Positions 1 through 64,000 of a stretch of 64,000 bases of DNA are shown piece after piece (position 1 is the stretch's first letter; each line of letters opens with the position of its first letter). The notes under the pieces are model-generated. The model saw only the letters and a program-made list of their open reading frames with translations. It was not told where the DNA came from and did not search any database. The DNA is taken from NCBI RefSeq assembly GCF_900046455.1, contig NZ_FCOT01000012.1:124001-188000 (forward strand), written 5' to 3'. Source of the stretch: Cellulomonas timonensis (GTDB lineage: Bacteria; Actinomycetota; Actinomycetes; Actinomycetales; Cellulomonadaceae). The position numbers and the translations under genes were made by a program.

Positions 1-273
1 GAGCCAGTCGGCGACGGGTCCGGAATCGTCGGAGAGCACGCTCACGGCCCACCGGTCCACGTCGTCGAGGGCGTCGCGGAGCCGCGAGTCCTGGTGCACG
101 CAGAACAGCAGCATCGCCGGCTCGAGGGAGACGGACGCCAACGAGCTGACAGTCGTGGCGTGGTCGGTGCCGCGCCAGCGCAGGGAGACGACGCCAACCC
201 CGGAGGGCAGGCGGCCGATGGCGGCGCGGTAGACGACGGGGTCGACGGGCTGGGGGTCGGCGGCGCCGCTCAT
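1..273 (-). CDS. Flavin reductase-like FMN-binding protein (3' end outside window)
   Basis: Translating the complement from the ATG at 273 gives a 91-residue open N-terminal part beginning MSGAADPQPVDPVVYRAAIG. It continues with RLPSGVGVVSLRWRG, then a stretch ending in SLEPAMLLFCV and a conserved SRL, and runs off the left edge. The pattern G.lPSGV.vvt ... a..v.S.SL.P...l.cv matches the flavin-reductase-like domain (short-chain NAD(P)H:FMN oxidoreductase, HpaC/RutF type), which supplies reduced flavin to a partner oxygenase or acts as a small FMN protein. The start overlaps the stop of the upstream membrane-protein gene in an ATGA, so the two are probably translationally coupled at the end of an mshB operon. 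The electron-accepting partner cannot be told from here. Confidence 0.78.
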   Translation of the reverse strand, partial: MSGAADPQPVDPVVYRAAIGRLPSGVGVVSLRWRGTDHATTVSSLASVSLEPAMLLFCVHQDSRLRDALDDVDRWAVSVLSDDSGPVADWL

Positions 274-683
274 GGCGCGTCCGGGCCCGTCCCGCCGCGT
301 CGGCCATGGCGCACGCGGCGCTCGCGGGGCTCGTCGCTGAACAGGCGGCGAGGGGCGAAGGCCGCGGCGGCGAGGGCCAAGCCGGAGCCGATGATCCACC
401 ACCAGCCCAGCGAGTCCCCCGCCGGGACGAGCACGTCGCCGCCGGGGCCGGTCTGGGCGAAGAGCTGGACGATGAAGTACAGGCCGCCGGCGTAGCCGAT
501 GAAGGTGATCCAGCCGGACCAGGCGCGCACCGCGACACCCGTGGACAGCACGAGGGCGAGGGCGAGCACCATGCCCCAGGGCGCCTCGGAACGGTGCATG
601 ACCGTGCCGGCGGCGCCCACGACGGCGCCGAGGAGGAGGGCTGCCACGCCACGGAGGATCGAGGCGCCGGTCAGTGGTTGCAC
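270..683 (-). CDS. Small integral membrane protein downstream of mshB (DUF6113-like)
   Basis: 137 residues with four hydrophobic segments, roughly residues 8-27, 36-53, 57-75 and 93-112, followed by an Arg-rich cytoplasmic-looking tail (EPRERRVRHGRRGG). No catalytic motif is visible. It starts 4 nt after the mshB stop and its own stop overlaps the next start by 4 nt, so it sits in one transcription unit with mshB and the flavin reductase. A small multi-pass protein directly after mshB is familiar from other actinobacteria, and I think it corresponds to DUF6113, but this is from memory. The function is unknown. Confidence 0.72.
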   Translation of the reverse strand: MQPLTGASILRGVAALLLGAVVGAAGTVMHRSEAPWGMVLALALVLSTGVAVRAWSGWITFIGYAGGLYFIVQLFAQTGPGGDVLVPAGDSLGWWWIIGSGLALAAAAFAPRRLFSDEPRERRVRHGRRGGTGPDAP

Positions 684-687
684 GGCT

Positions 688-1671
688 TCAGGCTACCCGT
701 CGGACCCCGGTGGGCCAGGTCACGGCATCAGGCCGGGATCCAGGCGCCAGGCGGTAGCCCTCGGCGGACAGCAGGGGGGCGAGGACGTCGTTGCTCAGCG
801 CGTACTGGCCCAACACCACGGGGTCGGCGCCGGGCGACACCCGCGCGAGGGCGTGCACCTGCGTCGCGTGGGCGCGCAGGGCTCCCACGACGGCGGGCAG
901 GACGGGCGCGACGTCGACCACCAGGTCGACCTCCTCGTCGGGCACGGCGACAGACGGCAGCGGGCCGTCAGGGTCGGGCACGGCGAGCGCCGGCTGGGCG
1001 CTGTGCTGGCCCGGCTCCGCGGGCTCGGCGGCCAGTGCGGCGTAGGCCTGTCGCAGCGCGGACTCGCCCTGCGCGGCCCAGAGCACGACGGGCGTGGTGT
1101 GCGGCGCCCCGGCCTCGGGCTCCCAGGCGGGGTCCGCCGCGAGCCGCACGGCTTCCGTGGCGACCTCATGGGCGCGGACATGGTCGGGGTGCCCGTAGCC
1201 GCCGCCGGGCTCGTAGGTGGCCACGACGGCGGGACGACGGGTGCGGAGCAGGCGGGCGAGCCGTCCGGCGGGCTCGGCCAGCGGCGCCGCGACGAACGCG
1301 TCCGGCGTGAGGTCCGCGAGGCGGCCAGCTCGGCCGACGCCTGCCCAGGCCATCCCCGAGTCCGCGTAGCGGGCGTCAGAGCCGCCGGGGCCGGGCACGG
1401 CGTCGAGGAACACCTGGTCCCGCACGCCGAGCCGGGCCAGGGCCGCCGTGAGCTCGCCGGTGCGGTGCGCGGCGAGCGCCGGGCCGTCGCCCTCGAGGTG
1501 CGCGAGGGCGGAGCCGATGACCTCGCCGCGCTCGCCGCGCGTGCACGTGACGACGGTGACGGGCGCGCCGGAGGCCGCCCATGTGGCCAGCAACGCCCCG
1601 GTGGCCAGGGTCTCGTCGTCAGGGTGCGCATGCACCGCGACGAGCGGGCCCACGGCCACCGGGGTCGTCAC
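688..1671 (-). CDS. mshB: MshB, GlcNAc-Ins deacetylase of mycothiol biosynthesis
   Basis: 327 residues from a GTG start, a normal length for MshB. The LmbE/PIG-L zinc motif AHPDDE is at residues 15-20 and a second ligand motif, GHPDH, lies in the middle (GGGYGHPDHVRAH). MshB removes the acetyl group from N-acetylglucosaminyl-inositol, the step before MshC adds cysteine, in the cytosolic mycothiol pathway. The related amidase gene mca lies at 48000-48881. The gene starts 7 nt after the typA stop and runs into the small membrane protein gene, so typA-mshB-membrane protein-flavin reductase is probably one transcription unit. MshB and Mca are close relatives; this one has the MshB-type context (typA) and the longer C-terminus. 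Confidence 0.93.
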   Translation of the reverse strand: MTTPVAVGPLVAVHAHPDDETLATGALLATWAASGAPVTVVTCTRGERGEVIGSALAHLEGDGPALAAHRTGELTAALARLGVRDQVFLDAVPGPGGSDARYADSGMAWAGVGRAGRLADLTPDAFVAAPLAEPAGRLARLLRTRRPAVVATYEPGGGYGHPDHVRAHEVATEAVRLAADPAWEPEAGAPHTTPVVLWAAQGESALRQAYAALAAEPAEPGQHSAQPALAVPDPDGPLPSVAVPDEEVDLVVDVAPVLPAVVGALRAHATQVHALARVSPGADPVVLGQYALSNDVLAPLLSAEGYRLAPGSRPDAVTWPTGVRRVA

Positions 1672-1678
1672 GGGCGTC

Positions 1679-3592
<1,914 letters not shown>

Positions 3593-3644
3593 GGGGAACT
3601 CATTTCGCATGATGGGGAGCGCACCCGTCAGCGGGCGCCCGAGA

Positions 3645-3689
3645 ATCCTACCTGCCCTGACTAGTCGGGCTTTCCAGGGAGCCTGTCAA
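3645..3689 (-). promoter_or_regulatory. Candidate typA promoter
   Basis: In the gap between the oppDF stop and typA the minus strand carries a perfect TTGACA (3689 to 3684) and, further down, a TAGGAT (3650 to 3645) that fits an actinobacterial -10. The spacing between these two is too long to be one promoter, so TTGACA more likely pairs with the imperfect GACTAG about 17 nt downstream, or TAGGAT acts without a good -35. I show the span because it is the only promoter-like sequence before typA. Confidence 0.3.
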
Positions 3690-3699
3690 GGGGCCTTCG

Positions 3700-5442
3700 T
3701 CAGGCGCGGATTCCCTGGTCAGAACCACCGAAGATATTCAGCGCGGCGCCCGGGATCGCGGCCAGCAGGTCGCGGGTGTACTGCTCCCGCGGGTTGTCGA
3801 AGACCTCGTCGGTGACCGCCGCCTCCACGATCTTGCCGCTCTTCATGACGCACACCTCGTCGGCGATCTGGCGGACCACCGCCAGGTCGTGCGTGATGAA
3901 CAGGTAGCTGAGCCCGAGTTCAGCCTGCAGGTCGTTGAGCAGCGTGAGGATCTGCGCCTGCACGAGCACGTCGAGGGCCGAGACGGCCTCGTCGCACACG
4001 ATGACCTCGGGGCCCAGCGCCAGGGCGCGCGCGATGGCGATGCGCTGGCGCTGCCCGCCGGACAGCTCGTTGGGGTACCGGCGCATGGTGGAGGCCGGCA
4101 GCGCGACGAGGTCCAGCAACTCGCGGACCCTGGCCTCGCGCGACTTCTGGTCGCCGATCTTGTGGGTGCGCAGCGGCTCCTCGATCGTGCGGTAGATCGA
4201 GTACATCGGGTCGAGCGAGCCGTACGGGTTCTGGAAGATCGGCTGCACGCGGCGGCGGAAGTCGAAGAGCTGGGCGCGGTTGAGCGTGCTCAGGTCCGTT
4301 CCGTCGAACAGGATGCGGCCGCTGGTGGGGTCGAGCAGGTTGAGCACGATGTTCGCCACGGTGGACTTGCCCGAGCCCGACTCCCCCACCAGCGCCATCG
4401 TGGTGCCGCGCTTGATCGCGAACGACACGTCGTCGACGGCGGTGAACTCCTTCTGCTTGCCCGGCCGGCCGCCGCGCAGCTTGAAGGTGCGCGTCAGGTT
4501 CTCCACGGCCACGACGTCGTCGCGGGTCGCGTTCACGCCGTCGCCGCCCGTGGGGGCGAGCAGCTCCGTGGTCGTGACGCCCCGCTCCTTGGCGCTCTGG
4601 ATGCGCTGCGACGCGAGCGAGGGCGCGGACGCGACGAGGCGCTGCGTGTACGGATGCCTCGGCGCGCTGAGGATGTCGCGCGCGGGGCCCGACTCGACGA
4701 CCTTGCCGCGGTACATCACCACGAGGTGCTCGGCGCGCTCGGCGGCCAGGCCCAGGTCGTGCGTGATGAACAGCACGGCGGTGCCGAGCTCCTCGGTGAG
4801 GCCCTGCAGGTGGTCCAGGATCGTGCGCTGCACCGTGACGTCCAGGGCGGACGTCGGCTCGTCGGCGATGAGCAGCTTGGGGCGAGCCGCGAGGCCGATG
4901 GCGATCAGCGCGCGCTGGCGCATACCGCCCGAGTACTCGTGCGGGTACTGCTTCGCCCGGCGCGCGGCGTCCGGAAGGCCGGCCTCGGTGAGCAGCTCCG
5001 CGACGCGCTTGTCCGCCGCCGCGCCGCGTGCCACGCCATTGGCCTTGAGGGCCTCCTTGACCTGGAACCCGACGGACCACACCGGGTTGAGGTTCGACAT
5101 CGGGTCCTGCGGGACCAGGCCGATCTCTTTGCCGCGCACCGCGACCATCTCGCGGCGGCTCAGCGCCGCCAGGTCCCGGCCCTCGAACATGATCGAGCCG
5201 CCCGTGACCTTCCCGGTGCCCGGCAGCAGGTCGATGATCGCGTGCGCGGTCGTCGACTTGCCGGACCCCGACTCGCCCACGATGGCGACCGTCTGGCCGG
5301 GGTAGACCGTGAGGTCCACGCCGCGCACGGCGGGCACGACGCCCGCCGCGGTGGTGAAGGAGACCTCGAGGTCGCGGATCGCGAGCAGCGGCTGCTGGTC
5401 GCTCGGGCGCGCGGCGGCGCCTGTCGATGTCGGCTGGCTCAT
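3700..5442 (-). CDS. Fused OppD-OppF ATPase of oligopeptide importer, locus 1
   Basis: 580 residues from the ATG whose TGA neighbour ends oppC (ATGA overlap). Two complete ABC ATPase domains are joined in one chain. Domain 1 has Walker A GESGSGKST at about 56-64, Q-loop PQDPMSNLNPV, signature YSGGMRQR and Walker B LLIADEPTSALD. A linker (TELLAPTGGDGV) follows. Domain 2 has a second GESGSGKST, QNPYGSLDPMYSI, LSGGQRQR and VIVCDEAVSALD. The SDPMSNLNP/GSLDP Q-loops and the oligopeptide C-terminal region are typical of OppD/DppD and OppF/DppF. It energises uptake by the OppB, OppC and binding protein encoded just upstream. In the second ATPase domain Walker B reads CDEAVSALD instead of the usual DEPTSALD; the catalytic Glu is kept. 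Confidence 0.95.
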   Translation of the reverse strand: MSQPTSTGAAARPSDQQPLLAIRDLEVSFTTAAGVVPAVRGVDLTVYPGQTVAIVGESGSGKSTTAHAIIDLLPGTGKVTGGSIMFEGRDLAALSRREMVAVRGKEIGLVPQDPMSNLNPVWSVGFQVKEALKANGVARGAAADKRVAELLTEAGLPDAARRAKQYPHEYSGGMRQRALIAIGLAARPKLLIADEPTSALDVTVQRTILDHLQGLTEELGTAVLFITHDLGLAAERAEHLVVMYRGKVVESGPARDILSAPRHPYTQRLVASAPSLASQRIQSAKERGVTTTELLAPTGGDGVNATRDDVVAVENLTRTFKLRGGRPGKQKEFTAVDDVSFAIKRGTTMALVGESGSGKSTVANIVLNLLDPTSGRILFDGTDLSTLNRAQLFDFRRRVQPIFQNPYGSLDPMYSIYRTIEEPLRTHKIGDQKSREARVRELLDLVALPASTMRRYPNELSGGQRQRIAIARALALGPEVIVCDEAVSALDVLVQAQILTLLNDLQAELGLSYLFITHDLAVVRQIADEVCVMKSGKIVEAAVTDEVFDNPREQYTRDLLAAIPGAALNIFGGSDQGIRA

Positions 5443-6389
5443 CGCTTGCGTGCCTTCGGGTCGAGGGCGTCGCGCACGGCGTCGCCCATCATGATGAAGC
5501 TGAGCACGGTCAGGGCGAGCGCCCCGGCCGGGTAGAAGAGCACCGACGGCTGGCTGCGCAGCGACGTCTGGGCCTTCGAGATGTCGGCGCCCCACGAGGT
5601 GACCTCGGGCGGGAGCCCAATGCCCAGGAAGGACAGCGTCGCCTCGGCCACGATGAACGTGCCCAGCGCGACCGTCGCGTAGACGATGACCGGCGCCGCG
5701 GCGTTCGGGATGACGTGGCGCAGCAGTGTCTTCACGCGGGAGGCGCCGAGCGACTTCGCGGCGGTGACGAAGTCCGCGTTCTTGACGCTCATCACCGCGC
5801 CGCGCATCACGCGGGCGAGCTGTGGCCAGCCGAAGATGCCGAGCACCACCACCACGGTGAGGATGTTGCGGCTCTCCTTGAACATCTGCATGACGACGAT
5901 CGCGGCGAGCACCAGCGGGATCGCGAAGAAGATGTCCGTGACGCGGGACAGCACGGCGTCGAACCAGCCGCCGAAGAAGCCCGCGACAGCGCCGATCAGG
6001 CCGCCGACGAGGACCACGACGATGGTGGTGAGCACGCCGACGAGCACCGAGGCCCGGGCGCCGTAGATGGTGCGCGCGTAGATGTCGCACCCCTGCCGGT
6101 CGAAGCCGAACGGGTGGCCGGCGCTGGGGCCGTCCAGGCTGTTCTTCAGCTCGCAGAACCGGGGGTCCGTCGACGTGAACAGGCCGGGGAAGGCAGCGAC
6201 GGCCACGACCAGCAGGATCAGCGCCGCGGAGATCCAGAACAGCGGGCGGCGGCGCAGGCTGTGCCAGGCGTCGGCCCACAGGCTCGCGGGGGCAGCGCCC
6301 TCGTCGATCGAGTCCACGACTTCCAGCGGGGCCTGGTCCAGGTTGGCGAAGAAGTGCGCCTGGTGCGGACGGGTGGTGGCGTCAGGCAT
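5439..6389 (-). CDS. OppC-type oligopeptide ABC permease, locus 1
   Basis: 316 residues. A soluble N-terminus is followed by a first membrane segment (PLFWISAALILLVVAVAAFPG), a periplasmic stretch with HPFGFDRQGCDIYARTIYGAR (the usual H.lGtD..GrDv.sR motif of DppC/OppC), then five more membrane segments. The EAA coupling loop is visible as AAKSLGASRVKTLLRHVIPN. It forms the importer channel with OppB. It overlaps oppB upstream by 8 nt and the fused ATPase gene downstream by 4 nt, so all three are co-translated. The chain has a slightly extended acidic N-terminus before the first helix. Confidence 0.95.
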   Translation of the reverse strand: MPDATTRPHQAHFFANLDQAPLEVVDSIDEGAAPASLWADAWHSLRRRPLFWISAALILLVVAVAAFPGLFTSTDPRFCELKNSLDGPSAGHPFGFDRQGCDIYARTIYGARASVLVGVLTTIVVVLVGGLIGAVAGFFGGWFDAVLSRVTDIFFAIPLVLAAIVVMQMFKESRNILTVVVVLGIFGWPQLARVMRGAVMSVKNADFVTAAKSLGASRVKTLLRHVIPNAAAPVIVYATVALGTFIVAEATLSFLGIGLPPEVTSWGADISKAQTSLRSQPSVLFYPAGALALTVLSFIMMGDAVRDALDPKARKR

Positions 6390-7308
6390 AACGGATCCTC
6401 GGGTCGAGTGCCGCGTAGAGGAGGTCGACGAGCAGGTTCGCGACGATGTAGACGATGACGAGCACGGTGGTCACTGACACGACGGTCGTGGACTGCCCCT
6501 GCTGGATCGCGCGGAACAGCGTCCCGCCGACGCCGTTGATGTTGAAGATGCCCTCGGTGATGATCGCGCCACCCATCAGGGCGCCGAGGTCGGCGCCGAG
6601 GAACGTCACCACGGGGATCAGGGAGTTGCGCAGCACGTGCACGCTGACCACGCGCGGCCGGGACAGCCCCTTGGCCGTGGCGGTGCGGACATGGTCGGCC
6701 GTGAGGTTCTCGGCGACGGAGTTGCGGGTCAGCCGGAGCACATAGGCGAAGGAGACCGCGCCGAGCACGATCGCGGGCATGATCAGCGACGTGAAGCTCA
6801 CGTCGCTGCCCACGGCGGTCGGCAGCCAGCGCAGCTTCACCCCGACGACGAACTGCATCACGAAGCCGATGACGAACGTCGGCACCGCGACGACCAGCAG
6901 GCTGAGGACGAGCACGGTGGCGTCGAAGGCCTTGCCCTTGCGGAGACCGGCGATCACGCCGGCGGCGATGCCGAAGACGGCCTCGAAGGCCAGCGCCATC
7001 ACCGCGAGCTGGAACGTGACGGGGAACGCGTCGGCCATGACGTCCGTGACGGGCCGGCCCGAGAACGTCGTGCCCAGGTCGAAGGTGAAGATGCCCTGCA
7101 GGTAGAGCAGGTACTGGACGAGGAAGGGCTTGTCCAGGTTGTACTCCGCGCGGATCTGCGCTGCCACCGCGGGGTTCAGCCCCCGCTCGCCACCCAGGGC
7201 GGCGACGGGGTCCCCGGGGAGCAGGAACACCATCGCGTAGATCAGCAGCGTTGCCCCGAGGAACACCGGGATCATCTGCAAGAGCCTGCGCCCGACATAC
7301 CAGGCCAT
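6382..7308 (-). CDS. OppB-type oligopeptide ABC permease, locus 1
   Basis: 308 residues, standard OppB/DppB length, with six membrane segments starting MAWYVGRRLLQMIPVFLGAT. The segment F.LPGDPVAALGGERGLNP is the usual OppB N-terminal hallmark and the EAA loop is TATAKGLSRPRVVSVHVLRN. A strong ribosome site (GAGGAGGAGACCTG) precedes the ATG. The gap to the binding-protein gene upstream is 136 nt and contains a stem-loop (7395-7433), so the permease and ATPase genes are probably expressed at a lower level than the binding protein. Confidence 0.95.
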   Translation of the reverse strand: MAWYVGRRLLQMIPVFLGATLLIYAMVFLLPGDPVAALGGERGLNPAVAAQIRAEYNLDKPFLVQYLLYLQGIFTFDLGTTFSGRPVTDVMADAFPVTFQLAVMALAFEAVFGIAAGVIAGLRKGKAFDATVLVLSLLVVAVPTFVIGFVMQFVVGVKLRWLPTAVGSDVSFTSLIMPAIVLGAVSFAYVLRLTRNSVAENLTADHVRTATAKGLSRPRVVSVHVLRNSLIPVVTFLGADLGALMGGAIITEGIFNINGVGGTLFRAIQQGQSTTVVSVTTVLVIVYIVANLLVDLLYAALDPRIRYA

Positions 7309-7394
7309 CAGGTCTCCTCCTCGTGTGGTTCCGCGCGCCTCTCGGGCACGCGGACAGACAGTGGGAGCCCGCTCCGGACCTCCCGGGCGGGCGA

Positions 7395-7433
7395 GCCCTG
7401 GGGGTGGGGCCGGCGTGGCTCCACCCCCAGGGC
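7395..7433 (-). terminator. Stem-loop after the binding-protein gene, locus 1
   Basis: Two nearly perfect 15-nt arms (7395-7409 and 7419-7433, GCCCTGGGGGTGG core) around a 9-nt loop, starting 11 nt past the oppA stop. There is no clear U-run, as is common in actinobacteria. It lies inside the operon, between oppA and oppB, so partial termination or mRNA end protection is more likely than complete termination. Confidence 0.65.
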
Positions 7434-7444
7434 GTCAGGCGAGG

Positions 7445-9061
7445 TCAGTTCTTGGTGACCTCGTAGAGCAGCGGGACGCTGTTCCAGCCGAACTCGACGT
7501 TCGAGACGGTGTCAGCGGAGCCGCCCGTGACGTTCTGGTACCAGAGCGGGATCGCCGGGAGGTCCTGGAACAGGACCTCCTGCGCCTGCGTGAAGTACTC
7601 GTTGGCCTCGTCGACGGACGTGGCCGCGGAGCCCTGCGCGAGCAGCGAGTCGAACTCGGCGTTCGAGTAGCCGGCGTCGTTCGAGCCCGCCCCGGTGCCG
7701 TACAGCGGGCCGAGGAAGTTGTAGAGGCCCGGGTAGTCGGCCTGCCAGCCGGAGCGGAACGCCCCGGAGATGGCGCCGTTCGTGACGTCCTCGCGGAGGT
7801 CCTTGAACGCGGGGTACGGGTTGCCCTCGGCGGAGATGCCCAGGGTGTTGCGCAGGCTGTTGGCCACAGCGTCGACCCAGGCCTGGTGGCCGCCGTCGCT
7901 GTTGTAGCCAATCGTGAACGTGCCGGTGTACGGCGAGATCGCGTCAGCCTGGGCCCACAGCTCCTTGGCCTTGGCCGCGTTGTAGTCGAGCACCTCGGAG
8001 CCCGTCACGTCGTCGGACCAGCCGTCGATCACGGGCGACGTGAAGTCGTCCGCCGGCGTGCGCGTGCCCTCGAAGATCGCCTCGGTGATCTCCTCGCGGT
8101 TGATCGCCATGGAGATCGCCTGGCGGCGGAGCTGGCCCTCGGCGCCGGTGAAGTGCTCGAGGTCCATCGGGATGATGAGCGTCTGGATCATCGCCGCGGG
8201 CTGGTTGACCGCACGGTCGCCCAGCTCGTCCTCGAGGGTGCTGAACGCGCTGTCCGGCACCTGGTCGAGCACGTCGAGCTGGCCGGCGAGCAGGTCGTTG
8301 TAGGCGCCGTCGAGGGTCTCGTAGAACTTGACGGTCACCCCGCCGTTCTGCGCCTCGCGGTCGCCGGAGTAGTCCTCGTTCGGCGCCAGGGCGATCTCGA
8401 CGTTGTGCTGCCAGGCGTCCTCGGAGGCGACCTTGTACGGGCCGTTGCCGATCGGGTGCTCGCCGAAGGCGTCCATGTCCTCGAACGCCACCTGCGGCAG
8501 CGGGAAGTACGCGGAGTAGCCGAGCCGCAGCGGGAAGTCGGCCTCGGGCTGCTTGAGCTTCACGGTGAAGGTCGTGTCATCGACGATCTGGAGCCCGGTG
8601 AGCTCGGAGTCCTCGTCCCACGAGAAGCCCTCGATGCCCTCGAAGAAGTAGCTCGACAGCTGGGCGTTGCTCAGCTGGGCGCCGTAGTTCCAGGCGTCGA
8701 CGAAGCTCTCGGACGTGACGGGCTCGCCGTTGGTGAACGTCCAGCCCTCGTTGAGCGTGATCGTGTAGGTCTGCGCGTCCTCGGTCTCGATGGACTTGGC
8801 GACCTCGTTGTGCGCGGCGCCGTCGGCGTCGTAGTAGACCAGGCCCGAGAAGACGAGGTCGATGATCTTCCCGCCGCCGACCTCGTTGGTGTTGGTGGGG
8901 ATGAGCGGGTTCTGCGGCTCGCTGCCCCAGGCGGTCACGATGCCGCCCGAGCTGTCAGCCGTGGACCCGCCGCCGTCCGTGCCCGCGCTGGCGCACGAGG
9001 TCAGGGCAAGCGCGCCCACCGCGATGGTGGCCGCGAAGCCGGCGAAACGCCTGATCTTCAT
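7445..9061 (-). CDS. Oligopeptide-binding lipoprotein (OppA/DppA family), locus 1
   Basis: 538 residues from the ATG at 9061, preceded by GGAGGAACA. An open frame runs further upstream to 9220 but lacks a ribosome site and would bury the signal peptide. The N-terminus is a lipoprotein signal, MKIRRFAGFAATIAVGALA, with lipobox LTSC, then a Gly/Ser linker. The body is an SBP_bac_5 fold: GSEPQNPLIPTNTNEVGGGK, a peptide-transporter core with GNGPYKV, and near the C-terminus DLPAIPLWYQN. It is anchored to the outer face of the membrane and delivers peptides to the OppBC channel encoded downstream. First gene of its locus. Confidence 0.95.
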   Translation of the reverse strand: MKIRRFAGFAATIAVGALALTSCASAGTDGGGSTADSSGGIVTAWGSEPQNPLIPTNTNEVGGGKIIDLVFSGLVYYDADGAAHNEVAKSIETEDAQTYTITLNEGWTFTNGEPVTSESFVDAWNYGAQLSNAQLSSYFFEGIEGFSWDEDSELTGLQIVDDTTFTVKLKQPEADFPLRLGYSAYFPLPQVAFEDMDAFGEHPIGNGPYKVASEDAWQHNVEIALAPNEDYSGDREAQNGGVTVKFYETLDGAYNDLLAGQLDVLDQVPDSAFSTLEDELGDRAVNQPAAMIQTLIIPMDLEHFTGAEGQLRRQAISMAINREEITEAIFEGTRTPADDFTSPVIDGWSDDVTGSEVLDYNAAKAKELWAQADAISPYTGTFTIGYNSDGGHQAWVDAVANSLRNTLGISAEGNPYPAFKDLREDVTNGAISGAFRSGWQADYPGLYNFLGPLYGTGAGSNDAGYSNAEFDSLLAQGSAATSVDEANEYFTQAQEVLFQDLPAIPLWYQNVTGGSADTVSNVEFGWNSVPLLYEVTKN

Positions 9062-9414
9062 TGTTCCTCCAGTGGAATCCGGACAGGCCCGGAATTCGGT
9101 GACCGCGGTCGGCTCGACAGGCCGCGGTCGAGCAGCAACGGGGGCGCGGCATGCCAGCCGGGTGGCAGGCGTGACCGTCACCGTGCGCGATCGATCCCGA
9201 GTGGCTGGAACGGGTGGCACAGGCCGAACAACCCCCTGCGCTCGAGCACCGAGCGGCGGGCGAGTCGATCCGCCGACTGGACGGTCGATTCATCCCATAG
9301 GGTTAATTTGGACCAAAGCCATCACCTTGCAGCCGCGCACATGGTATACGCCGAATCAGGGAGCGATGGACACACGTCCAATGTGCGGTCACCCACCCCG
9401 CCGCGGACCCCGGG
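9062..9414 (-). other. Intergenic region upstream of oppA locus 1
   Basis: About 350 bases without a gene, apart from a ribosome site for oppA at its end. It holds a rare AT-rich pocket (9298-9318) with a perfect 11-bp palindrome TTTGGACCAAA at 9307-9317, about 250 nt upstream of the start, which could be part of a regulator site. I could not place a convincing -35/-10 pair; a TTGGTC on the minus strand overlaps the palindrome. No small ORF with a good ribosome site is apparent. Confidence 0.45.
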
Positions 9415-9468
9415 CACACGACAGGCAGGGCCGGCGCGGAAGTCCGCGCCGGCCCTGCCTGTCGTGTG
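9415..9468 (-). terminator. Long perfect hairpin terminating oppDF of locus 2
   Basis: Two perfectly complementary 26-nt arms (9415-9440 and 9443-9468) separated by 2 nt, beginning 21 nt after the stop of the locus-2 ATPase gene. The stem is GC-rich and has no U-tract after it. It isolates the two opp loci from each other and probably works as a strong terminator on the minus strand; being symmetric it could act on both strands. Confidence 0.8.
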
Positions 9469-9489
9469 GTGCCGTGTGGTGAGACGCGC

Positions 9490-11310
9490 TCAGAGCGCGT
9501 TCGGCGGCACCCTGTCCTCGCCGATCCCGTCGAGCCGGGCGGCCGCCGCGCGCGCCAGCGCAGCCTGCTCGATCGCATCCTGCTCATGTGCGGCCTCGGC
9601 CAGCAACGCCGCGCGGGCCTCGCGCCGGCTGCGCTGCTCCACCGGGTCCGGCACCGGCACGGCCGCGAGCAGCCGCTGCGTGTACGCGTGCTGCGGCGCG
9701 TGCACCACCTGCTCCGTGGCCCCGTGCTCCACGAGCTTGCCCTGGTGCATCACCGCGACCCGGCTGGAGAGGATCTCCACCACCGCCAGGTCGTGCGAGA
9801 TGAACAGGCAGGCGAACCCGTGCTCGCGCTGCAGCTCCTGGAACAGCTCCAGCACGCGCGCCTGCACCGACACGTCGAGCGCTGACGTCGGCTCATCCGC
9901 CACCAGCAGCTTCGGCTCCAGCGACAGCGCCCGGGCGATGCCGACCCGCTGGCGCTGCCCGCCCGAGAGCTCATGCGGGTAGCGGTTGCGCATGGCACGC
10001 GGCAGGTGGACCTGGTCCAGCAGCTCCTCGACCCGACGGCTCAGCTCGGCGCCCTTGATGCCGGTGTGCAGCATCATCGGCTCGCCGATGGACTCGCCGA
10101 TCGGCAGGCGCGGGTTCAGCGAGGAGCCCGGGTCCTGGAAGACGATCCCGACCTGCCGGCGCAACGGCGCCAGGGTCTTGCGGGACGCGCCGACCATGTC
10201 CACCCCGGCCACCCGCAGCGTGCCCGCCGAGACGGGCAGCAGGCCCACGACCGCGCGGCCGATGGTGGTCTTGCCCGAGCCGGACTCCCCCACCAGGCCC
10301 ACGACCTCGCCCTGGTGCAGGGTCAGGTCCACGCCGTCGACCGCACGGAAGCCGGGCGTGCGCCCACGCCCGGGGTACTCGATGACCATGCCCTGCGCGT
10401 CGAGCACCACGGGGCGCTCATCCGCAGGCGCCGGAGCGGGCTCGCGGTCCGGCTCGGTGACGACGGCCGTCGCCGGGCGGGACGCGCCCAGGTGGGGCAC
10501 CGCGGCCAGCAGCGAGCGGGTGTAGGGGTGCTGCGGGTTGGAGAAGATCTGCTCCGCCGTCCCCTGCTCGACGACGCGGCCGTCCTTCATCACCAGGATC
10601 GAGTCGGCCAGGTCCGCCACCACGCCCATGTCATGGGTGATGAGCACGATCCCCGAGTCGATGCGGGTGCGCAGGTCGCGCATGAGCTGCAGGATCTCCG
10701 CCTGCACCGTGACGTCCAGCGCCGTGGTCGGCTCGTCGGCGATGAGCAGCCGGGGGTCGCAGGCCAGCGCCTGGGCGATCATGGCGCGCTGCCGCTGCCC
10801 ACCCGAGAGCTGGTGCGGGTAGGAGTCGAACCGGCGCTCCGGCTCGGGGATCTCCACCATGGTCAGCAGCTCGATGGCGCGGGCCTTGGCCTCCTTGGGG
10901 CCCATCGGGAAGTGCGTGCGCAGCGTCTCCACGATCTGGAAGCCCACGGTGTAGACGGGGTTCAGGGCCGTCATCGGCTCCTGGAAGATGACCGCGACCT
11001 CCTTGCCCCGCACATGGCGCAGCCGCCCGGGCGACATGCCCAGCAGTTCGCGGCCGTCGAGCATGGCGCTGCCATATGCGCGCCCGTTCGGGGGCAGCAG
11101 CCCGATCAGCGACATCGACGACTGCGTCTTGCCGGAGCCCGACTCGCCGACGATCGCGAGCACCTCGCCCGGGCGCACGTCATAGCTGACGTCCACGGCG
11201 GCGGGGAACCACTCGCCATCCACGTAGAAGTTGACGCTCAGGTCGCGGACGGTGAGGACCGGCTCGGCGCGCTCGCGCGCGGGCGCCTCGACTGCGGTTT
11301 CAGTGGCCAC
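9490..11310 (-). CDS. Fused OppD-OppF ATPase of oligopeptide importer, locus 2
   Basis: 606 residues from a GTG start. Domain 1: Walker A GESGSGKT at 55-62, QEPMTALNPVYTVG, signature LSGGQRQR, Walker B LLIADEPTTALD. A Pro/Ala/Asp-rich linker (about 290-310) precedes domain 2: GESGSGKTT, QDPGSSLNPRLPI, LSGGQRQR, LLVADEPTSALD. The C-terminus is an Ala/Glu/Arg-rich helix. It is the motor of a second peptide importer whose OppC, OppB and binding protein are encoded at 12004-16738. Unusually it is separated from oppC by a gene on the other strand (11393-11968), so it needs its own promoter, probably in the 82-nt divergent gap at 11311-11392. Confidence 0.95.
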   Translation of the reverse strand: MATETAVEAPARERAEPVLTVRDLSVNFYVDGEWFPAAVDVSYDVRPGEVLAIVGESGSGKTQSSMSLIGLLPPNGRAYGSAMLDGRELLGMSPGRLRHVRGKEVAVIFQEPMTALNPVYTVGFQIVETLRTHFPMGPKEAKARAIELLTMVEIPEPERRFDSYPHQLSGGQRQRAMIAQALACDPRLLIADEPTTALDVTVQAEILQLMRDLRTRIDSGIVLITHDMGVVADLADSILVMKDGRVVEQGTAEQIFSNPQHPYTRSLLAAVPHLGASRPATAVVTEPDREPAPAPADERPVVLDAQGMVIEYPGRGRTPGFRAVDGVDLTLHQGEVVGLVGESGSGKTTIGRAVVGLLPVSAGTLRVAGVDMVGASRKTLAPLRRQVGIVFQDPGSSLNPRLPIGESIGEPMMLHTGIKGAELSRRVEELLDQVHLPRAMRNRYPHELSGGQRQRVGIARALSLEPKLLVADEPTSALDVSVQARVLELFQELQREHGFACLFISHDLAVVEILSSRVAVMHQGKLVEHGATEQVVHAPQHAYTQRLLAAVPVPDPVEQRSRREARAALLAEAAHEQDAIEQAALARAAAARLDGIGEDRVPPNAL

Positions 11311-11392
11311 GGGTGATCTGGTCCTTCCGGGGGGTCCTGCTCGCGCCCGCAGGCGTGACAGGCGTGCTCATCGTGTCTGGGAGCATGTGCGC

Positions 11393-11968
11393 ATGGGTGC
11401 TGCGCGGGTGTTCAGGTCGATGCCGGGTCGTGTGCTGACGGTCGCGACCGCGTTCGCCGGGCTGGTCTGCCTGGTGGCGATGGCCGCCGGCGGCGGCCGG
11501 GAGCTGCTGCGGTACGGGGCTGTGCCGCTGCTCGTGGTGCTGCTCGTGTGGGCCATGTTCTGGCGCCCACGGGTGGAGGTCTCCGACGGCGGCATCGAGC
11601 TGCGCAATGTGCTGCGCACCGTGCACGTGCCGTGGCCCGCCTACCGGGGTGCCGACACCCGCCTCGCCCTGAAGATCGAGACCACCGGCGGCGACTACAC
11701 CGCATGGGCGACCCCCGCGCGCAGCGGGGCGCCCGCCCGTCGCGACCTGGCCAAGCCGGTGGACGCCCGACGCACGGCCAACGGCGCCAGCGCCGACGTG
11801 GCCGCCCTGGAGATCGCCGCGCGCCATGAGGCGCTGCGCAAGGCCGGGCACCTCGACCGGGTCCCCGTGCAGGGAGCCCCCGTCCCGACTGTCCGCTGGC
11901 ACTGGGATGTGGTGGCCGGCTGCGCGGTGCTGTCCGTGCTGGTGGCGCTCGGCGCCGCCGCAGGCTGA
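11393..11968 (+). CDS. PH-like domain membrane protein (bPH_6 / CFP-6 type)
   Basis: 191 residues from the ATG at 11393, which has a GGGAG 9 nt upstream; an open frame continues further upstream but overlaps oppDF and is not needed. Two membrane segments come first (VLTVATAFAGLVCLVAM and YGAVPLLVVLLVWAMFW), then a small beta domain of the PH type (PRVEVSDGGIELRNVL, a VPWPAYRGADTRLALKIET segment), then a positively charged stretch and a C-terminal membrane helix. Such actinobacterial PH-like proteins include the mycobacterial CFP-6 antigen; their ligand is unknown. It lies on the opposite strand between oppC and oppDF of locus 2, convergent with oppC and divergent from oppDF. Confidence 0.78.
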   Translation: MGAARVFRSMPGRVLTVATAFAGLVCLVAMAAGGGRELLRYGAVPLLVVLLVWAMFWRPRVEVSDGGIELRNVLRTVHVPWPAYRGADTRLALKIETTGGDYTAWATPARSGAPARRDLAKPVDARRTANGASADVAALEIAARHEALRKAGHLDRVPVQGAPVPTVRWHWDVVAGCAVLSVLVALGAAAG

Positions 11969-12003
11969 CCGGGCCGCCTGCGAGGGCCTGTGCAGGCCCG
12001 TCA

Positions 12004-13089
12004 TCAGAGTCCCGGTTCCGCGGCGGCTGCGGTCGACCGCGCGGTCCGGGCCGCGGCGCGGTCCATCTTGCGCTGAGACGGGATGCGCTTCTGCCGCGGG
12101 TCGAACGCGTCCCGCATGCCATCGCCGATGAAGTTCACCGTCAGCGCGATCGTGACGATCAGCATGCCCGGCCACCAGAACAGCCACGGTCGCGTCGCGA
12201 ACGCCTCCTGGTACTGGTTGATGAGCTGGCCCAGCGACACGTTGGGGTAGCGGATGCCCATCCCCACGAAGCTGAGGGCCGTCTCCAGCAGGATCGCCGA
12301 GCTCATCAGCAGCGTCTGGTTGACGATGATCACGCCGATCGAGTTCGGCAGCATGTGCTTGAAGATGATCCGCCGGTCGCTGGCGCCGGCCACGCGGGCC
12401 GCGTCGACGAACTCCCGCTCGCGCAGCGAGAGGAACTCACCGCGCACGAGCCGGGCCAGCGTGGTCCACGACGCCAGGCCGAGGAAGATCGCCAGCAGGT
12501 ACGCGCCACCGGCGCCCGCCGCGAGGCTGCCCAGGATCGCGCCGAGCACGAGCACGGGGATGGTGATGACCAGGTCCGTGAACCGCATCAGCCAGCTGTC
12601 CAGCGCGCCACGGTAGTAGCCCGCCAGCGCGCCGACGAGGATGCCGACCATCGAGGCCACCAGGCCCACGATGCCCATCACGGTGAGCGACGTCTGCGTG
12701 CCGCGCATGACGCGTGCGAACACGTCACGCCCAGCCTCGTCCTGTCCGAACGGGTGCTCCCCGATCGCCAGGCCGGTGCCGCCCAGCCACGTGGGCAGGC
12801 TCATCGTGGGCGAGCCGCTCGGGTTGGCCAACGCGCCCGTCTGGTTGGGCGAGAACTTCCACCAGCCCGGGATCGGGCCGACGCCGATCGAGGTGAAGGC
12901 CAGCAGCACGATGCCGATGAGCACGACCATCGCGGCGACTGCCGCGCGGTGGCGGAAGAACCTCCGCAGCACGATCTGGTTCTGCGAGAGGCCTTCGACC
13001 TCCTTGAGCTCGATGGCGTTCTCGACGGCCTCCTCCGGGGGCAGCTCGTCGAGGGCGCCGTGCGGGGAGGGGGTCTCTGGCGTGCTCAT
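12004..13089 (-). CDS. OppC-type oligopeptide ABC permease, locus 2
   Basis: 361 residues with a long N-terminal extension (PEEAVENAIELKEVEGLSQ) before the first membrane segment (AAVAAMVVLIGIVLLAFTSIG). The HPFGQDEAGRDVFARVMRGT motif of OppC/DppC proteins is present, followed by five membrane segments and an EAA loop, AARVAGASDRRIIFKHMLPN. C-terminal tail rich in Arg and Ala. The start overlaps the oppB stop by 4 nt (ATGA). It partners the extended OppB encoded just upstream. The stop is 35 nt from the end of the convergent PH-domain gene. Confidence 0.94.
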   Translation of the reverse strand: MSTPETPSPHGALDELPPEEAVENAIELKEVEGLSQNQIVLRRFFRHRAAVAAMVVLIGIVLLAFTSIGVGPIPGWWKFSPNQTGALANPSGSPTMSLPTWLGGTGLAIGEHPFGQDEAGRDVFARVMRGTQTSLTVMGIVGLVASMVGILVGALAGYYRGALDSWLMRFTDLVITIPVLVLGAILGSLAAGAGGAYLLAIFLGLASWTTLARLVRGEFLSLREREFVDAARVAGASDRRIIFKHMLPNSIGVIIVNQTLLMSSAILLETALSFVGMGIRYPNVSLGQLINQYQEAFATRPWLFWWPGMLIVTIALTVNFIGDGMRDAFDPRQKRIPSQRKMDRAAARTARSTAAAAEPGL

Positions 13090-14612
13090 GCGTTCACCCG
13101 GATTCGAGGGTCGAGTGCGGCGTAGATGAGGTCGGCGAGGATGTTCGCGAGGACCGCGAGCCCTGCCGTGATCACGAGGTAGGCCATGATCGGCTCGATC
13201 TCCGCGTTGTGCAGCGACTTGATGAAGAGCTGGCCCATGCCGGGCCGGCCGAAGACCTGCTCGGTGATGATCGCGCCGCCGAACAGCGCGACCACGTCCA
13301 GCGGGACGATGGTGGCCAGCGGGATCATCGAGTTACGGAAGCCGTGGCGCATCACCACGGTCCGCTCGGAGAGCCCCTTGGCGCGGGCCGTGCGGATGTA
13401 GTCCTGGCCCATCACCTCGAGCATGCTGGCGCGGGAGAACCGCGTGTACCCGGCGAAGCTGATCAGCAGCAGCGCGAGCGTCGGCAGCAGCAGGTGGGTG
13501 TAGGTGTCGAGCGTCCGCACCCAGAAGTCGCCGCCCAGGTTCGGGGTCCGGTCGCCGACGGTGGCGATGGGACGGCCCTTGATCGCTGGCGCGTTGAAGT
13601 ACTTCGGCCACACCTGCATGACCTGGTCGATGAAGATCATGGCGGACACGGCGAGGGCCGTCAGCGCCGCGGTGCGCGAGGACTGGCCCCGGTCCGGGCC
13701 ACCCCACAGCCGCCCGACGAGCCACCCGGAGCCGATGGCGACGCCGCCCAGCGCGAGGGCGAACGGCCAGTTCATCGGCACGTACGCGAAGAGGTACTGC
13801 AACGGCGTGTACAGCACGATGCCGAGCACCACGACGGACAGCGCGGAGCCGAGCGAGCGGCGGTTGCGCAGGCCGGTGGAGAGCGTGGTGATGGCGAGCG
13901 CGAAGCCCGTGCCGACGACGGCGATGAGCACGGGGCCCAGGTGCGGGGTGCTCCACCAACCGCTGAGCGACAGGTATGCCAGCACTGCTGAGGTGGCCAC
14001 GGCGCCGATCGCGAAGCCGGTGACCCGTCGGCGGGCATCGCCCCCGACGGCCAGCGCGGCCACGACGCCGAACACCAGCCCTGCGCCGATCATCGCCGGC
14101 CAGGATTGCGAGGCGTCAGCGAGGAAGTCGTTGAACCCGATCGCGCCCCACTGCTTGAGCAGCACAGCGACCCAGAACGCGGGCAGCGAGTAGAGGACGA
14201 ACGAGACGAAGGTGATGAGGTAGTCGAACGACGTGTACTGGCGCAGCGCGCTGACGATGCCGACGGCCACCCCGAACAGGATGGCGAGCAACGTCGCGGC
14301 GCTGACGAGCTGGAGCGTCGAGACCACAGCCCCGCCGAGCTTGTCGCCGACCGCCTGACCGGATACCCAGGCCGTGCCCAGGTCCCCGGTGAGGAAGTTC
14401 CCGAGCCATTTGACGTACCGGATCACGACAGGCGTGTCCAGGTCGAGGAGCACCCGCCGGGCAGCGATGAGCTGCTCCTTATTGGGCGACGTGCTCTCGA
14501 GCAGGTCGTCGAGGGGTCGGATGGAGACCGACACCATCAGATACATCAAGAAACTCGACGCCAGCAGGGTGGCAAGCCCTTGCAGGATTCGTCGCGATAT
14601 GAAGGTGAACAT
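13086..14612 (-). CDS. OppB-type permease with a large membrane insertion, locus 2
   Basis: 508 residues from the ATG at 14612 (MFTFISRRILQGLATLLASS), against roughly 310-340 for ordinary OppB. The N-terminal 155 residues and C-terminal 145 are a normal OppB: LPAFWVAVLLKQW in the middle of the fold, EAA loop TARAKGLSERTVVMRHGFRN, and end VLANILADLIYAALDPRIR. Between about residues 160 and 365 there is an extra block with five or six hydrophobic segments (about 176-190, 197-213, 225-245, 255-272, 283-300, 315-330). The frame is open and in-phase throughout, so this is a real insertion. Extended OppB proteins occur in some actinobacteria; the role of the block is not known to me. An upstream extension to 14705 is possible but has no ribosome site. 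Confidence 0.93.
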   Translation of the reverse strand: MFTFISRRILQGLATLLASSFLMYLMVSVSIRPLDDLLESTSPNKEQLIAARRVLLDLDTPVVIRYVKWLGNFLTGDLGTAWVSGQAVGDKLGGAVVSTLQLVSAATLLAILFGVAVGIVSALRQYTSFDYLITFVSFVLYSLPAFWVAVLLKQWGAIGFNDFLADASQSWPAMIGAGLVFGVVAALAVGGDARRRVTGFAIGAVATSAVLAYLSLSGWWSTPHLGPVLIAVVGTGFALAITTLSTGLRNRRSLGSALSVVVLGIVLYTPLQYLFAYVPMNWPFALALGGVAIGSGWLVGRLWGGPDRGQSSRTAALTALAVSAMIFIDQVMQVWPKYFNAPAIKGRPIATVGDRTPNLGGDFWVRTLDTYTHLLLPTLALLLISFAGYTRFSRASMLEVMGQDYIRTARAKGLSERTVVMRHGFRNSMIPLATIVPLDVVALFGGAIITEQVFGRPGMGQLFIKSLHNAEIEPIMAYLVITAGLAVLANILADLIYAALDPRIRVNA

Positions 14613-14790
14613 CGAAAGCGATACCTCGCAGTGACAGCGGAATCCCCCGTGGCCGCGCCAGCGTACGCGCTCATGGGCTGCGACTCGAAATGCGCAGTCC
14701 TCCACCAGGGCCCGCCCCGGCCGTCAGAACGGGGGCGGGGGAAGAAAGGGACGCGACCGCGACGCCGACCCTTGGGGCACGGAACCGCGA

Positions 14791-14821
14791 AGCGCGCCGG
14801 AACTCAGGGTTCCGGCGCGCT
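14791..14821 (-). terminator. Stem-loop after the binding-protein gene, locus 2
   Basis: Perfect 13-bp arms (AGCGCGCCGGAAC at 14791-14803 and its complement at 14809-14821) around a 5-nt loop, 58 nt past the stop of the binding-protein gene and upstream of oppB. It is placed exactly as the stem-loop of locus 1, between the binding-protein gene and the permease genes. Confidence 0.72.
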
Positions 14822-14878
14822 CCGCGTGATGCCCAGACCGCTGTCAGGCCTGGTCAGGCGTGTAGCCGAGCCGAATGG

Positions 14879-16738
14879 TCAGCTGGTGGCGGAGGGCTCG
14901 TCGCCCGCCGTCGTGCCCGTGGTCTCCCAGTTCCAGTAACCCGCGAAGATCGTCGGCGAGATGCTGATCGGCGTGACACCGGTGATGTTCTTCCAGGCCT
15001 GGATCGCCGGGAACTGGAAGATGGTGGTGCCGAATGCGTCGTTCCAGAGGATCTTCTCGACCTTGATCTGGATCTCGATCTGCTTGGCCGGGTCCGTCTC
15101 GACCTGGAGCTCGTCGAACAGCGCGTCAACCTCGGCGTTGGAGTACTTGCCGTAGTTGTTCACGCCACCGGTGCGGTAGTTGGCGTCCGACTCGGTGACG
15201 GCCGTCGAGGTGGACTGCCAGCCGAAGAGCGAGGCGTCGTACTGGTCCTGGCCGGTGGACAGGAGCGTGCCCCACTCGGCGGCGGGCTTGCTCGCGTCGA
15301 CGAGCGTGAAGCCAGCGGCGGCCGCCGTCTCCGTGATGAGCGCGAACTGCGTCTGGCGGCGCGTGTTGTCGCCGTTGAACGCGAAGCGGACGTTGACCGG
15401 CGTGGTCACGCCAGCCTCGGCGAGCAGCGCCTTGGCGCCCTCGATGTCCTCAGCCGCGGTGTAGGCGTCGGAGCCGTTGCCCTTGACCATGTCGTCGTAG
15501 TCAGACGAGCCGGGGATGATGATGAAGGAGTTGCGCACCTCGGCGTCCGGGTTCAGCGGGACGATGAGGTTGTCGACGATCTGCTGACGCGGGATCGCCT
15601 TGAGGAACGCCTGGCGGACCTTGCGCGCCTTCTCAGCGTCGCCGCCGTAGGTCGCGGGGTCGAACGGGCCGCCGTTGGCGAAGACCAGGTCGACGTGCTC
15701 GTACGTGCCCTCGACGCCGTTGAGCGACTCGACGCCGTCCAGGGCCTCGATCGCGGCGCGGACGTCAGCGGTGGCCTGCGGGCCGATCAGGTCGACCTCA
15801 CCGTTCTGCAGGGCGGTCACCTGGGCCATCGGGTCCTCGATGTACCGGATGGTGATGCTGTCGACCTTCGGCTTGAGGTCGCCCTTGTACTCCGGGTTCG
15901 CCTCGAGCGTCATGTGCGAGTTCTCGACGTACTCGGTCATCAGGAAGGCGCCGTTGGAGACGTAGACCTTCTCGTCAGCCGGCAGGCTCGTGAACTCGAA
16001 GCCGGAGTTCCAGACCTTCGAGAGCTTGCTCAGCGCCTCGACGTCGTTCTCCTGGATCGCGGTGACGACCGCGGCCTTGGCCTCGTCGGCGTCCTCGATG
16101 CCGAGGGCGAGCTGGCCCGCGACGTGCGCCGGGATGTCCGACTTCTGGAAGTCGGACTCCCAGTCGGCGAACTTCTTGGAGTAGACGAAGGTGATCGTCT
16201 TGCCGTCGTCGGTGATCTCCGGGGTCTCGGTGATGAGCGCGCGCCCGGGGACGTTGCCGTCGAAGTAGACGCCGGCGTCGATCGCGTCCTGGTTGAGGAC
16301 CTCGCCCGTCTCCGGGTCTTCCTCGGCCTCGACGTTGTTGAAGACGTTGGACGTGGCGGCCCACTCGAGGAGCAGGTCAGCGGCGTCAGTCGGCGTGCCG
16401 TCGCTCCACTTGACGTCGTCCGCGAACGTGTACTTCACCGTCAGCGGGTCGTCGCTGGTCTTCTCGAACGTGCCGAAGGACTCGTCGTGGACGAGCTCCA
16501 GGCTCTCGTTGTAGTACCAGAACGCGCCGTTCAGCATGGAGGTGATGACCGCGTTCTGCGTGGCGTTGCCGTTGCTCGAGCTCGTGTTGAGCTCGTTGAG
16601 CGGCGCCTCCCACGCGACGGTGATGGTGCTGGACTCGGAGATGCCGGAGTCCTTCTCCGCCGGGCCCGAGCATGCCGCCAGCACGAGCGAACCCGCCGCC
16701 AGCGTGGAGACGGCCGCAACCGCTCGCATCGTCTTCAA
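14879..16738 (-). CDS. Oligopeptide-binding lipoprotein (SBP_bac_5), locus 2
   Basis: 619 residues from a TTG start at 16738, chosen because GGAGGAACA precedes it exactly as before the ATG of the locus-1 gene; an ATG at 16729 is also in frame but 13 nt from the ribosome site. The lipoprotein signal is KTMRAVAAVSTLAAGSLVLA with lipobox LAAC. The mature part is a family-5 solute-binding protein with DDVKWSDGTPTDAADLLLEW, SNGAFLMTEY and IDNLIVPLNP-like regions. It is longer than the locus-1 protein by about 80 residues, mostly around 130-200 (EDPETGEVLNQDAIDAG). It captures peptides, or another family-5 ligand, for the OppBC pair encoded downstream. Confidence 0.93.
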   Translation of the reverse strand: MKTMRAVAAVSTLAAGSLVLAACSGPAEKDSGISESSTITVAWEAPLNELNTSSSNGNATQNAVITSMLNGAFWYYNESLELVHDESFGTFEKTSDDPLTVKYTFADDVKWSDGTPTDAADLLLEWAATSNVFNNVEAEEDPETGEVLNQDAIDAGVYFDGNVPGRALITETPEITDDGKTITFVYSKKFADWESDFQKSDIPAHVAGQLALGIEDADEAKAAVVTAIQENDVEALSKLSKVWNSGFEFTSLPADEKVYVSNGAFLMTEYVENSHMTLEANPEYKGDLKPKVDSITIRYIEDPMAQVTALQNGEVDLIGPQATADVRAAIEALDGVESLNGVEGTYEHVDLVFANGGPFDPATYGGDAEKARKVRQAFLKAIPRQQIVDNLIVPLNPDAEVRNSFIIIPGSSDYDDMVKGNGSDAYTAAEDIEGAKALLAEAGVTTPVNVRFAFNGDNTRRQTQFALITETAAAAGFTLVDASKPAAEWGTLLSTGQDQYDASLFGWQSTSTAVTESDANYRTGGVNNYGKYSNAEVDALFDELQVETDPAKQIEIQIKVEKILWNDAFGTTIFQFPAIQAWKNITGVTPISISPTIFAGYWNWETTGTTAGDEPSATS

Positions 16739-17131
16739 TGTTCCTCCTGGGAGTGTGTGACGAACCCGCCGCGCACTGCGACGCGGTTCGGACACCGGGC
16801 GTCCCCCGTCTGGTTCAGACAGGCGGACGCCTAGGGATGTGTGGTCACGCTAGCCACACCGCGGAGGACATATCGGACGCGATCGTTTCGGAGAGCGGAT
16901 CGTTACCGTATCGATACTGGGCAGTAGTGTCCAGGATATGAGATGGACACCTGCGGAAACATCGCTGTTACACAGCGGGTGTCGATCGAAGAGCGCAAAA
17001 CGGCCCAACCGCGCTGCACGAACAGGACGCGCGTGCTATGTGCCGCGCCCCAGGGCTCACGCGCCCTCACAGGACGCCCACGGCGCCACACCGCCAGAGG
17101 GCGCGGGACACGACGACCTATCGTCGGGGAC
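16739..17131. other. Divergent intergenic region, oppA locus 2 / acetyltransferase
   Basis: About 390 bases without a supported gene, carrying the promoters of two divergent genes. The segment 16860-16935 is AT-richer than its surroundings and contains the perfect 10-bp palindrome GTATCGATAC at 16908-16917, a possible regulator site. A ribosome site for the minus-strand lipoprotein gene is at 16742-16747. Several short open frames cross the region, but none has a ribosome site or recognisable product. Confidence 0.45.
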
Positions 17132-17181
17132 ATGGCCCATATTCCGGCCGCTACTGCTCCCCCGACGAGGTGCGCGCCCTG

Positions 17182-17595
17182 ATGAGCGAGCTCACCGGGC
17201 ACGAGGTCTCCGAGTCCTTCAACCTCTTCCCGCCCTTCAGCGCTGACTTCGGCAAGAACATCCGATTCGGCGAGAACGTGTTCGTCAACAGCGGCTGCCG
17301 GTTCCAGGACCAGGGCGGCATCGAGATCGGCGATGGGTCGCTCATCGGCCACAACGCCGTCATCACGACGCTGAATCACGACATGACGCCCAGCCGACGG
17401 GCCGATATGCATCCGGCCCGCGTGGTGATCGGCCAAGGCGTGTGGTTCGGCGCCAACGTGACGGTCCTGCCGGGCGTGACGATCGGCGATGGGGCTGTCG
17501 GCGGCGCAGGAGCTGTCGTCACCAAGGACGTGCACGCATGGGCCGTGGTCGTTGGCGTGCCAGCCAAGCAGGTGGGCACGGTGCCGCAGGGGTAG
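17182..17595 (+). CDS. LbH-fold sugar/maltose-type O-acetyltransferase, probably 5' frameshifted
   Basis: The left-handed beta-helix acetyltransferase is clear: [40 protein letters not shown], the catalytic-His motif [39 protein letters not shown] and VPAKQV. I give the first in-frame ATG, making 137 residues. The real N-terminus probably lies earlier: an ATG at 17132 begins MAHIP and the downstream frame resumes with [12 protein letters not shown], a pattern that would read straight through if one base were added after 17145. Homologues as I recall them begin in this way (short residues, then G.Y.SPEEVR). So either a natural 1-nt deletion shortens the protein or the sequence has an error. 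The acceptor is unknown; acetyl-CoA is the expected donor. Confidence 0.72.
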
Positions 17596-17629
17596 TCGCC
17601 CACACACGTCGTGGTGCGAGGCAGAGGAC

Positions 17630-17667
17630 AACGCGGCTCAGTCGAATCCCACCGACCGAGCCGCGTT
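17630..17667. terminator. Bidirectional terminator between acetyltransferase and ychF
   Basis: Arms AACGCGGCTCAGTCG (17630-17644) and CGACCGAGCCGCGTT (17653-17667) pair over 15 nt with one G-T wobble and an 8-nt loop. It lies between two convergent genes (stops at 17595 and 17693), so it can end transcription from both sides. Confidence 0.75.
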
Positions 17668-17692
17668 GACGTCTGCCTGATGAGGCGCGAGC

Positions 17693-18778
<1,086 letters not shown>

Positions 18779-18845
18779 GTCGGGCAATGCTACGTGGCCG
18801 AGCCGAATGCCGGGCCGAGCCGCCGCGAAGGTGGTGCCGCGCGGG

Positions 18846-20411
18846 TCAGGCGAATCCGCGCATCGTGGTGAGCAGATCGGGCGCCCGGGTGTCGTACTGG
18901 ACGCCGCCCATCCGCACGCCCAGCACCAGGAACAGGCCGCCGAGCGCGATCGACGCCACGGCCGTGAGCAGGCCCAGCCACATCGAGCCGGTGAGCACCG
19001 CCGCCACCGCGAGCGCCGTGCTGGGCAGCGCCAGGAGCAGGATGCCGGCCATGCCCGCCATCTGCGACACCATCGCCGCGGTCTGGCTGCCCTGCGGGGT
19101 GGAGAACGGGTTCTCGCCCGGCTTCGGCACCGGGTAGACGACCCGGGCGGAGATGAAGCTCGACGCGCCCGTCGCGGTGGCCAGCACGCCGAGGCTGTAT
19201 CCCACCACGGGGACGATCAGGTCCCAGCGCCCGGTCAACGCGACCACCACCACGGACATGAGCAGCGTGGCGGGCGCCCCGAGCGCCAGTGCCGCGCAGG
19301 CCCGCCCCCAGCGGTCCACCGTGCCGCGGATCGGCGCGGCGACGTGCGTCCAGAACGCGGTGCTGTCGTAGGCGATGTCCGCGGCGATGCCCCAGCCGAA
19401 GAGCAGCGCCCCGATCGGCGCGGAGAGCAGGAGCGACAGTTGGCGCCCGCCCAGGAAGAGGAACAGCACCGGCACCAACGGCACCAGGATCACCGCGCCG
19501 GCGTACCGGGGGTCGCGCAGCCAGTAGGTCAGGCTCCGCGCGGCCACGGCACCCACCGGCGTCGCGGGGAAGCGGTCGAACCAGCCGAGCCCGCGCGCCT
19601 TCGCCCGCGGGCCCTCGCGCTGCTCTCCCCCGGTGAGCGCACGGGTCAGCGCCCGGTCCCACACCCACAGCAGAGCGGCGAGCGTCACCAGTCCGATGGC
19701 GAGCTTCGCGGCGGCCGGCGCCCACTGCCCGGCGGCGACGTCGACGGCCAGCGCCCACGGCGCCCCGAAAGGCGTCCAGCCAAGCGTCCGCGCGACCTCC
19801 GGGAACGTGTCGGAGATGCTCTCCAGCCCGCTGCCCACCGCGCCCATGATCGGCCCCAGCAGGAACATCGGGATCAGCACCGCGATCGTGGCGACCTCGC
19901 GCACCTTGCGGCGCATCACCAACGGGGCCAGCGCCGTCGTCGTGGCGCGCGAGCCGACCACGCACAGCGCCACCGCGAGCACCGCGCCGACGAGCCCCGC
20001 CACGACGGCTGCGGGCGTCCGCCACCACACCGTCACCGAGGTCAGCGCCACCAGCACCGTCACGAGGCCCGGAATGCCCACCAGGCCGGCGATCGCGAGC
20101 CCCGCCAGCAGCGAGCGGCGCGGGATGGAGAACGTGGTGAACCGTTGCGGGTCGAGCGTCGCGTCCACCCCGAAGGCGACCAGCGGGACGATCCACCAGC
20201 CGAGCACCAGGAGGCTGCCGCCCAGCAGCAGCACTGTCGCGGCGAGCTCCTGGTCGTCCTGCACGGCGAGCGCCACCAGGCCCACCAGCAGCAACACCGC
20301 TAAGCCCAGGCCGTACAGCAGGCCGACGACCAGGCCGATGACCTGCCACACCGAGCGGCGCAGCCCGTTGCGCAGCAGCGCGAGCTTCAGACGGACGAGG
20401 TGCGCAACCAC
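18846..20411 (-). CDS. ABC exporter membrane subunit (about 12 helices)
   Basis: 521 residues from a GTG start that overlaps the ATPase gene by 25 nt. Strongly hydrophobic throughout, with about twelve segments, for example VWQVIGLVVGLLYGLGLAVLLLVGL, VVVALTGRWDLIVPVVGYSLGVL and a C-terminal GGLFLVLGVRMGGVQYDTRAPDLL. No known catalytic motif. The overlap with an ABC ATPase that has a GPNGAGKTT Walker A and a Bcr/Nat-type layout makes it the permease of an ABC-2-like exporter. The substrate is not evident from context. Confidence 0.82.
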   Translation of the reverse strand: MVAHLVRLKLALLRNGLRRSVWQVIGLVVGLLYGLGLAVLLLVGLVALAVQDDQELAATVLLLGGSLLVLGWWIVPLVAFGVDATLDPQRFTTFSIPRRSLLAGLAIAGLVGIPGLVTVLVALTSVTVWWRTPAAVVAGLVGAVLAVALCVVGSRATTTALAPLVMRRKVREVATIAVLIPMFLLGPIMGAVGSGLESISDTFPEVARTLGWTPFGAPWALAVDVAAGQWAPAAAKLAIGLVTLAALLWVWDRALTRALTGGEQREGPRAKARGLGWFDRFPATPVGAVAARSLTYWLRDPRYAGAVILVPLVPVLFLFLGGRQLSLLLSAPIGALLFGWGIAADIAYDSTAFWTHVAAPIRGTVDRWGRACAALALGAPATLLMSVVVVALTGRWDLIVPVVGYSLGVLATATGASSFISARVVYPVPKPGENPFSTPQGSQTAAMVSQMAGMAGILLLALPSTALAVAAVLTGSMWLGLLTAVASIALGGLFLVLGVRMGGVQYDTRAPDLLTTMRGFA

Positions 20412-21259
20412 GCGAGGCCCTCCCCCGTGCTCCGGCCCCCGACGAGCTGCACGAACCGGTCCTCAAGGCTCGCGCCCGCGCGGACGTCGTCGACAGTGCC
20501 CGCCGCCAGCACGTGGCCGTTCGCGATCACCGCGACGTGGTCGCACATGCGCTGCACCAGGTCCATCACATGCGAGGACACGATCACCGTGCCGCCGGAG
20601 GCGACGTACGACGTGAGGATCTCGCGGATGTTCGCCGCCGAGACCGGGTCCACCGCCTCGAACGGCTCGTCGAGCACGAGCACGCGGGGGGCGTGCACGA
20701 TGGCGCAGGCCAGCGCGATCTTCTTGGTCATGCCCGCGGAGTACTCGACCACCAGCGTGCGGGCGTCAGCGGTCAGGTCCAGGGCGGCCAGCAGGTCGGC
20801 GGTGCGCGCCGCCACCGTCTCCCGGTCCAGCCCGTGCAGCAGGCCCGCGTACGTCACGAGCTGCTCGCCGGTGAGCCGGTCGAACAAGCGCACGCCATCC
20901 GGCAGGACGCCGAGCAGCGACTTGCCCTTCACCGGGTCCGCCCACAGGTCCTGGCCGAGCACCATCACCTGGCCGAAGTCGGGGCGCAGCAGGCCCGTCG
21001 CCATCGACAGCGACGTCGTCTTCCCCGCCCCGTTCGGGCCGACGAGCCCGTAGAACGAGCCGGCCGGGACCGTGAGGTCGATGCCGGCGACGGCGATCTT
21101 CGAGCCGAACTTCTTCCACAGGCCGCGCAACTCCAGCGCGGCGGGCACGGCGGGCTGGGCCGCGAGACCCGTCGGAGCCGCAGCGTCGGGCACGGGCGCG
21201 GAGACGGGTGCGGGCGGCTGCGGTGGGGCGGGCTCGTGGGCGGCGCTGCTCTCGGTCAC
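20387..21259 (-). CDS. ABC exporter ATP-binding subunit
   Basis: 290 residues from a GTG start. A disordered Pro/Ala-rich N-terminus of about 40 residues precedes the ATPase: LRGLWKKFGSKIAVAGIDLTV, Walker A GPNGAGKTTS, signature EYSAGMTKK in place of LSGGQ, Walker B RVLVLDEPFEAVD, H-loop VIVSSHVMDLV. The departure from the canonical signature is shared by a subgroup of ABC-2 exporters with F-type Walker B (DEPFE). It drives the 521-residue membrane protein encoded downstream and overlapping. The Pro/Ala-rich start is odd but plausible. Confidence 0.92.
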   Translation of the reverse strand: MTESSAAHEPAPPQPPAPVSAPVPDAAAPTGLAAQPAVPAALELRGLWKKFGSKIAVAGIDLTVPAGSFYGLVGPNGAGKTTSLSMATGLLRPDFGQVMVLGQDLWADPVKGKSLLGVLPDGVRLFDRLTGEQLVTYAGLLHGLDRETVAARTADLLAALDLTADARTLVVEYSAGMTKKIALACAIVHAPRVLVLDEPFEAVDPVSAANIREILTSYVASGGTVIVSSHVMDLVQRMCDHVAVIANGHVLAAGTVDDVRAGASLEDRFVQLVGGRSTGEGLAWLRTSSV

Positions 21260-21335
21260 GCGGTCAGGCTAGTGGGGCCTCCGACGACCCGTCGGCCGTT
21301 TCCGGCGTGTGGGCGGTCCGTGACACGGTGACGCC

Positions 21336-22649
21336 ATGGACATCCTGGCTGTGGTGGTCGCGCTCGTCGTCGGTGTGCTCGGGGGCGTGCTCGTCGCGAG
21401 CCGACGGTCGTCCGCGCAGGTGCAGGCCGCGCAGGTCGAGACGGCCCGCGCGCAGGCGCAGCTCGCAGCCGAGCGGGCCGCGCACGCCGAACGGCTCGCG
21501 GGGGTCCGCGAGGACCAGCAGCGGCTCGCGGAGCAGTTCCGCGCCCTCGCGGCCGACGCCCTGTCCAGCAACAACGAGCAGTTCCTGGCCCTCGCGCACC
21601 AGCGGCTCTCCGCGAGCCAGCAGTCGCAGGTCGGCGAGCTCGCGCAGCGCGAACAGGCGGTGCGCGCGCTCGTGGAGCCGCTGAGCCGCACCCTCGAGGC
21701 GGTGCGCCACGAGCTCACCACCGCGGAGAAGGCCCGGCTCGAGGGGCAGGCCGCGCTGGGCGAGCAGGTGCGGGGCATGCGCGCGTCCTCCGAGCAGCTC
21801 CGGGCCGAGACGTCCCAGCTCGTCACGGCGCTGCGCTCGTCGCAGGTGCGCGGCCGGTGGGGCGAGCAGCAGCTCCGGCGGGTGGTGGAGTCCGCGGGGA
21901 TGCTCGCGAACGTCGACTTCGTCGAGCAGGACCAGGTGCGCACCGACGACGGCCTGCTGCGCCCCGACATGGTGGTCAAGCTCGCCGGTGGGAAGAACGT
22001 GGTGGTCGACGCGAAGGTCGCCTTCCTCGGCTTCCTCGAGGCGAGCCAGGCCGCCGACGAGTCGGTGCGGGCCGCGCGCCTCAAGGCCCATGCCCGGCAT
22101 GTGCGGGCGCATGTCGACGACCTCGCCGGCAAGCGGTACTGGGACCAGTTCGCCCCCGCGCCGGAGTTCGTGGTGATGTTCGTCCCGGCCGAGGCGTTCC
22201 TGCACGCGGCCGTCGAGGAGGACCCGACGATCATCGAGCACGCCTTCGAGCGCAACGTCGTCATCGCGACGCCCATGACGCTGCTCGCGATGCTCCGCAC
22301 CATCGCCTACGCCTGGCGGCAGGACGCCCTCGCGTCCAACGCGCAGCAGGTGCTCACGCTCGGCAAGGAGCTGCACGGCAGGCTCGCGACGATGGGCTCC
22401 CACCTGGCGAAGCTCGGCCGGGCCATCGACGCCGCGGCCGGCGCGTACAACCAGACCGTGTCCTCACTCGAGACCCGGGTGCTGGTGAGCGCCCGCAGGT
22501 TCGCCGACCTGCAGGTCGTCGACGGCGACCTGGCGACGCCCCCCACGGCGAACCCCCAGCTCAGCGTGGTCAGCGCCCCCGAGCTGCTGGCCTCGGCGAG
22601 CGAGCGCTTCGTCGCGTTCGACGACCTCGACAGCGCCGCCGGGCGCTGA
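21336..22649 (+). CDS. rmuC: RmuC family DNA recombination protein
   Basis: 437 residues. An N-terminal membrane segment (MDILAVVVALVVGVLGGVLVA) is followed by a long Ala/Glu/Gln-rich coiled coil (about 25-165) and the RmuC nuclease-like domain: VRGRWGEQQLRRVVESAGM, then GKNVVVDAKVAFLGFLEA, and the FVPAEAFLHAAVEEDP motif. RmuC proteins limit inversions at short inverted repeats and have a restriction-endonuclease-like core (D and K of VVDAKV). A weak 7-bp stem (22666-22691) between this gene and the convergent ispH may end both transcripts. Confidence 0.93.
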   Translation: MDILAVVVALVVGVLGGVLVASRRSSAQVQAAQVETARAQAQLAAERAAHAERLAGVREDQQRLAEQFRALAADALSSNNEQFLALAHQRLSASQQSQVGELAQREQAVRALVEPLSRTLEAVRHELTTAEKARLEGQAALGEQVRGMRASSEQLRAETSQLVTALRSSQVRGRWGEQQLRRVVESAGMLANVDFVEQDQVRTDDGLLRPDMVVKLAGGKNVVVDAKVAFLGFLEASQAADESVRAARLKAHARHVRAHVDDLAGKRYWDQFAPAPEFVVMFVPAEAFLHAAVEEDPTIIEHAFERNVVIATPMTLLAMLRTIAYAWRQDALASNAQQVLTLGKELHGRLATMGSHLAKLGRAIDAAAGAYNQTVSSLETRVLVSARRFADLQVVDGDLATPPTANPQLSVVSAPELLASASERFVAFDDLDSAAGR

Positions 22650-22721
22650 CCGCAGCCGCCGCCCGAGCCCGCTCAGCGTGGCTGGCGGGCTAGAGCAGCG
22701 GCCAGGTCAGCGGCTGACTGC

Positions 22722-23753
22722 TCAGAGCGGCTGGATGCTCAGGTCGCGACGCGGTCCCCGGCGCGGGGTGCTGACATTGACGCCCATCCGCTTGAGGTCC
22801 GAGGCCAGCTCGCGCGGCAGCGAGAACATCAGGTCCTCGGTGGCCGTGCGGACCTCCTCGACCTCGCCGAAGCCGTGCTCGGCCAGCAGGTCCAGCACGT
22901 CGCGGACCAGGATCTCCGGCACCGACGCGCCGGAGGTGACGCCGACGGTCGTGGCGCCCTCGAGCCAGGCGGGGTCGATCTCCGACGCGCGGTCCACCCG
23001 GTAGGACGAGCGGGCCCCGGCGTCCAGGGCGACCTCGACCAGGCGCACCGAGTTCGACGAGTTCGCCGAGCCGACGGTGATGACCACGTCGCAGTCCGGC
23101 GCCAGCTTCTTCACCGCAACCTGACGGTTCTGCGTGGCGTAGCAGATGTCGTCCGACGGCGGGTCCTGCAGCGTCGGGAAGCGCTCACGCAGCCGCCGCA
23201 CCGTCTCCATGGTCTCGTCCACGGACAGCGTGGTCTGCGAGATCCACACCACCTTGTCGGGGTCGCGCACCACCACGTCGTCGACGTCGGCCGGGGAGTT
23301 GACCACCTGGATGTGCTCGGGGGCCTCTCCCTGCGTGCCCTCGACCTCCTCGTGGCCGGTGTGCCCGATCAGCAGGATGTCGTAGTCGTCGGAGGCGAAG
23401 CGCACGGCCTCCTTGTGCACCTTCGTCACGAGCGGGCAGGTCGCGTCGATGGTCTGCAGCGAGCGGGCCTCCGCCGCCGCGTGCACCGCCGGGGAGACGC
23501 CATGCGCGGAGAACACGACGCGGGCGCCCTCGGGCACCTCGTCCGTCTCGTCCACGAAGATCGCGCCGCGGGACGCGAGGGTCTCCACGACGTACTTGTT
23601 GTGCACGATCTCCTTGCGCACATAGATCGGGGCGCCGTAGTGGTCGAGGGCCTTCTCAACGGCGATCACCGCACGGTCGACTCCGGCGCAGTAGCCGCGC
23701 GGCGCCGCCAGCAGCACGCGCTTGCGGAGGGGCGAGGGCATCGAGGTGGTCAC
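22722..23753 (-). CDS. ispH: IspH, HMBPP reductase of the MEP isoprenoid pathway
   Basis: 343 residues from a GTG ([12 protein letters not shown]); an ATG four codons later is also possible. The three iron-sulfur cysteines are at about C22 (RGYCAGV), C106 (DATCPLV) and C204 ([10 protein letters not shown]), with the substrate-binding histidines in [17 protein letters not shown] and [11 protein letters not shown]. It reduces HMBPP to IPP and DMAPP, the last MEP step. The frame stays open far upstream of 23753 through an artefact-like stretch and xseA antisense, which should not be taken as coding. The same block encodes a prenyl synthase at 45100. Confidence 0.96.
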
Positions 23754-23791
23754 GCCCGCCAGTCTAGGCAGGCCCCGCGAGCACCCGCCCG

Positions 23792-23911
23792 CATGTATAA
23801 AAAGAGACGGGTAAAAGAGACGGGGATGTGTAAAAGAGACGGGGGGGGGGGGGCGCGGGGGGGCCCCCCCCCCCCCGGCGGGGCGGCCCCCCCCCCCCCC
23901 CGCCCCGCCCG
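23792..23911. other. Probable library artefact: mosaic-end-like copies plus poly-G/poly-C
   Basis: In a GC-rich genome this stretch suddenly contains three A-rich copies of a motif ending in AAAAGAGACGG (23793-23810, 23811-23823, 23825-23842). The third matches the Tn5/Nextera mosaic end AGATGTGTATAAGAGACAG at 16 of 18 aligned positions. It is followed at once by 13 G, then mixed G runs, 13-14 C and 17 C. Poly-G after an adapter is the known behaviour of two-colour Illumina chemistry when the insert ends. The block lies in the ispH-xseA gap, so no coding sequence has to be real across it. Confidence 0.75.
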
Positions 23912-24032
23912 GCGCCACCCCGCCACAGACCTGCCACCTGTCCAGCGCATGGCCACCGGCTCCCGGGCATGTCTCCGGCGCATGACAGGCTGGTCGGGTG
24001 CAGATCATGAACACGGGACAGGGGTGTGGCGC

Positions 24033-25316
24033 GTGAGCGCGGGCGAGGGCCAGGCCGGCGGCGGGCTGCCCGCGCGGGCATTGGACACCACGGCGGAGAA
24101 CCCGTGGCCGGTGCGGCTGCTGTCGTCGAAGATCGCCGACTACGTGGCGCGGATGGCCCCGGTGTGGGTCGAGGGCCAGGTGGTGCAGCTCAACCGGCGC
24201 CCCGGCTCGGGCATCGCGTTCCTCACGCTGCGTGACACGGACGCGGACATGTCCCTGCCGGTGTCGATGCCGGCGGGGGTGCTGGCCGCCGCGACGACGT
24301 CGGTGCAGGAGGGCGCGCATGTGGTGGTGCATGCCAAGCCGGTGTTCTGGACGAAGCGCGGCACGCTCCAGCTCAACGCGGACGCGGTGCGGGCGATCGG
24401 CGTGGGGGAACTGCTGGCCCGGATCGAGCACCTCAAGCGCGTGCTCGCCGCGGAGGGGCTGTTCGACGCGGACCGCAAGGTCGCGCTGCCGTTCTTGCCG
24501 CGTGTGGTCGGCCTGGTGTGCGGGCGCGAGTCGAAGGCCGAGCATGACGTGGTGGTCAACGCCCGTGCCCGGTGGCCGCAGGTCGAGTTCGTCATCCGCG
24601 AGGTCGCGGTGCAGGGCGTGGGCGCCGTCGCGCAGGTCAGCGCCGCCATCGCCGAGCTCGACGCGCGCCCCGACGTCGAGGTGATCGTGGTGGCCCGTGG
24701 CGGTGGCGCCGTGGAGGACCTGCTGCCGTTCAGCAACGAGACGCTGGTCCGCGCCGCGGCGGCCTGCCGCACCCCGCTGGTCAGCGCCATCGGCCATGAG
24801 ACCGACACGCCACTGCTCGACCTGGTGGCCGACTACCGCGCGTCCACGCCCACCGACGCCGCCAAGCGCATCGTGCCCGATGTGGGCGAGGAGCGGGCCC
24901 GGCTGACGCAGGCCCGGGGCCGGATGCGCGCGGCCCTGACGCACCGGGTGGTGCGGGAGCGCGCCGGGCTGGAGTCGTTGCGCTCACGCCCGGTGCTCGC
25001 GCAGCCCGGGACGCTCGTCGACATGCGCGAGCACGAGGTGCACCGCGCGCGGGACACCGCCCGGCGTTCGCTGGACCTGCTGCTGAGCCGCGCGGCGGGG
25101 CAGACCGAGCGGCTCGCCGCGCAGGTGCGGGCACTGTCTCCCGCGGCGACCCTCGAGCGCGGGTACGCGGTGGTGCAGCGCGGTGATGGCGCAGTGGTCC
25201 GCGACCCCGCGGAGGTCGCAGAAGGGGACGCGCTGCGCGTGCGGGTGGCCCTCGGCGAGTTGCGCGCGGCAGTGACGTCGACAGAGGCTCGCGGGACGTC
25301 GGCGGCGGCTGGTTGA
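24033..25316 (+). CDS. xseA: Exodeoxyribonuclease VII large subunit
   Basis: 427 residues from the GTG at 24033, which has AGGGGT 7 nt upstream; GTG at 24024 is also in frame. The open frame extends far upstream through an artefact-like region and should be ignored. The N-terminal OB domain ([20 protein letters not shown]) is followed by the catalytic core with [40 protein letters not shown] and [20 protein letters not shown], then a long coiled-coil arm and a C-terminal segment ([14 protein letters not shown]). With XseB it degrades single-stranded DNA in both directions. The xseB gene follows directly. Confidence 0.96.
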
Positions 25317-25324
25317 CTGGTCCC

Positions 25325-25591
25325 GTGCCGAAGACCACTGCCTCCGAGTCCCCTGTCCCCGACGACGCCCTCGCCGCGCTCAGCTACGAGGAGGCGCGCG
25401 ACGAGCTGATCGCGGTCGTCGCCCGGCTCGAGGCCGGCGGCGCCAGCCTCGAGGAGTCGCTCGTGCTGTGGGAGCGCGGCGAGGCGCTGGCGAACCGCTG
25501 CCAGCAGTGGCTGGACGGCGCCCGTGAGCGGCTCTCGGCCGCGCAGGGCCTGGACCGCCCTGCCGACGCCGACGAGGAGGACGCGCGATGA
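25325..25591 (+). CDS. xseB: Exodeoxyribonuclease VII small subunit
   Basis: 88 residues from the GTG at 25325; a TTG at 25313 that overlaps the xseA stop would add four residues and coupling, so the start is uncertain. The core LSYEEARDELIAVVARLEAG, GASLEESLVLWERGEALANR and the amphipathic C-terminal helix with CQQWLDGARERL are the XseB fold, which binds the XseA coiled coil. The stop overlaps the start of the PfkB kinase gene by 4 nt (ATGA). Confidence 0.93.
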   Translation: MPKTTASESPVPDDALAALSYEEARDELIAVVARLEAGGASLEESLVLWERGEALANRCQQWLDGARERLSAAQGLDRPADADEEDAR

Positions 25592-26523
25592 GCCCGGTCC
25601 CCGGTCGCGCCCTGGTGGTCGGCGAGGCCCTGGTCGACGTGGTGCGCCGGCCTGACGGCTCGGTGAGCGAGCACGTCGGCGGCAGCCCCGCCAACGTGGC
25701 GCTCGGGCTGGCCCGGCTCGGTCGGCATGCGGAGCTGCTCACCTGGACCGGCCCCGACGCGTATGGGGCCCTGGTCAACCGCCACCTCGACGCCTCGGGC
25801 GTCCGGGTGCTGCGGGGCGCCGAGTCGGCGATCTCTACCTCGATCGCGACGGCGCTCCTCGACGAGGAGGGCGTCGCGACCTACGACTTCGACCTCGAGT
25901 GGAACCTCCCCAGCACGTGGGAGGAGTCGGCGGAGCCGCCACTGGTGCTGCACACCGGCTCGATCGCGGCGGTGCTGGAGCCTGGGGCGCAGAAGGTCGC
26001 GCGGCTCGTCGCAGACCGCCGGGCGACGTCGACCATCACCTACGACCCGAACCTGCGCCCCGCCCTGATGGGCTCCCCCGAGCAGGCGCTGCCGGTGGTC
26101 GAGGCGCTAGTGCTGCAGTCCGACGTGGTGAAGGTCAGCGACGAGGACCTCGCGTGGCTGCTGCCCGGCATCGCACCGGCGGAGATCGCCGAGGAGTGGA
26201 CGCGCCGCGGCCCGTCGCTCGTGGTGGTCACCCATGGCGGCAAGGGCGCGTTCGCGTCGACCAACTCGGGGGCCCGGCTGATGGTGGCCGCCCCGACGGT
26301 CAAGGTCGCGGACACGGTGGGCGCCGGGGACTCGTTCATGTCCGGCCTCATCGACGGGCTGTGGAGCGCAGGGCTGCTGGGCGCCGAGCGCCGAGACGCG
26401 CTGCACGACGTGACCCCGGAGACGGTCGGGGCCATCCTGGAGCGGTGCGCGAGGATCGCGGCGATCACCGTCTCACGGCCCGGCGCCAACCCGCCGACGT
26501 CCGCCGAGCTCGACGAGGGCTGA
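25588..26523 (+). CDS. PfkB-family carbohydrate kinase (fructokinase-like)
   Basis: 311 residues of the ribokinase/PfkB fold. The first family signature appears as EHVGGSPANVALGLARLG and the second as VKVADTVGAGDSFMSGLIDGLW, with the catalytic Asp and anion-hole GAGD. A substrate region reads YDFDLEWNLP. It phosphorylates a sugar (fructose or similar) with ATP in the cytosol; the exact sugar cannot be read from sequence. The ATGA overlap with xseB makes it co-translated with the nuclease genes, which says little about its role. Confidence 0.88.
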   Translation: MSPVPGRALVVGEALVDVVRRPDGSVSEHVGGSPANVALGLARLGRHAELLTWTGPDAYGALVNRHLDASGVRVLRGAESAISTSIATALLDEEGVATYDFDLEWNLPSTWEESAEPPLVLHTGSIAAVLEPGAQKVARLVADRRATSTITYDPNLRPALMGSPEQALPVVEALVLQSDVVKVSDEDLAWLLPGIAPAEIAEEWTRRGPSLVVVTHGGKGAFASTNSGARLMVAAPTVKVADTVGAGDSFMSGLIDGLWSAGLLGAERRDALHDVTPETVGAILERCARIAAITVSRPGANPPTSAELDEG

Positions 26524-26571
26524 GTTCCGACCGAGGCTGAGTTCGCTCGACGAAAGGGACGGTGCACTGCG

Positions 26572-26919
26572 ATGACCGATGACGTCGAGGCGTACTTCGC
26601 CTCCGCCCCCGATCCCCACCGGACCACGCTGCTGGCCATGCGCGCCACCCTGCGCGAGCTGCTTCCCGACGCTGTCGAGACGATCGCGTACGGCGTGCCG
26701 ACGTTCAAAGTCGGGGGCAAGGGCGTGGCGGGGATCGGCTTCACCGCGGGGCACTGCCAGTACTTGCCGATGAGCGGCGACGTGACCACCACGCTGGCGG
26801 ACCAGTTGACCGGGTACGCCACGTCGAAGGGCGCCGTGCGGGTGCCGCCGGACGCGCCGCTCCCGCGCGAGATCCTCGCCGCGCTCGTCGAGGCCCGGCT
26901 CGCGGAGATCGCGGCGTAG
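26572..26919 (+). CDS. DUF1801 / YdhG-like small protein
   Basis: 115 residues with AAAGGGACG ahead of the ATG. The family pattern is clear: VEAYFASAPDPHRTTLLAMR, LPDAVETIAYGVPTFKVGG, GFTAGHCQYLPMSG and a basic C-terminal stretch ending LVEARLAEIA. The fold resembles the frataxin/YjbR group, and related proteins have been called iron chaperones, but no function is proven. It follows the PfkB gene by 48 nt, probably as a separate or loosely linked gene. Confidence 0.85.
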   Translation: MTDDVEAYFASAPDPHRTTLLAMRATLRELLPDAVETIAYGVPTFKVGGKGVAGIGFTAGHCQYLPMSGDVTTTLADQLTGYATSKGAVRVPPDAPLPREILAALVEARLAEIAA

Positions 26920-27013
26920 CGCGCCTCACCGAGCCCGCGTCACCACGGGCGGCAGCGGTCGCCCCGCGGCGCCGATCCGGTCCCCGCGCGCAGTGTGCCG
27001 CGCTCGGCGCCAC

Positions 27014-28447
27014 TCAGCGCGTGGCGACCTCGACCTGGCGCTCGTCAAGCTCGACGAGGGCCAGCAGGACGAGCGCCGAGGTCCAAGACAACGGCGCCAC
27101 CGCGGCCGGGCGGCCGTCCCACAGCACCTTCTCCGGGAGCGACCCCGCCTCGGTGCGGTGCTCGTCCAGCCAGGTCAGCCACACAGCCGCCCGCTCGTCG
27201 TCACCTGACCCGGCGGCGGCGAGCGCGAACAGCGCCGTCTGCGGCGTCCACGAGATGCCGTCGGAGCGCCACCCCTCCCCCGGCGCCAACCCGCCGGCAG
27301 GCCGGAGCATGCCCACCGACGCCCGCTCCCAGGCGTCGACCACCGCGTCGTCGGCGGGGGCGAACGGCGGCATGAGGAACGCGACGGCCGCGTCGAGCAG
27401 CACGCCGCCTGCGTGCCGCGGGTACCCGTGCGCCGCGAAGTCCCGTTGGACGGCGCCGTCCAGCAGCACTTCGAGCAGCGCGCCGCGGCGGGCCAGGTCG
27501 GCGGCCCACAGCCGGTCGGCGCCCTGGGGCAGGTCCCCGGCGAGCTCCTGCACGGAGCGCACCCCCAGCAGCAGCGCGCTGATCGACCCGAGCGTGACCC
27601 GGGTCTCCTTGACCTCCCAGTAGTCGGGGCTCACCGCGGGCGACCCGGTCACGGGGTCGGTGACTGCGGCGATCGCGTCGACCGCGCGGGTGAGGGCGGG
27701 TCGCAACTCGGCGAGCACCGCGGCGGAGTCCGTGTCCGCGGTGACATCGGTGTCGGCGTGCCGCAGCCACTCGGCGGCGGCCCAGAGGAACCAGCCGTCG
27801 CAGTCGAGCTGGATGCCGCGATCGTCCGGCGGCAGCCCGCTGTCCCCGGGCAGGTAGCGGGCCTGGAATGTGCCGTCCTCGGACTGCAGGGCGGCGAGGC
27901 GCAGCAGGATGCGGGCGGCGTCGTCCGCGTGGCCGGTGCGGCTGAGCGCCACGGCGGCGAAGCTCGCGTCGCGGGGCCAGGTGTACCGCCAGGCGCCGTT
28001 CGGGGCGGCGAGCAGCGCGCCGTCCTCGAGCAGCAGGGTGTCGAGGTCCAGCAGCGCCTGCCGGGCCATGTCCTCGTACGCCTCGGGCCCGGGCACCACG
28101 CCCGCCGCGAGCCATCGGCGCTGGTCGTCCGCGAGCGCCACCGACGCCTCGTGCTCGGCGTCGCCCTCCTGGGTGAGCTGGACGTTGGTGCCCTCGAAGC
28201 GCTCGAGCACGTCGTCCGCCCGCACGGTGACCACGCCGGCGGGGGTGAGCACCGCCGTCTGGGACGTCAGGGAGCGCTCGGCGAAGCGCGTGCGCTCGTT
28301 GGGGGTTGGAGAGCCCGCGACCACGAGGATCAGCGCCAGCCCGCTGGCGGCCAGCAGGTGCCGTGTGGTCCGGCGCGCGGACGCACGGCGATGCGTGTCA
28401 CCACCCGGTTCCACCGGTGATGTCGACGCGCCCCATCGCCCGACCAT
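27014..28447 (-). CDS. GH15-type glycoside hydrolase with N-terminal membrane anchor
   Basis: 477 residues. A basic N-terminus (RRASARRTTRHLL) and one hydrophobic segment (AASGLALILVVAG) suggest a signal anchor, so the enzyme probably faces outwards. The GH15 hallmark GAWRYTWPRDASFAAVALSR is followed by an (alpha/alpha)6-like body with DCDGWFLWAAAEWLR, PDYWEVKETRVTLGS and, near the C-terminus, AGSLPEKVLWDGRPA (the SLPEKV region that carries the catalytic base) and a WTSALVLLALVEL end. GH15 enzymes release glucose from starch oligomers or split trehalose. It lies 97 nt after the ATPase gene of a sugar importer whose proteins resemble LpqY-SugABC, so an alpha-glucan or trehalose-derived substrate is likely. 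Confidence 0.82.
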   Translation of the reverse strand: MVGRWGASTSPVEPGGDTHRRASARRTTRHLLAASGLALILVVAGSPTPNERTRFAERSLTSQTAVLTPAGVVTVRADDVLERFEGTNVQLTQEGDAEHEASVALADDQRRWLAAGVVPGPEAYEDMARQALLDLDTLLLEDGALLAAPNGAWRYTWPRDASFAAVALSRTGHADDAARILLRLAALQSEDGTFQARYLPGDSGLPPDDRGIQLDCDGWFLWAAAEWLRHADTDVTADTDSAAVLAELRPALTRAVDAIAAVTDPVTGSPAVSPDYWEVKETRVTLGSISALLLGVRSVQELAGDLPQGADRLWAADLARRGALLEVLLDGAVQRDFAAHGYPRHAGGVLLDAAVAFLMPPFAPADDAVVDAWERASVGMLRPAGGLAPGEGWRSDGISWTPQTALFALAAAGSGDDERAAVWLTWLDEHRTEAGSLPEKVLWDGRPAAVAPLSWTSALVLLALVELDERQVEVATR

Positions 28448-28544
28448 GCGCGCACTCTACCTGCGCGGACGTCGGCCTCCCGCGGGCCGGAGGTCCTCCC
28501 GGTGAGGCATCAGGGGCCTCCCTCGAACGCGAGTCCCACGCCCG

Positions 28545-29813
28545 TCAGCCGGGGGTGGTGCCCGCGGCGGAGAGCCGGGCCGCCGCACGCTCCAGCGCCG
28601 CCTTGCGGTCCTGCTCGTTCTGCTCGTCCAGGGCCTGCACCGCGGCCTCGTTGTACGTGAGGTTCTCCCACGTCTCGGGGTCGAAGACGAGCATCCGGGC
28701 CGGGTCGAACCACAACGGGTGCGACTCGCCGTCACGGACCCGCGACTCCGAGCTGAGCGCCGCGACGAGCTGGGTGCGCATGCTCTCCCCGTCGAGGTCG
28801 CGGTCGAGCTCGTCGAGCTTGGCGGCGACGTCGGGATGGGTCTCGAACGGGATGTAGGCGTACAGCTCGGAGCCCAGCCATTCGATGACGTCCACGACCG
28901 CGTCGAAGGTCACCCCCGCGTCGCGCTTGTGCTCCTCGAGCAGCGCGGCGTCGACGAAGTGGTCGGGGCGGATGCCGACGATCACGAGGCGCCGGTCAGC
29001 GAGCCGCTCGCGCAGCTCGGGGGTCAGGGGCACGTCCGCGATGGGCAGCCGCAGCACGTCGCCCTCCACCTCGCCGGGCAGGAAGTTCATCGGCGGAGAC
29101 CCGATGAAGCCGGCGACGAACAGGTTGACGGGCTGCTCGTACAGGCCGCGCGGGCTGGCGATCTGCTGCAGCTCGCCCTTGCGGAGCACCGCCACCCGGT
29201 CGCCCAGGGTCATGGCCTCCGTCTGGTCGTGGGTGACGTAGACCGTGGTGATGCCGAGTGAGCGTTGCAGCCGGGAGATCTCGGTGCGCATCTGCCCGCG
29301 CAGCTTCGCGTCGAGGTTCGACAGCGGCTCGTCGAACAGGAACGCGCGGGCGTCGCGCACGATCGCGCGGCCCATCGCCACGCGCTGCCGCTGCCCGCCG
29401 GACAGGTTCGCCGGCTTGCGGTCCAGGTGGTCCTGCAGCTCGAGGGTCTCGGCGGCGAACCGCACCTTCTCCCGGATCTGCTCCTCGGTGAACTGACCGC
29501 GCTCGAGCCGCAGCGGGAACGCGATGTTCTCGAAGACCGTCAGGTGCGGGTAGAGCGCGTAGTTCTGGAAGACCATCGCCAGGCGGCGCTTGCGCGGCGC
29601 CTCCTCGTTGACGCGCTCGCCGTCGATGAGCAGGTCCCCCGAGGTGATGTCCTCGAGGCCCACGATCATCCGCAACAGCGTCGACTTCCCGCAGCCGGAC
29701 GGCCCGACGAGGATGACGAACTCGCCCTCGGCGATGTCCAGGCTCACGCCCTTCACGGCGAGGTAGCCGTCGCCGTACACCTTGACGATGTCCTTGAGGG
29801 TGATGGAGGCCAT
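28545..29813 (-). CDS. SugC/UgpC/MsmX-type sugar ABC ATPase
   Basis: 422 residues. Walker A is GPSGCGKST (about 37-45), followed by VFQNYALYPHLTVFENIAFP, signature LSGGQRQR, Walker B AFLFDEPLSNLDAKLR and H-loop VYVTHDQTEAMTLGD; the regulatory TOBE domain has the GSPPMNFLPGEVEG segment. The region VGIRPDHFVDAALLEEHKR and EWLGSELYAYIPFE resembles mycobacterial SugC. A C-terminal helical tail of about 50 residues is an extension. It energises the two permeases encoded upstream; such ATPases sometimes serve several sugar importers. GAGGAGAAGCAC precedes the start. Confidence 0.93.
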   Translation of the reverse strand: MASITLKDIVKVYGDGYLAVKGVSLDIAEGEFVILVGPSGCGKSTLLRMIVGLEDITSGDLLIDGERVNEEAPRKRRLAMVFQNYALYPHLTVFENIAFPLRLERGQFTEEQIREKVRFAAETLELQDHLDRKPANLSGGQRQRVAMGRAIVRDARAFLFDEPLSNLDAKLRGQMRTEISRLQRSLGITTVYVTHDQTEAMTLGDRVAVLRKGELQQIASPRGLYEQPVNLFVAGFIGSPPMNFLPGEVEGDVLRLPIADVPLTPELRERLADRRLVIVGIRPDHFVDAALLEEHKRDAGVTFDAVVDVIEWLGSELYAYIPFETHPDVAAKLDELDRDLDGESMRTQLVAALSSESRVRDGESHPLWFDPARMLVFDPETWENLTYNEAAVQALDEQNEQDRKAALERAAARLSAAGTTPG

Positions 29814-29843
29814 GTGCTTCTCCTCGAGAGGGGTGGGGCGGCG

Positions 29844-30689
29844 TCAGCCCTTGACGGCGCCCTGGGTGAGGCCGGCGACGATCTGCCGCTGGAACAGCAG
29901 GACGAGGATGACGACGGGGATGGTGACGACCACCGCCGCGGCGGAGATCGCGCCGGTCGGCTCCTCGAACTGCGAGGCGCCGGTGAAGAACGCGAGCGCC
30001 GCCGGCACGGGCCGGGCCCGGTCGGTGGACGTCAGGGAGATGCCGTAGACGAAGTCGTTCCACGCGATGAAGAACGCGATCAGCGCCGTGGTGAAGACGC
30101 CCGGCGCGGCCAGCGGGACGATCGCCTTGCGGAACGCCTGCCAGCTCGTGGCGCCGTCCACCTGCGCCGCCTGCTCCAGCTCCCAGGGGATCTGCCGGAA
30201 GAACGCCGCGAGCGTCCAGATGGAGATCGGCAGTGTCAGCGACAGGTACGGGATGATCAGGCCGAGCCACGTGTCGTAGAGGCCGATGTTGCGCCACAGG
30301 TTGAACAGCGGCGTGACGATCGAGATGGCCGGGAAGATCGACACCCCGAGCGCGGCGGTGAGGATGAGCCGCTTGCCGGGGAAGTCGAGGCGGCCGATGG
30401 CGTACGCGGCGAGCGTGGCCAGCACCACGGCGATGGCCGTGGCGATCAGCGAGATGCCGATGGAGTTGCGCAGCGCCGACAGGAACAGCGTCTTCGCGTC
30501 GCCCACGAGGATCTGCTCGTAGTTGCTGGTGGTCCAGGTCTTGGGCCAGAACAGCCCGAGGTTGAGCTGGCTGGGCAGCTTGAACGACGTCGCGAAGATC
30601 GACACCACCGGGAACAGCGCCCACAGCAGCACCAGCACCGTGATCACGGCCCACCAGAAGCGTTGCCGGCCCGTCAGCGTCCCGGTCAT
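29844..30689 (-). CDS. SugB/MalG-type sugar ABC permease
   Basis: 281 residues from the ATG at 30689 (MTGTLTGRQRFWWAV); the open frame upstream of it is only the antisense or alternative frame of the neighbour. Six membrane segments, and the EAA loop QAAQVDGATSWQAFRKAIVP. It ends LFQRQIVAGLTQGAVKG, which is typical of MalG/SugB proteins. It starts 2 nt after the sugA stop and leads directly into the ATPase gene. Confidence 0.94.
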   Translation of the reverse strand: MTGTLTGRQRFWWAVITVLVLLWALFPVVSIFATSFKLPSQLNLGLFWPKTWTTSNYEQILVGDAKTLFLSALRNSIGISLIATAIAVVLATLAAYAIGRLDFPGKRLILTAALGVSIFPAISIVTPLFNLWRNIGLYDTWLGLIIPYLSLTLPISIWTLAAFFRQIPWELEQAAQVDGATSWQAFRKAIVPLAAPGVFTTALIAFFIAWNDFVYGISLTSTDRARPVPAALAFFTGASQFEEPTGAISAAAVVVTIPVVILVLLFQRQIVAGLTQGAVKG

Positions 30690-30691
30690 CG

Positions 30692-31669
30692 CTACTCCCC
30701 TCTCGCGCTGGCGAGGTCGACCTTGAAGAGCTTGATCGCGATCCAGCAGATGAGGATCACGCACAGGAACAGCAGCACCGAGATCGCGGAGCCGAGCCCG
30801 ATCTCCAGGCGGCCGATCGACGTCTTGTAGGCCAGCAGGGACAGCACGGTGGTGCCGTTGGCGCCGTTGGTCATGATGAACACGTTGTCGAAGATGCGGA
30901 ACGCGTCCAGGGCCCGGAACAGGACGGCCACCATGATCGCGGCCTTCATGTTGGGGATGATCACGCGCTGGAACCGCTGCCAGGCCGTGGCGCCGTCGAC
31001 CTCGGCCGCCTCCTCCAGGTCGGTGGGCACCTGCGCCAACCCCGAGAGCAGCAGCAGCGAGATGAACGGCGTCGTCTTCCAGATCTCGGAGGCGATGATC
31101 ACGAACAGGCTGGTGCCGGTCTGCGCGAACCAGTTGAGGTCGGGCGAGATCCCCGGCACCCAGTCGAACCAGTGGTTCACGTACCCGGAGTTGATGTCGA
31201 ACGCGTAGAACCACGCGAAGGCCGAGACGACGGTGATGATCCCGTACGGCACGAGGATCGCGGTGCGCAGCAGCCCGCGCAGGCGGCGGATCGCGCGGTG
31301 CATCACGAGCGCCAGCGCAAATCCGAGGATGAGCTCCACGATCACCGTGACCACGGTGATGAACAGCGTCACACCCACTGACTGCCAGAACAGCCCGTCC
31401 CGCAGGATGACCCAGTAGTTCTCGAACCAGATGAACGCCTTGTCGTCGGGCGTCGTCAGCCGGTACCGGAACAGCGAGTCGTAGAAGGCCTGCAGGATCG
31501 GGTAGAGGGTGACGGCCAGCATGATGACGAACGCCGGCCCGGCCAGGTACCACCCGAGCCGTGCCTCCGCCCGGGTGCGGTCGCTGTGGGCGGCCTTGGC
31601 CTGTCGCTCCGCGTCGGTGGCGCCGGGGTCCCGGTGCCTGCCGCGCTCACGTGTCGCATCGGTGCTCAC
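30692..31669 (-). CDS. SugA/MalF-type sugar ABC permease
   Basis: 325 residues from a GTG that overlaps the stop of the binding-protein gene (GTGA). A charged N-terminus of about 35 residues precedes six membrane segments beginning LGWYLAGPAFVIMLAVTLYP. The EAA loop is EAAEVDGATAWQRFQRVIIP. It forms the channel with the SugB-like protein. Its TAILVPYGIITVVSAFAWFY segment is typical of sugar importers of the MalF group. Confidence 0.94.
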   Translation of the reverse strand: MSTDATRERGRHRDPGATDAERQAKAAHSDRTRAEARLGWYLAGPAFVIMLAVTLYPILQAFYDSLFRYRLTTPDDKAFIWFENYWVILRDGLFWQSVGVTLFITVVTVIVELILGFALALVMHRAIRRLRGLLRTAILVPYGIITVVSAFAWFYAFDINSGYVNHWFDWVPGISPDLNWFAQTGTSLFVIIASEIWKTTPFISLLLLSGLAQVPTDLEEAAEVDGATAWQRFQRVIIPNMKAAIMVAVLFRALDAFRIFDNVFIMTNGANGTTVLSLLAYKTSIGRLEIGLGSAISVLLFLCVILICWIAIKLFKVDLASARGE

Positions 31670-32958
31670 AGGAGTCGCTCCCCTCGCAGCACGGCCGTGA
31701 TGAAGTCTGTCGACCGCTGCGGCGTCGAGTCGGGGTCGACTGACGACGGCGGGTGCCAGGTCTCCTGCAGGCCGATGGAGACGTCGTTGTAGTACGGCGT
31801 CTGGGGCCGTGGGACGGCCAGCTCGAGCGAGTCGCGAATGACGGGCGCCATCGGGTAGGCCTCGAGCACCGCGGCGTCGCTGTAGGCGGCGGTGTTCGAC
31901 GCCGGGTTGCCGTTGGTGGAGAAGTAGTACGCCTGGTGCTCAGGCGTCACGATGCACTCGGCGGCCTCGTACGCCAGGTCGGTGTGCTTGCTGAACGCCC
32001 CGACCCCGAGGTTGATGCCGCCGTAGGGCGTGCCCGGCGGGGCGCCGGCATCGACGCGCGGGTACAGGGCCCAGCCGATGTCGTCGAGCAGGGCCTGGGT
32101 GAGCGTGCCGTCCTCGACGCCCGCCTTCGTGGCCGACCAGACGAACGGCCAGTTCACCATGAACGAGCCTTTGTCCCCCTGGAACACCGACAGCCCAGCG
32201 TTCTCGTCCTCGGTGGGCAGGCCCGGGCCGCCGAGGCCCTCCTTGCCGATGGTGCCGATGATGCGCGCGGCCTCCCGGCCGGCGTCGCTCTCCAGGCCGA
32301 GCTCGATGTGCTCGGCGTCGGCGGTGGGGTTCACCACGATCTCGCCGCCCGCGGAGGCGACGAGCGCGTTGATCCACACCGTCAACGACTCCGCCTTGGC
32401 GCCCTGCACGGCCAGGTACACGTCCTGCGTGCGCACCGCGTCGATGATCTGGTCCCAGGTCACCGGCTGGGTCATGTCGAGCCCAGCCGCCGCGGCCACC
32501 GACTTCCGATACCAGAGCAGCTGGGTGTTCGCCCAGAACGGCACGGTGACGAGCTCGTCCTTCCAGGTCGCCCCGGCCAGGGCGCCGGCCACGACGTCCT
32601 GGGTCACCCGCTCCTTGACGTCGTCGGGCACGGGCGCCAGGAAGCCCGGCTCGGCCAGCTCGGGGATGAACGGCGGGTCCAGGCTCATCAGGTCGATTGA
32701 GGAGTCCTTCGCCGCGAGGCGCCGCGCGAGCTGCTCGCGCTGCGAGCTGGCGTCACGGGGAAGCACCGACGTCTCGATCGAGTACGCCCCGCCTGCTGCC
32801 TCGGTGCACTCCTGGGCGATCTGCGCCTGCCCGCCGTCGTCCGGGTTGATGTACCACGTGAGCGTCGGCGCGCTGGACCCGGAGTCCCCGCATGCCGCAA
32901 GCCCTCCGACGACCGCGATCGCGACCGCCGTGCTGACCAGCCTCGTTCGTCGTCGCAC
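31666..32958 (-). CDS. LpqY-like sugar-binding lipoprotein
   Basis: 430 residues from a GTG with a strong GGGGGG stretch upstream. Lipoprotein signal RRRTRLVSTAVAIAVVGGLA with lipobox LAAC. The mature protein is a family-1 solute-binding protein: LTWYINPDDGGQAQIAQECT, VPFWANTQLLWYRKSVAAAA, FMVNWPFVWSATK and TPYGGINLGVGAFSKHTDLA. The opening WYINPDD.G and the context with SugABC-like genes resemble the trehalose-binding LpqY of mycobacteria, but ligand identity is inference. It captures a sugar outside the cell for the downstream permeases. Confidence 0.9.
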   Translation of the reverse strand: MRRRTRLVSTAVAIAVVGGLAACGDSGSSAPTLTWYINPDDGGQAQIAQECTEAAGGAYSIETSVLPRDASSQREQLARRLAAKDSSIDLMSLDPPFIPELAEPGFLAPVPDDVKERVTQDVVAGALAGATWKDELVTVPFWANTQLLWYRKSVAAAAGLDMTQPVTWDQIIDAVRTQDVYLAVQGAKAESLTVWINALVASAGGEIVVNPTADAEHIELGLESDAGREAARIIGTIGKEGLGGPGLPTEDENAGLSVFQGDKGSFMVNWPFVWSATKAGVEDGTLTQALLDDIGWALYPRVDAGAPPGTPYGGINLGVGAFSKHTDLAYEAAECIVTPEHQAYYFSTNGNPASNTAAYSDAAVLEAYPMAPVIRDSLELAVPRPQTPYYNDVSIGLQETWHPPSSVDPDSTPQRSTDFITAVLRGERLL

Positions 32959-33099
32959 GCTGCCCCCCAGCTGCTGCGCGGTACTGACCTCAAGGACTAC
33001 ACCCCGGTTTGTCCCTTTGCCACTCGGGCGAGTGGACCGTCATCGACCACATTGCGGTCGCGATCCGGGACCTTGGGCCCGTCCTGTCACGATGACCCC

Positions 33100-33756
33100 A
33101 TGTCTCGACCCGCCACCCCAGCCCAGGCATGGTCCGCGCTGCTCACCGGCAACGAGCGGTTCGTGCGCGACGAGATGGCCCACCCGTCCCAGGGCATCGA
33201 CAGACGCGCGGAGCTGAGCTCCGCACAGGCGCCCTTCGCCGTGATCTTCGGCTGCTCTGACAGCCGTGTCGCCGCCGAGATCATCTTCGACCAGGGGCTC
33301 GGCGACGTGTTCGTGGTGCGCACCGCCGGCCACGTGCTCGACACCACGGTGATCGGGTCCATCGAGTACGGCGTCGACATCCTGGGCGCCTCGCTCGTGG
33401 TGGTCCTCGGGCACGACAGCTGCGGCGCAGTGGCCGCCGCCACCGCGGCGCTGACCACCGGTGTCGTGCCGAACGGCTTCGTGCGCGCCATCGTCGACCG
33501 CGTCATCCCCTCCATCGTGTCGCTGACGGGCGCGGCGGACGGCCCCGGGCTGGCCACCGTCTCCGCCGAGCAACTGGGGCATGAGCACGTGCGCCACACG
33601 GTGCAGATGCTGGAGAGCTACTCGCGCTCGCTCGCGGACGCTGTGGCCGAGGGCCGGTGCGCGATCGTGGGCGTCGAGTACACCCTCGCGGACGGCCGCG
33701 TGCACCTGTCGGAGAAGATCGGCGACCTGGCGGGGGACGTCGCGCCAGGCCAGTGA
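33100..33756 (+). CDS. Beta-class carbonic anhydrase
   Basis: 218 residues from the ATG at 33100; the frame is open to 33052 but has no better start. Zinc ligands and catalytic pair are visible: C52, D54 and R56 in GCSDSR, then H105 and C108 in LGHDSCGAV. The segment RTAGHVLDTTVIGSIEYG is typical of the family. It interconverts CO2 and bicarbonate in the cytosol. fumC starts 12 nt later, so the two are probably co-transcribed, linking bicarbonate supply with central carbon metabolism. Confidence 0.93.
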   Translation: MSRPATPAQAWSALLTGNERFVRDEMAHPSQGIDRRAELSSAQAPFAVIFGCSDSRVAAEIIFDQGLGDVFVVRTAGHVLDTTVIGSIEYGVDILGASLVVVLGHDSCGAVAAATAALTTGVVPNGFVRAIVDRVIPSIVSLTGAADGPGLATVSAEQLGHEHVRHTVQMLESYSRSLADAVAEGRCAIVGVEYTLADGRVHLSEKIGDLAGDVAPGQ

Positions 33757-33768
33757 GAAGATGCGCCC

Positions 33769-35208
33769 ATGAGTGAGCACGCCAATGACGCCGCCGCCCC
33801 CATGACCGCCTCTCACGGAGGATTCCGCATCGAGCACGACACGATGGGCGAGGTCCTCGTCCCCGCCGACGCGCTGTACCGCGCCCAGACCCAACGGGCT
33901 GTCGAGAACTTCCCGATCTCGGGAACGCGCCTCGAGCGCAGCCACATCGAGGCCCTGGCCAGGATCAAGAAGGCCGCCGCCCTCGCGAACGCCGAGCTGG
34001 GGGTGCTGGACGCCGACATCGCCGCAGCCGTCGCCGCAGCCGCCGACGAGGTCGCCTCGGGCGCCCATGACGCGCACTTCCCCATCGACGTGTTCCAAAC
34101 GGGCTCGGGCACGTCCTCCAACATGAACACCAACGAGGTGCTGGCCACGCTGGCCTCGGCCCGCCTCGGCCGGCCAGTGCACCCGAACGACCACGTCAAC
34201 GCCTCGCAGTCCTCGAACGACGTCTTCCCCACCTCCGTGCACGTGGCCGCCACCGCCGGCGTCGTCCGCGACCTGGTCCCCGCCCTGGAGCACCTGGCCG
34301 GGGCGCTCGAGGCGAAGGCCGAGCAGTTCGCCACCGTCGTGAAGTCGGGTCGCACGCACCTGATGGACGCGACGCCGGTGACCCTCGGGCAGGAGTTCGG
34401 CGGCTACGCCGCGGCGATCCGCTACGGCGTGGAGCGCCTCCAGGCGACCCTGCCCCGCGTCGCGGAGGTGCCGCTCGGCGGGACGGCCGTCGGCACCGGC
34501 ATCAACACCTCGGCGGGGTTCCCGCAGCGGGTGATCGCGCTGCTGCGCGAGGACACCGGGCTGCCGCTGACCGAGGCGCGCGACCACTTCGAGGCGCAGA
34601 GCGCCCGCGACGGGCTGGTCGAGCTGTCCGGGGCGCTGCGCACCCTCGCGGTGAGCCTGACGAAGATCTGCAACGACCTGCGCTGGATGGGCTCAGGCCC
34701 CAACACGGGCCTCGGGGAGATCTTCATCCCCGACCTGCAGCCCGGCTCGTCGATCATGCCCGGCAAGGTCAACCCGGTGATCCCCGAGGCGGTGCTCATG
34801 GTGGCCGCGCGCGTCATCGGCAACGACGCGACAGTCGCCTGGGCTGGCGCCAGCGGGTCGTTCGAGCTCAACGTCCAAATCCCCGTGATCGCGCTGGGCG
34901 TGCTGGAGTCGATCCGGCTGCTCGCGAACGCCTCGACGCTCCTCGCCGACAAGACGGTGTCCGGCATCGAGGCGAACGTGGAGCGGGCCCGGGCGCTCGC
35001 GGAGTCCTCCCCGTCGATCGTCACGCCGCTGAACCGGGTGATCGGCTACGAGGCCGCCGCGAAGATCGCCAAGCACTCGGTCAAGCACGGCATGACCGTG
35101 CGTGAGGCCGTGGTGGACCTGGGCTACGTGGAGCGGGGCGAGGTCACCGAGGAACAGCTCGACGCGGCGCTCGACGTGCTCGCGATGACCCGTCCGCCGC
35201 ACATCTAG
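33769..35208 (+). CDS. fumC: Class II fumarate hydratase
   Basis: 479 residues. Family landmarks: [34 protein letters not shown] (residues near 110), [34 protein letters not shown] and the active-site loop [16 protein letters not shown] at about 325. It hydrates fumarate to L-malate in the TCA cycle and needs no iron-sulfur cluster. The related aspartase is excluded by its [19 protein letters not shown] start and context. A hairpin at 35336-35364 may end the message. Confidence 0.96.
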
Positions 35209-35335
35209 CCCACCTGCCGCACAACGTTCGACGAGTGTCGTTCGTCGCCTCGATCACGGCGGCGTAACGATCTTCGGGTGCTTCGGCGGGCCGTGCGGAA
35301 ACGCTCCCACACCCCACATCACGGCGGCTAGATTC

Positions 35336-35364
35336 GGGCGCCCGTCACCGGTTGGCGGGCGCCC
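35336..35364 (+). terminator. Hairpin after fumC
   Basis: Nine-base arms GGGCGCCCG (35336-35344) and CGGGCGCCC (35356-35364), fully complementary, with an 11-nt loop. It lies 127 nt past the fumC stop and 44 nt before the FtsX-type gene, with no U-run. It may terminate fumC or sit in the leader of the next gene. A TAGATT at 35330-35335 directly before it could be a -10 element. Confidence 0.45.
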
Positions 35365-35407
35365 TGGCATCACCTGGGGCCAAGGGCGGCGGCAGGGGGA
35401 TCACAGC

Positions 35408-38400
35408 GTGCGGTGGGCGACCGGGATCGTGCTGCGACGAGCAGCGACACAACGCACCGTGCTCGCGGCGGTGCTGGCGGTCGCCATCGCGGGAGCGGGC
35501 CTGATCGGGGCCTTCACCCTGCTGTTCACAGCGAGCGACGGGCGTGCGGTCGCCGCCGACCTCGCACGGCGCCCGTTGTCCGAGCTCGAGCTCGACGCCG
35601 GCCTCTCGGGGGGCGCGCACGACGGCGAGGAGGCGCCCGACGCCGCCCCCGCCGCGCTCAGGTCCACCGTCGGGGACGTGGCCGCCACCCAGCACGAGTG
35701 GCTGACCTCGACGGCCTACCGGCATCCGTCGCCCACACCCGGGGCGCTCGACGTCGCCGTGCTGCTCGGATTCCTCGACTCCGCCGCCGAGGGCACCCGG
35801 CTCGTCCAGGGGGCATGGCCGCAGGACGGCGCCGCGGACCGCATCGAGGTCGCCGTCCCGCAGGTCGCCGCCGACGAGCTGGGCTGGTCGCCGGGCGACG
35901 TGGTGCCGCTGCGCGCGTTCACCTCGAGCTCCGCCGTGGACGTGGTGGTCGTCGGCGGGTACGGGCCCCTGCCAGCGGCCCAGTTCTGGTCTAGGGACCC
36001 GTTCGCGGGCACGTCCGTCAACCGGGCGTACCCCGTGCCCGGCTCGTGGGGATACGCCGTGACGGTCGCCTACGGCCCGCTGCTCGCCACCCCGACGGCC
36101 ATGCGCGCGCCCCAGCTCGCCTTGGACACCGCGCACATCGTCCTGCGCCCCGATGTCGTGGGCGCGGACCGCTCCGCGCTCGACGGTCTGCGCGCCCGCC
36201 TCGACGGCGCGCGGGTGGAGCTGGCCAAGGCGATGACGACCTCGGCGCAGAGCGCCACCTTCGCGAGCCGGCTGGCCACGAGCCTCGACAGCGCCCGCGC
36301 CGGGCTCGCCGTGACCCGCGTGGCCCTGATCGTGCTGAGCTTGATGCTCCTGGCACTGACCGCGAGCGTGCTGCAGCTCAGCGCCCGCCTCCTCACCGAG
36401 CGGCGCACCGGCGAGGAGGCGCTGCTCACGTCACGAGGCGCGTCGCGGGCCCAACTCGTGGGGCTGGGCGTGCTGGAGGCCGCGGGGGTGGCGGCGGTGA
36501 CGGCGGCGACGGCGCCGTGGCTCGCCCGCGGCGTGTACCGGCTCCTCGCGGAGGAGTCCGCGTTCGCGGCGGCGGGCCTGCCCGCGGACCAGGGCACTCC
36601 CGCCCTGCTGTGGCTCGCCTGCGGCGGAGCCGCGCTCCTGTTCGCCGCGGTGCTCGTGGCGCCCCTGCTGCGCCGCACCACCAGCGTGGTCGACGCGGAG
36701 CAGGGCGAGGTGCGCCAGGACCGGCGGACGATGATGACGCGCTCGGGGATCGATGTGGCGCTCGTCGCGCTCGCCGTCGTCGCCTACCTGCAACTGCGCC
36801 AGTACCGCTCCCCCGTGCTCCGCTCAGGAGGCGTGGACCCGGTGCTGGTGGTGGGCCCCGCGCTGTTCCTGCTGGCGGGCGCGGCCATCGCGCTCCGGCT
36901 GCTTCCCCTGGTCGCCGCCGTCGCCGAGCGGCGCGCCGGCCGCAGCCGCTCGCTGGCGGCTCCGCTCGCGGCCTGGGAGGTCGGCCGACGTCCCCGGAGG
37001 GCCACCGGCGCCGTGCTCGTCCTGACGTTGGCCATCGCCATCGGCGCCTTCGCCCAGTCGTTCCATGCCACCTGGTCGCTCTCGCAGACGGACCAGGCCG
37101 CGGCACAGGTCGGAACGGACGTGCGCGTCGACCGGCTGCCCTTGGGCCCCTTCGAGCAGTCCAGCGTGATCGCCGGGCTGAGCGGTGTCTCCGCTGCCTC
37201 GCCCGTGGCCTCCCGGTCCGTGTCGCTGGGCAGCCGCGTGGACATGGGCGCCTTGGACGGCAAGGCGAGCACCGTCCACCTGCTGGCCATCGACGCCGCA
37301 CAGGCTCCCGCGATGGTCCGTGGGCGCGAGGACCCGTCGCAGTGGGAGGACCTCCTCCGCCCTGACAACGTGGAGTCGGCCGTCGGAGCCCCCCTGCCGC
37401 CCGGGACCACGGGCTTCGCGGTGACAGTGACCGGCGCCGCCGACCCCGAGGTGGGCCCGGTGGGGCTGCGCCTGCGCGTCCTCGTCCAGGACGCGCACGG
37501 CGTCATCGCGACGCGAGGCCCCGACAACCTGGTGCCCCTCGACGGCACGCCCCAGGACGTCACCATCAATTTCGCCGACGACGGCGCGCGGCTCGCGGAG
37601 CCGCTCGCGGTGATCGGGGCCAGCGGGCAGCTCTTCGCGCGGTCCGATCTGGACTACAACTTCGCCGTGTCCATCCCGCAAGGCGCGGCCTTCGAGATCG
37701 AGCTGTCCGCGCCTCGCGGGACCGGACCCGAGGGCGCCGAGACGCCGGCCACGTTCGACGGCGGCGAGTGGTCCGCCCGCACCCGCCCCGACCCCTTCGG
37801 GTCGACCGTGGGGATCGCCGTCTCCGGCGGCCAGGGCGGCCAGCCGCTCATCGTGCGCGAGGAGGGCGACGACCTGCCCAGCGGATTCGGCGACGCGGGG
37901 TTCGTCGCCACAGTCCTCGCCGACGCCGGCGAGGCGCCCGCCATCGCCTCGGCCCAGCTCCTCGACGAGGTGGGCCTGGAGGTCGGGGACTCCGCCGCGC
38001 TCATGGTGGGCGGGATGCTGGTGCGCGCGGTGATCGTGCGCGCCGTGCCCGACCTTCCCTCCGTGCCCGGGCGGGACGCCGTGCTGATGGACCGGACGAC
38101 CCTCACCCACGCGCTCGCCAGGGCAGGGTTCGACGAGGACCTCGTGGACGAGTGGTGGCTCGAGGTCGCAGACCCGGACGCCGGCGCGGTGCTCGCCGAG
38201 GTCCGCGAGGGCCACGGCGGATCCGCCGTCAGCCGGGTCCATGTCGAGGAGGACCTCGCCCACGGGCCTCTGCGGGTGGCGGTGACCGCGGCGCTGCGGC
38301 TCATCAGCCTGGCAGCCGTCGCGCTCGCCGTCGTGGGCCTGACCATGAGCGCCACCGTCTCCGTGCGCCAACGCCGCTTGGAGCTGGCCCGGTTGCAGGC

Positions 38401-38730
38401 GCTGGGCGCGGCGCGCGCGACGCTCGTCCGGTCGGTGGTGGTCGAGCACGCCCTGCTGGTCGCGTTGGGCGTCGTCGCCGGCGGCGCGCTCGGCGGGTTC
38501 CTCGCCCGGCTCGGGGCGCCGCTGCTCACGCTCGGCGCCGACGGCAGGCCGCCGCGACCGGCGGCGCAGCTGGTCTGGGACTGGCCGAGCCAGGGCGTCC
38601 TGCTGCTGGGCGTCGTGGTCCTGACGGGCGCCGCCATCACGCTCACCGCCTCCGCGCTGATGCGTCGCGCCTCTGCCGAGCTCCTGCGACTGGGGGCCGC
38701 CGGGGTCGGGGGCGTTGGCGTCGGCGGGGT
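35408..38730 (+). CDS. FtsX-type ABC permease, first of a tandem pair (3' end obscured)
   Basis: Starts with GTG after GGGGG. About 1100 residues can be read before a G-tract. Layout: one N-terminal helix (TVLAAVLAVAIAGAGLIGAF), a large extracellular domain to about residue 295, a first FtsX-like core (VALIVLSLMLLALTASVLQL and following helices), further membrane segments to about 550, a second extracellular domain, then a second core beginning VAVTAALRLISLAAVALAVV with SVRQRRLELARLQALGAARATL and a last helix to about 1085. The end (MRRASAELLRLG) looks like a normal C-terminus just before poly-G at 38731, so the stop is lost in the artefact-like tract. Two extracellular domains on duplicated FtsX cores is the MacB/LolCE-like exporter type. 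The two ATPase genes that follow are its partners. Confidence 0.83.
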
Positions 38731-38832
38731 GGGGGGGGGCGGGGGGGGGGTGGGGGGCCCCCCCGGCGCGGGGGGGGGGGGGAGGGGGGGGGCGGGGGGG
38801 GGGTGGGGGGGGGGGGGGGGGGGGGGGGGCGG
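38731..38832. repeat. Nearly pure G tract at the junction of the two FtsX genes
   Basis: About 100 bases of G runs broken by single C, T or A and one C7. The two permease frames are different on the two sides, and neither a stop for the first nor a start for the second can be seen in it. This is much more extreme than the surrounding GC-rich coding sequence and resembles the poly-G at 23841-23860. I read it as a sequencing/assembly artefact that replaced the real junction. If it were real, it would fuse or truncate the two proteins. Confidence 0.75.
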
Positions 38833-41609
38833 GGCCACCCGCGCGGGCGGCGGCAGCGCGGGGCGGGCGGTCCGCGCTGGCGCGTGCCGGCCGCTCCCCC
38901 ATCGGCGGCGCGGCACTGGTGGCCCGCCGCCGGGCCCAGTCCGACCGCGGCCTGCTCGCCGGGCAGCTGCTGCTCGTCACCGTGCTGTGCTTCCTGACGC
39001 TGAGCGGCCCTCGCCTGCTCGCCAGCGGCGCGGACGCCGGGCTGCAGGGCGCCGCGGCACGCGCCGGGACGTCCGCCGACGTGATCGCCCGGCTGCCCGT
39101 CTCCATCAAGGACGCCTTCCCCGTCAAGCGGCCCAGCGACGCCGCGAGCCGGCTCCGCACCGCCGTGGACCGCATGGACGAGGCGCTCGCCCCCGAGCTC
39201 AGCGCGGTGACCGGGCAGCCGCGGGCGACGTTCTCGGCGCACACGACTGTGGCGCTGGACGGGACGCAGGCCATCGCCCAGTACTCCTGGTGGTCGAGCC
39301 AGGACACCGCCGACGTGCGCTGGGTGGACGGCGGCGCGCCCGCCGCCCCGCCGGAGCCCGAAGCGGACGAGGGCGGCGACGAGGTCCAAGCTGTGGGCCC
39401 GCGCCGCGTCGAGGTGGCGGTCTCGCAGCACAACGCGCAGTCCCTCGGCCTCCAGGTCGGGCAGGAGGTGCCGGTGGTGCGCGGCACCCAGGGGGCGACG
39501 GTGCTGGTCGTGTCGGGGGTCTTCGACGCCACCGGGGTGCCCGACCCGGGGTGGGCCGCGGCAGACGCGCTCCTGGAGCATCGGACCGCCCGTGGCGCGG
39601 ACGCCCAGACGGTGGTCGGCTTCATGGTCGGCGACCACTCGCTGCCCGACGCCGCACAGGCCGTGCTGGGCCCCGCCCAGACCGTCGAGGTGCGGTTCCC
39701 GCTGCTCAGCGACACGCTGCGCAGCGAGGAGGCCGCCGTGCTCGAGAGGTCGCTGGCCAGGACCATCCTGGACACGACACCCCTGAAGACCCGCTACGGG
39801 TCGCCCGCGGTGAGCACCGCCCTCACTGCCGTGCTGCCCGAGTTCCAGGTCCAGCTGCGCGGCGCGCAGGCGCAGGCGTACGTGGTGCTCTCGGGCCTGG
39901 TGCTGGTGGGGGCGCTCGCCCTGCTGCTCGCCGCGAGGCTCGTGTTGGATCGCCGCAGGCCGGTGCTGGTCGCCGAGCGGGCGCGGGGGGCGTCGGTGGC
40001 CTCCGTCATGCTGCGGCTCGGCCTCGAGTCCGTGCCGCTCGCCGCCGCGGGCTTCTCACTGGGCCTCCTGGCAGCGATCCCCGTGTCGCGTGACGCCGCA
40101 TGGACGTGGTGGCCGGCGCTGCTCGTCGCCGGGGTGGCGGCGGGGGCGGTCCCCGTCGGCGGCGCCTTCCTCGTGGCCCGCGCCTGGGGCGGGCGCCAGG
40201 CGCCGGCGAACCGCAGTGACCGAGAGCGCCTCGCCACGAGGCGCCGCACCCGCCGCGTGGTGGCCGAGGCCGCCGTGGTGGTGCTGGCCGTCGGCGCTGT
40301 GGGAGCCATCCGGGCGCGCGGCCTGCTCCAGTCGCAGACGAGCGGCGCCGATCTGCTGCTCAGCGCCACACCGGCGTTGATGGCGGGGGCGGCCACCGTC
40401 GTCGCCCTGCGGGTGCTGCCCCTGGTGCTCCGCGCGGCCGCCCGGGCGGCTGCGCGCGGCCGTGGGCTCGTCGCCGTCGTCGCCACGGCGCGCGCCGCCC
40501 GAGCGACAGGCGGCGCCTTGCCGCTGCTGGCCCTGGCCGTCTGCACGGCTCTCGTCGTGTTCTCCGGCAGCATCGCCGCAACCGTCGGCGACGGCCAGGT
40601 CCGCGCTGCCGCGCAACGCGTCGGCGCCGAGGCCCGGATCGACGGCCCCCTGCCGGATGACGCGGCCGCGACACTGCTCGAGCTCCCGGGGGTGAGCGCC
40701 GCCGCGGCCGCCCAGCGCAGCACCGACCGCACCTTCAACCGCGGCTCGGACGTCAAGGTGACGGTGCTGGCCGCTGACGCCGCGAACCTCGACCTCCTCC
40801 TGGCCGCGCATGACGAGCGGTACGCCGGCGAGCTGCGGCTGCTCGACGGCGCCAGTGGCTCGGGTGCGCCGCAGGCGGTGGTCTCCCCCGCCCTGGCGGA
40901 TATGGCGGCCCAGGCGGGCGCCTCGATCTTCCATGGCGAGGACTTCATCACGCTCGACGTGGTGGGCGTCACCGGCCTGGGAGCGCCCGGCGAGCTGCTC
41001 GTGATCGTCGATCGCGCCCAGCTGGGCGCGGCGTCCGGCGAGGCAGTCGCCACCGACATGCTCTGGGTGGACGGGCCCGGGGCGGCCGCGGCCATCGCCA
41101 CCGCGGGCTTCGACAAGGAGCCACAACTGACGGTCACCACCCGCGAGCAGTGGCTGGCCGACGCCCGCAGCGGTCCCCTGGAGTCGCGGCTGCTCGCCCT
41201 CCTCGTGGCCTCCGCGGCGATCCTGGCCGCCTTCGCGTCGGTCACGCTGGCGCTGACCGTCGTGGCCAGCGCGCCCGAGCGGGGCCGCACTGTGTCGGCG
41301 CTGCGCACCCTCGGCCTGGATGCGCGCCTCGCTCGCCGGATCACCCTGGGCGAGCTCGCGCCGCTCACGGCGGCCGCGCTGCTGATCGGCGTCGGGGTGG
41401 GCCTGGCCGTGCCCGTGGCGCTGCACAGCGCCCTCGGCCTGAGCGAGCTGACCGGCGAGCTGCGGCCGGGACCGGTCACCCTCGACGCGAGGTCGGTCGT
41501 CATCGCCGTAGGGGCCACGGTGCTCGCCCTGGCCGTGAGCGTGGTCGTCGAGGCGGCCGTGCGGCGCCGCGAGCGGCTCGGCGACGTGCTGCGCGTCGGG
41601 GAGCGGTGA
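38832..41609 (+). CDS. FtsX-type ABC permease, second of the pair (5' end obscured)
   Basis: About 925 residues in frame from the end of the G tract; the real start codon is not visible. The readable part begins ALARAGRSPIGGAALVARRR followed by a first helix (GLLAGQLLLVTVLCFLTLSG), an extracellular domain of roughly 250 residues, helices around VVLSGLVLVGALALLLAARL and VPLAAAGFSLGLLAAIPVSR, a middle region with three more helices, a second extracellular domain and an FtsX core ending AAILAAFASVTLALTVVASA and RRITLGELAPLTAAALLIGV. The last residues are RRRERLGDVLRVGER. It pairs with the first permease and is followed 68 nt later by two ATPase genes. The exported substrate is unknown; such systems move lipoproteins, peptides or hydrophobic compounds. 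Confidence 0.82.
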   Translation, partial: GPPARAAAARGGRSALARAGRSPIGGAALVARRRAQSDRGLLAGQLLLVTVLCFLTLSGPRLLASGADAGLQGAAARAGTSADVIARLPVSIKDAFPVKRPSDAASRLRTAVDRMDEALAPELSAVTGQPRATFSAHTTVALDGTQAIAQYSWWSSQDTADVRWVDGGAPAAPPEPEADEGGDEVQAVGPRRVEVAVSQHNAQSLGLQVGQEVPVVRGTQGATVLVVSGVFDATGVPDPGWAAADALLEHRTARGADAQTVVGFMVGDHSLPDAAQAVLGPAQTVEVRFPLLSDTLRSEEAAVLERSLARTILDTTPLKTRYGSPAVSTALTAVLPEFQVQLRGAQAQAYVVLSGLVLVGALALLLAARLVLDRRRPVLVAERARGASVASVMLRLGLESVPLAAAGFSLGLLAAIPVSRDAAWTWWPALLVAGVAAGAVPVGGAFLVARAWGGRQAPANRSDRERLATRRRTRRVVAEAAVVVLAVGAVGAIRARGLLQSQTSGADLLLSATPALMAGAATVVALRVLPLVLRAAARAAARGRGLVAVVATARAARATGGALPLLALAVCTALVVFSGSIAATVGDGQVRAAAQRVGAEARIDGPLPDDAAATLLELPGVSAAAAAQRSTDRTFNRGSDVKVTVLAADAANLDLLLAAHDERYAGELRLLDGASGSGAPQAVVSPALADMAAQAGASIFHGEDFITLDVVGVTGLGAPGELLVIVDRAQLGAASGEAVATDMLWVDGPGAAAAIATAGFDKEPQLTVTTREQWLADARSGPLESRLLALLVASAAILAAFASVTLALTVVASAPERGRTVSALRTLGLDARLARRITLGELAPLTAAALLIGVGVGLAVPVALHSALGLSELTGELRPGPVTLDARSVVIAVGATVLALAVSVVVEAAVRRRERLGDVLRVGER

Positions 41610-41677
41610 CGGGCGCCGATGAGGGGCACACGAGGACGCAGGACCACCACAGCAGGGCGAACGACGGGAGACGACAG

Positions 41678-42673
41678 GTGAGCACCACCCAGACCGACGA
41701 CCTCGAGACGCTCGAGGCCCTCGAGGACCGCGCGCGCCGCCGCCCCGACGAGTTCGGGCACAACGCCCTGATCGCCTGCGACAACCTGGTGCGCATCTAC
41801 CAGTCGGAGGGCATCGAGGTGCAGGCCTTGCAGGGCCTGGACCTCCTCATCGAGGCGGGTGAGGAGGTCGCGATCATCGGCGCCTCCGGATCGGGCAAGT
41901 CGACGCTGCTGTCGGTGCTCTCGGGGCTCGACGTCCCCACTGCCGGCCGCGTGCGGGTGGGGCCGTGGGACCTGATGGCGATGAGCGCGCGCCAGCGGGT
42001 CGCCTACCGGCGCAGCATGGTCGGCTTCGTGTGGCAGCAGACCGCGCGCAACCTGGTGCCGTACCTCGACGCAGCGCAGAACGTCGAGCTGCCGCTCGCG
42101 CTCTCGGGCGTGGGCCGCCGCCAGCGGGCCACCCGGGCGGGCGAGCTGCTCGACATGCTCGGCGTGGGGTACTGCGCGGCCCGGCGCCCGTCGCAGATGT
42201 CCGGCGGCGAGCAGCAGCGCGTGGCGATCGGCGTGGCCCTCGCCGCGTCCCCGCAGGTGCTGTTCGCCGACGAGCCCACCGGCCAGCTCGACACCGCGAC
42301 GTCGGTGGAGGTGCTCCAGTCGCTGCGCACCGTCAACCGCGAGCTCGGCGTCACCGTGGTGGTCGTCACCCATGACGCGTCGGTGAGCGAGCATGTGCAG
42401 CGCACGGTGTCGATCCGCGACGGCCGCACCAGCTCCGAGGTGCTGCGCCGCACGCACACCGACGAGCACGGCTCCGAGTCCGTGGTCGCGGAGGAGTACG
42501 CGGTGCTCGACCGGGCCGGCCGGGTGCAGCTCCCCCGCGAGTACCGCGAGGTGCTCGAGCTCAGCGACCGGGTGCGGCTCGCACTCGAGTCGAGCCACGT
42601 CGCCGTGTGGCCGGACCGGCCGCGCAGCCCGCAACCCCCACCAGCCGTCCCCGTGCCCGAGGAGCAGCCGTGA
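41678..42673 (+). CDS. MacB/LolD-type ABC ATPase with AbrB-like C-terminal tail
   Basis: 331 residues from a GTG with GGGAG 7 nt upstream; the open frame before it is only a shadow. ATPase core: IEVQALQGLDLLIEAGEEVA, Walker A GASGSGKST (about 69-77), Q-loop FVWQQTARNLVPYL, signature MSGGEQQR, Walker B VLFADEPTGQLD and H-loop VVVVTHDASVSEH. The core is about 240 residues; the rest is an extra tail. Residues 274-312 read YAVLDRAGRVQLPREYREVL followed by ELSDRVRLALESSHVAVWP, which looks like a SpoVT/AbrB-type swapped-hairpin unit (G...lP...R..L.l.d.v.l). The LolD-type ADEPTGQLD Walker B fits the FtsX permeases just upstream. Its stop overlaps the start of the next ATPase. Confidence 0.9.
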   Translation: MSTTQTDDLETLEALEDRARRRPDEFGHNALIACDNLVRIYQSEGIEVQALQGLDLLIEAGEEVAIIGASGSGKSTLLSVLSGLDVPTAGRVRVGPWDLMAMSARQRVAYRRSMVGFVWQQTARNLVPYLDAAQNVELPLALSGVGRRQRATRAGELLDMLGVGYCAARRPSQMSGGEQQRVAIGVALAASPQVLFADEPTGQLDTATSVEVLQSLRTVNRELGVTVVVVTHDASVSEHVQRTVSIRDGRTSSEVLRRTHTDEHGSESVVAEEYAVLDRAGRVQLPREYREVLELSDRVRLALESSHVAVWPDRPRSPQPPPAVPVPEEQP

Positions 42674-43386
42674 CCAGCACCGCCACCACCCCGTCGCGAT
42701 CCGCCACGGGTGAGCCGATGGTCGCCGTGGACGGCGTGAGCCGCACGTTCGGCTCCGGCGCCGCCGCGGTGCACGCGGTGCAGGACGTGGGGTTCACGGT
42801 GCGGCCCGGCGAGCTCGTGGCCCTGGTCGGCAAGTCCGGGTCGGGCAAGACGACGCTGCTGAACATCATCGGGGGCCTGGACAGGCCGGACGCCGGTCGC
42901 GTGGTGATCGACGGACGGGAGGTCACGTCGCTCGGCGAGCACGGCCTGGTCGAGCTGCGCCGCGACGTCGTGTCCTTCGTGTTCCAGACATTCGGGCTGG
43001 TGCCCGTGCTCTCCGCCGCCGAGAACGTGGGCGTCCCCCTGCGCCTGCGCAAGCTGCCCGCCGCGGTGCGCGAGGCGCGGGTGGCCCTGCTGCTCGACCT
43101 GGTGGGCTTGGGCGCGCACACGCTGCAACGCCCCGGGGAGCTGTCCGGCGGCCAGCAGCAGCGCGTCGCGATCGCCCGCGCGCTGGCCAATTCCCCGCGC
43201 CTGCTCATCGCCGACGAGCCGACGGGCCAGCTCGACACCGAGACCGGGCTGGCCGTGATGGCCCTGCTGCGCGCGGTGGTGCAGGCCGAGGGCATGACCG
43301 CCATCGTCTCGACGCACGACCCGCTGATGATCGACCTCGCCGACCGCGTGATCCGGCTGGCGGACGGCCGCCTCGTCGAGGAGTGA
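42670..43386 (+). CDS. MacB/LolD-type ABC ATPase (second)
   Basis: 238 residues from a GTG overlapping the upstream stop (GTGA). Walker A GKSGSGKTT, FVFQTFGLVPVLSAAENVGV, signature LSGGQQQR, Walker B LLIADEPTGQLD, H-loop IVSTHDPLMID. Length and motifs are those of the compact LolD/MacB ATPases that pair with FtsX-fold permeases. With two permeases and two ATPases in a row, the cluster may form one heteromeric exporter or two related ones. Confidence 0.93.
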   Translation: MTSTATTPSRSATGEPMVAVDGVSRTFGSGAAAVHAVQDVGFTVRPGELVALVGKSGSGKTTLLNIIGGLDRPDAGRVVIDGREVTSLGEHGLVELRRDVVSFVFQTFGLVPVLSAAENVGVPLRLRKLPAAVREARVALLLDLVGLGAHTLQRPGELSGGQQQRVAIARALANSPRLLIADEPTGQLDTETGLAVMALLRAVVQAEGMTAIVSTHDPLMIDLADRVIRLADGRLVEE

Positions 43387-43416
43387 CCGCCCGCCAGCCC
43401 GATCGCCTACGAGGGC

Positions 43417-44799
43417 TCAGCCCTCGATGCCCTCCAGCATCTCGGTGACGAGCGCGGCCACCGGCGAGCGCTCGGACCGCGTCAGGGTGATGTGCGCGAA
43501 CAGCGGGTGTCCCTTGAGCGCCTCGATCACGGCGGCGACCCCGTCGTGGCGCCCCACGCGCAGGTTGTCCCGCTGCGCCACGTCGTGGGTGAGCACCACG
43601 CGGGAGCCCTGCCCGATGCGGGACAGCACGGTGAGCAGCACGTTGCGCTCGAGGGACTGCGCCTCGTCGACGATCACGTAGGCGTCGTGCAGCGACCGCC
43701 CGCGGATGTGCGTCAGGGGCAGCACCTCGAGCAGGTCGCGGGCCATCACCTCGGCCACGACGTCGGGGCTGACCAGCGCGCCGAGGGTGTCGAAGACGGC
43801 CTGCGCCCACGGGCCCATCTTCTCGGCCTCGGTGCCGGGCAGGTAGCCGAGGTCCTGGCCGCCCACGGCGTACAGCGGCCGGAACACCATCACCTTGCGG
43901 TGCTGGCGGCGTTCGAGGACAGCCTCGAGCCCGGCGCACAGGGCCAACGCCGACTTGCCCGTCCCGGCGCGGCCGCCGAGGGAGACGATGCCGATGGCCT
44001 CGTCGAGCAGCAGGTCGATCGCGATGCGCTGCTCGGCGCTGCGACCGCGCAGACCGAACGCCTCCCGGTCGCCGCGCACGAGCTGCACCCGCTTGTCCGC
44101 CGTGATCCGGCCGAGCGCCGACCCCCGGGGCGAGTGCAGCACCAGGCCCGTGTGGCAGGGCAGCTCCGGCGGGACCAGCGCGGTCCCGCCCGTGGCGGCC
44201 AGCTCGGCGAGCCCGAGGCCCTCCTCGTCCCACAGGCGGGCCATGTCCTGCTCCGACACGTCGAGCGCGTCCATGCCGGTCCAGCCGGAGTCGACGGCCA
44301 GCTCGGCGCGGTACTCCTCGGCGCGCAGCCCCAGGGCTGACGCCTTGACCCGCATCGGCAGGTCCTTCGACACGACGGTGACGTCGCGGCCCTCGGCGGC
44401 GAGGTTCGCGGCGACGGCGAGGATCCGCGAGTCGTTGTCGCCCAGCCGGAACCCCGCGGGCAGCGCGGACGGGTCGGTGTGGTTGAGCTCGACGCGCAGC
44501 GTGCCGCCCAGTCGCCCCAGCGGGATCGGCACGTCCAGCCGCCCATGGGCCACGCGCAGGTCGTCGAGCATCCGCAGGGCCGTTCGGGCGAAGTAGCCGA
44601 GCTCGGCGTGGTGCCGCTTGCCCTCGAGCTCGGTGACGACCACCACGGGCAGGACCACGTCGTGCTCGGCGAACCGCTGGATGGCCTGGGGGTCGGCCAA
44701 CAGGACGGAGGTGTCCAGCACGTGCGTGCGCCGATGGTCGCCGGCCGGGCTGTCCCCCGGGCTCGTCGGTGCGGGGACTCGCAGCTCTTGCTTGACCAC
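43417..44799 (-). CDS. phoH2: PIN-PhoH ATPase/RNase (PhoH2 type)
   Basis: 460 residues from a GTG behind GGAGGGAG. The N-terminal PIN domain begins [20 protein letters not shown], with acidic metal ligands such as D in LDTSVLL and the [16 protein letters not shown] motif. The C-terminal PhoH ATPase has Walker [14 protein letters not shown] (about 273-284), [22 protein letters not shown] for Walker B, and [17 protein letters not shown]. Mycobacterial PhoH2 proteins are RNA helicases and RNases, often viewed as toxin-antitoxin related. No antitoxin-sized upstream partner is evident apart from the small ORF 44820-44951, whose relation is unclear. Confidence 0.93.
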
Positions 44800-44819
44800 G
44801 GCAGGCTCCCTCCGGCGCC

Positions 44820-44951
44820 TCAGCGACGCCGCATCGGGCCCCTCATGCCGTCCAGCCCTGGGCGCGGGCGGCGGGCGGCGCGAGGTGACGGGACGAGGTC
44901 GGCCGGCCGAGGGGGCCGGATCCGGCCCTCCTCCTGGAGCTTCTGCTCCAT
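44820..44951 (-). CDS. Possible 43-residue Arg/Pro-rich small protein upstream of phoH2
   Basis: An ATG at 44951 follows GGGAGG by 7-8 nt and opens a 43-residue frame, [20 protein letters not shown] followed by an Arg-rich end, whose stop is 20 nt before the phoH2 start. No known family is recognised. The good ribosome site and position support it, but an Arg/Pro-rich frame is easily produced by chance in GC-rich DNA. The rest of the gap up to 45099 contains no other supported feature. Confidence 0.4.
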
Positions 44952-45099
44952 GGGCTGGCCTCCCGGGGACGGCGGATGCCGTCCGTCGCGCCGAACGCTA
45001 CGCCCGGTCTGAGAGGGTTCGCCCCCGACACGCGCGCCTGTCACCTGATGTTCACCGGATCGTGGCCACGGTCCCCCGCCGGCCATCCGATGGCCCGGC

Positions 45100-45861
45100 T
45101 CAGCGGCCGAGCCGGCGCTCCCGGGCGGCGTACGCGCGCACCGCGCGCAGGAAGTCGACCCGGCGGAAGTCGGGCCAGTACGCCTCGCAGAAGTAGTACT
45201 CGGAGTGCGCGCTCTGCCACAGCAGGAAGCCGCCCAGTCGCTGCTCCCCGGAGGTGCGGATGACAAGATCGGGGTCGGGCTGGCCCTTGGTGTAGAGGTG
45301 CTCGGCGATGTGCTCGACGCTGAAGGACTCGGCCAGCTCGTCGAGGCTGGTGCCGGCCTGGGCGTGCTGGCGCAGGATGGAGCGGACCGCGTCGGCGATC
45401 TCACGGCGGCCGCCGTAGCCGACGGCGACGTTGACGTGCAGCCCGGCGATGTCGCGCGTGCTCGCCTCGGCGTCCTTGAGGGCCTGCACGGTGGCCTCGG
45501 GCAGCAGGTCGAGCGAGCCGACGGCCTGCACGCGCCAGCGCCCGGTGCTGGCGAGGTCGCGCACCGCGTCCTCGATGATCGCGAGCAGCGCCGTGAGCTC
45601 CTCGGCGGAACGGGAGAGGTTATCGGTGGAGAGCATCCACAGCGTGACGACCTCGACGCCGATCTCCTCGCTCCAGGTGAGCAGGTCGGAGATCTTGTCC
45701 GCGCCGCGCTGGTGGCCCGTCGCGGCGGAGGCTCCCACGTTGCGGGCCCAGCGCCGGTTACCGTCGAGGATGACGCCGACATGACGCGGCACCTGCTCCG
45801 GCGAGAGCGAGGCGGCGATGCGTCGCTCGTAGAGGCCGTAGAGCGGATGGGGCAGGCGCAC
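45100..45861 (-). CDS. Short-chain Z-isoprenyl diphosphate synthase (UppS family)
   Basis: 253 residues from the GTG at 45861 (RLPHPLYGLYERRIA), with AAGGAG 10 nt upstream; the ORF extends further to 45906. The catalytic Asp sits in HVGVILDGNRRWAR (D33) and the dimer/IPP-binding motif is RTSGEQRLGGFLLWQSAHSE, followed by the YFCEAYWPDF motif. It makes cis-prenyl diphosphates. Its resemblance in length and context (hemolysin III gene on the other side) to mycobacterial Rv1086 suggests Z,E-farnesyl diphosphate synthase rather than the long-chain undecaprenyl enzyme. Confidence 0.92.
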   Translation of the reverse strand: MRLPHPLYGLYERRIAASLSPEQVPRHVGVILDGNRRWARNVGASAATGHQRGADKISDLLTWSEEIGVEVVTLWMLSTDNLSRSAEELTALLAIIEDAVRDLASTGRWRVQAVGSLDLLPEATVQALKDAEASTRDIAGLHVNVAVGYGGRREIADAVRSILRQHAQAGTSLDELAESFSVEHIAEHLYTKGQPDPDLVIRTSGEQRLGGFLLWQSAHSEYYFCEAYWPDFRRVDFLRAVRAYAARERRLGR

Positions 45862-45960
45862 GCGCAGGACGCTCCTTCGAGGGTGCAGGCTCTTCCGGGC
45901 ACACACGGTACTCGCCCCGCGACGGGTCGATGACCGATCCGCCCGACATCAACCACTACC

Positions 45961-45992
45961 TACGCACACGTAACCTACGGTCTCGTAAGTTA
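45961..45992 (+). promoter_or_regulatory. Tandem TACG/CGTA dyads before the hemolysin III gene
   Basis: Two overlapping hyphenated palindromes: TACG-CACA-CGTA at 45961-45972, and a longer one with 9-nt arms TAACCTACG (45971-45979) and CGTAAGTTA (45984-45992), 8 of 9 paired, 4-nt spacer. The stretch is AT-richer than the surroundings and is 52-83 nt before the GTG of hlyIII, in the divergent gap with the prenyl synthase gene. It looks like a dimer-binding operator, for example of a TetR-type regulator. Confidence 0.6.
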
Positions 45993-46043
45993 TGCTCCAG
46001 CACGCCAGGCCTCACACACGCGGCACGCACAGGACGGACGCAC

Positions 46044-46718
46044 GTGGACACCCCCCCAGCAGTCGAGGACGTTGTCAGCGCGATCAAGCCACGCCTGCGC
46101 GGTTGGCTCCATGCCGGGATGTTCCCGCTGGTCGTCGTGGCCTCGATCGTCCTCGTCGCCACGGCCCCCACCTTCACCGCACGCTGGTCGTGCACGGTGT
46201 TCGGGATCACGTCGATGCTGCTGTTCGGCACCAGCGGGGTGTACCACCGGGGCACGTGGTCGCCGCGCGTCACCGGGGTGCTGCGCCGCCTCGACCACTC
46301 CAACATCTTCCTCATCATCGCGGGCACCTACACCCCGCTAGCGGCGCTCCTGCTGCCGCCGCGCACCCGCGACATCCTGCTGATCGTCGTGTGGTCGGGC
46401 GCCGTGCTCGGACTGCTGGCGCGAGTGCTGTGGCTCGGCGCCCCGCGATGGGTCTACACCCCGATCTACGTGGCGCTGGGCTGTGTCGCGCTCGGGTTCC
46501 TGCCCCAGTTCTGGGAGGCCCCCGGCGGCGTCCCCGCCGTCTGGCTGATCATCGCGTGCGGTGTCGCGTACATCGCGGGAGCCGTCGTCTACGCCCTCAA
46601 GCGGCCCAACCCGAGCCCGCGCTGGTTCGGCTTCCACGAGGTCTTCCACGCGCTGACCATCATCGGGTTCACCTGCACGTACGTCGCCGTGGCGATCGCC
46701 TCGCACGCCAGCGCCTGA
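46044..46718 (+). CDS. Hemolysin III family (TrhA/PAQR) membrane protein
   Basis: 224 residues from the GTG at 46044 with AGGACGGA upstream. Seven membrane segments. Conserved PAQR-like histidines are in GTSGVYHRGTW, LRRLDHSNIFLIIAGTYTPL and GFHEVFHALTIIGFTCTYVA. Members of this family act on membrane fluidity or energy balance in bacteria; the name hemolysin is historical. A palindromic operator candidate lies just before it, so it is probably regulated. Confidence 0.93.
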   Translation: MDTPPAVEDVVSAIKPRLRGWLHAGMFPLVVVASIVLVATAPTFTARWSCTVFGITSMLLFGTSGVYHRGTWSPRVTGVLRRLDHSNIFLIIAGTYTPLAALLLPPRTRDILLIVVWSGAVLGLLARVLWLGAPRWVYTPIYVALGCVALGFLPQFWEAPGGVPAVWLIIACGVAYIAGAVVYALKRPNPSPRWFGFHEVFHALTIIGFTCTYVAVAIASHASA

Positions 46719-46757
46719 CGGCGGCGGCCCCCGCCGCTCAGCGCGGCTCAGGGTGAC

Positions 46758-47585
46758 TCAGGGAAGCGGGACCACCCCGTACCGGCGGTGCCGCAACGAC
46801 GGGGTGCGCTCGCGCACCGCCGCCAGCGCGGCCCCGCCGATGTCAGCCGTGCGGATGCCCGGCTTGTCGTCGCGCTCCAGGCCCACCACGCCGCCGGGCG
46901 CCCCCAGCAGCGAGCGCCCCCCCCCGCCGCGGCCCGCCTGCCCCACCGCGACCACCGCCGCCGTGTTCTCGATCGCGCGCGCGACGGCGAGCGTGCGCCA
47001 GTGCATCGCCTTGAGCTCCCCCGCCGCCCACGCCGCGGGCACCACCAAAACCCGGGCGCCGGCGTCCACCAGCCGCCGGGCGGACTCCGGGACCCGCAGG
47101 TCGTAGCAGGTCAGGATGCCGAAGCGCAGCCCACCGAGATCGAGCAGCAGGGGCGCCGCGTCCGGCGAGCCCGCCTCCAGCCGATCCGACTCGCGATGGC
47201 CGAACGCGTCGTAGAGGTGCACCTTGCGGTAGACGCCCGCCACTTCCCCGGCGCCGTCCACCGCCACCACCGCGTTGACCCCGCGGGCCGGCGTGGCGCC
47301 CGGCAGCATCGTCCCCGCCACGACCGCGACGCCCGTCTTCGCGGCGTGCTCGCGCAATGTGCGGACGAACGGCCCGTCCAGCCCTTCGGCGTGCTCCGGG
47401 CCGACGCCTCGCGGGTCGAAGCCCGACGCGTACTCGGGGAGCACCAACAGGTCCGCGTGAGCGCGGGCGGCAGTGCGCAGCGCGTCCACCACGGCGAGCC
47501 GGTTCGCGGCATGGTCCTCGCTCACCGCGAGCTGGCCGAGGGTGACGCGGACAGCAGGCCGCGCCGGCGGGGCGACGCCGCTCAT
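46758..47585 (-). CDS. Carbon-nitrogen hydrolase (nitrilase superfamily)
   Basis: 275 residues from the ATG at 47585 (MSGVAPPARPAVRVTLGQLA); a longer start to 47708 would give an Arg-rich leader without support. The catalytic triad is visible as E51 (VLPEYASGF), K121 (YRKVHLYD) and C160 (GILTCYDLRVPE). The GHRESDRLEAGSPD motif and absent glutamine-amidase partners point to the amidase/omega-amidase-like branch. It hydrolyses an amide in the cytosol; substrate not known. The gene follows the mca-linked small membrane gene. Confidence 0.88.
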   Translation of the reverse strand: MSGVAPPARPAVRVTLGQLAVSEDHAANRLAVVDALRTAARAHADLLVLPEYASGFDPRGVGPEHAEGLDGPFVRTLREHAAKTGVAVVAGTMLPGATPARGVNAVVAVDGAGEVAGVYRKVHLYDAFGHRESDRLEAGSPDAAPLLLDLGGLRFGILTCYDLRVPESARRLVDAGARVLVVPAAWAAGELKAMHWRTLAVARAIENTAAVVAVGQAGRGGGGRSLLGAPGGVVGLERDDKPGIRTADIGGAALAAVRERTPSLRHRRYGVVPLP

Positions 47586-47622
47586 GGCCGCCACCGCGGC
47601 GGCTGCCCCGCCTGGCCCGGCC

Positions 47623-48003
47623 TCATGGCCGGTCGGCCCCCGGCCCCTCGGCTCCCGACTCCTGAGCGCTGGCCCCCTGAGCGCCCGACCCCTGAGCGCC
47701 CGGCTCATCCAGCCGCGTGCCCGCCTGGCCCGCCGCGACGCCGCCCTCGCGCGCGACCTCCGGCGCTCCCGGCCAGGGGCCGTCCACCTTGCGGCGGCCC
47801 TCGAGGCCCATCTGCTCCGCTCGGTGCTCCATCCGGCGCAGCTGGCGCGTCAGCCCGAAGAACAGCCCGATCGCCGCCAGCGCGACGGCGAACGTCACGA
47901 TGAACCCGAGGATCCCGGGCGAGCCGGCCTGCGAGCCAGTGGCCCCCGATGTCGGCGACGGGGACGGGCTGACGGCCAGCAGCAGCATGGCAGGGACCTT
48001 CAC
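47623..48003 (-). CDS. Small single-helix membrane protein downstream of mca
   Basis: 126 residues from a GTG that overlaps the mca stop (GTGA), with GAGGTGG upstream. The only clear feature is a membrane segment, [22 protein letters not shown], flanked by Ser/Pro/Gly-rich residues, then a basic stretch ([20 protein letters not shown]) and a Gly/Ala/Gln-rich repetitive tail with degenerate [12 protein letters not shown] units. A small membrane protein right after mca is also found in mycobacteria (the Rv1083 position). Function unknown; coupling to mca suggests a related role. Confidence 0.75.
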
Positions 48004-48881
48004 TCGTCCACCTCTCGCACCCCGGCGAACAGGTCGTCCTCCGGCAACGTCGTCGGCACGCGGGACTCCGCGAGCTCGTACTCCTCGAACGGCCACACCT
48101 CGCGCTCGACGTCGCGCGGGAACGCGAAGAAGAAGCCGGTGGGGTCGATCTGCGTGGCGTGCGCGCGCAACGCCTCGTCACGCGCGTCGAACCAGTCGGC
48201 GCACTGGATCCGGGTGGTGACCTCGCGCTCCGGGATCTCCCGGGCGGCCCGCGACTCCACCCACTCGCCGAAGGGGGACTCCTGGCCCTGGGCGAGCAGG
48301 GCCTCATGCGCGGCTCGTATCCGCGCCATCGAGAACCCGTGGTTGTAGTAGAGCTTCAGCGGGGTCCACGGCTCGCCGGAGTCGGGGTAGCGCTCCGGGT
48401 CGCCCGCAGCGGCGAACGCCTCCGCGGAGACGCGGTGGGTCATGATGTGGTCGGGGTGCGGGTAGCCGCCCGTGGGGTCGTACGTCGTGATGACGTGCGG
48501 CCGGAACTCGCGCACCTTCCGCACGAGGGGCTCGGCGGCCTCCTCCAGCGGGACCAGCGCGAAGCAGCCCTCGGGCAGCGGCGGCAGCGGGTCGCCCTCG
48601 GGCAGGCCCGAGTCCACGAAGCCGAGCCACTCCTGGCGGACGCCGAGCGCCTGCGCGGCCGCGGCCATCTCGGCGCGGCGGATCGCGTTCATCTCCGCGG
48701 GGCCGCCGGTGACGGGCGGGTAGTGCGGGTTGAGCACGTCGCCCCGCTCGCCGCCGGTGCACGTCACCACGAGCACGTCGACGCCCTCTGCCGCGTACCG
48801 GGCCATCGACGCCGCGCCCTTGCTCGACTCGTCGTCGGGATGGGCGTGCACCGCCATCAGGCGCAGCCGTTCTGCGGTCAC
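48000..48881 (-). CDS. mca: Mca, mycothiol S-conjugate amidase
   Basis: 293 residues from the GTG at 48881 behind AGGAGG; an upstream-extended frame to 49250 is not supported. Zinc motif AHPDDE at 13-18 (ligands H14 and D17), second motif [14 protein letters not shown]. The C-terminal half with [12 protein letters not shown] and [10 protein letters not shown] is the Mca-specific part absent from MshB. It cleaves mycothiol-toxin conjugates into a mercapturic acid and GlcN-Ins, so it complements MshB (1-1.7 kb). The next gene overlaps. Confidence 0.94.
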
Positions 48882-48989
48882 CGCAACCTCCTGTGGGACG
48901 ACCCGGCGCTCGGCGCGCGGCGGGCGAGAGACAATGATCGCGCACGCCGGCGCCGTCCGGCGCCCCGAGCCCCCACGAGGAGCCCTGCT

Positions 48990-49412
48990 GTGAGCGAGTC
49001 GATCCCGACCCGGCCGCCCGTCGGCCGCTATGGGCGCGAGCCCCGCGAGCGTCGCTGGCCCGCCTGGGCGATCCCCGCCGCGGTGATCGCCGTCGTCGCC
49101 GTGCCCGTCGGGGTGTGGACCGGCATCGGCGTGCTGCGCGACCCCGTCCAGTGGTCCACCGTCGGGTTCTCCGTGACCGGTGACGACAACACCGACATCA
49201 CGCTCGACGTGACCCGCGGGGCGGGTGTGACGGTCGCCTGCGCCGTGCACGCGCTGAATGTCGCCTATGCCGAGGTCGGAGTCCGCGACATCGTGGTGGA
49301 GCCTTCCGCGGACCGCACGGTGCGGGTGCGCGAGCCGATACCCACCGCCGAGCTCGCCACCGCCGCCGAGGTCACCTCATGCTGGGTCGTGGATCCCGAC
49401 GCCGCGCCCTGA
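48990..49412 (+). CDS. DUF4307 membrane protein
   Basis: 140 residues from a GTG with GAGGAG upstream. A Pro/Arg-rich N-terminus with RYGRE precedes one membrane segment ([22 protein letters not shown]), then an outward-facing beta domain of about 85 residues with [39 protein letters not shown] and a final Cys (TSCWVV). The domain matches DUF4307, which in actinobacteria sits between mca and greA, exactly as here. Function unknown. Confidence 0.85.
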
Positions 49413-49656
49413 GGTCCGCGCCACAGGCCCGGTCCACAGCCCCGCTTCGCAGGTTCGTGCCGCGCGGAGCGGCGAAGAAGCGGGCACGCCAGCGCTCTGA
49501 ATGGACCGTGGCCTTGCTATCCTGGACGATTCACGCGCCACGACGGTCAGGCGTGACCACTGGTCGACGCGACCGAGCGAGAAGGCACGACCTCACTCGA
49601 TCACAGGTTCCGTGCCCGGACGCGTGCACCCCCGATGTTGCAAGGAAGGAGCGATC

Positions 49657-50142
49657 GTGACCGAGACGACTCAGGCCACCTGGTTGACGCAGGAGGCCTA
49701 CGACCGGCTCAAGACTGAGCTCGCACGCCTCGAAGATGAGGGCCGCACCGAGATCGCCGAGCGCATCGCCGCCGCGCGCGACGAGGGCGACCTCAAGGAG
49801 AACGGCGGCTACCACGCCGCTCGCGAGGAGCAAGCCAAGCAGGAGGCGCGCATCCGCGAGCTCAAGGAGAAGCTGCGGAACGTGCAGATCGGCACGCCGC
49901 CCGACGACGGCGTCATCGAGCCCGGCATGGTCGTCACGGCTGTGGTCGCCGGCGACGAGATGATCTTCCTGCTGGGCTCGCGCGAGATCGCGGGCACCGC
50001 GGAGATCGACGTCTTCTCGCCCACGTCTCCGCTGGGCGCCGCGATCAGCGGCCGCTCGGTGGGCGACACGGTGAGCTACGAGGCGCCGAACGGCTCCCAG
50101 ATCCCCGTTGAGATCAAGGCGGCGAAGCCCTTCCAGGGCTGA
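49657..50142 (+). CDS. greA: Transcript cleavage factor GreA
   Basis: 161 residues from a GTG preceded by AAGGAAGGAG. The N-terminal coiled-coil hairpin has the acidic tip ARDEGDLKENGGYHAAREEQ, whose D and E coordinate the RNA polymerase metal, and the C-terminal domain includes ITAEIDVFSPTSPLG-like and SPLGAAISGRSVGDTVSYEA regions. It rescues backtracked RNA polymerase. A weak -10 (TATCCT at 49518-49523) suggests a leader of about 130 nt, but I could not pair it with a -35. The downstream terminator is clear. Confidence 0.95.
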   Translation: MTETTQATWLTQEAYDRLKTELARLEDEGRTEIAERIAAARDEGDLKENGGYHAAREEQAKQEARIRELKEKLRNVQIGTPPDDGVIEPGMVVTAVVAGDEMIFLLGSREIAGTAEIDVFSPTSPLGAAISGRSVGDTVSYEAPNGSQIPVEIKAAKPFQG

Positions 50143-50185
50143 CCCATCGGGAGCGCATGCGTGCGCGGCGCAAGCCGATCGCAGT

Positions 50186-50224
50186 GGCGAGGGCCCTGCA
50201 CCTTCACGGTGCGGGGCCCTCGCC
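50186..50224. terminator. Terminator between greA and ilvA
   Basis: Arms of 17 nt (50186-50202 and 50208-50224, one G-T pair) with loop TTCAC, followed on the plus strand by CTTTG. It separates the convergent genes greA (stop 50142) and ilvA (stop 50270) and can work in both directions, with the better T-run for greA. Confidence 0.85.
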
Positions 50225-50269
50225 CTTTGCCTGCGGCGATTCGGGCCGGGCGACGACCGAGAGGGCGGT

Positions 50270-51475
50270 TCAGCCCTCGACGAGCCGGAACCCCGCGCTG
50301 AGCACGTGCTCGCGCACCTGGACGCAGTGCTCGGGGCCCTTCGTCTCGACCTGCACCTCGATCTCGACCTCGTCGATCGCGAGCCCGGTGCCGGTGCGCA
50401 CGTGTGAGACGTGCATGACGTTGCCGCCGGTGGCGGCGAGCTCGCCGAGCAGGCCGGCCAGGGCGCCGGGCGAGTCGTCGACCTTGACGCGGAGCTGCAG
50501 GTACCGGCCTGCCGAGGCGAGGCCATGGCGCACCACGCGCAGCAGCACCAGCGGGTCGATGTTCCCGCCGGAGAGCACCGCGACCGCAGGGCCCTGGAAC
50601 GTCCCGGCGGGGGCGGCCATCAAGGCCGCGACGGCGGCGGCCCCCGAGGGCTCCACGAGCAGCTTCGCGCGCTCCGCCACCAGCAGCAGCGCGCGTGAGA
50701 GGTCTTCCTCGGTGACGGTGCGGATCTCGCAGCCCAGCGCGTGCAGCATCTCGAACGGCACGATGCCGGGGGTCCCCACGGCGATGCCGTCCGCCATGGT
50801 GCGCACGCTCGCGGCGGGCACCGGGCGCCCGGCGGCCATCGAGGCCGGGTAGGCGGCGGCGCGGGCCGCCTGGACGCCCACCACGCGCACGTCGGGCCGC
50901 AGCTCGGCGACGGTGGCGGCGATGCCGGCAGCGAGGCCTCCCCCGCCGACGGGCACCAGGATCGTGGCGACGTCCGGCACCTGCTCGAGGATCTCGAGCG
51001 CGATGGTGCCCTGGCCGGCGACGACGTCCCGGTGGTCGAACGGGTGGATCAGCACCGCCCCCGTCCGCTCGGACTCCGCGAGGGCCGCGACCAGCGCCTC
51101 GTCGACGCTGGAGCCCACGAGCCGCACCTCGGCGCCGTACTCCCGGGTCGCGGCGACCTTCGGCAGCGCGGCGTCCACGGGCATGTACACGACGGCGTCG
51201 ATCCCGAGCAGCCGGGCAGCGAGCGCCACGCCCTGCGCGTGGTTCCCGGCGCTGGCGGCGATCACCCCGCGCGCCCGCTCCTGGGCGTCCAGCCGGGCCA
51301 TCCGCACGTACGCGCCACGGATCTTGAAGGAGCCCGCGCGTTGCAGGTTCTCGCACTTGAGCCACACGTCGGCCCCAGCGGCCTGGGACAGCGCGCGGCT
51401 GGCGTCGACGGGGGTGCGGGTTGCGATCCCGTCCAGCAGGGCGGCGGCTGCGCGCACCTCGTCCACCCAGCTCAT
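50270..51475 (-). CDS. ilvA: Threonine ammonia-lyase with C-terminal ACT domain
   Basis: 401 residues. The PLP lysine is K51 in SFKIRGAYVRMA; the substrate loop ASAGNHAQGVALAARLLG and phosphate-binding VPVGGGGLAAG follow. Residues from about 325 form an ACT-like regulatory domain (VDDSPGALAGLLGELAATGG). Threonine is deaminated to 2-oxobutyrate, feeding isoleucine synthesis, or degraded. One ACT-like domain and 400 residues fit the shorter type, as opposed to the 500-residue enzyme with paired ACT domains. Its ATG overlaps the transporter stop upstream. Confidence 0.93.
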   Translation of the reverse strand: MSWVDEVRAAAALLDGIATRTPVDASRALSQAAGADVWLKCENLQRAGSFKIRGAYVRMARLDAQERARGVIAASAGNHAQGVALAARLLGIDAVVYMPVDAALPKVAATREYGAEVRLVGSSVDEALVAALAESERTGAVLIHPFDHRDVVAGQGTIALEILEQVPDVATILVPVGGGGLAAGIAATVAELRPDVRVVGVQAARAAAYPASMAAGRPVPAASVRTMADGIAVGTPGIVPFEMLHALGCEIRTVTEEDLSRALLLVAERAKLLVEPSGAAAVAALMAAPAGTFQGPAVAVLSGGNIDPLVLLRVVRHGLASAGRYLQLRVKVDDSPGALAGLLGELAATGGNVMHVSHVRTGTGLAIDEVEIEVQVETKGPEHCVQVREHVLSAGFRLVEG

Positions 51476-52707
51476 GAGCGCTCCCCCTCAGCGGCGGGGG
51501 CGGCGGCTGCCGTCACCGGCGGCGGCGCATGAGGTGGCCTGCCGTGGAAGGCGTCGTCGTCGCCCAGGTCGGGGAACTTGTCATGACCGTGCAGGTAGAG
51601 GACCACCGTGTTGATGACGGCGACGACGGGCACCGCGAGCAGCGCCCCGACGATGCCCGCGAGGAAGGAGCCCGTCGCGACGGCGAGCAGCACCGCCACG
51701 GGGTGCAGCGACACCGCGTGCCCCATGATGAGCGGCTGCAGCACGTGCCCCTCGATCTGCTGCACGGCCAGCACGATGACGAGCATGATCACCGCGGCGC
51801 CCGGCCCCTGGGCGACGAGGGCGACGAGCACGGCGATCGAGCCCGTGAGCACCGCGCCGACGATCGGCACGAACGAGCCGATGAACACGAGGATGCCCAG
51901 GGGCAGCGCGAGCGGCACCCCCAGGATCGCGGCCCCGGCGCCGATGCCCACCGCGTCCACGAACGCGACGAAGATCTGCGTGCGGGTGTAGGCGCCGAGT
52001 GTGACCAGGCCGCGGCGGGCCGCCTGGTGGGTGCGGGCCCGCGCGCGCACGGGCAGCAGGCCCAGGCACCAGCGCCAGATCGAGGTGCCGTCGAGCAGGA
52101 AGAAGAAGGTGCAGAACAACGCGATGAGCGCGCCGGCGGCGACATGCCCCAACGTGGTCGTCACCGACAGCGCGCCGGAGACGACGCCGTCGCTGTTCTG
52201 GCTGATCGACGTGCCGAGCTGGTTGAGGTAGCTGTCGAGCTGGTCGGCGGAGATGTGCAGCGGGCCCTCGGCCAGCCACTGGGTGATCTCGTCGATGCCC
52301 TGCGCCGCCTGGTCGCCGAGCTCGCCGAAGCCCTTGACCACGGAGTTGCCCGCGACGGTGAGCAGCCCGCCGACCAGGCCCAGCAGCCCGATCAGCGCTC
52401 CGCCGGCCGCGAGGCCGCGGGGGAACCGCGCCCGCTCGCGCAGGAACCGCGCCACCGGGGCCAGCAGCACCGCGAGCAGGATGGCGATGGCGATCGGGAC
52501 CACGATGGTCTTCAACACGCTGATCGCCCAGACCCCCACGGCGGTGGCGGCGATGATCAGCAGCACCCGCCACGCCCAGGCGGCGGAGAGCTGCACCGAG
52601 CGCGGGATCGACGCCACGACGGGCGTGATCTCGGTGAGATTATCGGAGGGGCGGCGGTCGCCCACCGGGGTGTCGCCCGTGCCGGGCACGTCGGGAGACC
52701 CACTCAT
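51472..52707 (-). CDS. AI-2E/PerM family transporter
   Basis: 411 residues with about eight membrane segments: VLLIIAATAVGVWAISVL, VVPIAIAILLAVLLAPVARF, a soluble middle region with ADQLDSYLNQLGTSISQN, GALIALFCTFFFLLDG, and a C-terminal pair of segments around PLALPLGILVFIGSFVPIVG and VLLAVATGSFLAGIVGALLA. The end is a Pro/Ala/His-rich cytoplasmic tail. PerM family members export diverse small molecules or ions; the AI-2 link holds for few. Overlaps ilvA downstream and metB upstream by 4 nt each. Confidence 0.92.
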   Translation of the reverse strand: MSGSPDVPGTGDTPVGDRRPSDNLTEITPVVASIPRSVQLSAAWAWRVLLIIAATAVGVWAISVLKTIVVPIAIAILLAVLLAPVARFLRERARFPRGLAAGGALIGLLGLVGGLLTVAGNSVVKGFGELGDQAAQGIDEITQWLAEGPLHISADQLDSYLNQLGTSISQNSDGVVSGALSVTTTLGHVAAGALIALFCTFFFLLDGTSIWRWCLGLLPVRARARTHQAARRGLVTLGAYTRTQIFVAFVDAVGIGAGAAILGVPLALPLGILVFIGSFVPIVGAVLTGSIAVLVALVAQGPGAAVIMLVIVLAVQQIEGHVLQPLIMGHAVSLHPVAVLLAVATGSFLAGIVGALLAVPVVAVINTVVLYLHGHDKFPDLGDDDAFHGRPPHAPPPVTAAAAPAAEGERS

Positions 52708-53933
52708 GCGAGGCCCTGCTCCAGGTCCGCCAGCAAGTCGGCCAGGTCCTCGATGCCCACCGAGAGGCGGACCAGGTCATCCGGCACTTCGAGGGCCGTG
52801 CCGGCCACAGAGCCGTGCGTCATCTTGCCCGGGTGCTCGATGAGCGACTCGACGCCGCCCAGCGACTCGGCGAGCGTGAACACGCGCGTCTTCGCGCAGA
52901 CCGCGAGCGCCGACTCGAGGCCTCCGGTGCGGAACGAGACCATCCCGCCGAAGCCGCTCATCTGGCGGGCGGCGACCTCGTGCCCCGGGTGGGACGCGAG
53001 GCCGGGGTAGATGACCTCGGTGACCTTCGGGTGGGCCTCGAGGTAGTCGGCCACGGCCGTGGCGTTGGCGATGTGCCGGTCCATCCGCACGGCCAGGGTC
53101 TTCAGCCCGCGCAGTGTGAGCCAGGAGTCGAACGGCCCGGCGACGGCGCCCGACGAGTTCTGGTGGAAGCCGACCGCGTCCGCGAGCGCTGTCGTGCCCG
53201 TCGGCCCGACGAGGCCCACGGGGAGCTGCGCGCCGTCAGCGGTCACGAGCGCGCCGCCGACGACATCGCTGTGCCCGCCGATGTACTTGGTGGTGGAGTG
53301 CACCACGACATCCGCGCCGAGGGCGAGGGGCTGCTGCAGGTACGGGGTGGCGAAGGTGTTGTCGACCACGAGCAGCGCGCCGGCCGAGCGGGCGTGCGCC
53401 GCGAGGGCGGCGATGTCCGCGATGCCGAGCAGCGGGTTGGTGGGCGTCTCCACCCAGATGAGCTTGGTGCGGCCCGGCTGGATGGCCTCGACCACCGCGC
53501 GCGGGTCGGCCAGGTCGACGGGCGTGTGGTCGATGCCCCACGGGCCGAACACGCGGGCGATCAGCCGGTAGGTGCCGCCGTAGGCGTCGTCGGGCACCAC
53601 GACGTGGTCGCCGGGGCGCAGCACCGCGCGCAGCAGCGTGTCCTCCGCGGCGAGCCCCGAGGCGAACGCGAAGCCGGCGCCACCGCCCTCGGCCGCGCGC
53701 AGGGCCTCCTCGAGCGCGGCGCGGGTGGGGTTGGCGGACCGGGAGTACTCGTATCCCCCGCGCAGCCCGCCCACGCCGTCCTGCTTGTACGTGGAGACCT
53801 GGTAGATGGGGGGCACCACCGCGCCGGTGGCGGCGTCCGGGTCCTGACCGGCGTGGATCGCGCGGGTCGAGAACCCGGCGGCGTCCCAGTCGTGGCCGGA
53901 GTGCTGGTCAAGGGCGTGGGGGTCGGTCGTCAC
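52704..53933 (-). CDS. metB: Cystathionine gamma-synthase family PLP enzyme
   Basis: 409 residues from a GTG. The fold-I trans-sulfuration core shows YEYSRSANPTRAALEEALRA, the phosphate-binding SGLAAEDTL, VETPTNPLLGIADI and the PLP lysine K216 in VVHSTTKYIGGHSDVVGG; the C-terminal region has SLGGVESLIEHPGKMTH and SVGIEDLADLLADL. It joins cysteine with an activated homoserine to give cystathionine, or acts in the reverse direction (gamma-lyase). The cbs gene at 58710 would supply the matching beta-synthase. The overlap with the PerM-family gene suggests a single metB-perM-ilvA transcript. Confidence 0.9.
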   Translation of the reverse strand: MTTDPHALDQHSGHDWDAAGFSTRAIHAGQDPDAATGAVVPPIYQVSTYKQDGVGGLRGGYEYSRSANPTRAALEEALRAAEGGGAGFAFASGLAAEDTLLRAVLRPGDHVVVPDDAYGGTYRLIARVFGPWGIDHTPVDLADPRAVVEAIQPGRTKLIWVETPTNPLLGIADIAALAAHARSAGALLVVDNTFATPYLQQPLALGADVVVHSTTKYIGGHSDVVGGALVTADGAQLPVGLVGPTGTTALADAVGFHQNSSGAVAGPFDSWLTLRGLKTLAVRMDRHIANATAVADYLEAHPKVTEVIYPGLASHPGHEVAARQMSGFGGMVSFRTGGLESALAVCAKTRVFTLAESLGGVESLIEHPGKMTHGSVAGTALEVPDDLVRLSVGIEDLADLLADLEQGLA

Positions 53934-54028
53934 GGAGACAGGCTAGGCCGTGCGCCTGTTAGGCAGGCGCGGGAACACGGCACATCCCCCGTGCTGTTGC
54001 ACGGGGTGACCCTGAGGAGAGTGACGAG

Positions 54029-54691
54029 ATGGCCGGATGGCTGTTCGGTTCCGCGATGAAGTCGACGATGGTCACGCCCGACCGGGCCCTGGCTGGACGC
54101 GACGACTACGCCTACCCGGTGCCCGAGCGGCACGCCGTGCTGGGCACCCCGCTGCGGGGCCCATGGCCGGAGGGCACCCAGGTCATCTACCTGGCGCTGG
54201 GGTGCTTCTGGGGCGCCGAGAAGGAGATGTGGCAGCTGCCCGGGGTGGTGACGACGGCGGCCGGGTACCAGGGCGGGTTCACGCCCTACCCGACGTATGA
54301 CGAGACGTGCACCGCCCTGACCGGCCACACCGAGACGGTGATGGTCGCGTACAACCCGGCGGTGCTGCCCACCACCGAGCTGCTGCGCACGTTCTGGACC
54401 CTGCACGACCCGACGCAGGGCTTCCGCCAGGGCAACGACGTGGGCACCCAGTACCGCTCGGCGATCTTCACCACCACGCCCGAGCAGGCCGAGGCGGCCC
54501 GGACGACCCGCGACCTGTACGCGCCCGAGCTGGCGCGCAACGGCTACGGGGAGATCACCACCGAGATCCGCGACGCGGCCGACGCGGGCCCGTTCTACTA
54601 CGCGGAGGAGTACCACCAGCAGTACCTGCACAAGGTGCCGAACGGGTACTGCCCGGTCCACTCGACGGGGGTCGCCTGCCCCGTGCCGTGA
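54029..54691 (+). CDS. msrA: Peptide methionine sulfoxide reductase MsrA
   Basis: 220 residues with GAGGAGAGTGACG before the ATG. The catalytic Cys is C59 in LALGCFWGAEKEMW; the substrate pocket GYQGGFTPYPTYDETCTALT and EVHDPTQ-like LHDPTQGFRQGNDVGTQYRS follow. Two Cys near the C-terminus (NGYCPVHSTGVACPVP) are candidates for recycling the oxidised enzyme. It reduces methionine-S-sulfoxide in proteins. It is divergent from metB. Confidence 0.94.
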   Translation: MAGWLFGSAMKSTMVTPDRALAGRDDYAYPVPERHAVLGTPLRGPWPEGTQVIYLALGCFWGAEKEMWQLPGVVTTAAGYQGGFTPYPTYDETCTALTGHTETVMVAYNPAVLPTTELLRTFWTLHDPTQGFRQGNDVGTQYRSAIFTTTPEQAEAARTTRDLYAPELARNGYGEITTEIRDAADAGPFYYAEEYHQQYLHKVPNGYCPVHSTGVACPVP

Positions 54692-54813
54692 TCCTGCCCT
54701 GTGCCGAGCCTGCCCGCCGTGATCGGTGGCGCCCACGTCGATCGGCCGCCTGGCTGGTCGCCGTGGGCGGGGGCCCTGAGCACGCCCGAGCGGGCGACCC
54801 CAGCGACCGGGGT

Positions 54814-54819
54814 TAATCT
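54814..54819 (+). promoter_or_regulatory. Candidate -10 of a leaderless HEAT-protein gene
   Basis: TAATCT at 54814-54819 in a GC-rich setting, 6 nt before the GTG start. This is the spacing expected if transcription begins at the start codon. No good -35 is seen. Confidence 0.4.
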
Positions 54820-54825
54820 CGGACC

Positions 54826-55545
54826 GTGGGACGTCGTGAGGAGTATCGGGAGGCGGTCTCCGGCCTGTCGGGGGACACCCTGGACGAGTACCTCGACACC
54901 CGCTCGGGGCTTCCCGGCCCGCGCGCGAACTTGGAGCTCGCGGGCGCCGTGGCCGACGTGGCCGACGTCGGCGAGGCCTGGCGGTTGGCGGGCTCGGACC
55001 GGGAGTACACACGGCTGTGCGGCGTGGTCGCGCTGGGGGCCGTGGCGGCCCGCTCGGACGACGCCGCGCGCGCACAGGCCCTGGAGCGGCTCCGCGCCGA
55101 GGCCAGCGACGACCGGTGGCGGGTCCGCGAGGCGGTGGCGCTCGCGCTGCAGCGGATCGGCGACGCCGACCCCGGGCTGCTGCGCGACGTGGTGCGCGAC
55201 TGGATCGCCCAGGACGACCTCTTGGTGATGCGCGCCGCGCTGGCGGGCGTCTGCGAGCCGCGGCTGCTGCGCGACCCGGAGACGGCGGCGCTCGCGCTCG
55301 AGGCGTGCGACCGGGCGACGGCGCGGCTCGGCCGCCTCTCACCGGCTGTCCGGCGCAACCCGCAGGTGCGGGTCATGCGGCAGGCCCTCGGCTACTGCTG
55401 GTCGGTGGCGGGGGCTGCCGATCCGGAGCGCGGCCTGCCCCTGTTCGCCCGGCTCGCCGGATCGTCTGACCCGGATGTGCGCTGGGTGGACCGCGAGAAC
55501 CGGCGCAAGGCCCGCCTCCAGCGGCTCGTGAGCCCCGCCTCCTGA
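54826..55545 (+). CDS. HEAT-repeat / DNA-alkylation-repeat-like protein
   Basis: 239 residues from the GTG at 54826 (GRREEYREAVSGLSGD). Repeated amphipathic helices fit HEAT-type units, for example EYTRLCGVVALGAVAARSDD, RWRVREAVALALQRIGDADP and LVMRAALAGVCEPRLLRDPE, with WRVREAVA being the clearest. A basic C-terminus (RENRRKARLQRLVS) could bind nucleic acid or a partner. Related proteins are DNA-alkylation-repeat proteins, but the catalytic residues of that family are not evident, so only the fold is assigned. The gene sits between msrA and a convergent FKBP gene. Confidence 0.65.
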   Translation: MGRREEYREAVSGLSGDTLDEYLDTRSGLPGPRANLELAGAVADVADVGEAWRLAGSDREYTRLCGVVALGAVAARSDDAARAQALERLRAEASDDRWRVREAVALALQRIGDADPGLLRDVVRDWIAQDDLLVMRAALAGVCEPRLLRDPETAALALEACDRATARLGRLSPAVRRNPQVRVMRQALGYCWSVAGAADPERGLPLFARLAGSSDPDVRWVDRENRRKARLQRLVSPAS

Positions 55546-55550
55546 CGACG

Positions 55551-55586
55551 ACGCGCCCGGACCCCTGGCCAGGGGTCCGGGCGCGT
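55551..55586. terminator. 36-bp perfect palindrome, bidirectional terminator
   Basis: ACGCGCCCGGACCCCTGG (55551-55568) is followed directly by its exact complement (55569-55586), with no spacer. It begins 5 nt after the HEAT gene stop and ends 15 nt before the FKBP stop, so it ends both convergent transcripts. Confidence 0.85.
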
Positions 55587-55600
55587 GACGGGCGGTCGGA

Positions 55601-56005
55601 TCAGTTGACCCCGACGATGTCGACGACGAAGACCAGGGTGCTGTCGCCCTTGATGCCGGCCTGCGGCACGCCACGGTCGCCGTAGCCCAGGTGCGGCGGG
55701 ATGGAGATCAGCACGCGGGAGCCGATCTGCTGCCCGACGAGCGCCTGGTCCCAGCCGCCGATGACGGCGCCGACCCCGATCGGGAAGTTGATCGACGAGC
55801 CCCGGTCGTAGGAGTTGTCGAAGATCGGGCCGTTCCAGAGCTGGCCCAGGTAGTTGACGACGAGGTCGTCGCCCGCCTCGACGAGCGCGCCGTCGCCGCG
55901 GCTGAGCACCGCAACCTCGAGCTCGGCCGGCGGCGCCGCGTCGGGGAAGGTCAGCGTCGGCTTCTCACCGAACGATCCGGTCGCCTCGGGAAGCTGTGCG
56001 GTCAT
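55601..56005 (-). CDS. FKBP-type peptidyl-prolyl isomerase
   Basis: 134 residues without a signal peptide, GGAGACC before the ATG. The FKBP fold shows VEAGDDLVVNYLGQLWNGPI, FDNSYDRGSSINFPIGVGAV, IGGWDQALVGQQIGSRVLIS and IPPHLGYGDRGVPQAGIKG, ending DSTLVFVVDIVGVN. The binding-pocket W in GGWD and Y in HLGYGD are present; the usual FxxG reads FPIGVG. It speeds proline isomerisation in cytosolic proteins. N-terminal extension of about 25 residues precedes the domain. Confidence 0.93.
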   Translation of the reverse strand: MTAQLPEATGSFGEKPTLTFPDAAPPAELEVAVLSRGDGALVEAGDDLVVNYLGQLWNGPIFDNSYDRGSSINFPIGVGAVIGGWDQALVGQQIGSRVLISIPPHLGYGDRGVPQAGIKGDSTLVFVVDIVGVN

Positions 56006-56149
56006 GGGGGTGGTCTCCTCGGATGGACGTCAGGTGGCGTCCATCCTCCCCTGTCATGGCCGTCGATGCGCGCACGGGCCCCGGGTGGCGCGGAATCCGC
56101 CGCCGGCTGGATCCGATGAGCGCGGGCGCCGTGGGCACTAGACGGCATT

Positions 56150-56166
56150 GGCTAATGGCATTAGCC
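56150..56166 (+). promoter_or_regulatory. Palindromic operator before the hydrolase-tetR pair
   Basis: GGCTAATGGCATTAGCC is a perfect 8-1-8 palindrome ending 8 nt before the ATG of the hydrolase gene, in otherwise very GC-rich DNA. This is the type and position of site that a TetR dimer uses to block the promoter, and a tetR gene is the second gene of the transcript. The short distance to the ATG implies a leaderless or very short-leader message. Confidence 0.7.
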
Positions 56167-56174
56167 TACAAGTC

Positions 56175-57023
56175 ATGGACACCACGCTGCACCACCTCGA
56201 CCGAGGCGACGGACGGCTCGCCTACACCTCGCAGGGCGCCGGGCCGGTCGTCGTCCTCGTGCCCGGGATGGGCGACCTGCGCTCCACTTGGCGCGACCTC
56301 GCGGGCCCGCTCGCCGCCGCCGGCCACCGCGTCATCGCCCTCGACCTGCGCGGCCACGGCGACTCCGACGCCACCTTCGCCGAGCACGGCCTGGTGCCCA
56401 TCGCCCAGGACGTGCTCGCCCTCCTCGAGCACCTCGACGAGCCCGCCGTGATCATCGGCAACTCAGTGGGCGCCGGCGCCGCCGCATGGGTCGCGAACGC
56501 CCGACCTGACCTGGTCGCCGGCCTCGTCCTCATCGCCGCCCACCTGCAGGACCACGGCCCGGTCAGCGCGACCGCCCGACTGCAGGTCTCACTGCTGCTG
56601 CGCCGCCCGTGGGGCCCGGCCGCCTGGGCATGGTTCTACCGCTCGCTCAACAACGGCCACCAGGCCCCCTGGCTCGGCGAGCACATCGACGCGCTGCGGG
56701 CCTCGCTGCGCCGCCCAGGGCGCATGGAGGCGTTCGGCGCCCTCGCCCGGAGCCTCGTCACCGAGACTGTCGACATCCCCGTGCCGGACATCCAGGCCCC
56801 CGCGCTCGTGCTCTACGGCGAGGGCGACAAGGAGTTCCCCGACCCCGCCGCCGAGCTCGACTGGCTCGTGGGGCGGCTGCCGCAGGCGACGGGCATGCTC
56901 ATCCCCGACAGCGGCCACTACCCGCAGGGCCAACGGCCCGACGTCGTGGTCCCCGCGGTCCTGGGCCACATCGCCACGCTGCCCCGCACCGACAGCGCCT
57001 GGGTGTTGGGCGCCCGTGCCTAG
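56175..57023 (+). CDS. Alpha/beta hydrolase
   Basis: 282 residues from the ATG at 56175 (MDTTLHHLDRGDGRLAY); an ATG at 56148 would lie upstream of, and overlap, the operator. The nucleophile is S97 in VIIGNSVGAGAA, the acid is probably the Asp in LYGEGDKEFPD and the base is H in PDSGHYPQGQ; the oxyanion loop is PGMGD, with DLRGHGDSD after it. The layout is that of a small-molecule esterase or lactonase-like hydrolase; the substrate is unknown. It overlaps the tetR gene by 8 nt and is probably repressed by it. Confidence 0.88.
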   Translation: MDTTLHHLDRGDGRLAYTSQGAGPVVVLVPGMGDLRSTWRDLAGPLAAAGHRVIALDLRGHGDSDATFAEHGLVPIAQDVLALLEHLDEPAVIIGNSVGAGAAAWVANARPDLVAGLVLIAAHLQDHGPVSATARLQVSLLLRRPWGPAAWAWFYRSLNNGHQAPWLGEHIDALRASLRRPGRMEAFGALARSLVTETVDIPVPDIQAPALVLYGEGDKEFPDPAAELDWLVGRLPQATGMLIPDSGHYPQGQRPDVVVPAVLGHIATLPRTDSAWVLGARA

Positions 57024-57624
57024 GGCCGGGCTGTCCCACGACGCCGTCGTCGCCCTCGCCCTCGAGGTGGTCGACGAGGGCGGCCCGCGCGGATTCGCCC
57101 AGCTCACACTCGCCGCGGTGGCCGAGCGGGCCGGGGTCGCCACCCCCAGCCTCTACAAGCACGTGGGCGGGCTGCCCGCGCTGCGCCGCGAGGTGGCCAG
57201 GATCGCCGTCGAGCACCTCACCGCCACGCTGTCCGCCGCCGCCGCCGCCAGCACGCGGGACCCCGCGGACGCGCTGCGGGCCATGGCCCACGCTCTGCGC
57301 GAACAGGCCCGCGCCCTGCCCGGCCGGTACAGCGCCCTCCAGGGGGCGAGCTGGGTGCTCGACCCAGAGGCCACAGCCGTGCGCGCCGCCGCCGGCGAGA
57401 CGGTCGCCGTGATCGCCGAGCAGCTCACGCGGCTGGGCGTCCCCGAGTCCCGCCGGATCGACGCGGTCCGCGCGTTCCGCGCGGCGGTGCACGGCTTCAT
57501 CGCGCTCGAGCTCGACGGCGGGTTCGGCCTCCCGGACGACGTGGACGTGAGCTTCGACTACCTCGTCGACGGGCTGGTGGACGCGCTGGCGACGACCGGC
57601 GCCGCTACGACAACGAGCCAGTGA
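57016..57624 (+). CDS. TetR/AcrR family regulator
   Basis: 202 residues from a GTG within the 3' end of the hydrolase gene. The N-terminal HTH is LTLAAVAERAGVATPSLYKHVGGLPALR and the C-terminal ligand domain has the WHG-like (TetR_C_33) helices with AVHGFIALELDGGFGLPDD. It likely binds the palindrome at 56150-56166 and so controls its own transcript. The stop overlaps the 3' end of the convergent esterase gene by 20 nt. Confidence 0.92.
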   Translation: MPRAGLSHDAVVALALEVVDEGGPRGFAQLTLAAVAERAGVATPSLYKHVGGLPALRREVARIAVEHLTATLSAAAAASTRDPADALRAMAHALREQARALPGRYSALQGASWVLDPEATAVRAAAGETVAVIAEQLTRLGVPESRRIDAVRAFRAAVHGFIALELDGGFGLPDDVDVSFDYLVDGLVDALATTGAATTTSQ

Positions 57625-58642
57625 CCGACGGCTCCAGCGCCACCGGCTCCGCGGCACGCGCCACTCTGGGGGCGAGCCACTCGAGCTGACGGCTGAACTG
57701 GTAGGCCTCCCCGCCCTCATGTTGGTTGAACGGGTAAACGACCATCTCCTTGTCCTCGACCCCGCCGGCCAGCGCCCCGTAGTGGTTGAACGCCGCGTAG
57801 ACGGTAGACGGCGGGCAGACCGGGTCCATCAGCGCCACGGAGAACAGCGCCGGGGCCGACGCCCGACGGGCCAGGTGCACGCCGTCGAGGTAGGAGAGCG
57901 TGCGGAACACCTGCTCGTCCGTGCCGCGGCGCACCGCGAGGTAGTTGGTGATCTCGCCGTACGGGTCGGCGTCCGTGATCTCCACAGCCCGGCGGTAGTG
58001 GCACAGGAACGGCACATTGGGCATCACCGCGAGCAGGCCGTCGGCCAGCCCCGCGACCGCCAGCGCGAGCCCGCCGCCCTGGCTGCCGCCGGTCACCGTC
58101 ACGCGGGAGCCGTCGACACCGGGCACCGCGCGGACCGCGTCGATCGCGCGCACCGCGTCGGTCATCACGCGGCGGTAGTAGTGCTCCTCCGGGTCCAGGA
58201 TGCCCCGGGTCATGAACCCCGGGGTCGCCGGCCCTGAGCCCACCGGGTCGGGGGTGTCCCCACCGGCGCCCCAGCGACCGCCCTGGCCCCGGGTGTCCAT
58301 CAACAGGTGCGCGTAGCCCGCGGCCGCCCACCCCAGATGCTCATGCGGCAGCCCGCGCCCGCCGCCGTACCCGATCAGCTCGACGACCGCCGGCAGCGGG
58401 CCGGCGACGCCCGCCGGCCGGGTCAGCCAGCCCTTGATCGGGTGCCCGCCGAACCCCGCGAACGTCACGTCGTACGCCTCGATCAGCGTCAGCCCGGTCT
58501 CGACGCGCTCGAGCCGCAGCCCCAGGTCATGGGACCGCGCGTCGGCGAGCGTCCGACGCCAGAACTCGTCGAAGTCGTCCGGCTCGTCGAGGGCCGGCAG
58601 GTACGTCTCAAGCTCAGCGAGGGGCAGGTCGAACAGGGCCAT
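57605..58642 (-). CDS. CE7 acetyl esterase (acetylxylan esterase / cephalosporin C deacetylase type)
   Basis: 345 residues from the ATG at 58642; a GTG two codons earlier is also open. Family CE7 signatures are complete: RGQ in MDTRGQGGRWG, GxSQG in VTGGSQGGGLAL, and HE in NQHEGGEAYQ, giving the Ser-Asp-His triad with the Asp in LMDPVCPPST. The N-terminal PEDFDEFW-like segment EPDDFDEFWRRTLADARSHD is typical. It removes acetyl groups from short xylooligosaccharides or similar esters, in the cytosol since no signal peptide is present. Ends within the 3' end of tetR. Confidence 0.93.
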   Translation of the reverse strand: MALFDLPLAELETYLPALDEPDDFDEFWRRTLADARSHDLGLRLERVETGLTLIEAYDVTFAGFGGHPIKGWLTRPAGVAGPLPAVVELIGYGGGRGLPHEHLGWAAAGYAHLLMDTRGQGGRWGAGGDTPDPVGSGPATPGFMTRGILDPEEHYYRRVMTDAVRAIDAVRAVPGVDGSRVTVTGGSQGGGLALAVAGLADGLLAVMPNVPFLCHYRRAVEITDADPYGEITNYLAVRRGTDEQVFRTLSYLDGVHLARRASAPALFSVALMDPVCPPSTVYAAFNHYGALAGGVEDKEMVVYPFNQHEGGEAYQFSRQLEWLAPRVARAAEPVALEPSVTGSLS

Positions 58643-58709
58643 GAGCACGTGCTTTCTAGGAGGAGGCGAACAGGATCCGGGGCGCCCGGCGCATCAGTGC
58701 GTCAATGCG

Positions 58710-60116
58710 TCAATGCGTGAGGAAGCCGAGCAGGTCGTGGCGGGTCAGGACGCCCACGGGGTTGCCGTCGTCGACCACCATGAGCGCGTCGGCCTGCTGC
58801 AGCGCCGCGCGCGCGGCCTCCACCGACTCCCCCGCCCCGATCAGCGGCAGCCGGTCGGACATGTGCCGGTCGACCCGGTCGGAGAGCTCCGCCGCGCCGG
58901 AGAACACCGCGTCGAGCAGCGCGCGCTCGCTCACGGACCCGGCGACCTCGCCGATCATCACCGGGGGCTCGGCGCCGACGACGGGCATCTGCGAGACGCC
59001 GTACTCGTGCAGGATCTCGATCGCGTCACGCACCGTCTCATTGGGGTGGGTGTGCACCAGCGCCGGGATCTGCCCGCTCTTGCCGCCGAGCACGTCGGCG
59101 ACGGTGGCGCCCTCCTCGGCGGGCAGGAACCCGTACGAGCGCATCCAGGAGTCGTTGAAGATCTTGGACATGTACCCGCGGCCGCTGTCGGGCAACAGCA
59201 CCACGATCACCGCCGAGGCAGCCGCTTGCGGGTCCTCGTCCTGCAGGCGCTGGGCCAGGCGCAGCGCGGCGACCACCGCCATCCCACAGGAGCCGCCGAC
59301 CAGCAGCCCCTCCTCGCGGGCGAGCCGCCGGGTCATCGAGAATGAGTCGGCGTCGGAGACAGCGATGATCTCGTCGGGCACCGCGGGGTCGTAGGCGGTC
59401 GGCCAGAAGTCCTCGCCCACGCCCTCGACCAAGTACGGACGCCCGTCGCCGCCGGAGTAGACGGAGCCTTGCGGGTCAGCGCCCACGACGCGCACCCGGC
59501 CGCCGTCGGCCGCGGCCCGCCCGGCCGACGCGTCCTTGAGGTAGCGGCCAGTGCCGGTGATGGTGCCGCCGGTGCCGACCCCGGCGACGAAGTGCGTCAC
59601 GCGGCCGTCCGTGTCGTTCCAGACCTCGGGCCCGGTGGTCTCGTAGTGGCTCGCGGGGCCATTGAGGTTGGCGTACTGGTTCGGCTTCCAGGCGCCGTCG
59701 ATCTCCTTCACCAGCCGGTCGGAGACCGAGTAATAGGAGTCGGGGTGGTCGGGGGCCACCGCCGTGGGCGTCACGACCACCTCGGCGCCGTACGCGCGCA
59801 GCACGTCACGCTTGTCCTGGGAGACCTTGTCCGGGCACACGAAGACGCATCGGTAGCCCTTGCGCTGGGCGACCAGGGCCAGGCCCACGCCGGTGTTCCC
59901 ACTGGTCGGCTCGACGATGGTGCCGCCCGGCAGCAGCTCGCCGCTGGCCTCCGCCGCCTCGATCATCTTCAGCGCGATGCGGTCCTTCGCGGAGCCGCCC
60001 GGGTTCATGTACTCGATCTTGGCGAGGACTGTCGCGGACAGCCCCTCGGTCACGGAGGTGAGCTGGACGAGGGGGGTGTTCCCGACGAGCTCGGAGATGT
60101 GCTTCGCGTACTTCAC
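58710..60116 (-). CDS. cbs: Cystathionine beta-synthase with C-terminal CBS pair
   Basis: 468 residues. PLP lysine K44 in NPGGSAKDRIALKM, phosphate loop PTSGNTGVGLALVAQ and GTGGTITGTG; no haem-binding N-terminus, as expected for bacteria. The C-terminus (about 345-468) carries two CBS motifs (VRDAIEILHEYGVSQMPVVG and AALQQADALMVVDDGNPVGV), which may sense a nucleotide or SAM. It condenses serine with homocysteine, the first reverse trans-sulfuration step. It ends within a short TGCGTCAA tandem repeat. Partner of the metB-family gene at 52704. Confidence 0.94.
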   Translation of the reverse strand: MKYAKHISELVGNTPLVQLTSVTEGLSATVLAKIEYMNPGGSAKDRIALKMIEAAEASGELLPGGTIVEPTSGNTGVGLALVAQRKGYRCVFVCPDKVSQDKRDVLRAYGAEVVVTPTAVAPDHPDSYYSVSDRLVKEIDGAWKPNQYANLNGPASHYETTGPEVWNDTDGRVTHFVAGVGTGGTITGTGRYLKDASAGRAAADGGRVRVVGADPQGSVYSGGDGRPYLVEGVGEDFWPTAYDPAVPDEIIAVSDADSFSMTRRLAREEGLLVGGSCGMAVVAALRLAQRLQDEDPQAAASAVIVVLLPDSGRGYMSKIFNDSWMRSYGFLPAEEGATVADVLGGKSGQIPALVHTHPNETVRDAIEILHEYGVSQMPVVGAEPPVMIGEVAGSVSERALLDAVFSGAAELSDRVDRHMSDRLPLIGAGESVEAARAALQQADALMVVDDGNPVGVLTRHDLLGFLTH

Positions 60117-60272
60117 GGTGGCGGTGCTCCGGGGGGTGGGCGACAGGTGCGGGCGCCGGCGCCCTCATCGGCGCGCGTCGTCCCGGCGATCATCCCACCA
60201 GCCGGGTCGCTGGCACAGCCTCCCGCGCACGGGTGTGGCGGAACGGCCACCGTGGCCCCTGTGGACGCACGA

Positions 60273-60301
60273 ACGCCCGGGTGCGACTCGCACCCGGGCG
60301 T
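60273..60301 (-). terminator. Terminator of the Bax-inhibitor-1 gene
   Basis: Perfect 13-bp arms (ACGCCCGGGTGCG at 60273-60285 and its complement at 60289-60301) with a 3-nt loop, 22 nt past the stop of the minus-strand gene. Outer bases (CGAAC/GTTCG) can extend the stem with a bulge. Confidence 0.8.
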
Positions 60302-60323
60302 CCGGTCGTTCGTGTCCTTGCGG

Positions 60324-61169
60324 TCAGTCGCCGCGCAGGATCGACAGCAGGCGGAGCAGCTCGAGGTACAGCCACACCAGCGTGACGATCAGCCCGAACG
60401 CCGCCGACCACGCGAACTTCGCGGGAGCGCCCTGCTCGACGCCGCGCTTGATCGAGTCGAAGTCCATGATCAGCGACATGGATGCCAGGCCCACCGCGAA
60501 CAGGCCGACGCCGATGCCGAGCAGCCCGCTGCGCAGCGGGCCGTACTGGCCGCCGCCCACGCCGACCAGCATGAGGACGACGTTGATCAGCGAGTACGCG
60601 AGGTAGCCGACCAGCGAGAGCATGAGGAACTTGGTGAACTTCGGGGTGACGCGCACCTTGCCCGAGCGGAACAGGAACAGCGCCGTGCCGAAGACGGCGA
60701 GGGTCGCGAGGACCGCCTGCCCGACGACACCGTCGTACTGCGCCTCGTAGAACGCGCTGATGCCGCCGAGGAACACACCTTGGGCCACCGTGTACGCGAT
60801 GATCAGCGCGGGGCTCGGGGTCTTCTTGAACGCGTTCACCAGGCCGAGGCCGAGGCCGACGATGGCGCCGATGAAGAACAGGCCCGGCGCGATCATCCAG
60901 GTCGCCGCGCCGACGACCACGAGCAGCGCGAGCAGCCCGCCGGTCTTCATGATGACGTCGTCATACGTCATCCGGCCCGTCTGCGCCGTCGTGGCGGACG
61001 GAGCCTGGTACAGCTCGTTCAGCGACGCGGCATCGGCCGGGGCCCCGTACGGCGCCTGCTGCCCATAGGGCGCCGGCATCGTGGACGTGCTCCCGGATCC
61101 CTTGCGGGCACGAGCCCGCTCGCGGGGGTCGCCGAAGATGTCGCTGTTGCCGAAGACGGGATTGCTCAT
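60324..61169 (-). CDS. Bax inhibitor-1 / YccA family membrane protein
   Basis: 281 residues from the ATG at 61169, with AGGAGG upstream. A long soluble N-terminus (about 70 residues, MSNPVFGNSDIFGD, then Gln/Pro/Ala-rich) is followed by seven membrane segments and the conserved C-terminal region FDSIKRGVEQGAPAKFAWSA with GLIVTLVWLYLELLRLL. Related proteins work as pH-sensitive calcium leak channels. The YccA group lacks a clear cellular partner here. It is divergent from the ABC exporter genes. Confidence 0.93.
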   Translation of the reverse strand: MSNPVFGNSDIFGDPRERARARKGSGSTSTMPAPYGQQAPYGAPADAASLNELYQAPSATTAQTGRMTYDDVIMKTGGLLALLVVVGAATWMIAPGLFFIGAIVGLGLGLVNAFKKTPSPALIIAYTVAQGVFLGGISAFYEAQYDGVVGQAVLATLAVFGTALFLFRSGKVRVTPKFTKFLMLSLVGYLAYSLINVVLMLVGVGGGQYGPLRSGLLGIGVGLFAVGLASMSLIMDFDSIKRGVEQGAPAKFAWSAAFGLIVTLVWLYLELLRLLSILRGD

Positions 61170-61464
61170 GTCTTCCTCCTGGTCGCGGCGCCCCGAGAAC
61201 ACCTCGGCGCGGTCGTGTGGACGGCCGGTCCGCCGCGGGGACGGAGCCGCTGGCCAGTCACTACAGTACGCAAACGCGCGACCCGGCCGATTCGTTCCCG
61301 GAGGCGCCGCCCCCTGATCCGACCCGGACGCGGGGCTCAGGGTGGTCCTCCTTGCGGCGTACTCCCCCGGCCGGCGATCTCCGTCTCGCGACGGTTCCGC
61401 GCCCCGTCCCGGCCGCCGTAGGTTCGTGATGCTCGCTCCCCACCCCTGCATCCGAGGACGTCAC
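61170..61464. other. Divergent intergenic region, BI-1 gene / ABC exporter
   Basis: 295 bases. It carries the ribosome sites of both neighbours (AGGAGG for the minus gene, GAGGACG for the plus gene) and no other supported gene. I see no clear promoter hexamers or palindromes. The open frames that cross it are shadows. Confidence 0.5.
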
Positions 61465-62424
61465 ATGATCGAGGCACGCGGCCTGACCAAGAGGTACGGG
61501 TCCAAGACTGCCGTCGACGGCATCAGCTTCACCGTCCAGCCCGGCAAGGTCACCGGCTTCCTCGGCCCGAACGGCGCCGGCAAGTCCACCACCATGCGCA
61601 TGATCGTCGGCCTCGACCGCCCCACCGCCGGCGACGTCACGGTCAACGGCCGCCCCTTCGCCGAGCACAAGGCGCCCCTGCACGAGGTCGGCGCGCTGCT
61701 CGACGCGAAGGCCGTCCACACAGGTCGCAGCGCCGCGAACCACCTGGCGGCGATGGCGGCCACGCACGGCATCGGCAAGGCCCGCGTGCGCGAGGTCATC
61801 GAGATGACCGGCCTGGGAACCGTCGCCGGCAAGCGGGTCGGCGGGTTCTCGCTCGGCATGGGCCAGCGGCTGGGCATCGCCTCGGCACTGCTCGGCGACC
61901 CCCGCACGCTCATCCTCGACGAGCCGGTCAACGGCCTCGACCCCGAGGGCGTGCTGTGGGTGCGCAACCTCGTGCGGTTCCTCGCCTCCGAGGGGCGGAC
62001 CGTCTTCCTGTCCTCGCACTTGATGAGCGAGATGGCGCTGACCGCCGACCACATCATCGTGATCGGGCGCGGGCGCATCATCGCGGACGCCCCGGTGCAG
62101 GACATCGTGGCCCGCGCCACCGGCACCACCGTCCGGGTGCGCACCCCGCACGCCACCCAGCTCGCGGAGCTGCTCCGCGCCGCCGATGTGACGATCTCCA
62201 CCTCGGAGCCCGGCCTGCTCGAGATCACCGGCTCCACTGCCGTGACCATCGGGGAGACCGCCGCGGCCGCCCAGCTCGTGCTGCATGAGCTCACGCCCGT
62301 CGCCGCGTCCCTCGAGGACGCCTACATGTCCCTGACCGCCGACTCCGTCGAGTACCACTCGACCTCGACGGGCCTGCCCACCCCCGCCCTGGCAGCGTCC
62401 GGCGTGACCCCTGAGGAGAACTGA
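61465..62424 (+). CDS. ABC-2 exporter ATP-binding protein
   Basis: 319 residues from the ATG at 61465. Walker A GPNGAGKST (about 38-46), signature FSLGMGQRLG, Walker B TLILDEPVNGLDPEGV, H-loop VFLSSHLMSEM; LSSHLMSEMALTADHIIVIG is typical of actinobacterial BcrA/NatA-like exporters. The C-terminal part to 319 is a regulatory extension. Its stop overlaps the permease ATG (TGATG), so the two are coupled, and a sensor kinase follows; such triads often confer resistance to antimicrobial peptides or export a lantibiotic-like compound. Confidence 0.94.
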   Translation: MIEARGLTKRYGSKTAVDGISFTVQPGKVTGFLGPNGAGKSTTMRMIVGLDRPTAGDVTVNGRPFAEHKAPLHEVGALLDAKAVHTGRSAANHLAAMAATHGIGKARVREVIEMTGLGTVAGKRVGGFSLGMGQRLGIASALLGDPRTLILDEPVNGLDPEGVLWVRNLVRFLASEGRTVFLSSHLMSEMALTADHIIVIGRGRIIADAPVQDIVARATGTTVRVRTPHATQLAELLRAADVTISTSEPGLLEITGSTAVTIGETAAAAQLVLHELTPVAASLEDAYMSLTADSVEYHSTSTGLPTPALAASGVTPEEN

Positions 62425-63287
62425 TGAGCACCACGACGCTGACCGCCGGGGCGCCAGCCACCGCCACGGTCGGGCACGCGACCCGCCCGGGCGTGACATT
62501 CGGCCGCCTCGTCGTCGCCGAGTGGATCAAGTTCCGCTCCTTGCGCTCGACCTGGTGGACCCTCGCCCTGGCCGTCGTCGGGATGGTCGGGATCAGCCTG
62601 ATCTTCGCGATCGGCGTCCGCGCCAGCGCGATCACCGCTGAGGAGGAGAACAGCATGCTGGGCGTGCTCGTGATCGTCTTCGGCTACTCCGCCGCCCAGC
62701 TCGCGCTCGCCGTGCTCGGCGCCCTGACGATCACCGGCGAGTACTCCACCGGGATGATCCGCTCGACCTTCACGGCCGCACCGCGCCGGCTGCCCGCGCT
62801 GTGGGCCAAGCTGCTGGTGCTGACCGTCGTGACGGTCGTGGTCTCCGTCGTCGGCCTCGTGCTGTCCTACCTCCTCACGCTGCCGCTGCTCTCGGGCACC
62901 GGGGTGAGCCTGGACCTGGGCGATAGCGAGACGGTGCGCGCCCTCGCCGGAGTGCCGCTCTACCTCACGGCCGTCACGCTGCTGGCCTTCACCATCGGCG
63001 CGATCATGCGGCACTCGGCCGGGGCCATCACCACCACGCTCGGCGTCATGCTCGTGGTGCCGATGGTGTTCAACATCCTCGGGGTCTTCTTCACCTGGGC
63101 GCCGCGCGTCGGCGCCTACATGCCCACGACGGCCGGCGAGCAGATCATGTCCTTCGGCGGCCTCGCGGGCTCCGGGATGGTCTCGGACGTGTCGCTGTCG
63201 CCGTGGATGGGGATCAGCCTGCTCGGCGCCTATGTCGTCGCGCTCCTCGCACTCGCGGCGGTGCTCATGCGTCGGAGGGACGCCTGA
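62424..63287 (+). CDS. ABC-2 exporter permease
   Basis: 287 residues. Six membrane segments, starting with a basic amphipathic N-terminus (EWIKFRSLRSTWWTLALAVV), then LVIVFGYSAAQLALAVLGAL, the LGALTITGEYSTGMIRSTFT motif of ABC-2 permeases, and VVVSVVGLVLSYLLTLPLLS. Partner of the preceding ATPase. The end overlaps the region where the kinase could start. Confidence 0.92.
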   Translation: MSTTTLTAGAPATATVGHATRPGVTFGRLVVAEWIKFRSLRSTWWTLALAVVGMVGISLIFAIGVRASAITAEEENSMLGVLVIVFGYSAAQLALAVLGALTITGEYSTGMIRSTFTAAPRRLPALWAKLLVLTVVTVVVSVVGLVLSYLLTLPLLSGTGVSLDLGDSETVRALAGVPLYLTAVTLLAFTIGAIMRHSAGAITTTLGVMLVVPMVFNILGVFFTWAPRVGAYMPTTAGEQIMSFGGLAGSGMVSDVSLSPWMGISLLGAYVVALLALAAVLMRRRDA

Positions 63288-63361
63288 GCGACGTCGCGCC
63301 CCTGGCGCCGGGCCGGGCACTGCCCGACCCGGCGCTCTCGGCTGTCCCGGCGCGCTCCGCC

Positions 63362-64000
63362 GTGCCGGTCCACACTCCCGCCCCCACGGTGTTCAGCGAG
63401 CAGAACGCCCGGCACGGCGGCCCTGTCCGGCGCTGGGTCTGGCGCCACCCGGTGGCGATGGACTGGCTCGTCGCCGGGAGCTTCGCCGCCGCCGGCGTGC
63501 TGAACTCGCTGGTGGTCGACGGCCCCCGGTCGGTCGCCATGCTGCCGGTGGTCCTGGCTGGCGCGGCCGCGCTGCTCGCCCGGCGCCAGCGCCCAGAGGC
63601 CATGCTCGCGGTGCTCTCGCTGCTCGGCGCGATCGCCCTGGCCCTCACGGCCAGCCTGTCCAGCTTCGACCTCGCCGCGGCCTTCGGCCTGTACGCCGTC
63701 GCCGCCGTGCGCACACCCCGCGTCGCCTGGACCGCGTTCGGCCTCTCCGCCGGCGCGACAACCCTGGCGGTGCTCGCCTTCGCCCCGTCGACGCTCTCGG
63801 GCGAGGTGGGCGTCTACCTCGTCCTCGGGTTCGCGGCGCTCGCGATCGGCGCCTCGGCCCGCAACCGCCGCCTGCATGTCGTGGACCTGGTGGACCGGGC
63901 CAACGCGCTCGCCCGGGAGACTGAGCAGCGCGCCCAGCTCGCCAGCGCTGACGAGCGCGCCCGGATCGCCCGCGAGATGCATGACATCGTCGCGCACAGC
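63362..64000 (+). CDS. Sensor histidine kinase, HisKA_3 type (3' end outside window)
   Basis: The frame is open to the right edge. I place the start at GTG 63362, but GTG 63389 and an earlier non-canonical start near 63284, just after GGAGGG, are possible. Six membrane segments follow: MDWLVAGSFAAAGVLNSLVV, LPVVLAGAAALLARR, MLAVLSLLGAIALALTAS, AAAFGLYAVAAV, FGLSAGATTLAVLAFAP and GVYLVLGFAALAIGASA. Then comes a linker helix and the phosphoacceptor motif ERARIAREMHDIVAHS, whose His of MHD is the site. This is a NarL-type kinase sensor (HisKA_3); the ATPase domain is beyond the edge. Its partner regulator should follow. It probably controls the ABC exporter just upstream. Confidence 0.85.
   Translation, partial: MPVHTPAPTVFSEQNARHGGPVRRWVWRHPVAMDWLVAGSFAAAGVLNSLVVDGPRSVAMLPVVLAGAAALLARRQRPEAMLAVLSLLGAIALALTASLSSFDLAAAFGLYAVAAVRTPRVAWTAFGLSAGATTLAVLAFAPSTLSGEVGVYLVLGFAALAIGASARNRRLHVVDLVDRANALARETEQRAQLASADERARIAREMHDIVAHS

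Follow-up and report, generated by a model that had tools for sequence, protein, structure and literature searches.

A repeat- and homopolymer-bearing intergenic stretch of the Cellulomonas timonensis assembly is almost certainly Nextera XT adapter residue with unreliable G/C runs

The window analysed here is a stretch of 64,000 bases, corresponding to C12:124001-188000 of assembly G000 (4,057,828 bases in 13 contigs). Positions 23791-23895 of this window, between the genes named ispH and xseA, are almost certainly an assembly artefact, composed of Nextera XT adapter residue and unreliable G/C runs, and not bacterial DNA. The insert has no biological function. It is read as an artefact because the adapter of one index pair is scattered in the assembly, the six congeners searched are without the Nextera mosaic end (ME), and extra bases lie between flanks that are collinear with those of a relative, G006. 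The original prediction that the stretch is foreign Nextera adapter residue and that the gap is unreliable was supported by each of these lines of evidence, which are given below.

Two clear ME-like copies and a third, loose one were located on the forward strand at the left end of the feature (23792-23911), where three copies had been claimed. The loose copy (copy 1, approximately 23793-23810) was recognized by direct reading; it resembled the ME only with small gaps and was absent among ungapped ME matches at up to 8 mismatches. Copy 2 (23805-23823) overlapped copy 1 and differed from the ME at 4 of 19 positions. The best copy (copy 3, 23825-23842) had 2 mismatches in 18 bases; direct comparison of its sequence GATGTGTAAAAGAGACGG with the ME GATGTGTATAAGAGACAG gave the predicted identity of 16/18. 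Taken as a 19-mer (23824-23842), this copy had 3 mismatches and was the sole 19-mer ME match at 3 or fewer mismatches in the 64,000-base window; dinucleotide shuffles gave such a match in 0 of 100 cases. The long G and C runs said to follow the copies were measured in a run scan of the window as G13, G7, C13 and C15, starting at 23841, 23857, 23864 and 23887, respectively, and together spanning 23841-23901. Directly upstream of 23825-23842, the sequence differed from the i5 adapter at 11 of 14 positions and from the i7 adapter at 9 of 15, and the site retained only ME-like sequence, with no readable i5/i7 adapter or index. As no exact copy is present at the ispH-xseA site, the identity of the motif there rests on the 16 of 18 matching positions and the genome-wide context.

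The original prediction had proposed a comparison of the interval with close relatives, and this comparison bore it out. In BLAST against G006, window positions 23600-23790 and 23896 onward matched stretches that overlapped by 10 bases, showing that the flanks were collinear and that the window carried 105-115 extra bases. The interval 23791-23895 is the minimum extent of the insert; its edges are C-rich, leaving approximately 10 more bases of ambiguous extent. Between fixed anchors, the window had 275 bases and G006 had 193. Further to the right, G006 had approximately 30 bases that were not present in the window, indicating that the intergenic difference exceeds the insert. G005 was also without the insert, with 112 bases between its anchors, in an intergenic sequence too divergent to place the insert edges.

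ME-like 18-mers at 3 or fewer mismatches were found at 39 sites in the 4.06-Mb assembly (18 forward, 21 reverse), and the reversed-pattern control gave none. At 2 or fewer mismatches there were 30 sites, and none of the 6 congeners had any. No exact 18-base ME was found in the assembly, yet 6 one-mismatch copies were present, as if exact copies had perhaps been removed by trimming or submission screening. Among 200 genomes sampled from the family, 9 (this genome included) had an ME match at 1 or fewer mismatches; in the other 8, many of the ME places listed were at the very beginning of a contig. One genome of the same family, G056, had 145 ME matches at 1 or fewer mismatches, and the listed places were exact, several of them starting from contig base 2; this is a heavily adapter-contaminated assembly.

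The library fingerprint was read from the 75 bases before 38 ME sites in fetched loci, and the site in the window was read directly. An i5 or i7 adapter preceded many of the ME copies. Directly upstream of the 39 sites, i5-like sequence (4 or fewer mismatches in 14) was found at 25 and i7-like sequence (5 or fewer mismatches in 15) at 7, with neither at 7 sites, including the ispH-xseA site; 16 of 2000 shuffled upstream sequences scored as i5- or i7-like. The string of index GCGTAAGA plus i5 adapter occurred at 18 places in the assembly at 3 or fewer mismatches, 4 of them exact, and a few of the 3-mismatch cases may be chance; that of index TTCTGCCT plus i7 adapter occurred at 8 places at the same threshold, 3 of them exact. 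The reversed controls gave 0 for both. The i7 index TTCTGCCT is the reverse complement of AGGCAGAA, and in the Nextera XT v2 table (Table A2) GCGTAAGA is listed as S517 and AGGCAGAA as N703 (PMC7589761). The 18-mer of 23825-23842 recurred identically at C8:292227-292244 of the same assembly, with an exact index plus i5 adapter ahead of it and C-runs after it, and this is the best single link of the ispH-xseA site to the library.

Coverage by short reads probably broke down at a GC-rich position in the ispH-xseA gap, and this position would have been bridged by joining or by filling with low-quality read ends that carried the mosaic-end part of the Nextera XT adapter together with miscalled homopolymers of G and C; the repetition of the ME may reflect a repeated k-mer path. 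Four pairs of opposite-strand ME copies lay 300 or fewer bases apart (L044, L052, L053, L058) and all pointed outward, the orientation that joining two contig ends with adapter tails would give. Three other ME sites were chosen for comparison with the relatives. At L003, the flanks were collinear in G006 and G005 with extra bases between them, and the same 99 bases in G006, and the same 65 in G005, matched on either side of the adapter, a pattern that could arise if two contig ends with a common overlap were placed end to end and not merged. L004 was likewise collinear in both relatives with extra bases: against G006 it gave a single alignment, whose gaps left this assembly a net 28 bases longer, and against G005 two abutting matches. 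At L008, by contrast, the flanks did not adjoin each other in G006, which had multiple copies of the right flank, and in G005 they were approximately 700 bases apart versus 151 in this assembly. From these sites, some joins seem to be right in order and others may omit sequence. Duplicated flanks did not prove to be a general signature of such joins: flank strings of at least 14 bases were shared at 4 of 39 sites versus 30 of 765 control pairs, a weak signal beyond a 41-base case at L039.

Long G runs in the window were not limited to the ispH-xseA gap. A second, larger block, whose longest run is G25, occupies 38731-38830, in what looks like coding sequence. The flanks of this block match both relatives, and the distance between them was 168 bases in the window versus 43 in G006, and 172 versus 24 in G005; the coding-looking frame, judged by eye, differed on either side. 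This block is probably another bad fill.

The original prediction had attributed the feature to adapter read-through on two-colour chemistry, and this part was not supported. On that reading, the poly-G would be dark cycles. After the end of the template, the usual default call is A on four-colour instruments and G on two-colour ones. Poly-G does adjoin the adapter at the ispH-xseA site, and a G25 run starts at 38805, as a two-colour instrument could produce. However, among 10 weak matches to the P7 end, 6 were taken to be real overruns, picked by eye from the preceding adapter letters (L043, L052, L060, L063, L064, L071), and none of the 6 turned to poly-G. In the clearest of them, L043, the read strand continued past the P7 end and became A-rich, AAAAGAAACAAAAAAAAAAG; this one clean case, read against the usual calling habit, favours a four-colour instrument. 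At the ispH-xseA site, the G-run is also found on the side of the ME that faces the insert, whereas dark cycles would be expected past the adapter's outer end. A two-colour origin is therefore unlikely, and the G and C runs at the site more probably come from miscalled bases or from k-mer noise where reads were GC-rich. The substitution spectrum of the 39 ME copies (A>G 31, T>G 16, A>C 15, T>A 8, others 11) was considered as a discriminator between the two chemistries; its reading depends on the strand that was read, and it does not decide.

It may also be asked whether the ME is adapter but the runs are genuine, with a real GC homopolymer or hairpin behind the sequencing failure. A GC-rich trigger is plausible, as the intergenic sequence of G006 is C-rich at the insert position, and C-runs adjoin some other ME sites (L042, L046). 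Against this, the fetched ispH-xseA stretches of five relatives (G001-G004 and G011, a count that left out G005 and G006) had no homopolymer of G or C as long as 7 bases, and in G006 the flanks meet with no such runs between them. The mixed G13/C13/C15 blocks also look more like miscalls. Genuine runs are accordingly quite improbable, and the fuller version, in which the G/C-run part is a real strain-specific homopolymer or hairpin that broke sequencing and drew in adapter-bearing reads, is very improbable. A natural repeat family, in which the ME-like sequences would be the ends of a Tn5/IS50-type transposon or of a miniature form derived from one, would suit multiple copies on both strands and has a negligible probability: it was rejected on the copy sequence, since the engineered ME is a better match to each of the 39 copies than the outside or inside end of IS50 as commonly known, on the commercial index and adapter upstream of many copies, and on the 0 of 6 congeners with an ME at 2 or fewer mismatches. 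The Tn5 transposase domain PF02281 had no match in the genome, and 14 of 14 control genomes were also silent, which gives this negative little weight.

Adapter residue at 23791-23895 also bears on the annotation of both neighbouring genes. The gene at 22722-23753 on the reverse strand, which we take to be ispH from the original prediction and familiar motifs, likely starts at GTG 23753, a codon kept in G006 and G005; the alternative start, ATG 23741, is not ATG in either relative. The gene on the right, named xseA in the original prediction (24033-25316, forward strand), likely starts at GTG 24033, a position occupied by ATG in G006 and GTG in G005. Both likely starts lie outside the insert and outside 23792-23911 as a whole, so the claim that the feature would mislead start-codon choice for both genes stands in part: the insert does put automatic start choice at risk. 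It provides false in-frame xseA ATGs at 23793 and 23826, and a falsely long ispH frame stays open across it to GTG 23918, just past the insert; the xseA frame is likewise open through it. With both frames open and false starts present, a longest-ORF annotation would be wrong.

These results amount to a data-quality warning. The assembly contains 39 degenerate ME-like remnants, which exact-match screens would probably miss. Such remnants flag uncertain joins and can create false start codons, and at these places the assembly is unfit for intergenic, promoter or start-site work without resequencing.

The engineered mosaic end derives from the IS50 ends, and the copies described here share that descent with Tn5/IS50. 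They differ from the natural ends, as generally known, in that every one of the 39 is nearer to the engineered form and many adjoin library adapter. The closer likeness is to Nextera XT adapter contamination of draft genomes, with the same mosaic end, parts of the i5/i7 adapters and index inside the assembly. In public genomes, at least 120 stretches with the adapter-plus-ME pattern were found, and 80 of the 80 listed lay 500 or fewer bases from a contig end. In the present assembly, by contrast, 38 of 39 sites are at least 9 kb from a contig end (the remaining one is at base 80 of C1), and no ME copy is exact. The artefact is thus of an ordinary kind, and it is the internal position and the degenerate copies that are unusual in this assembly.
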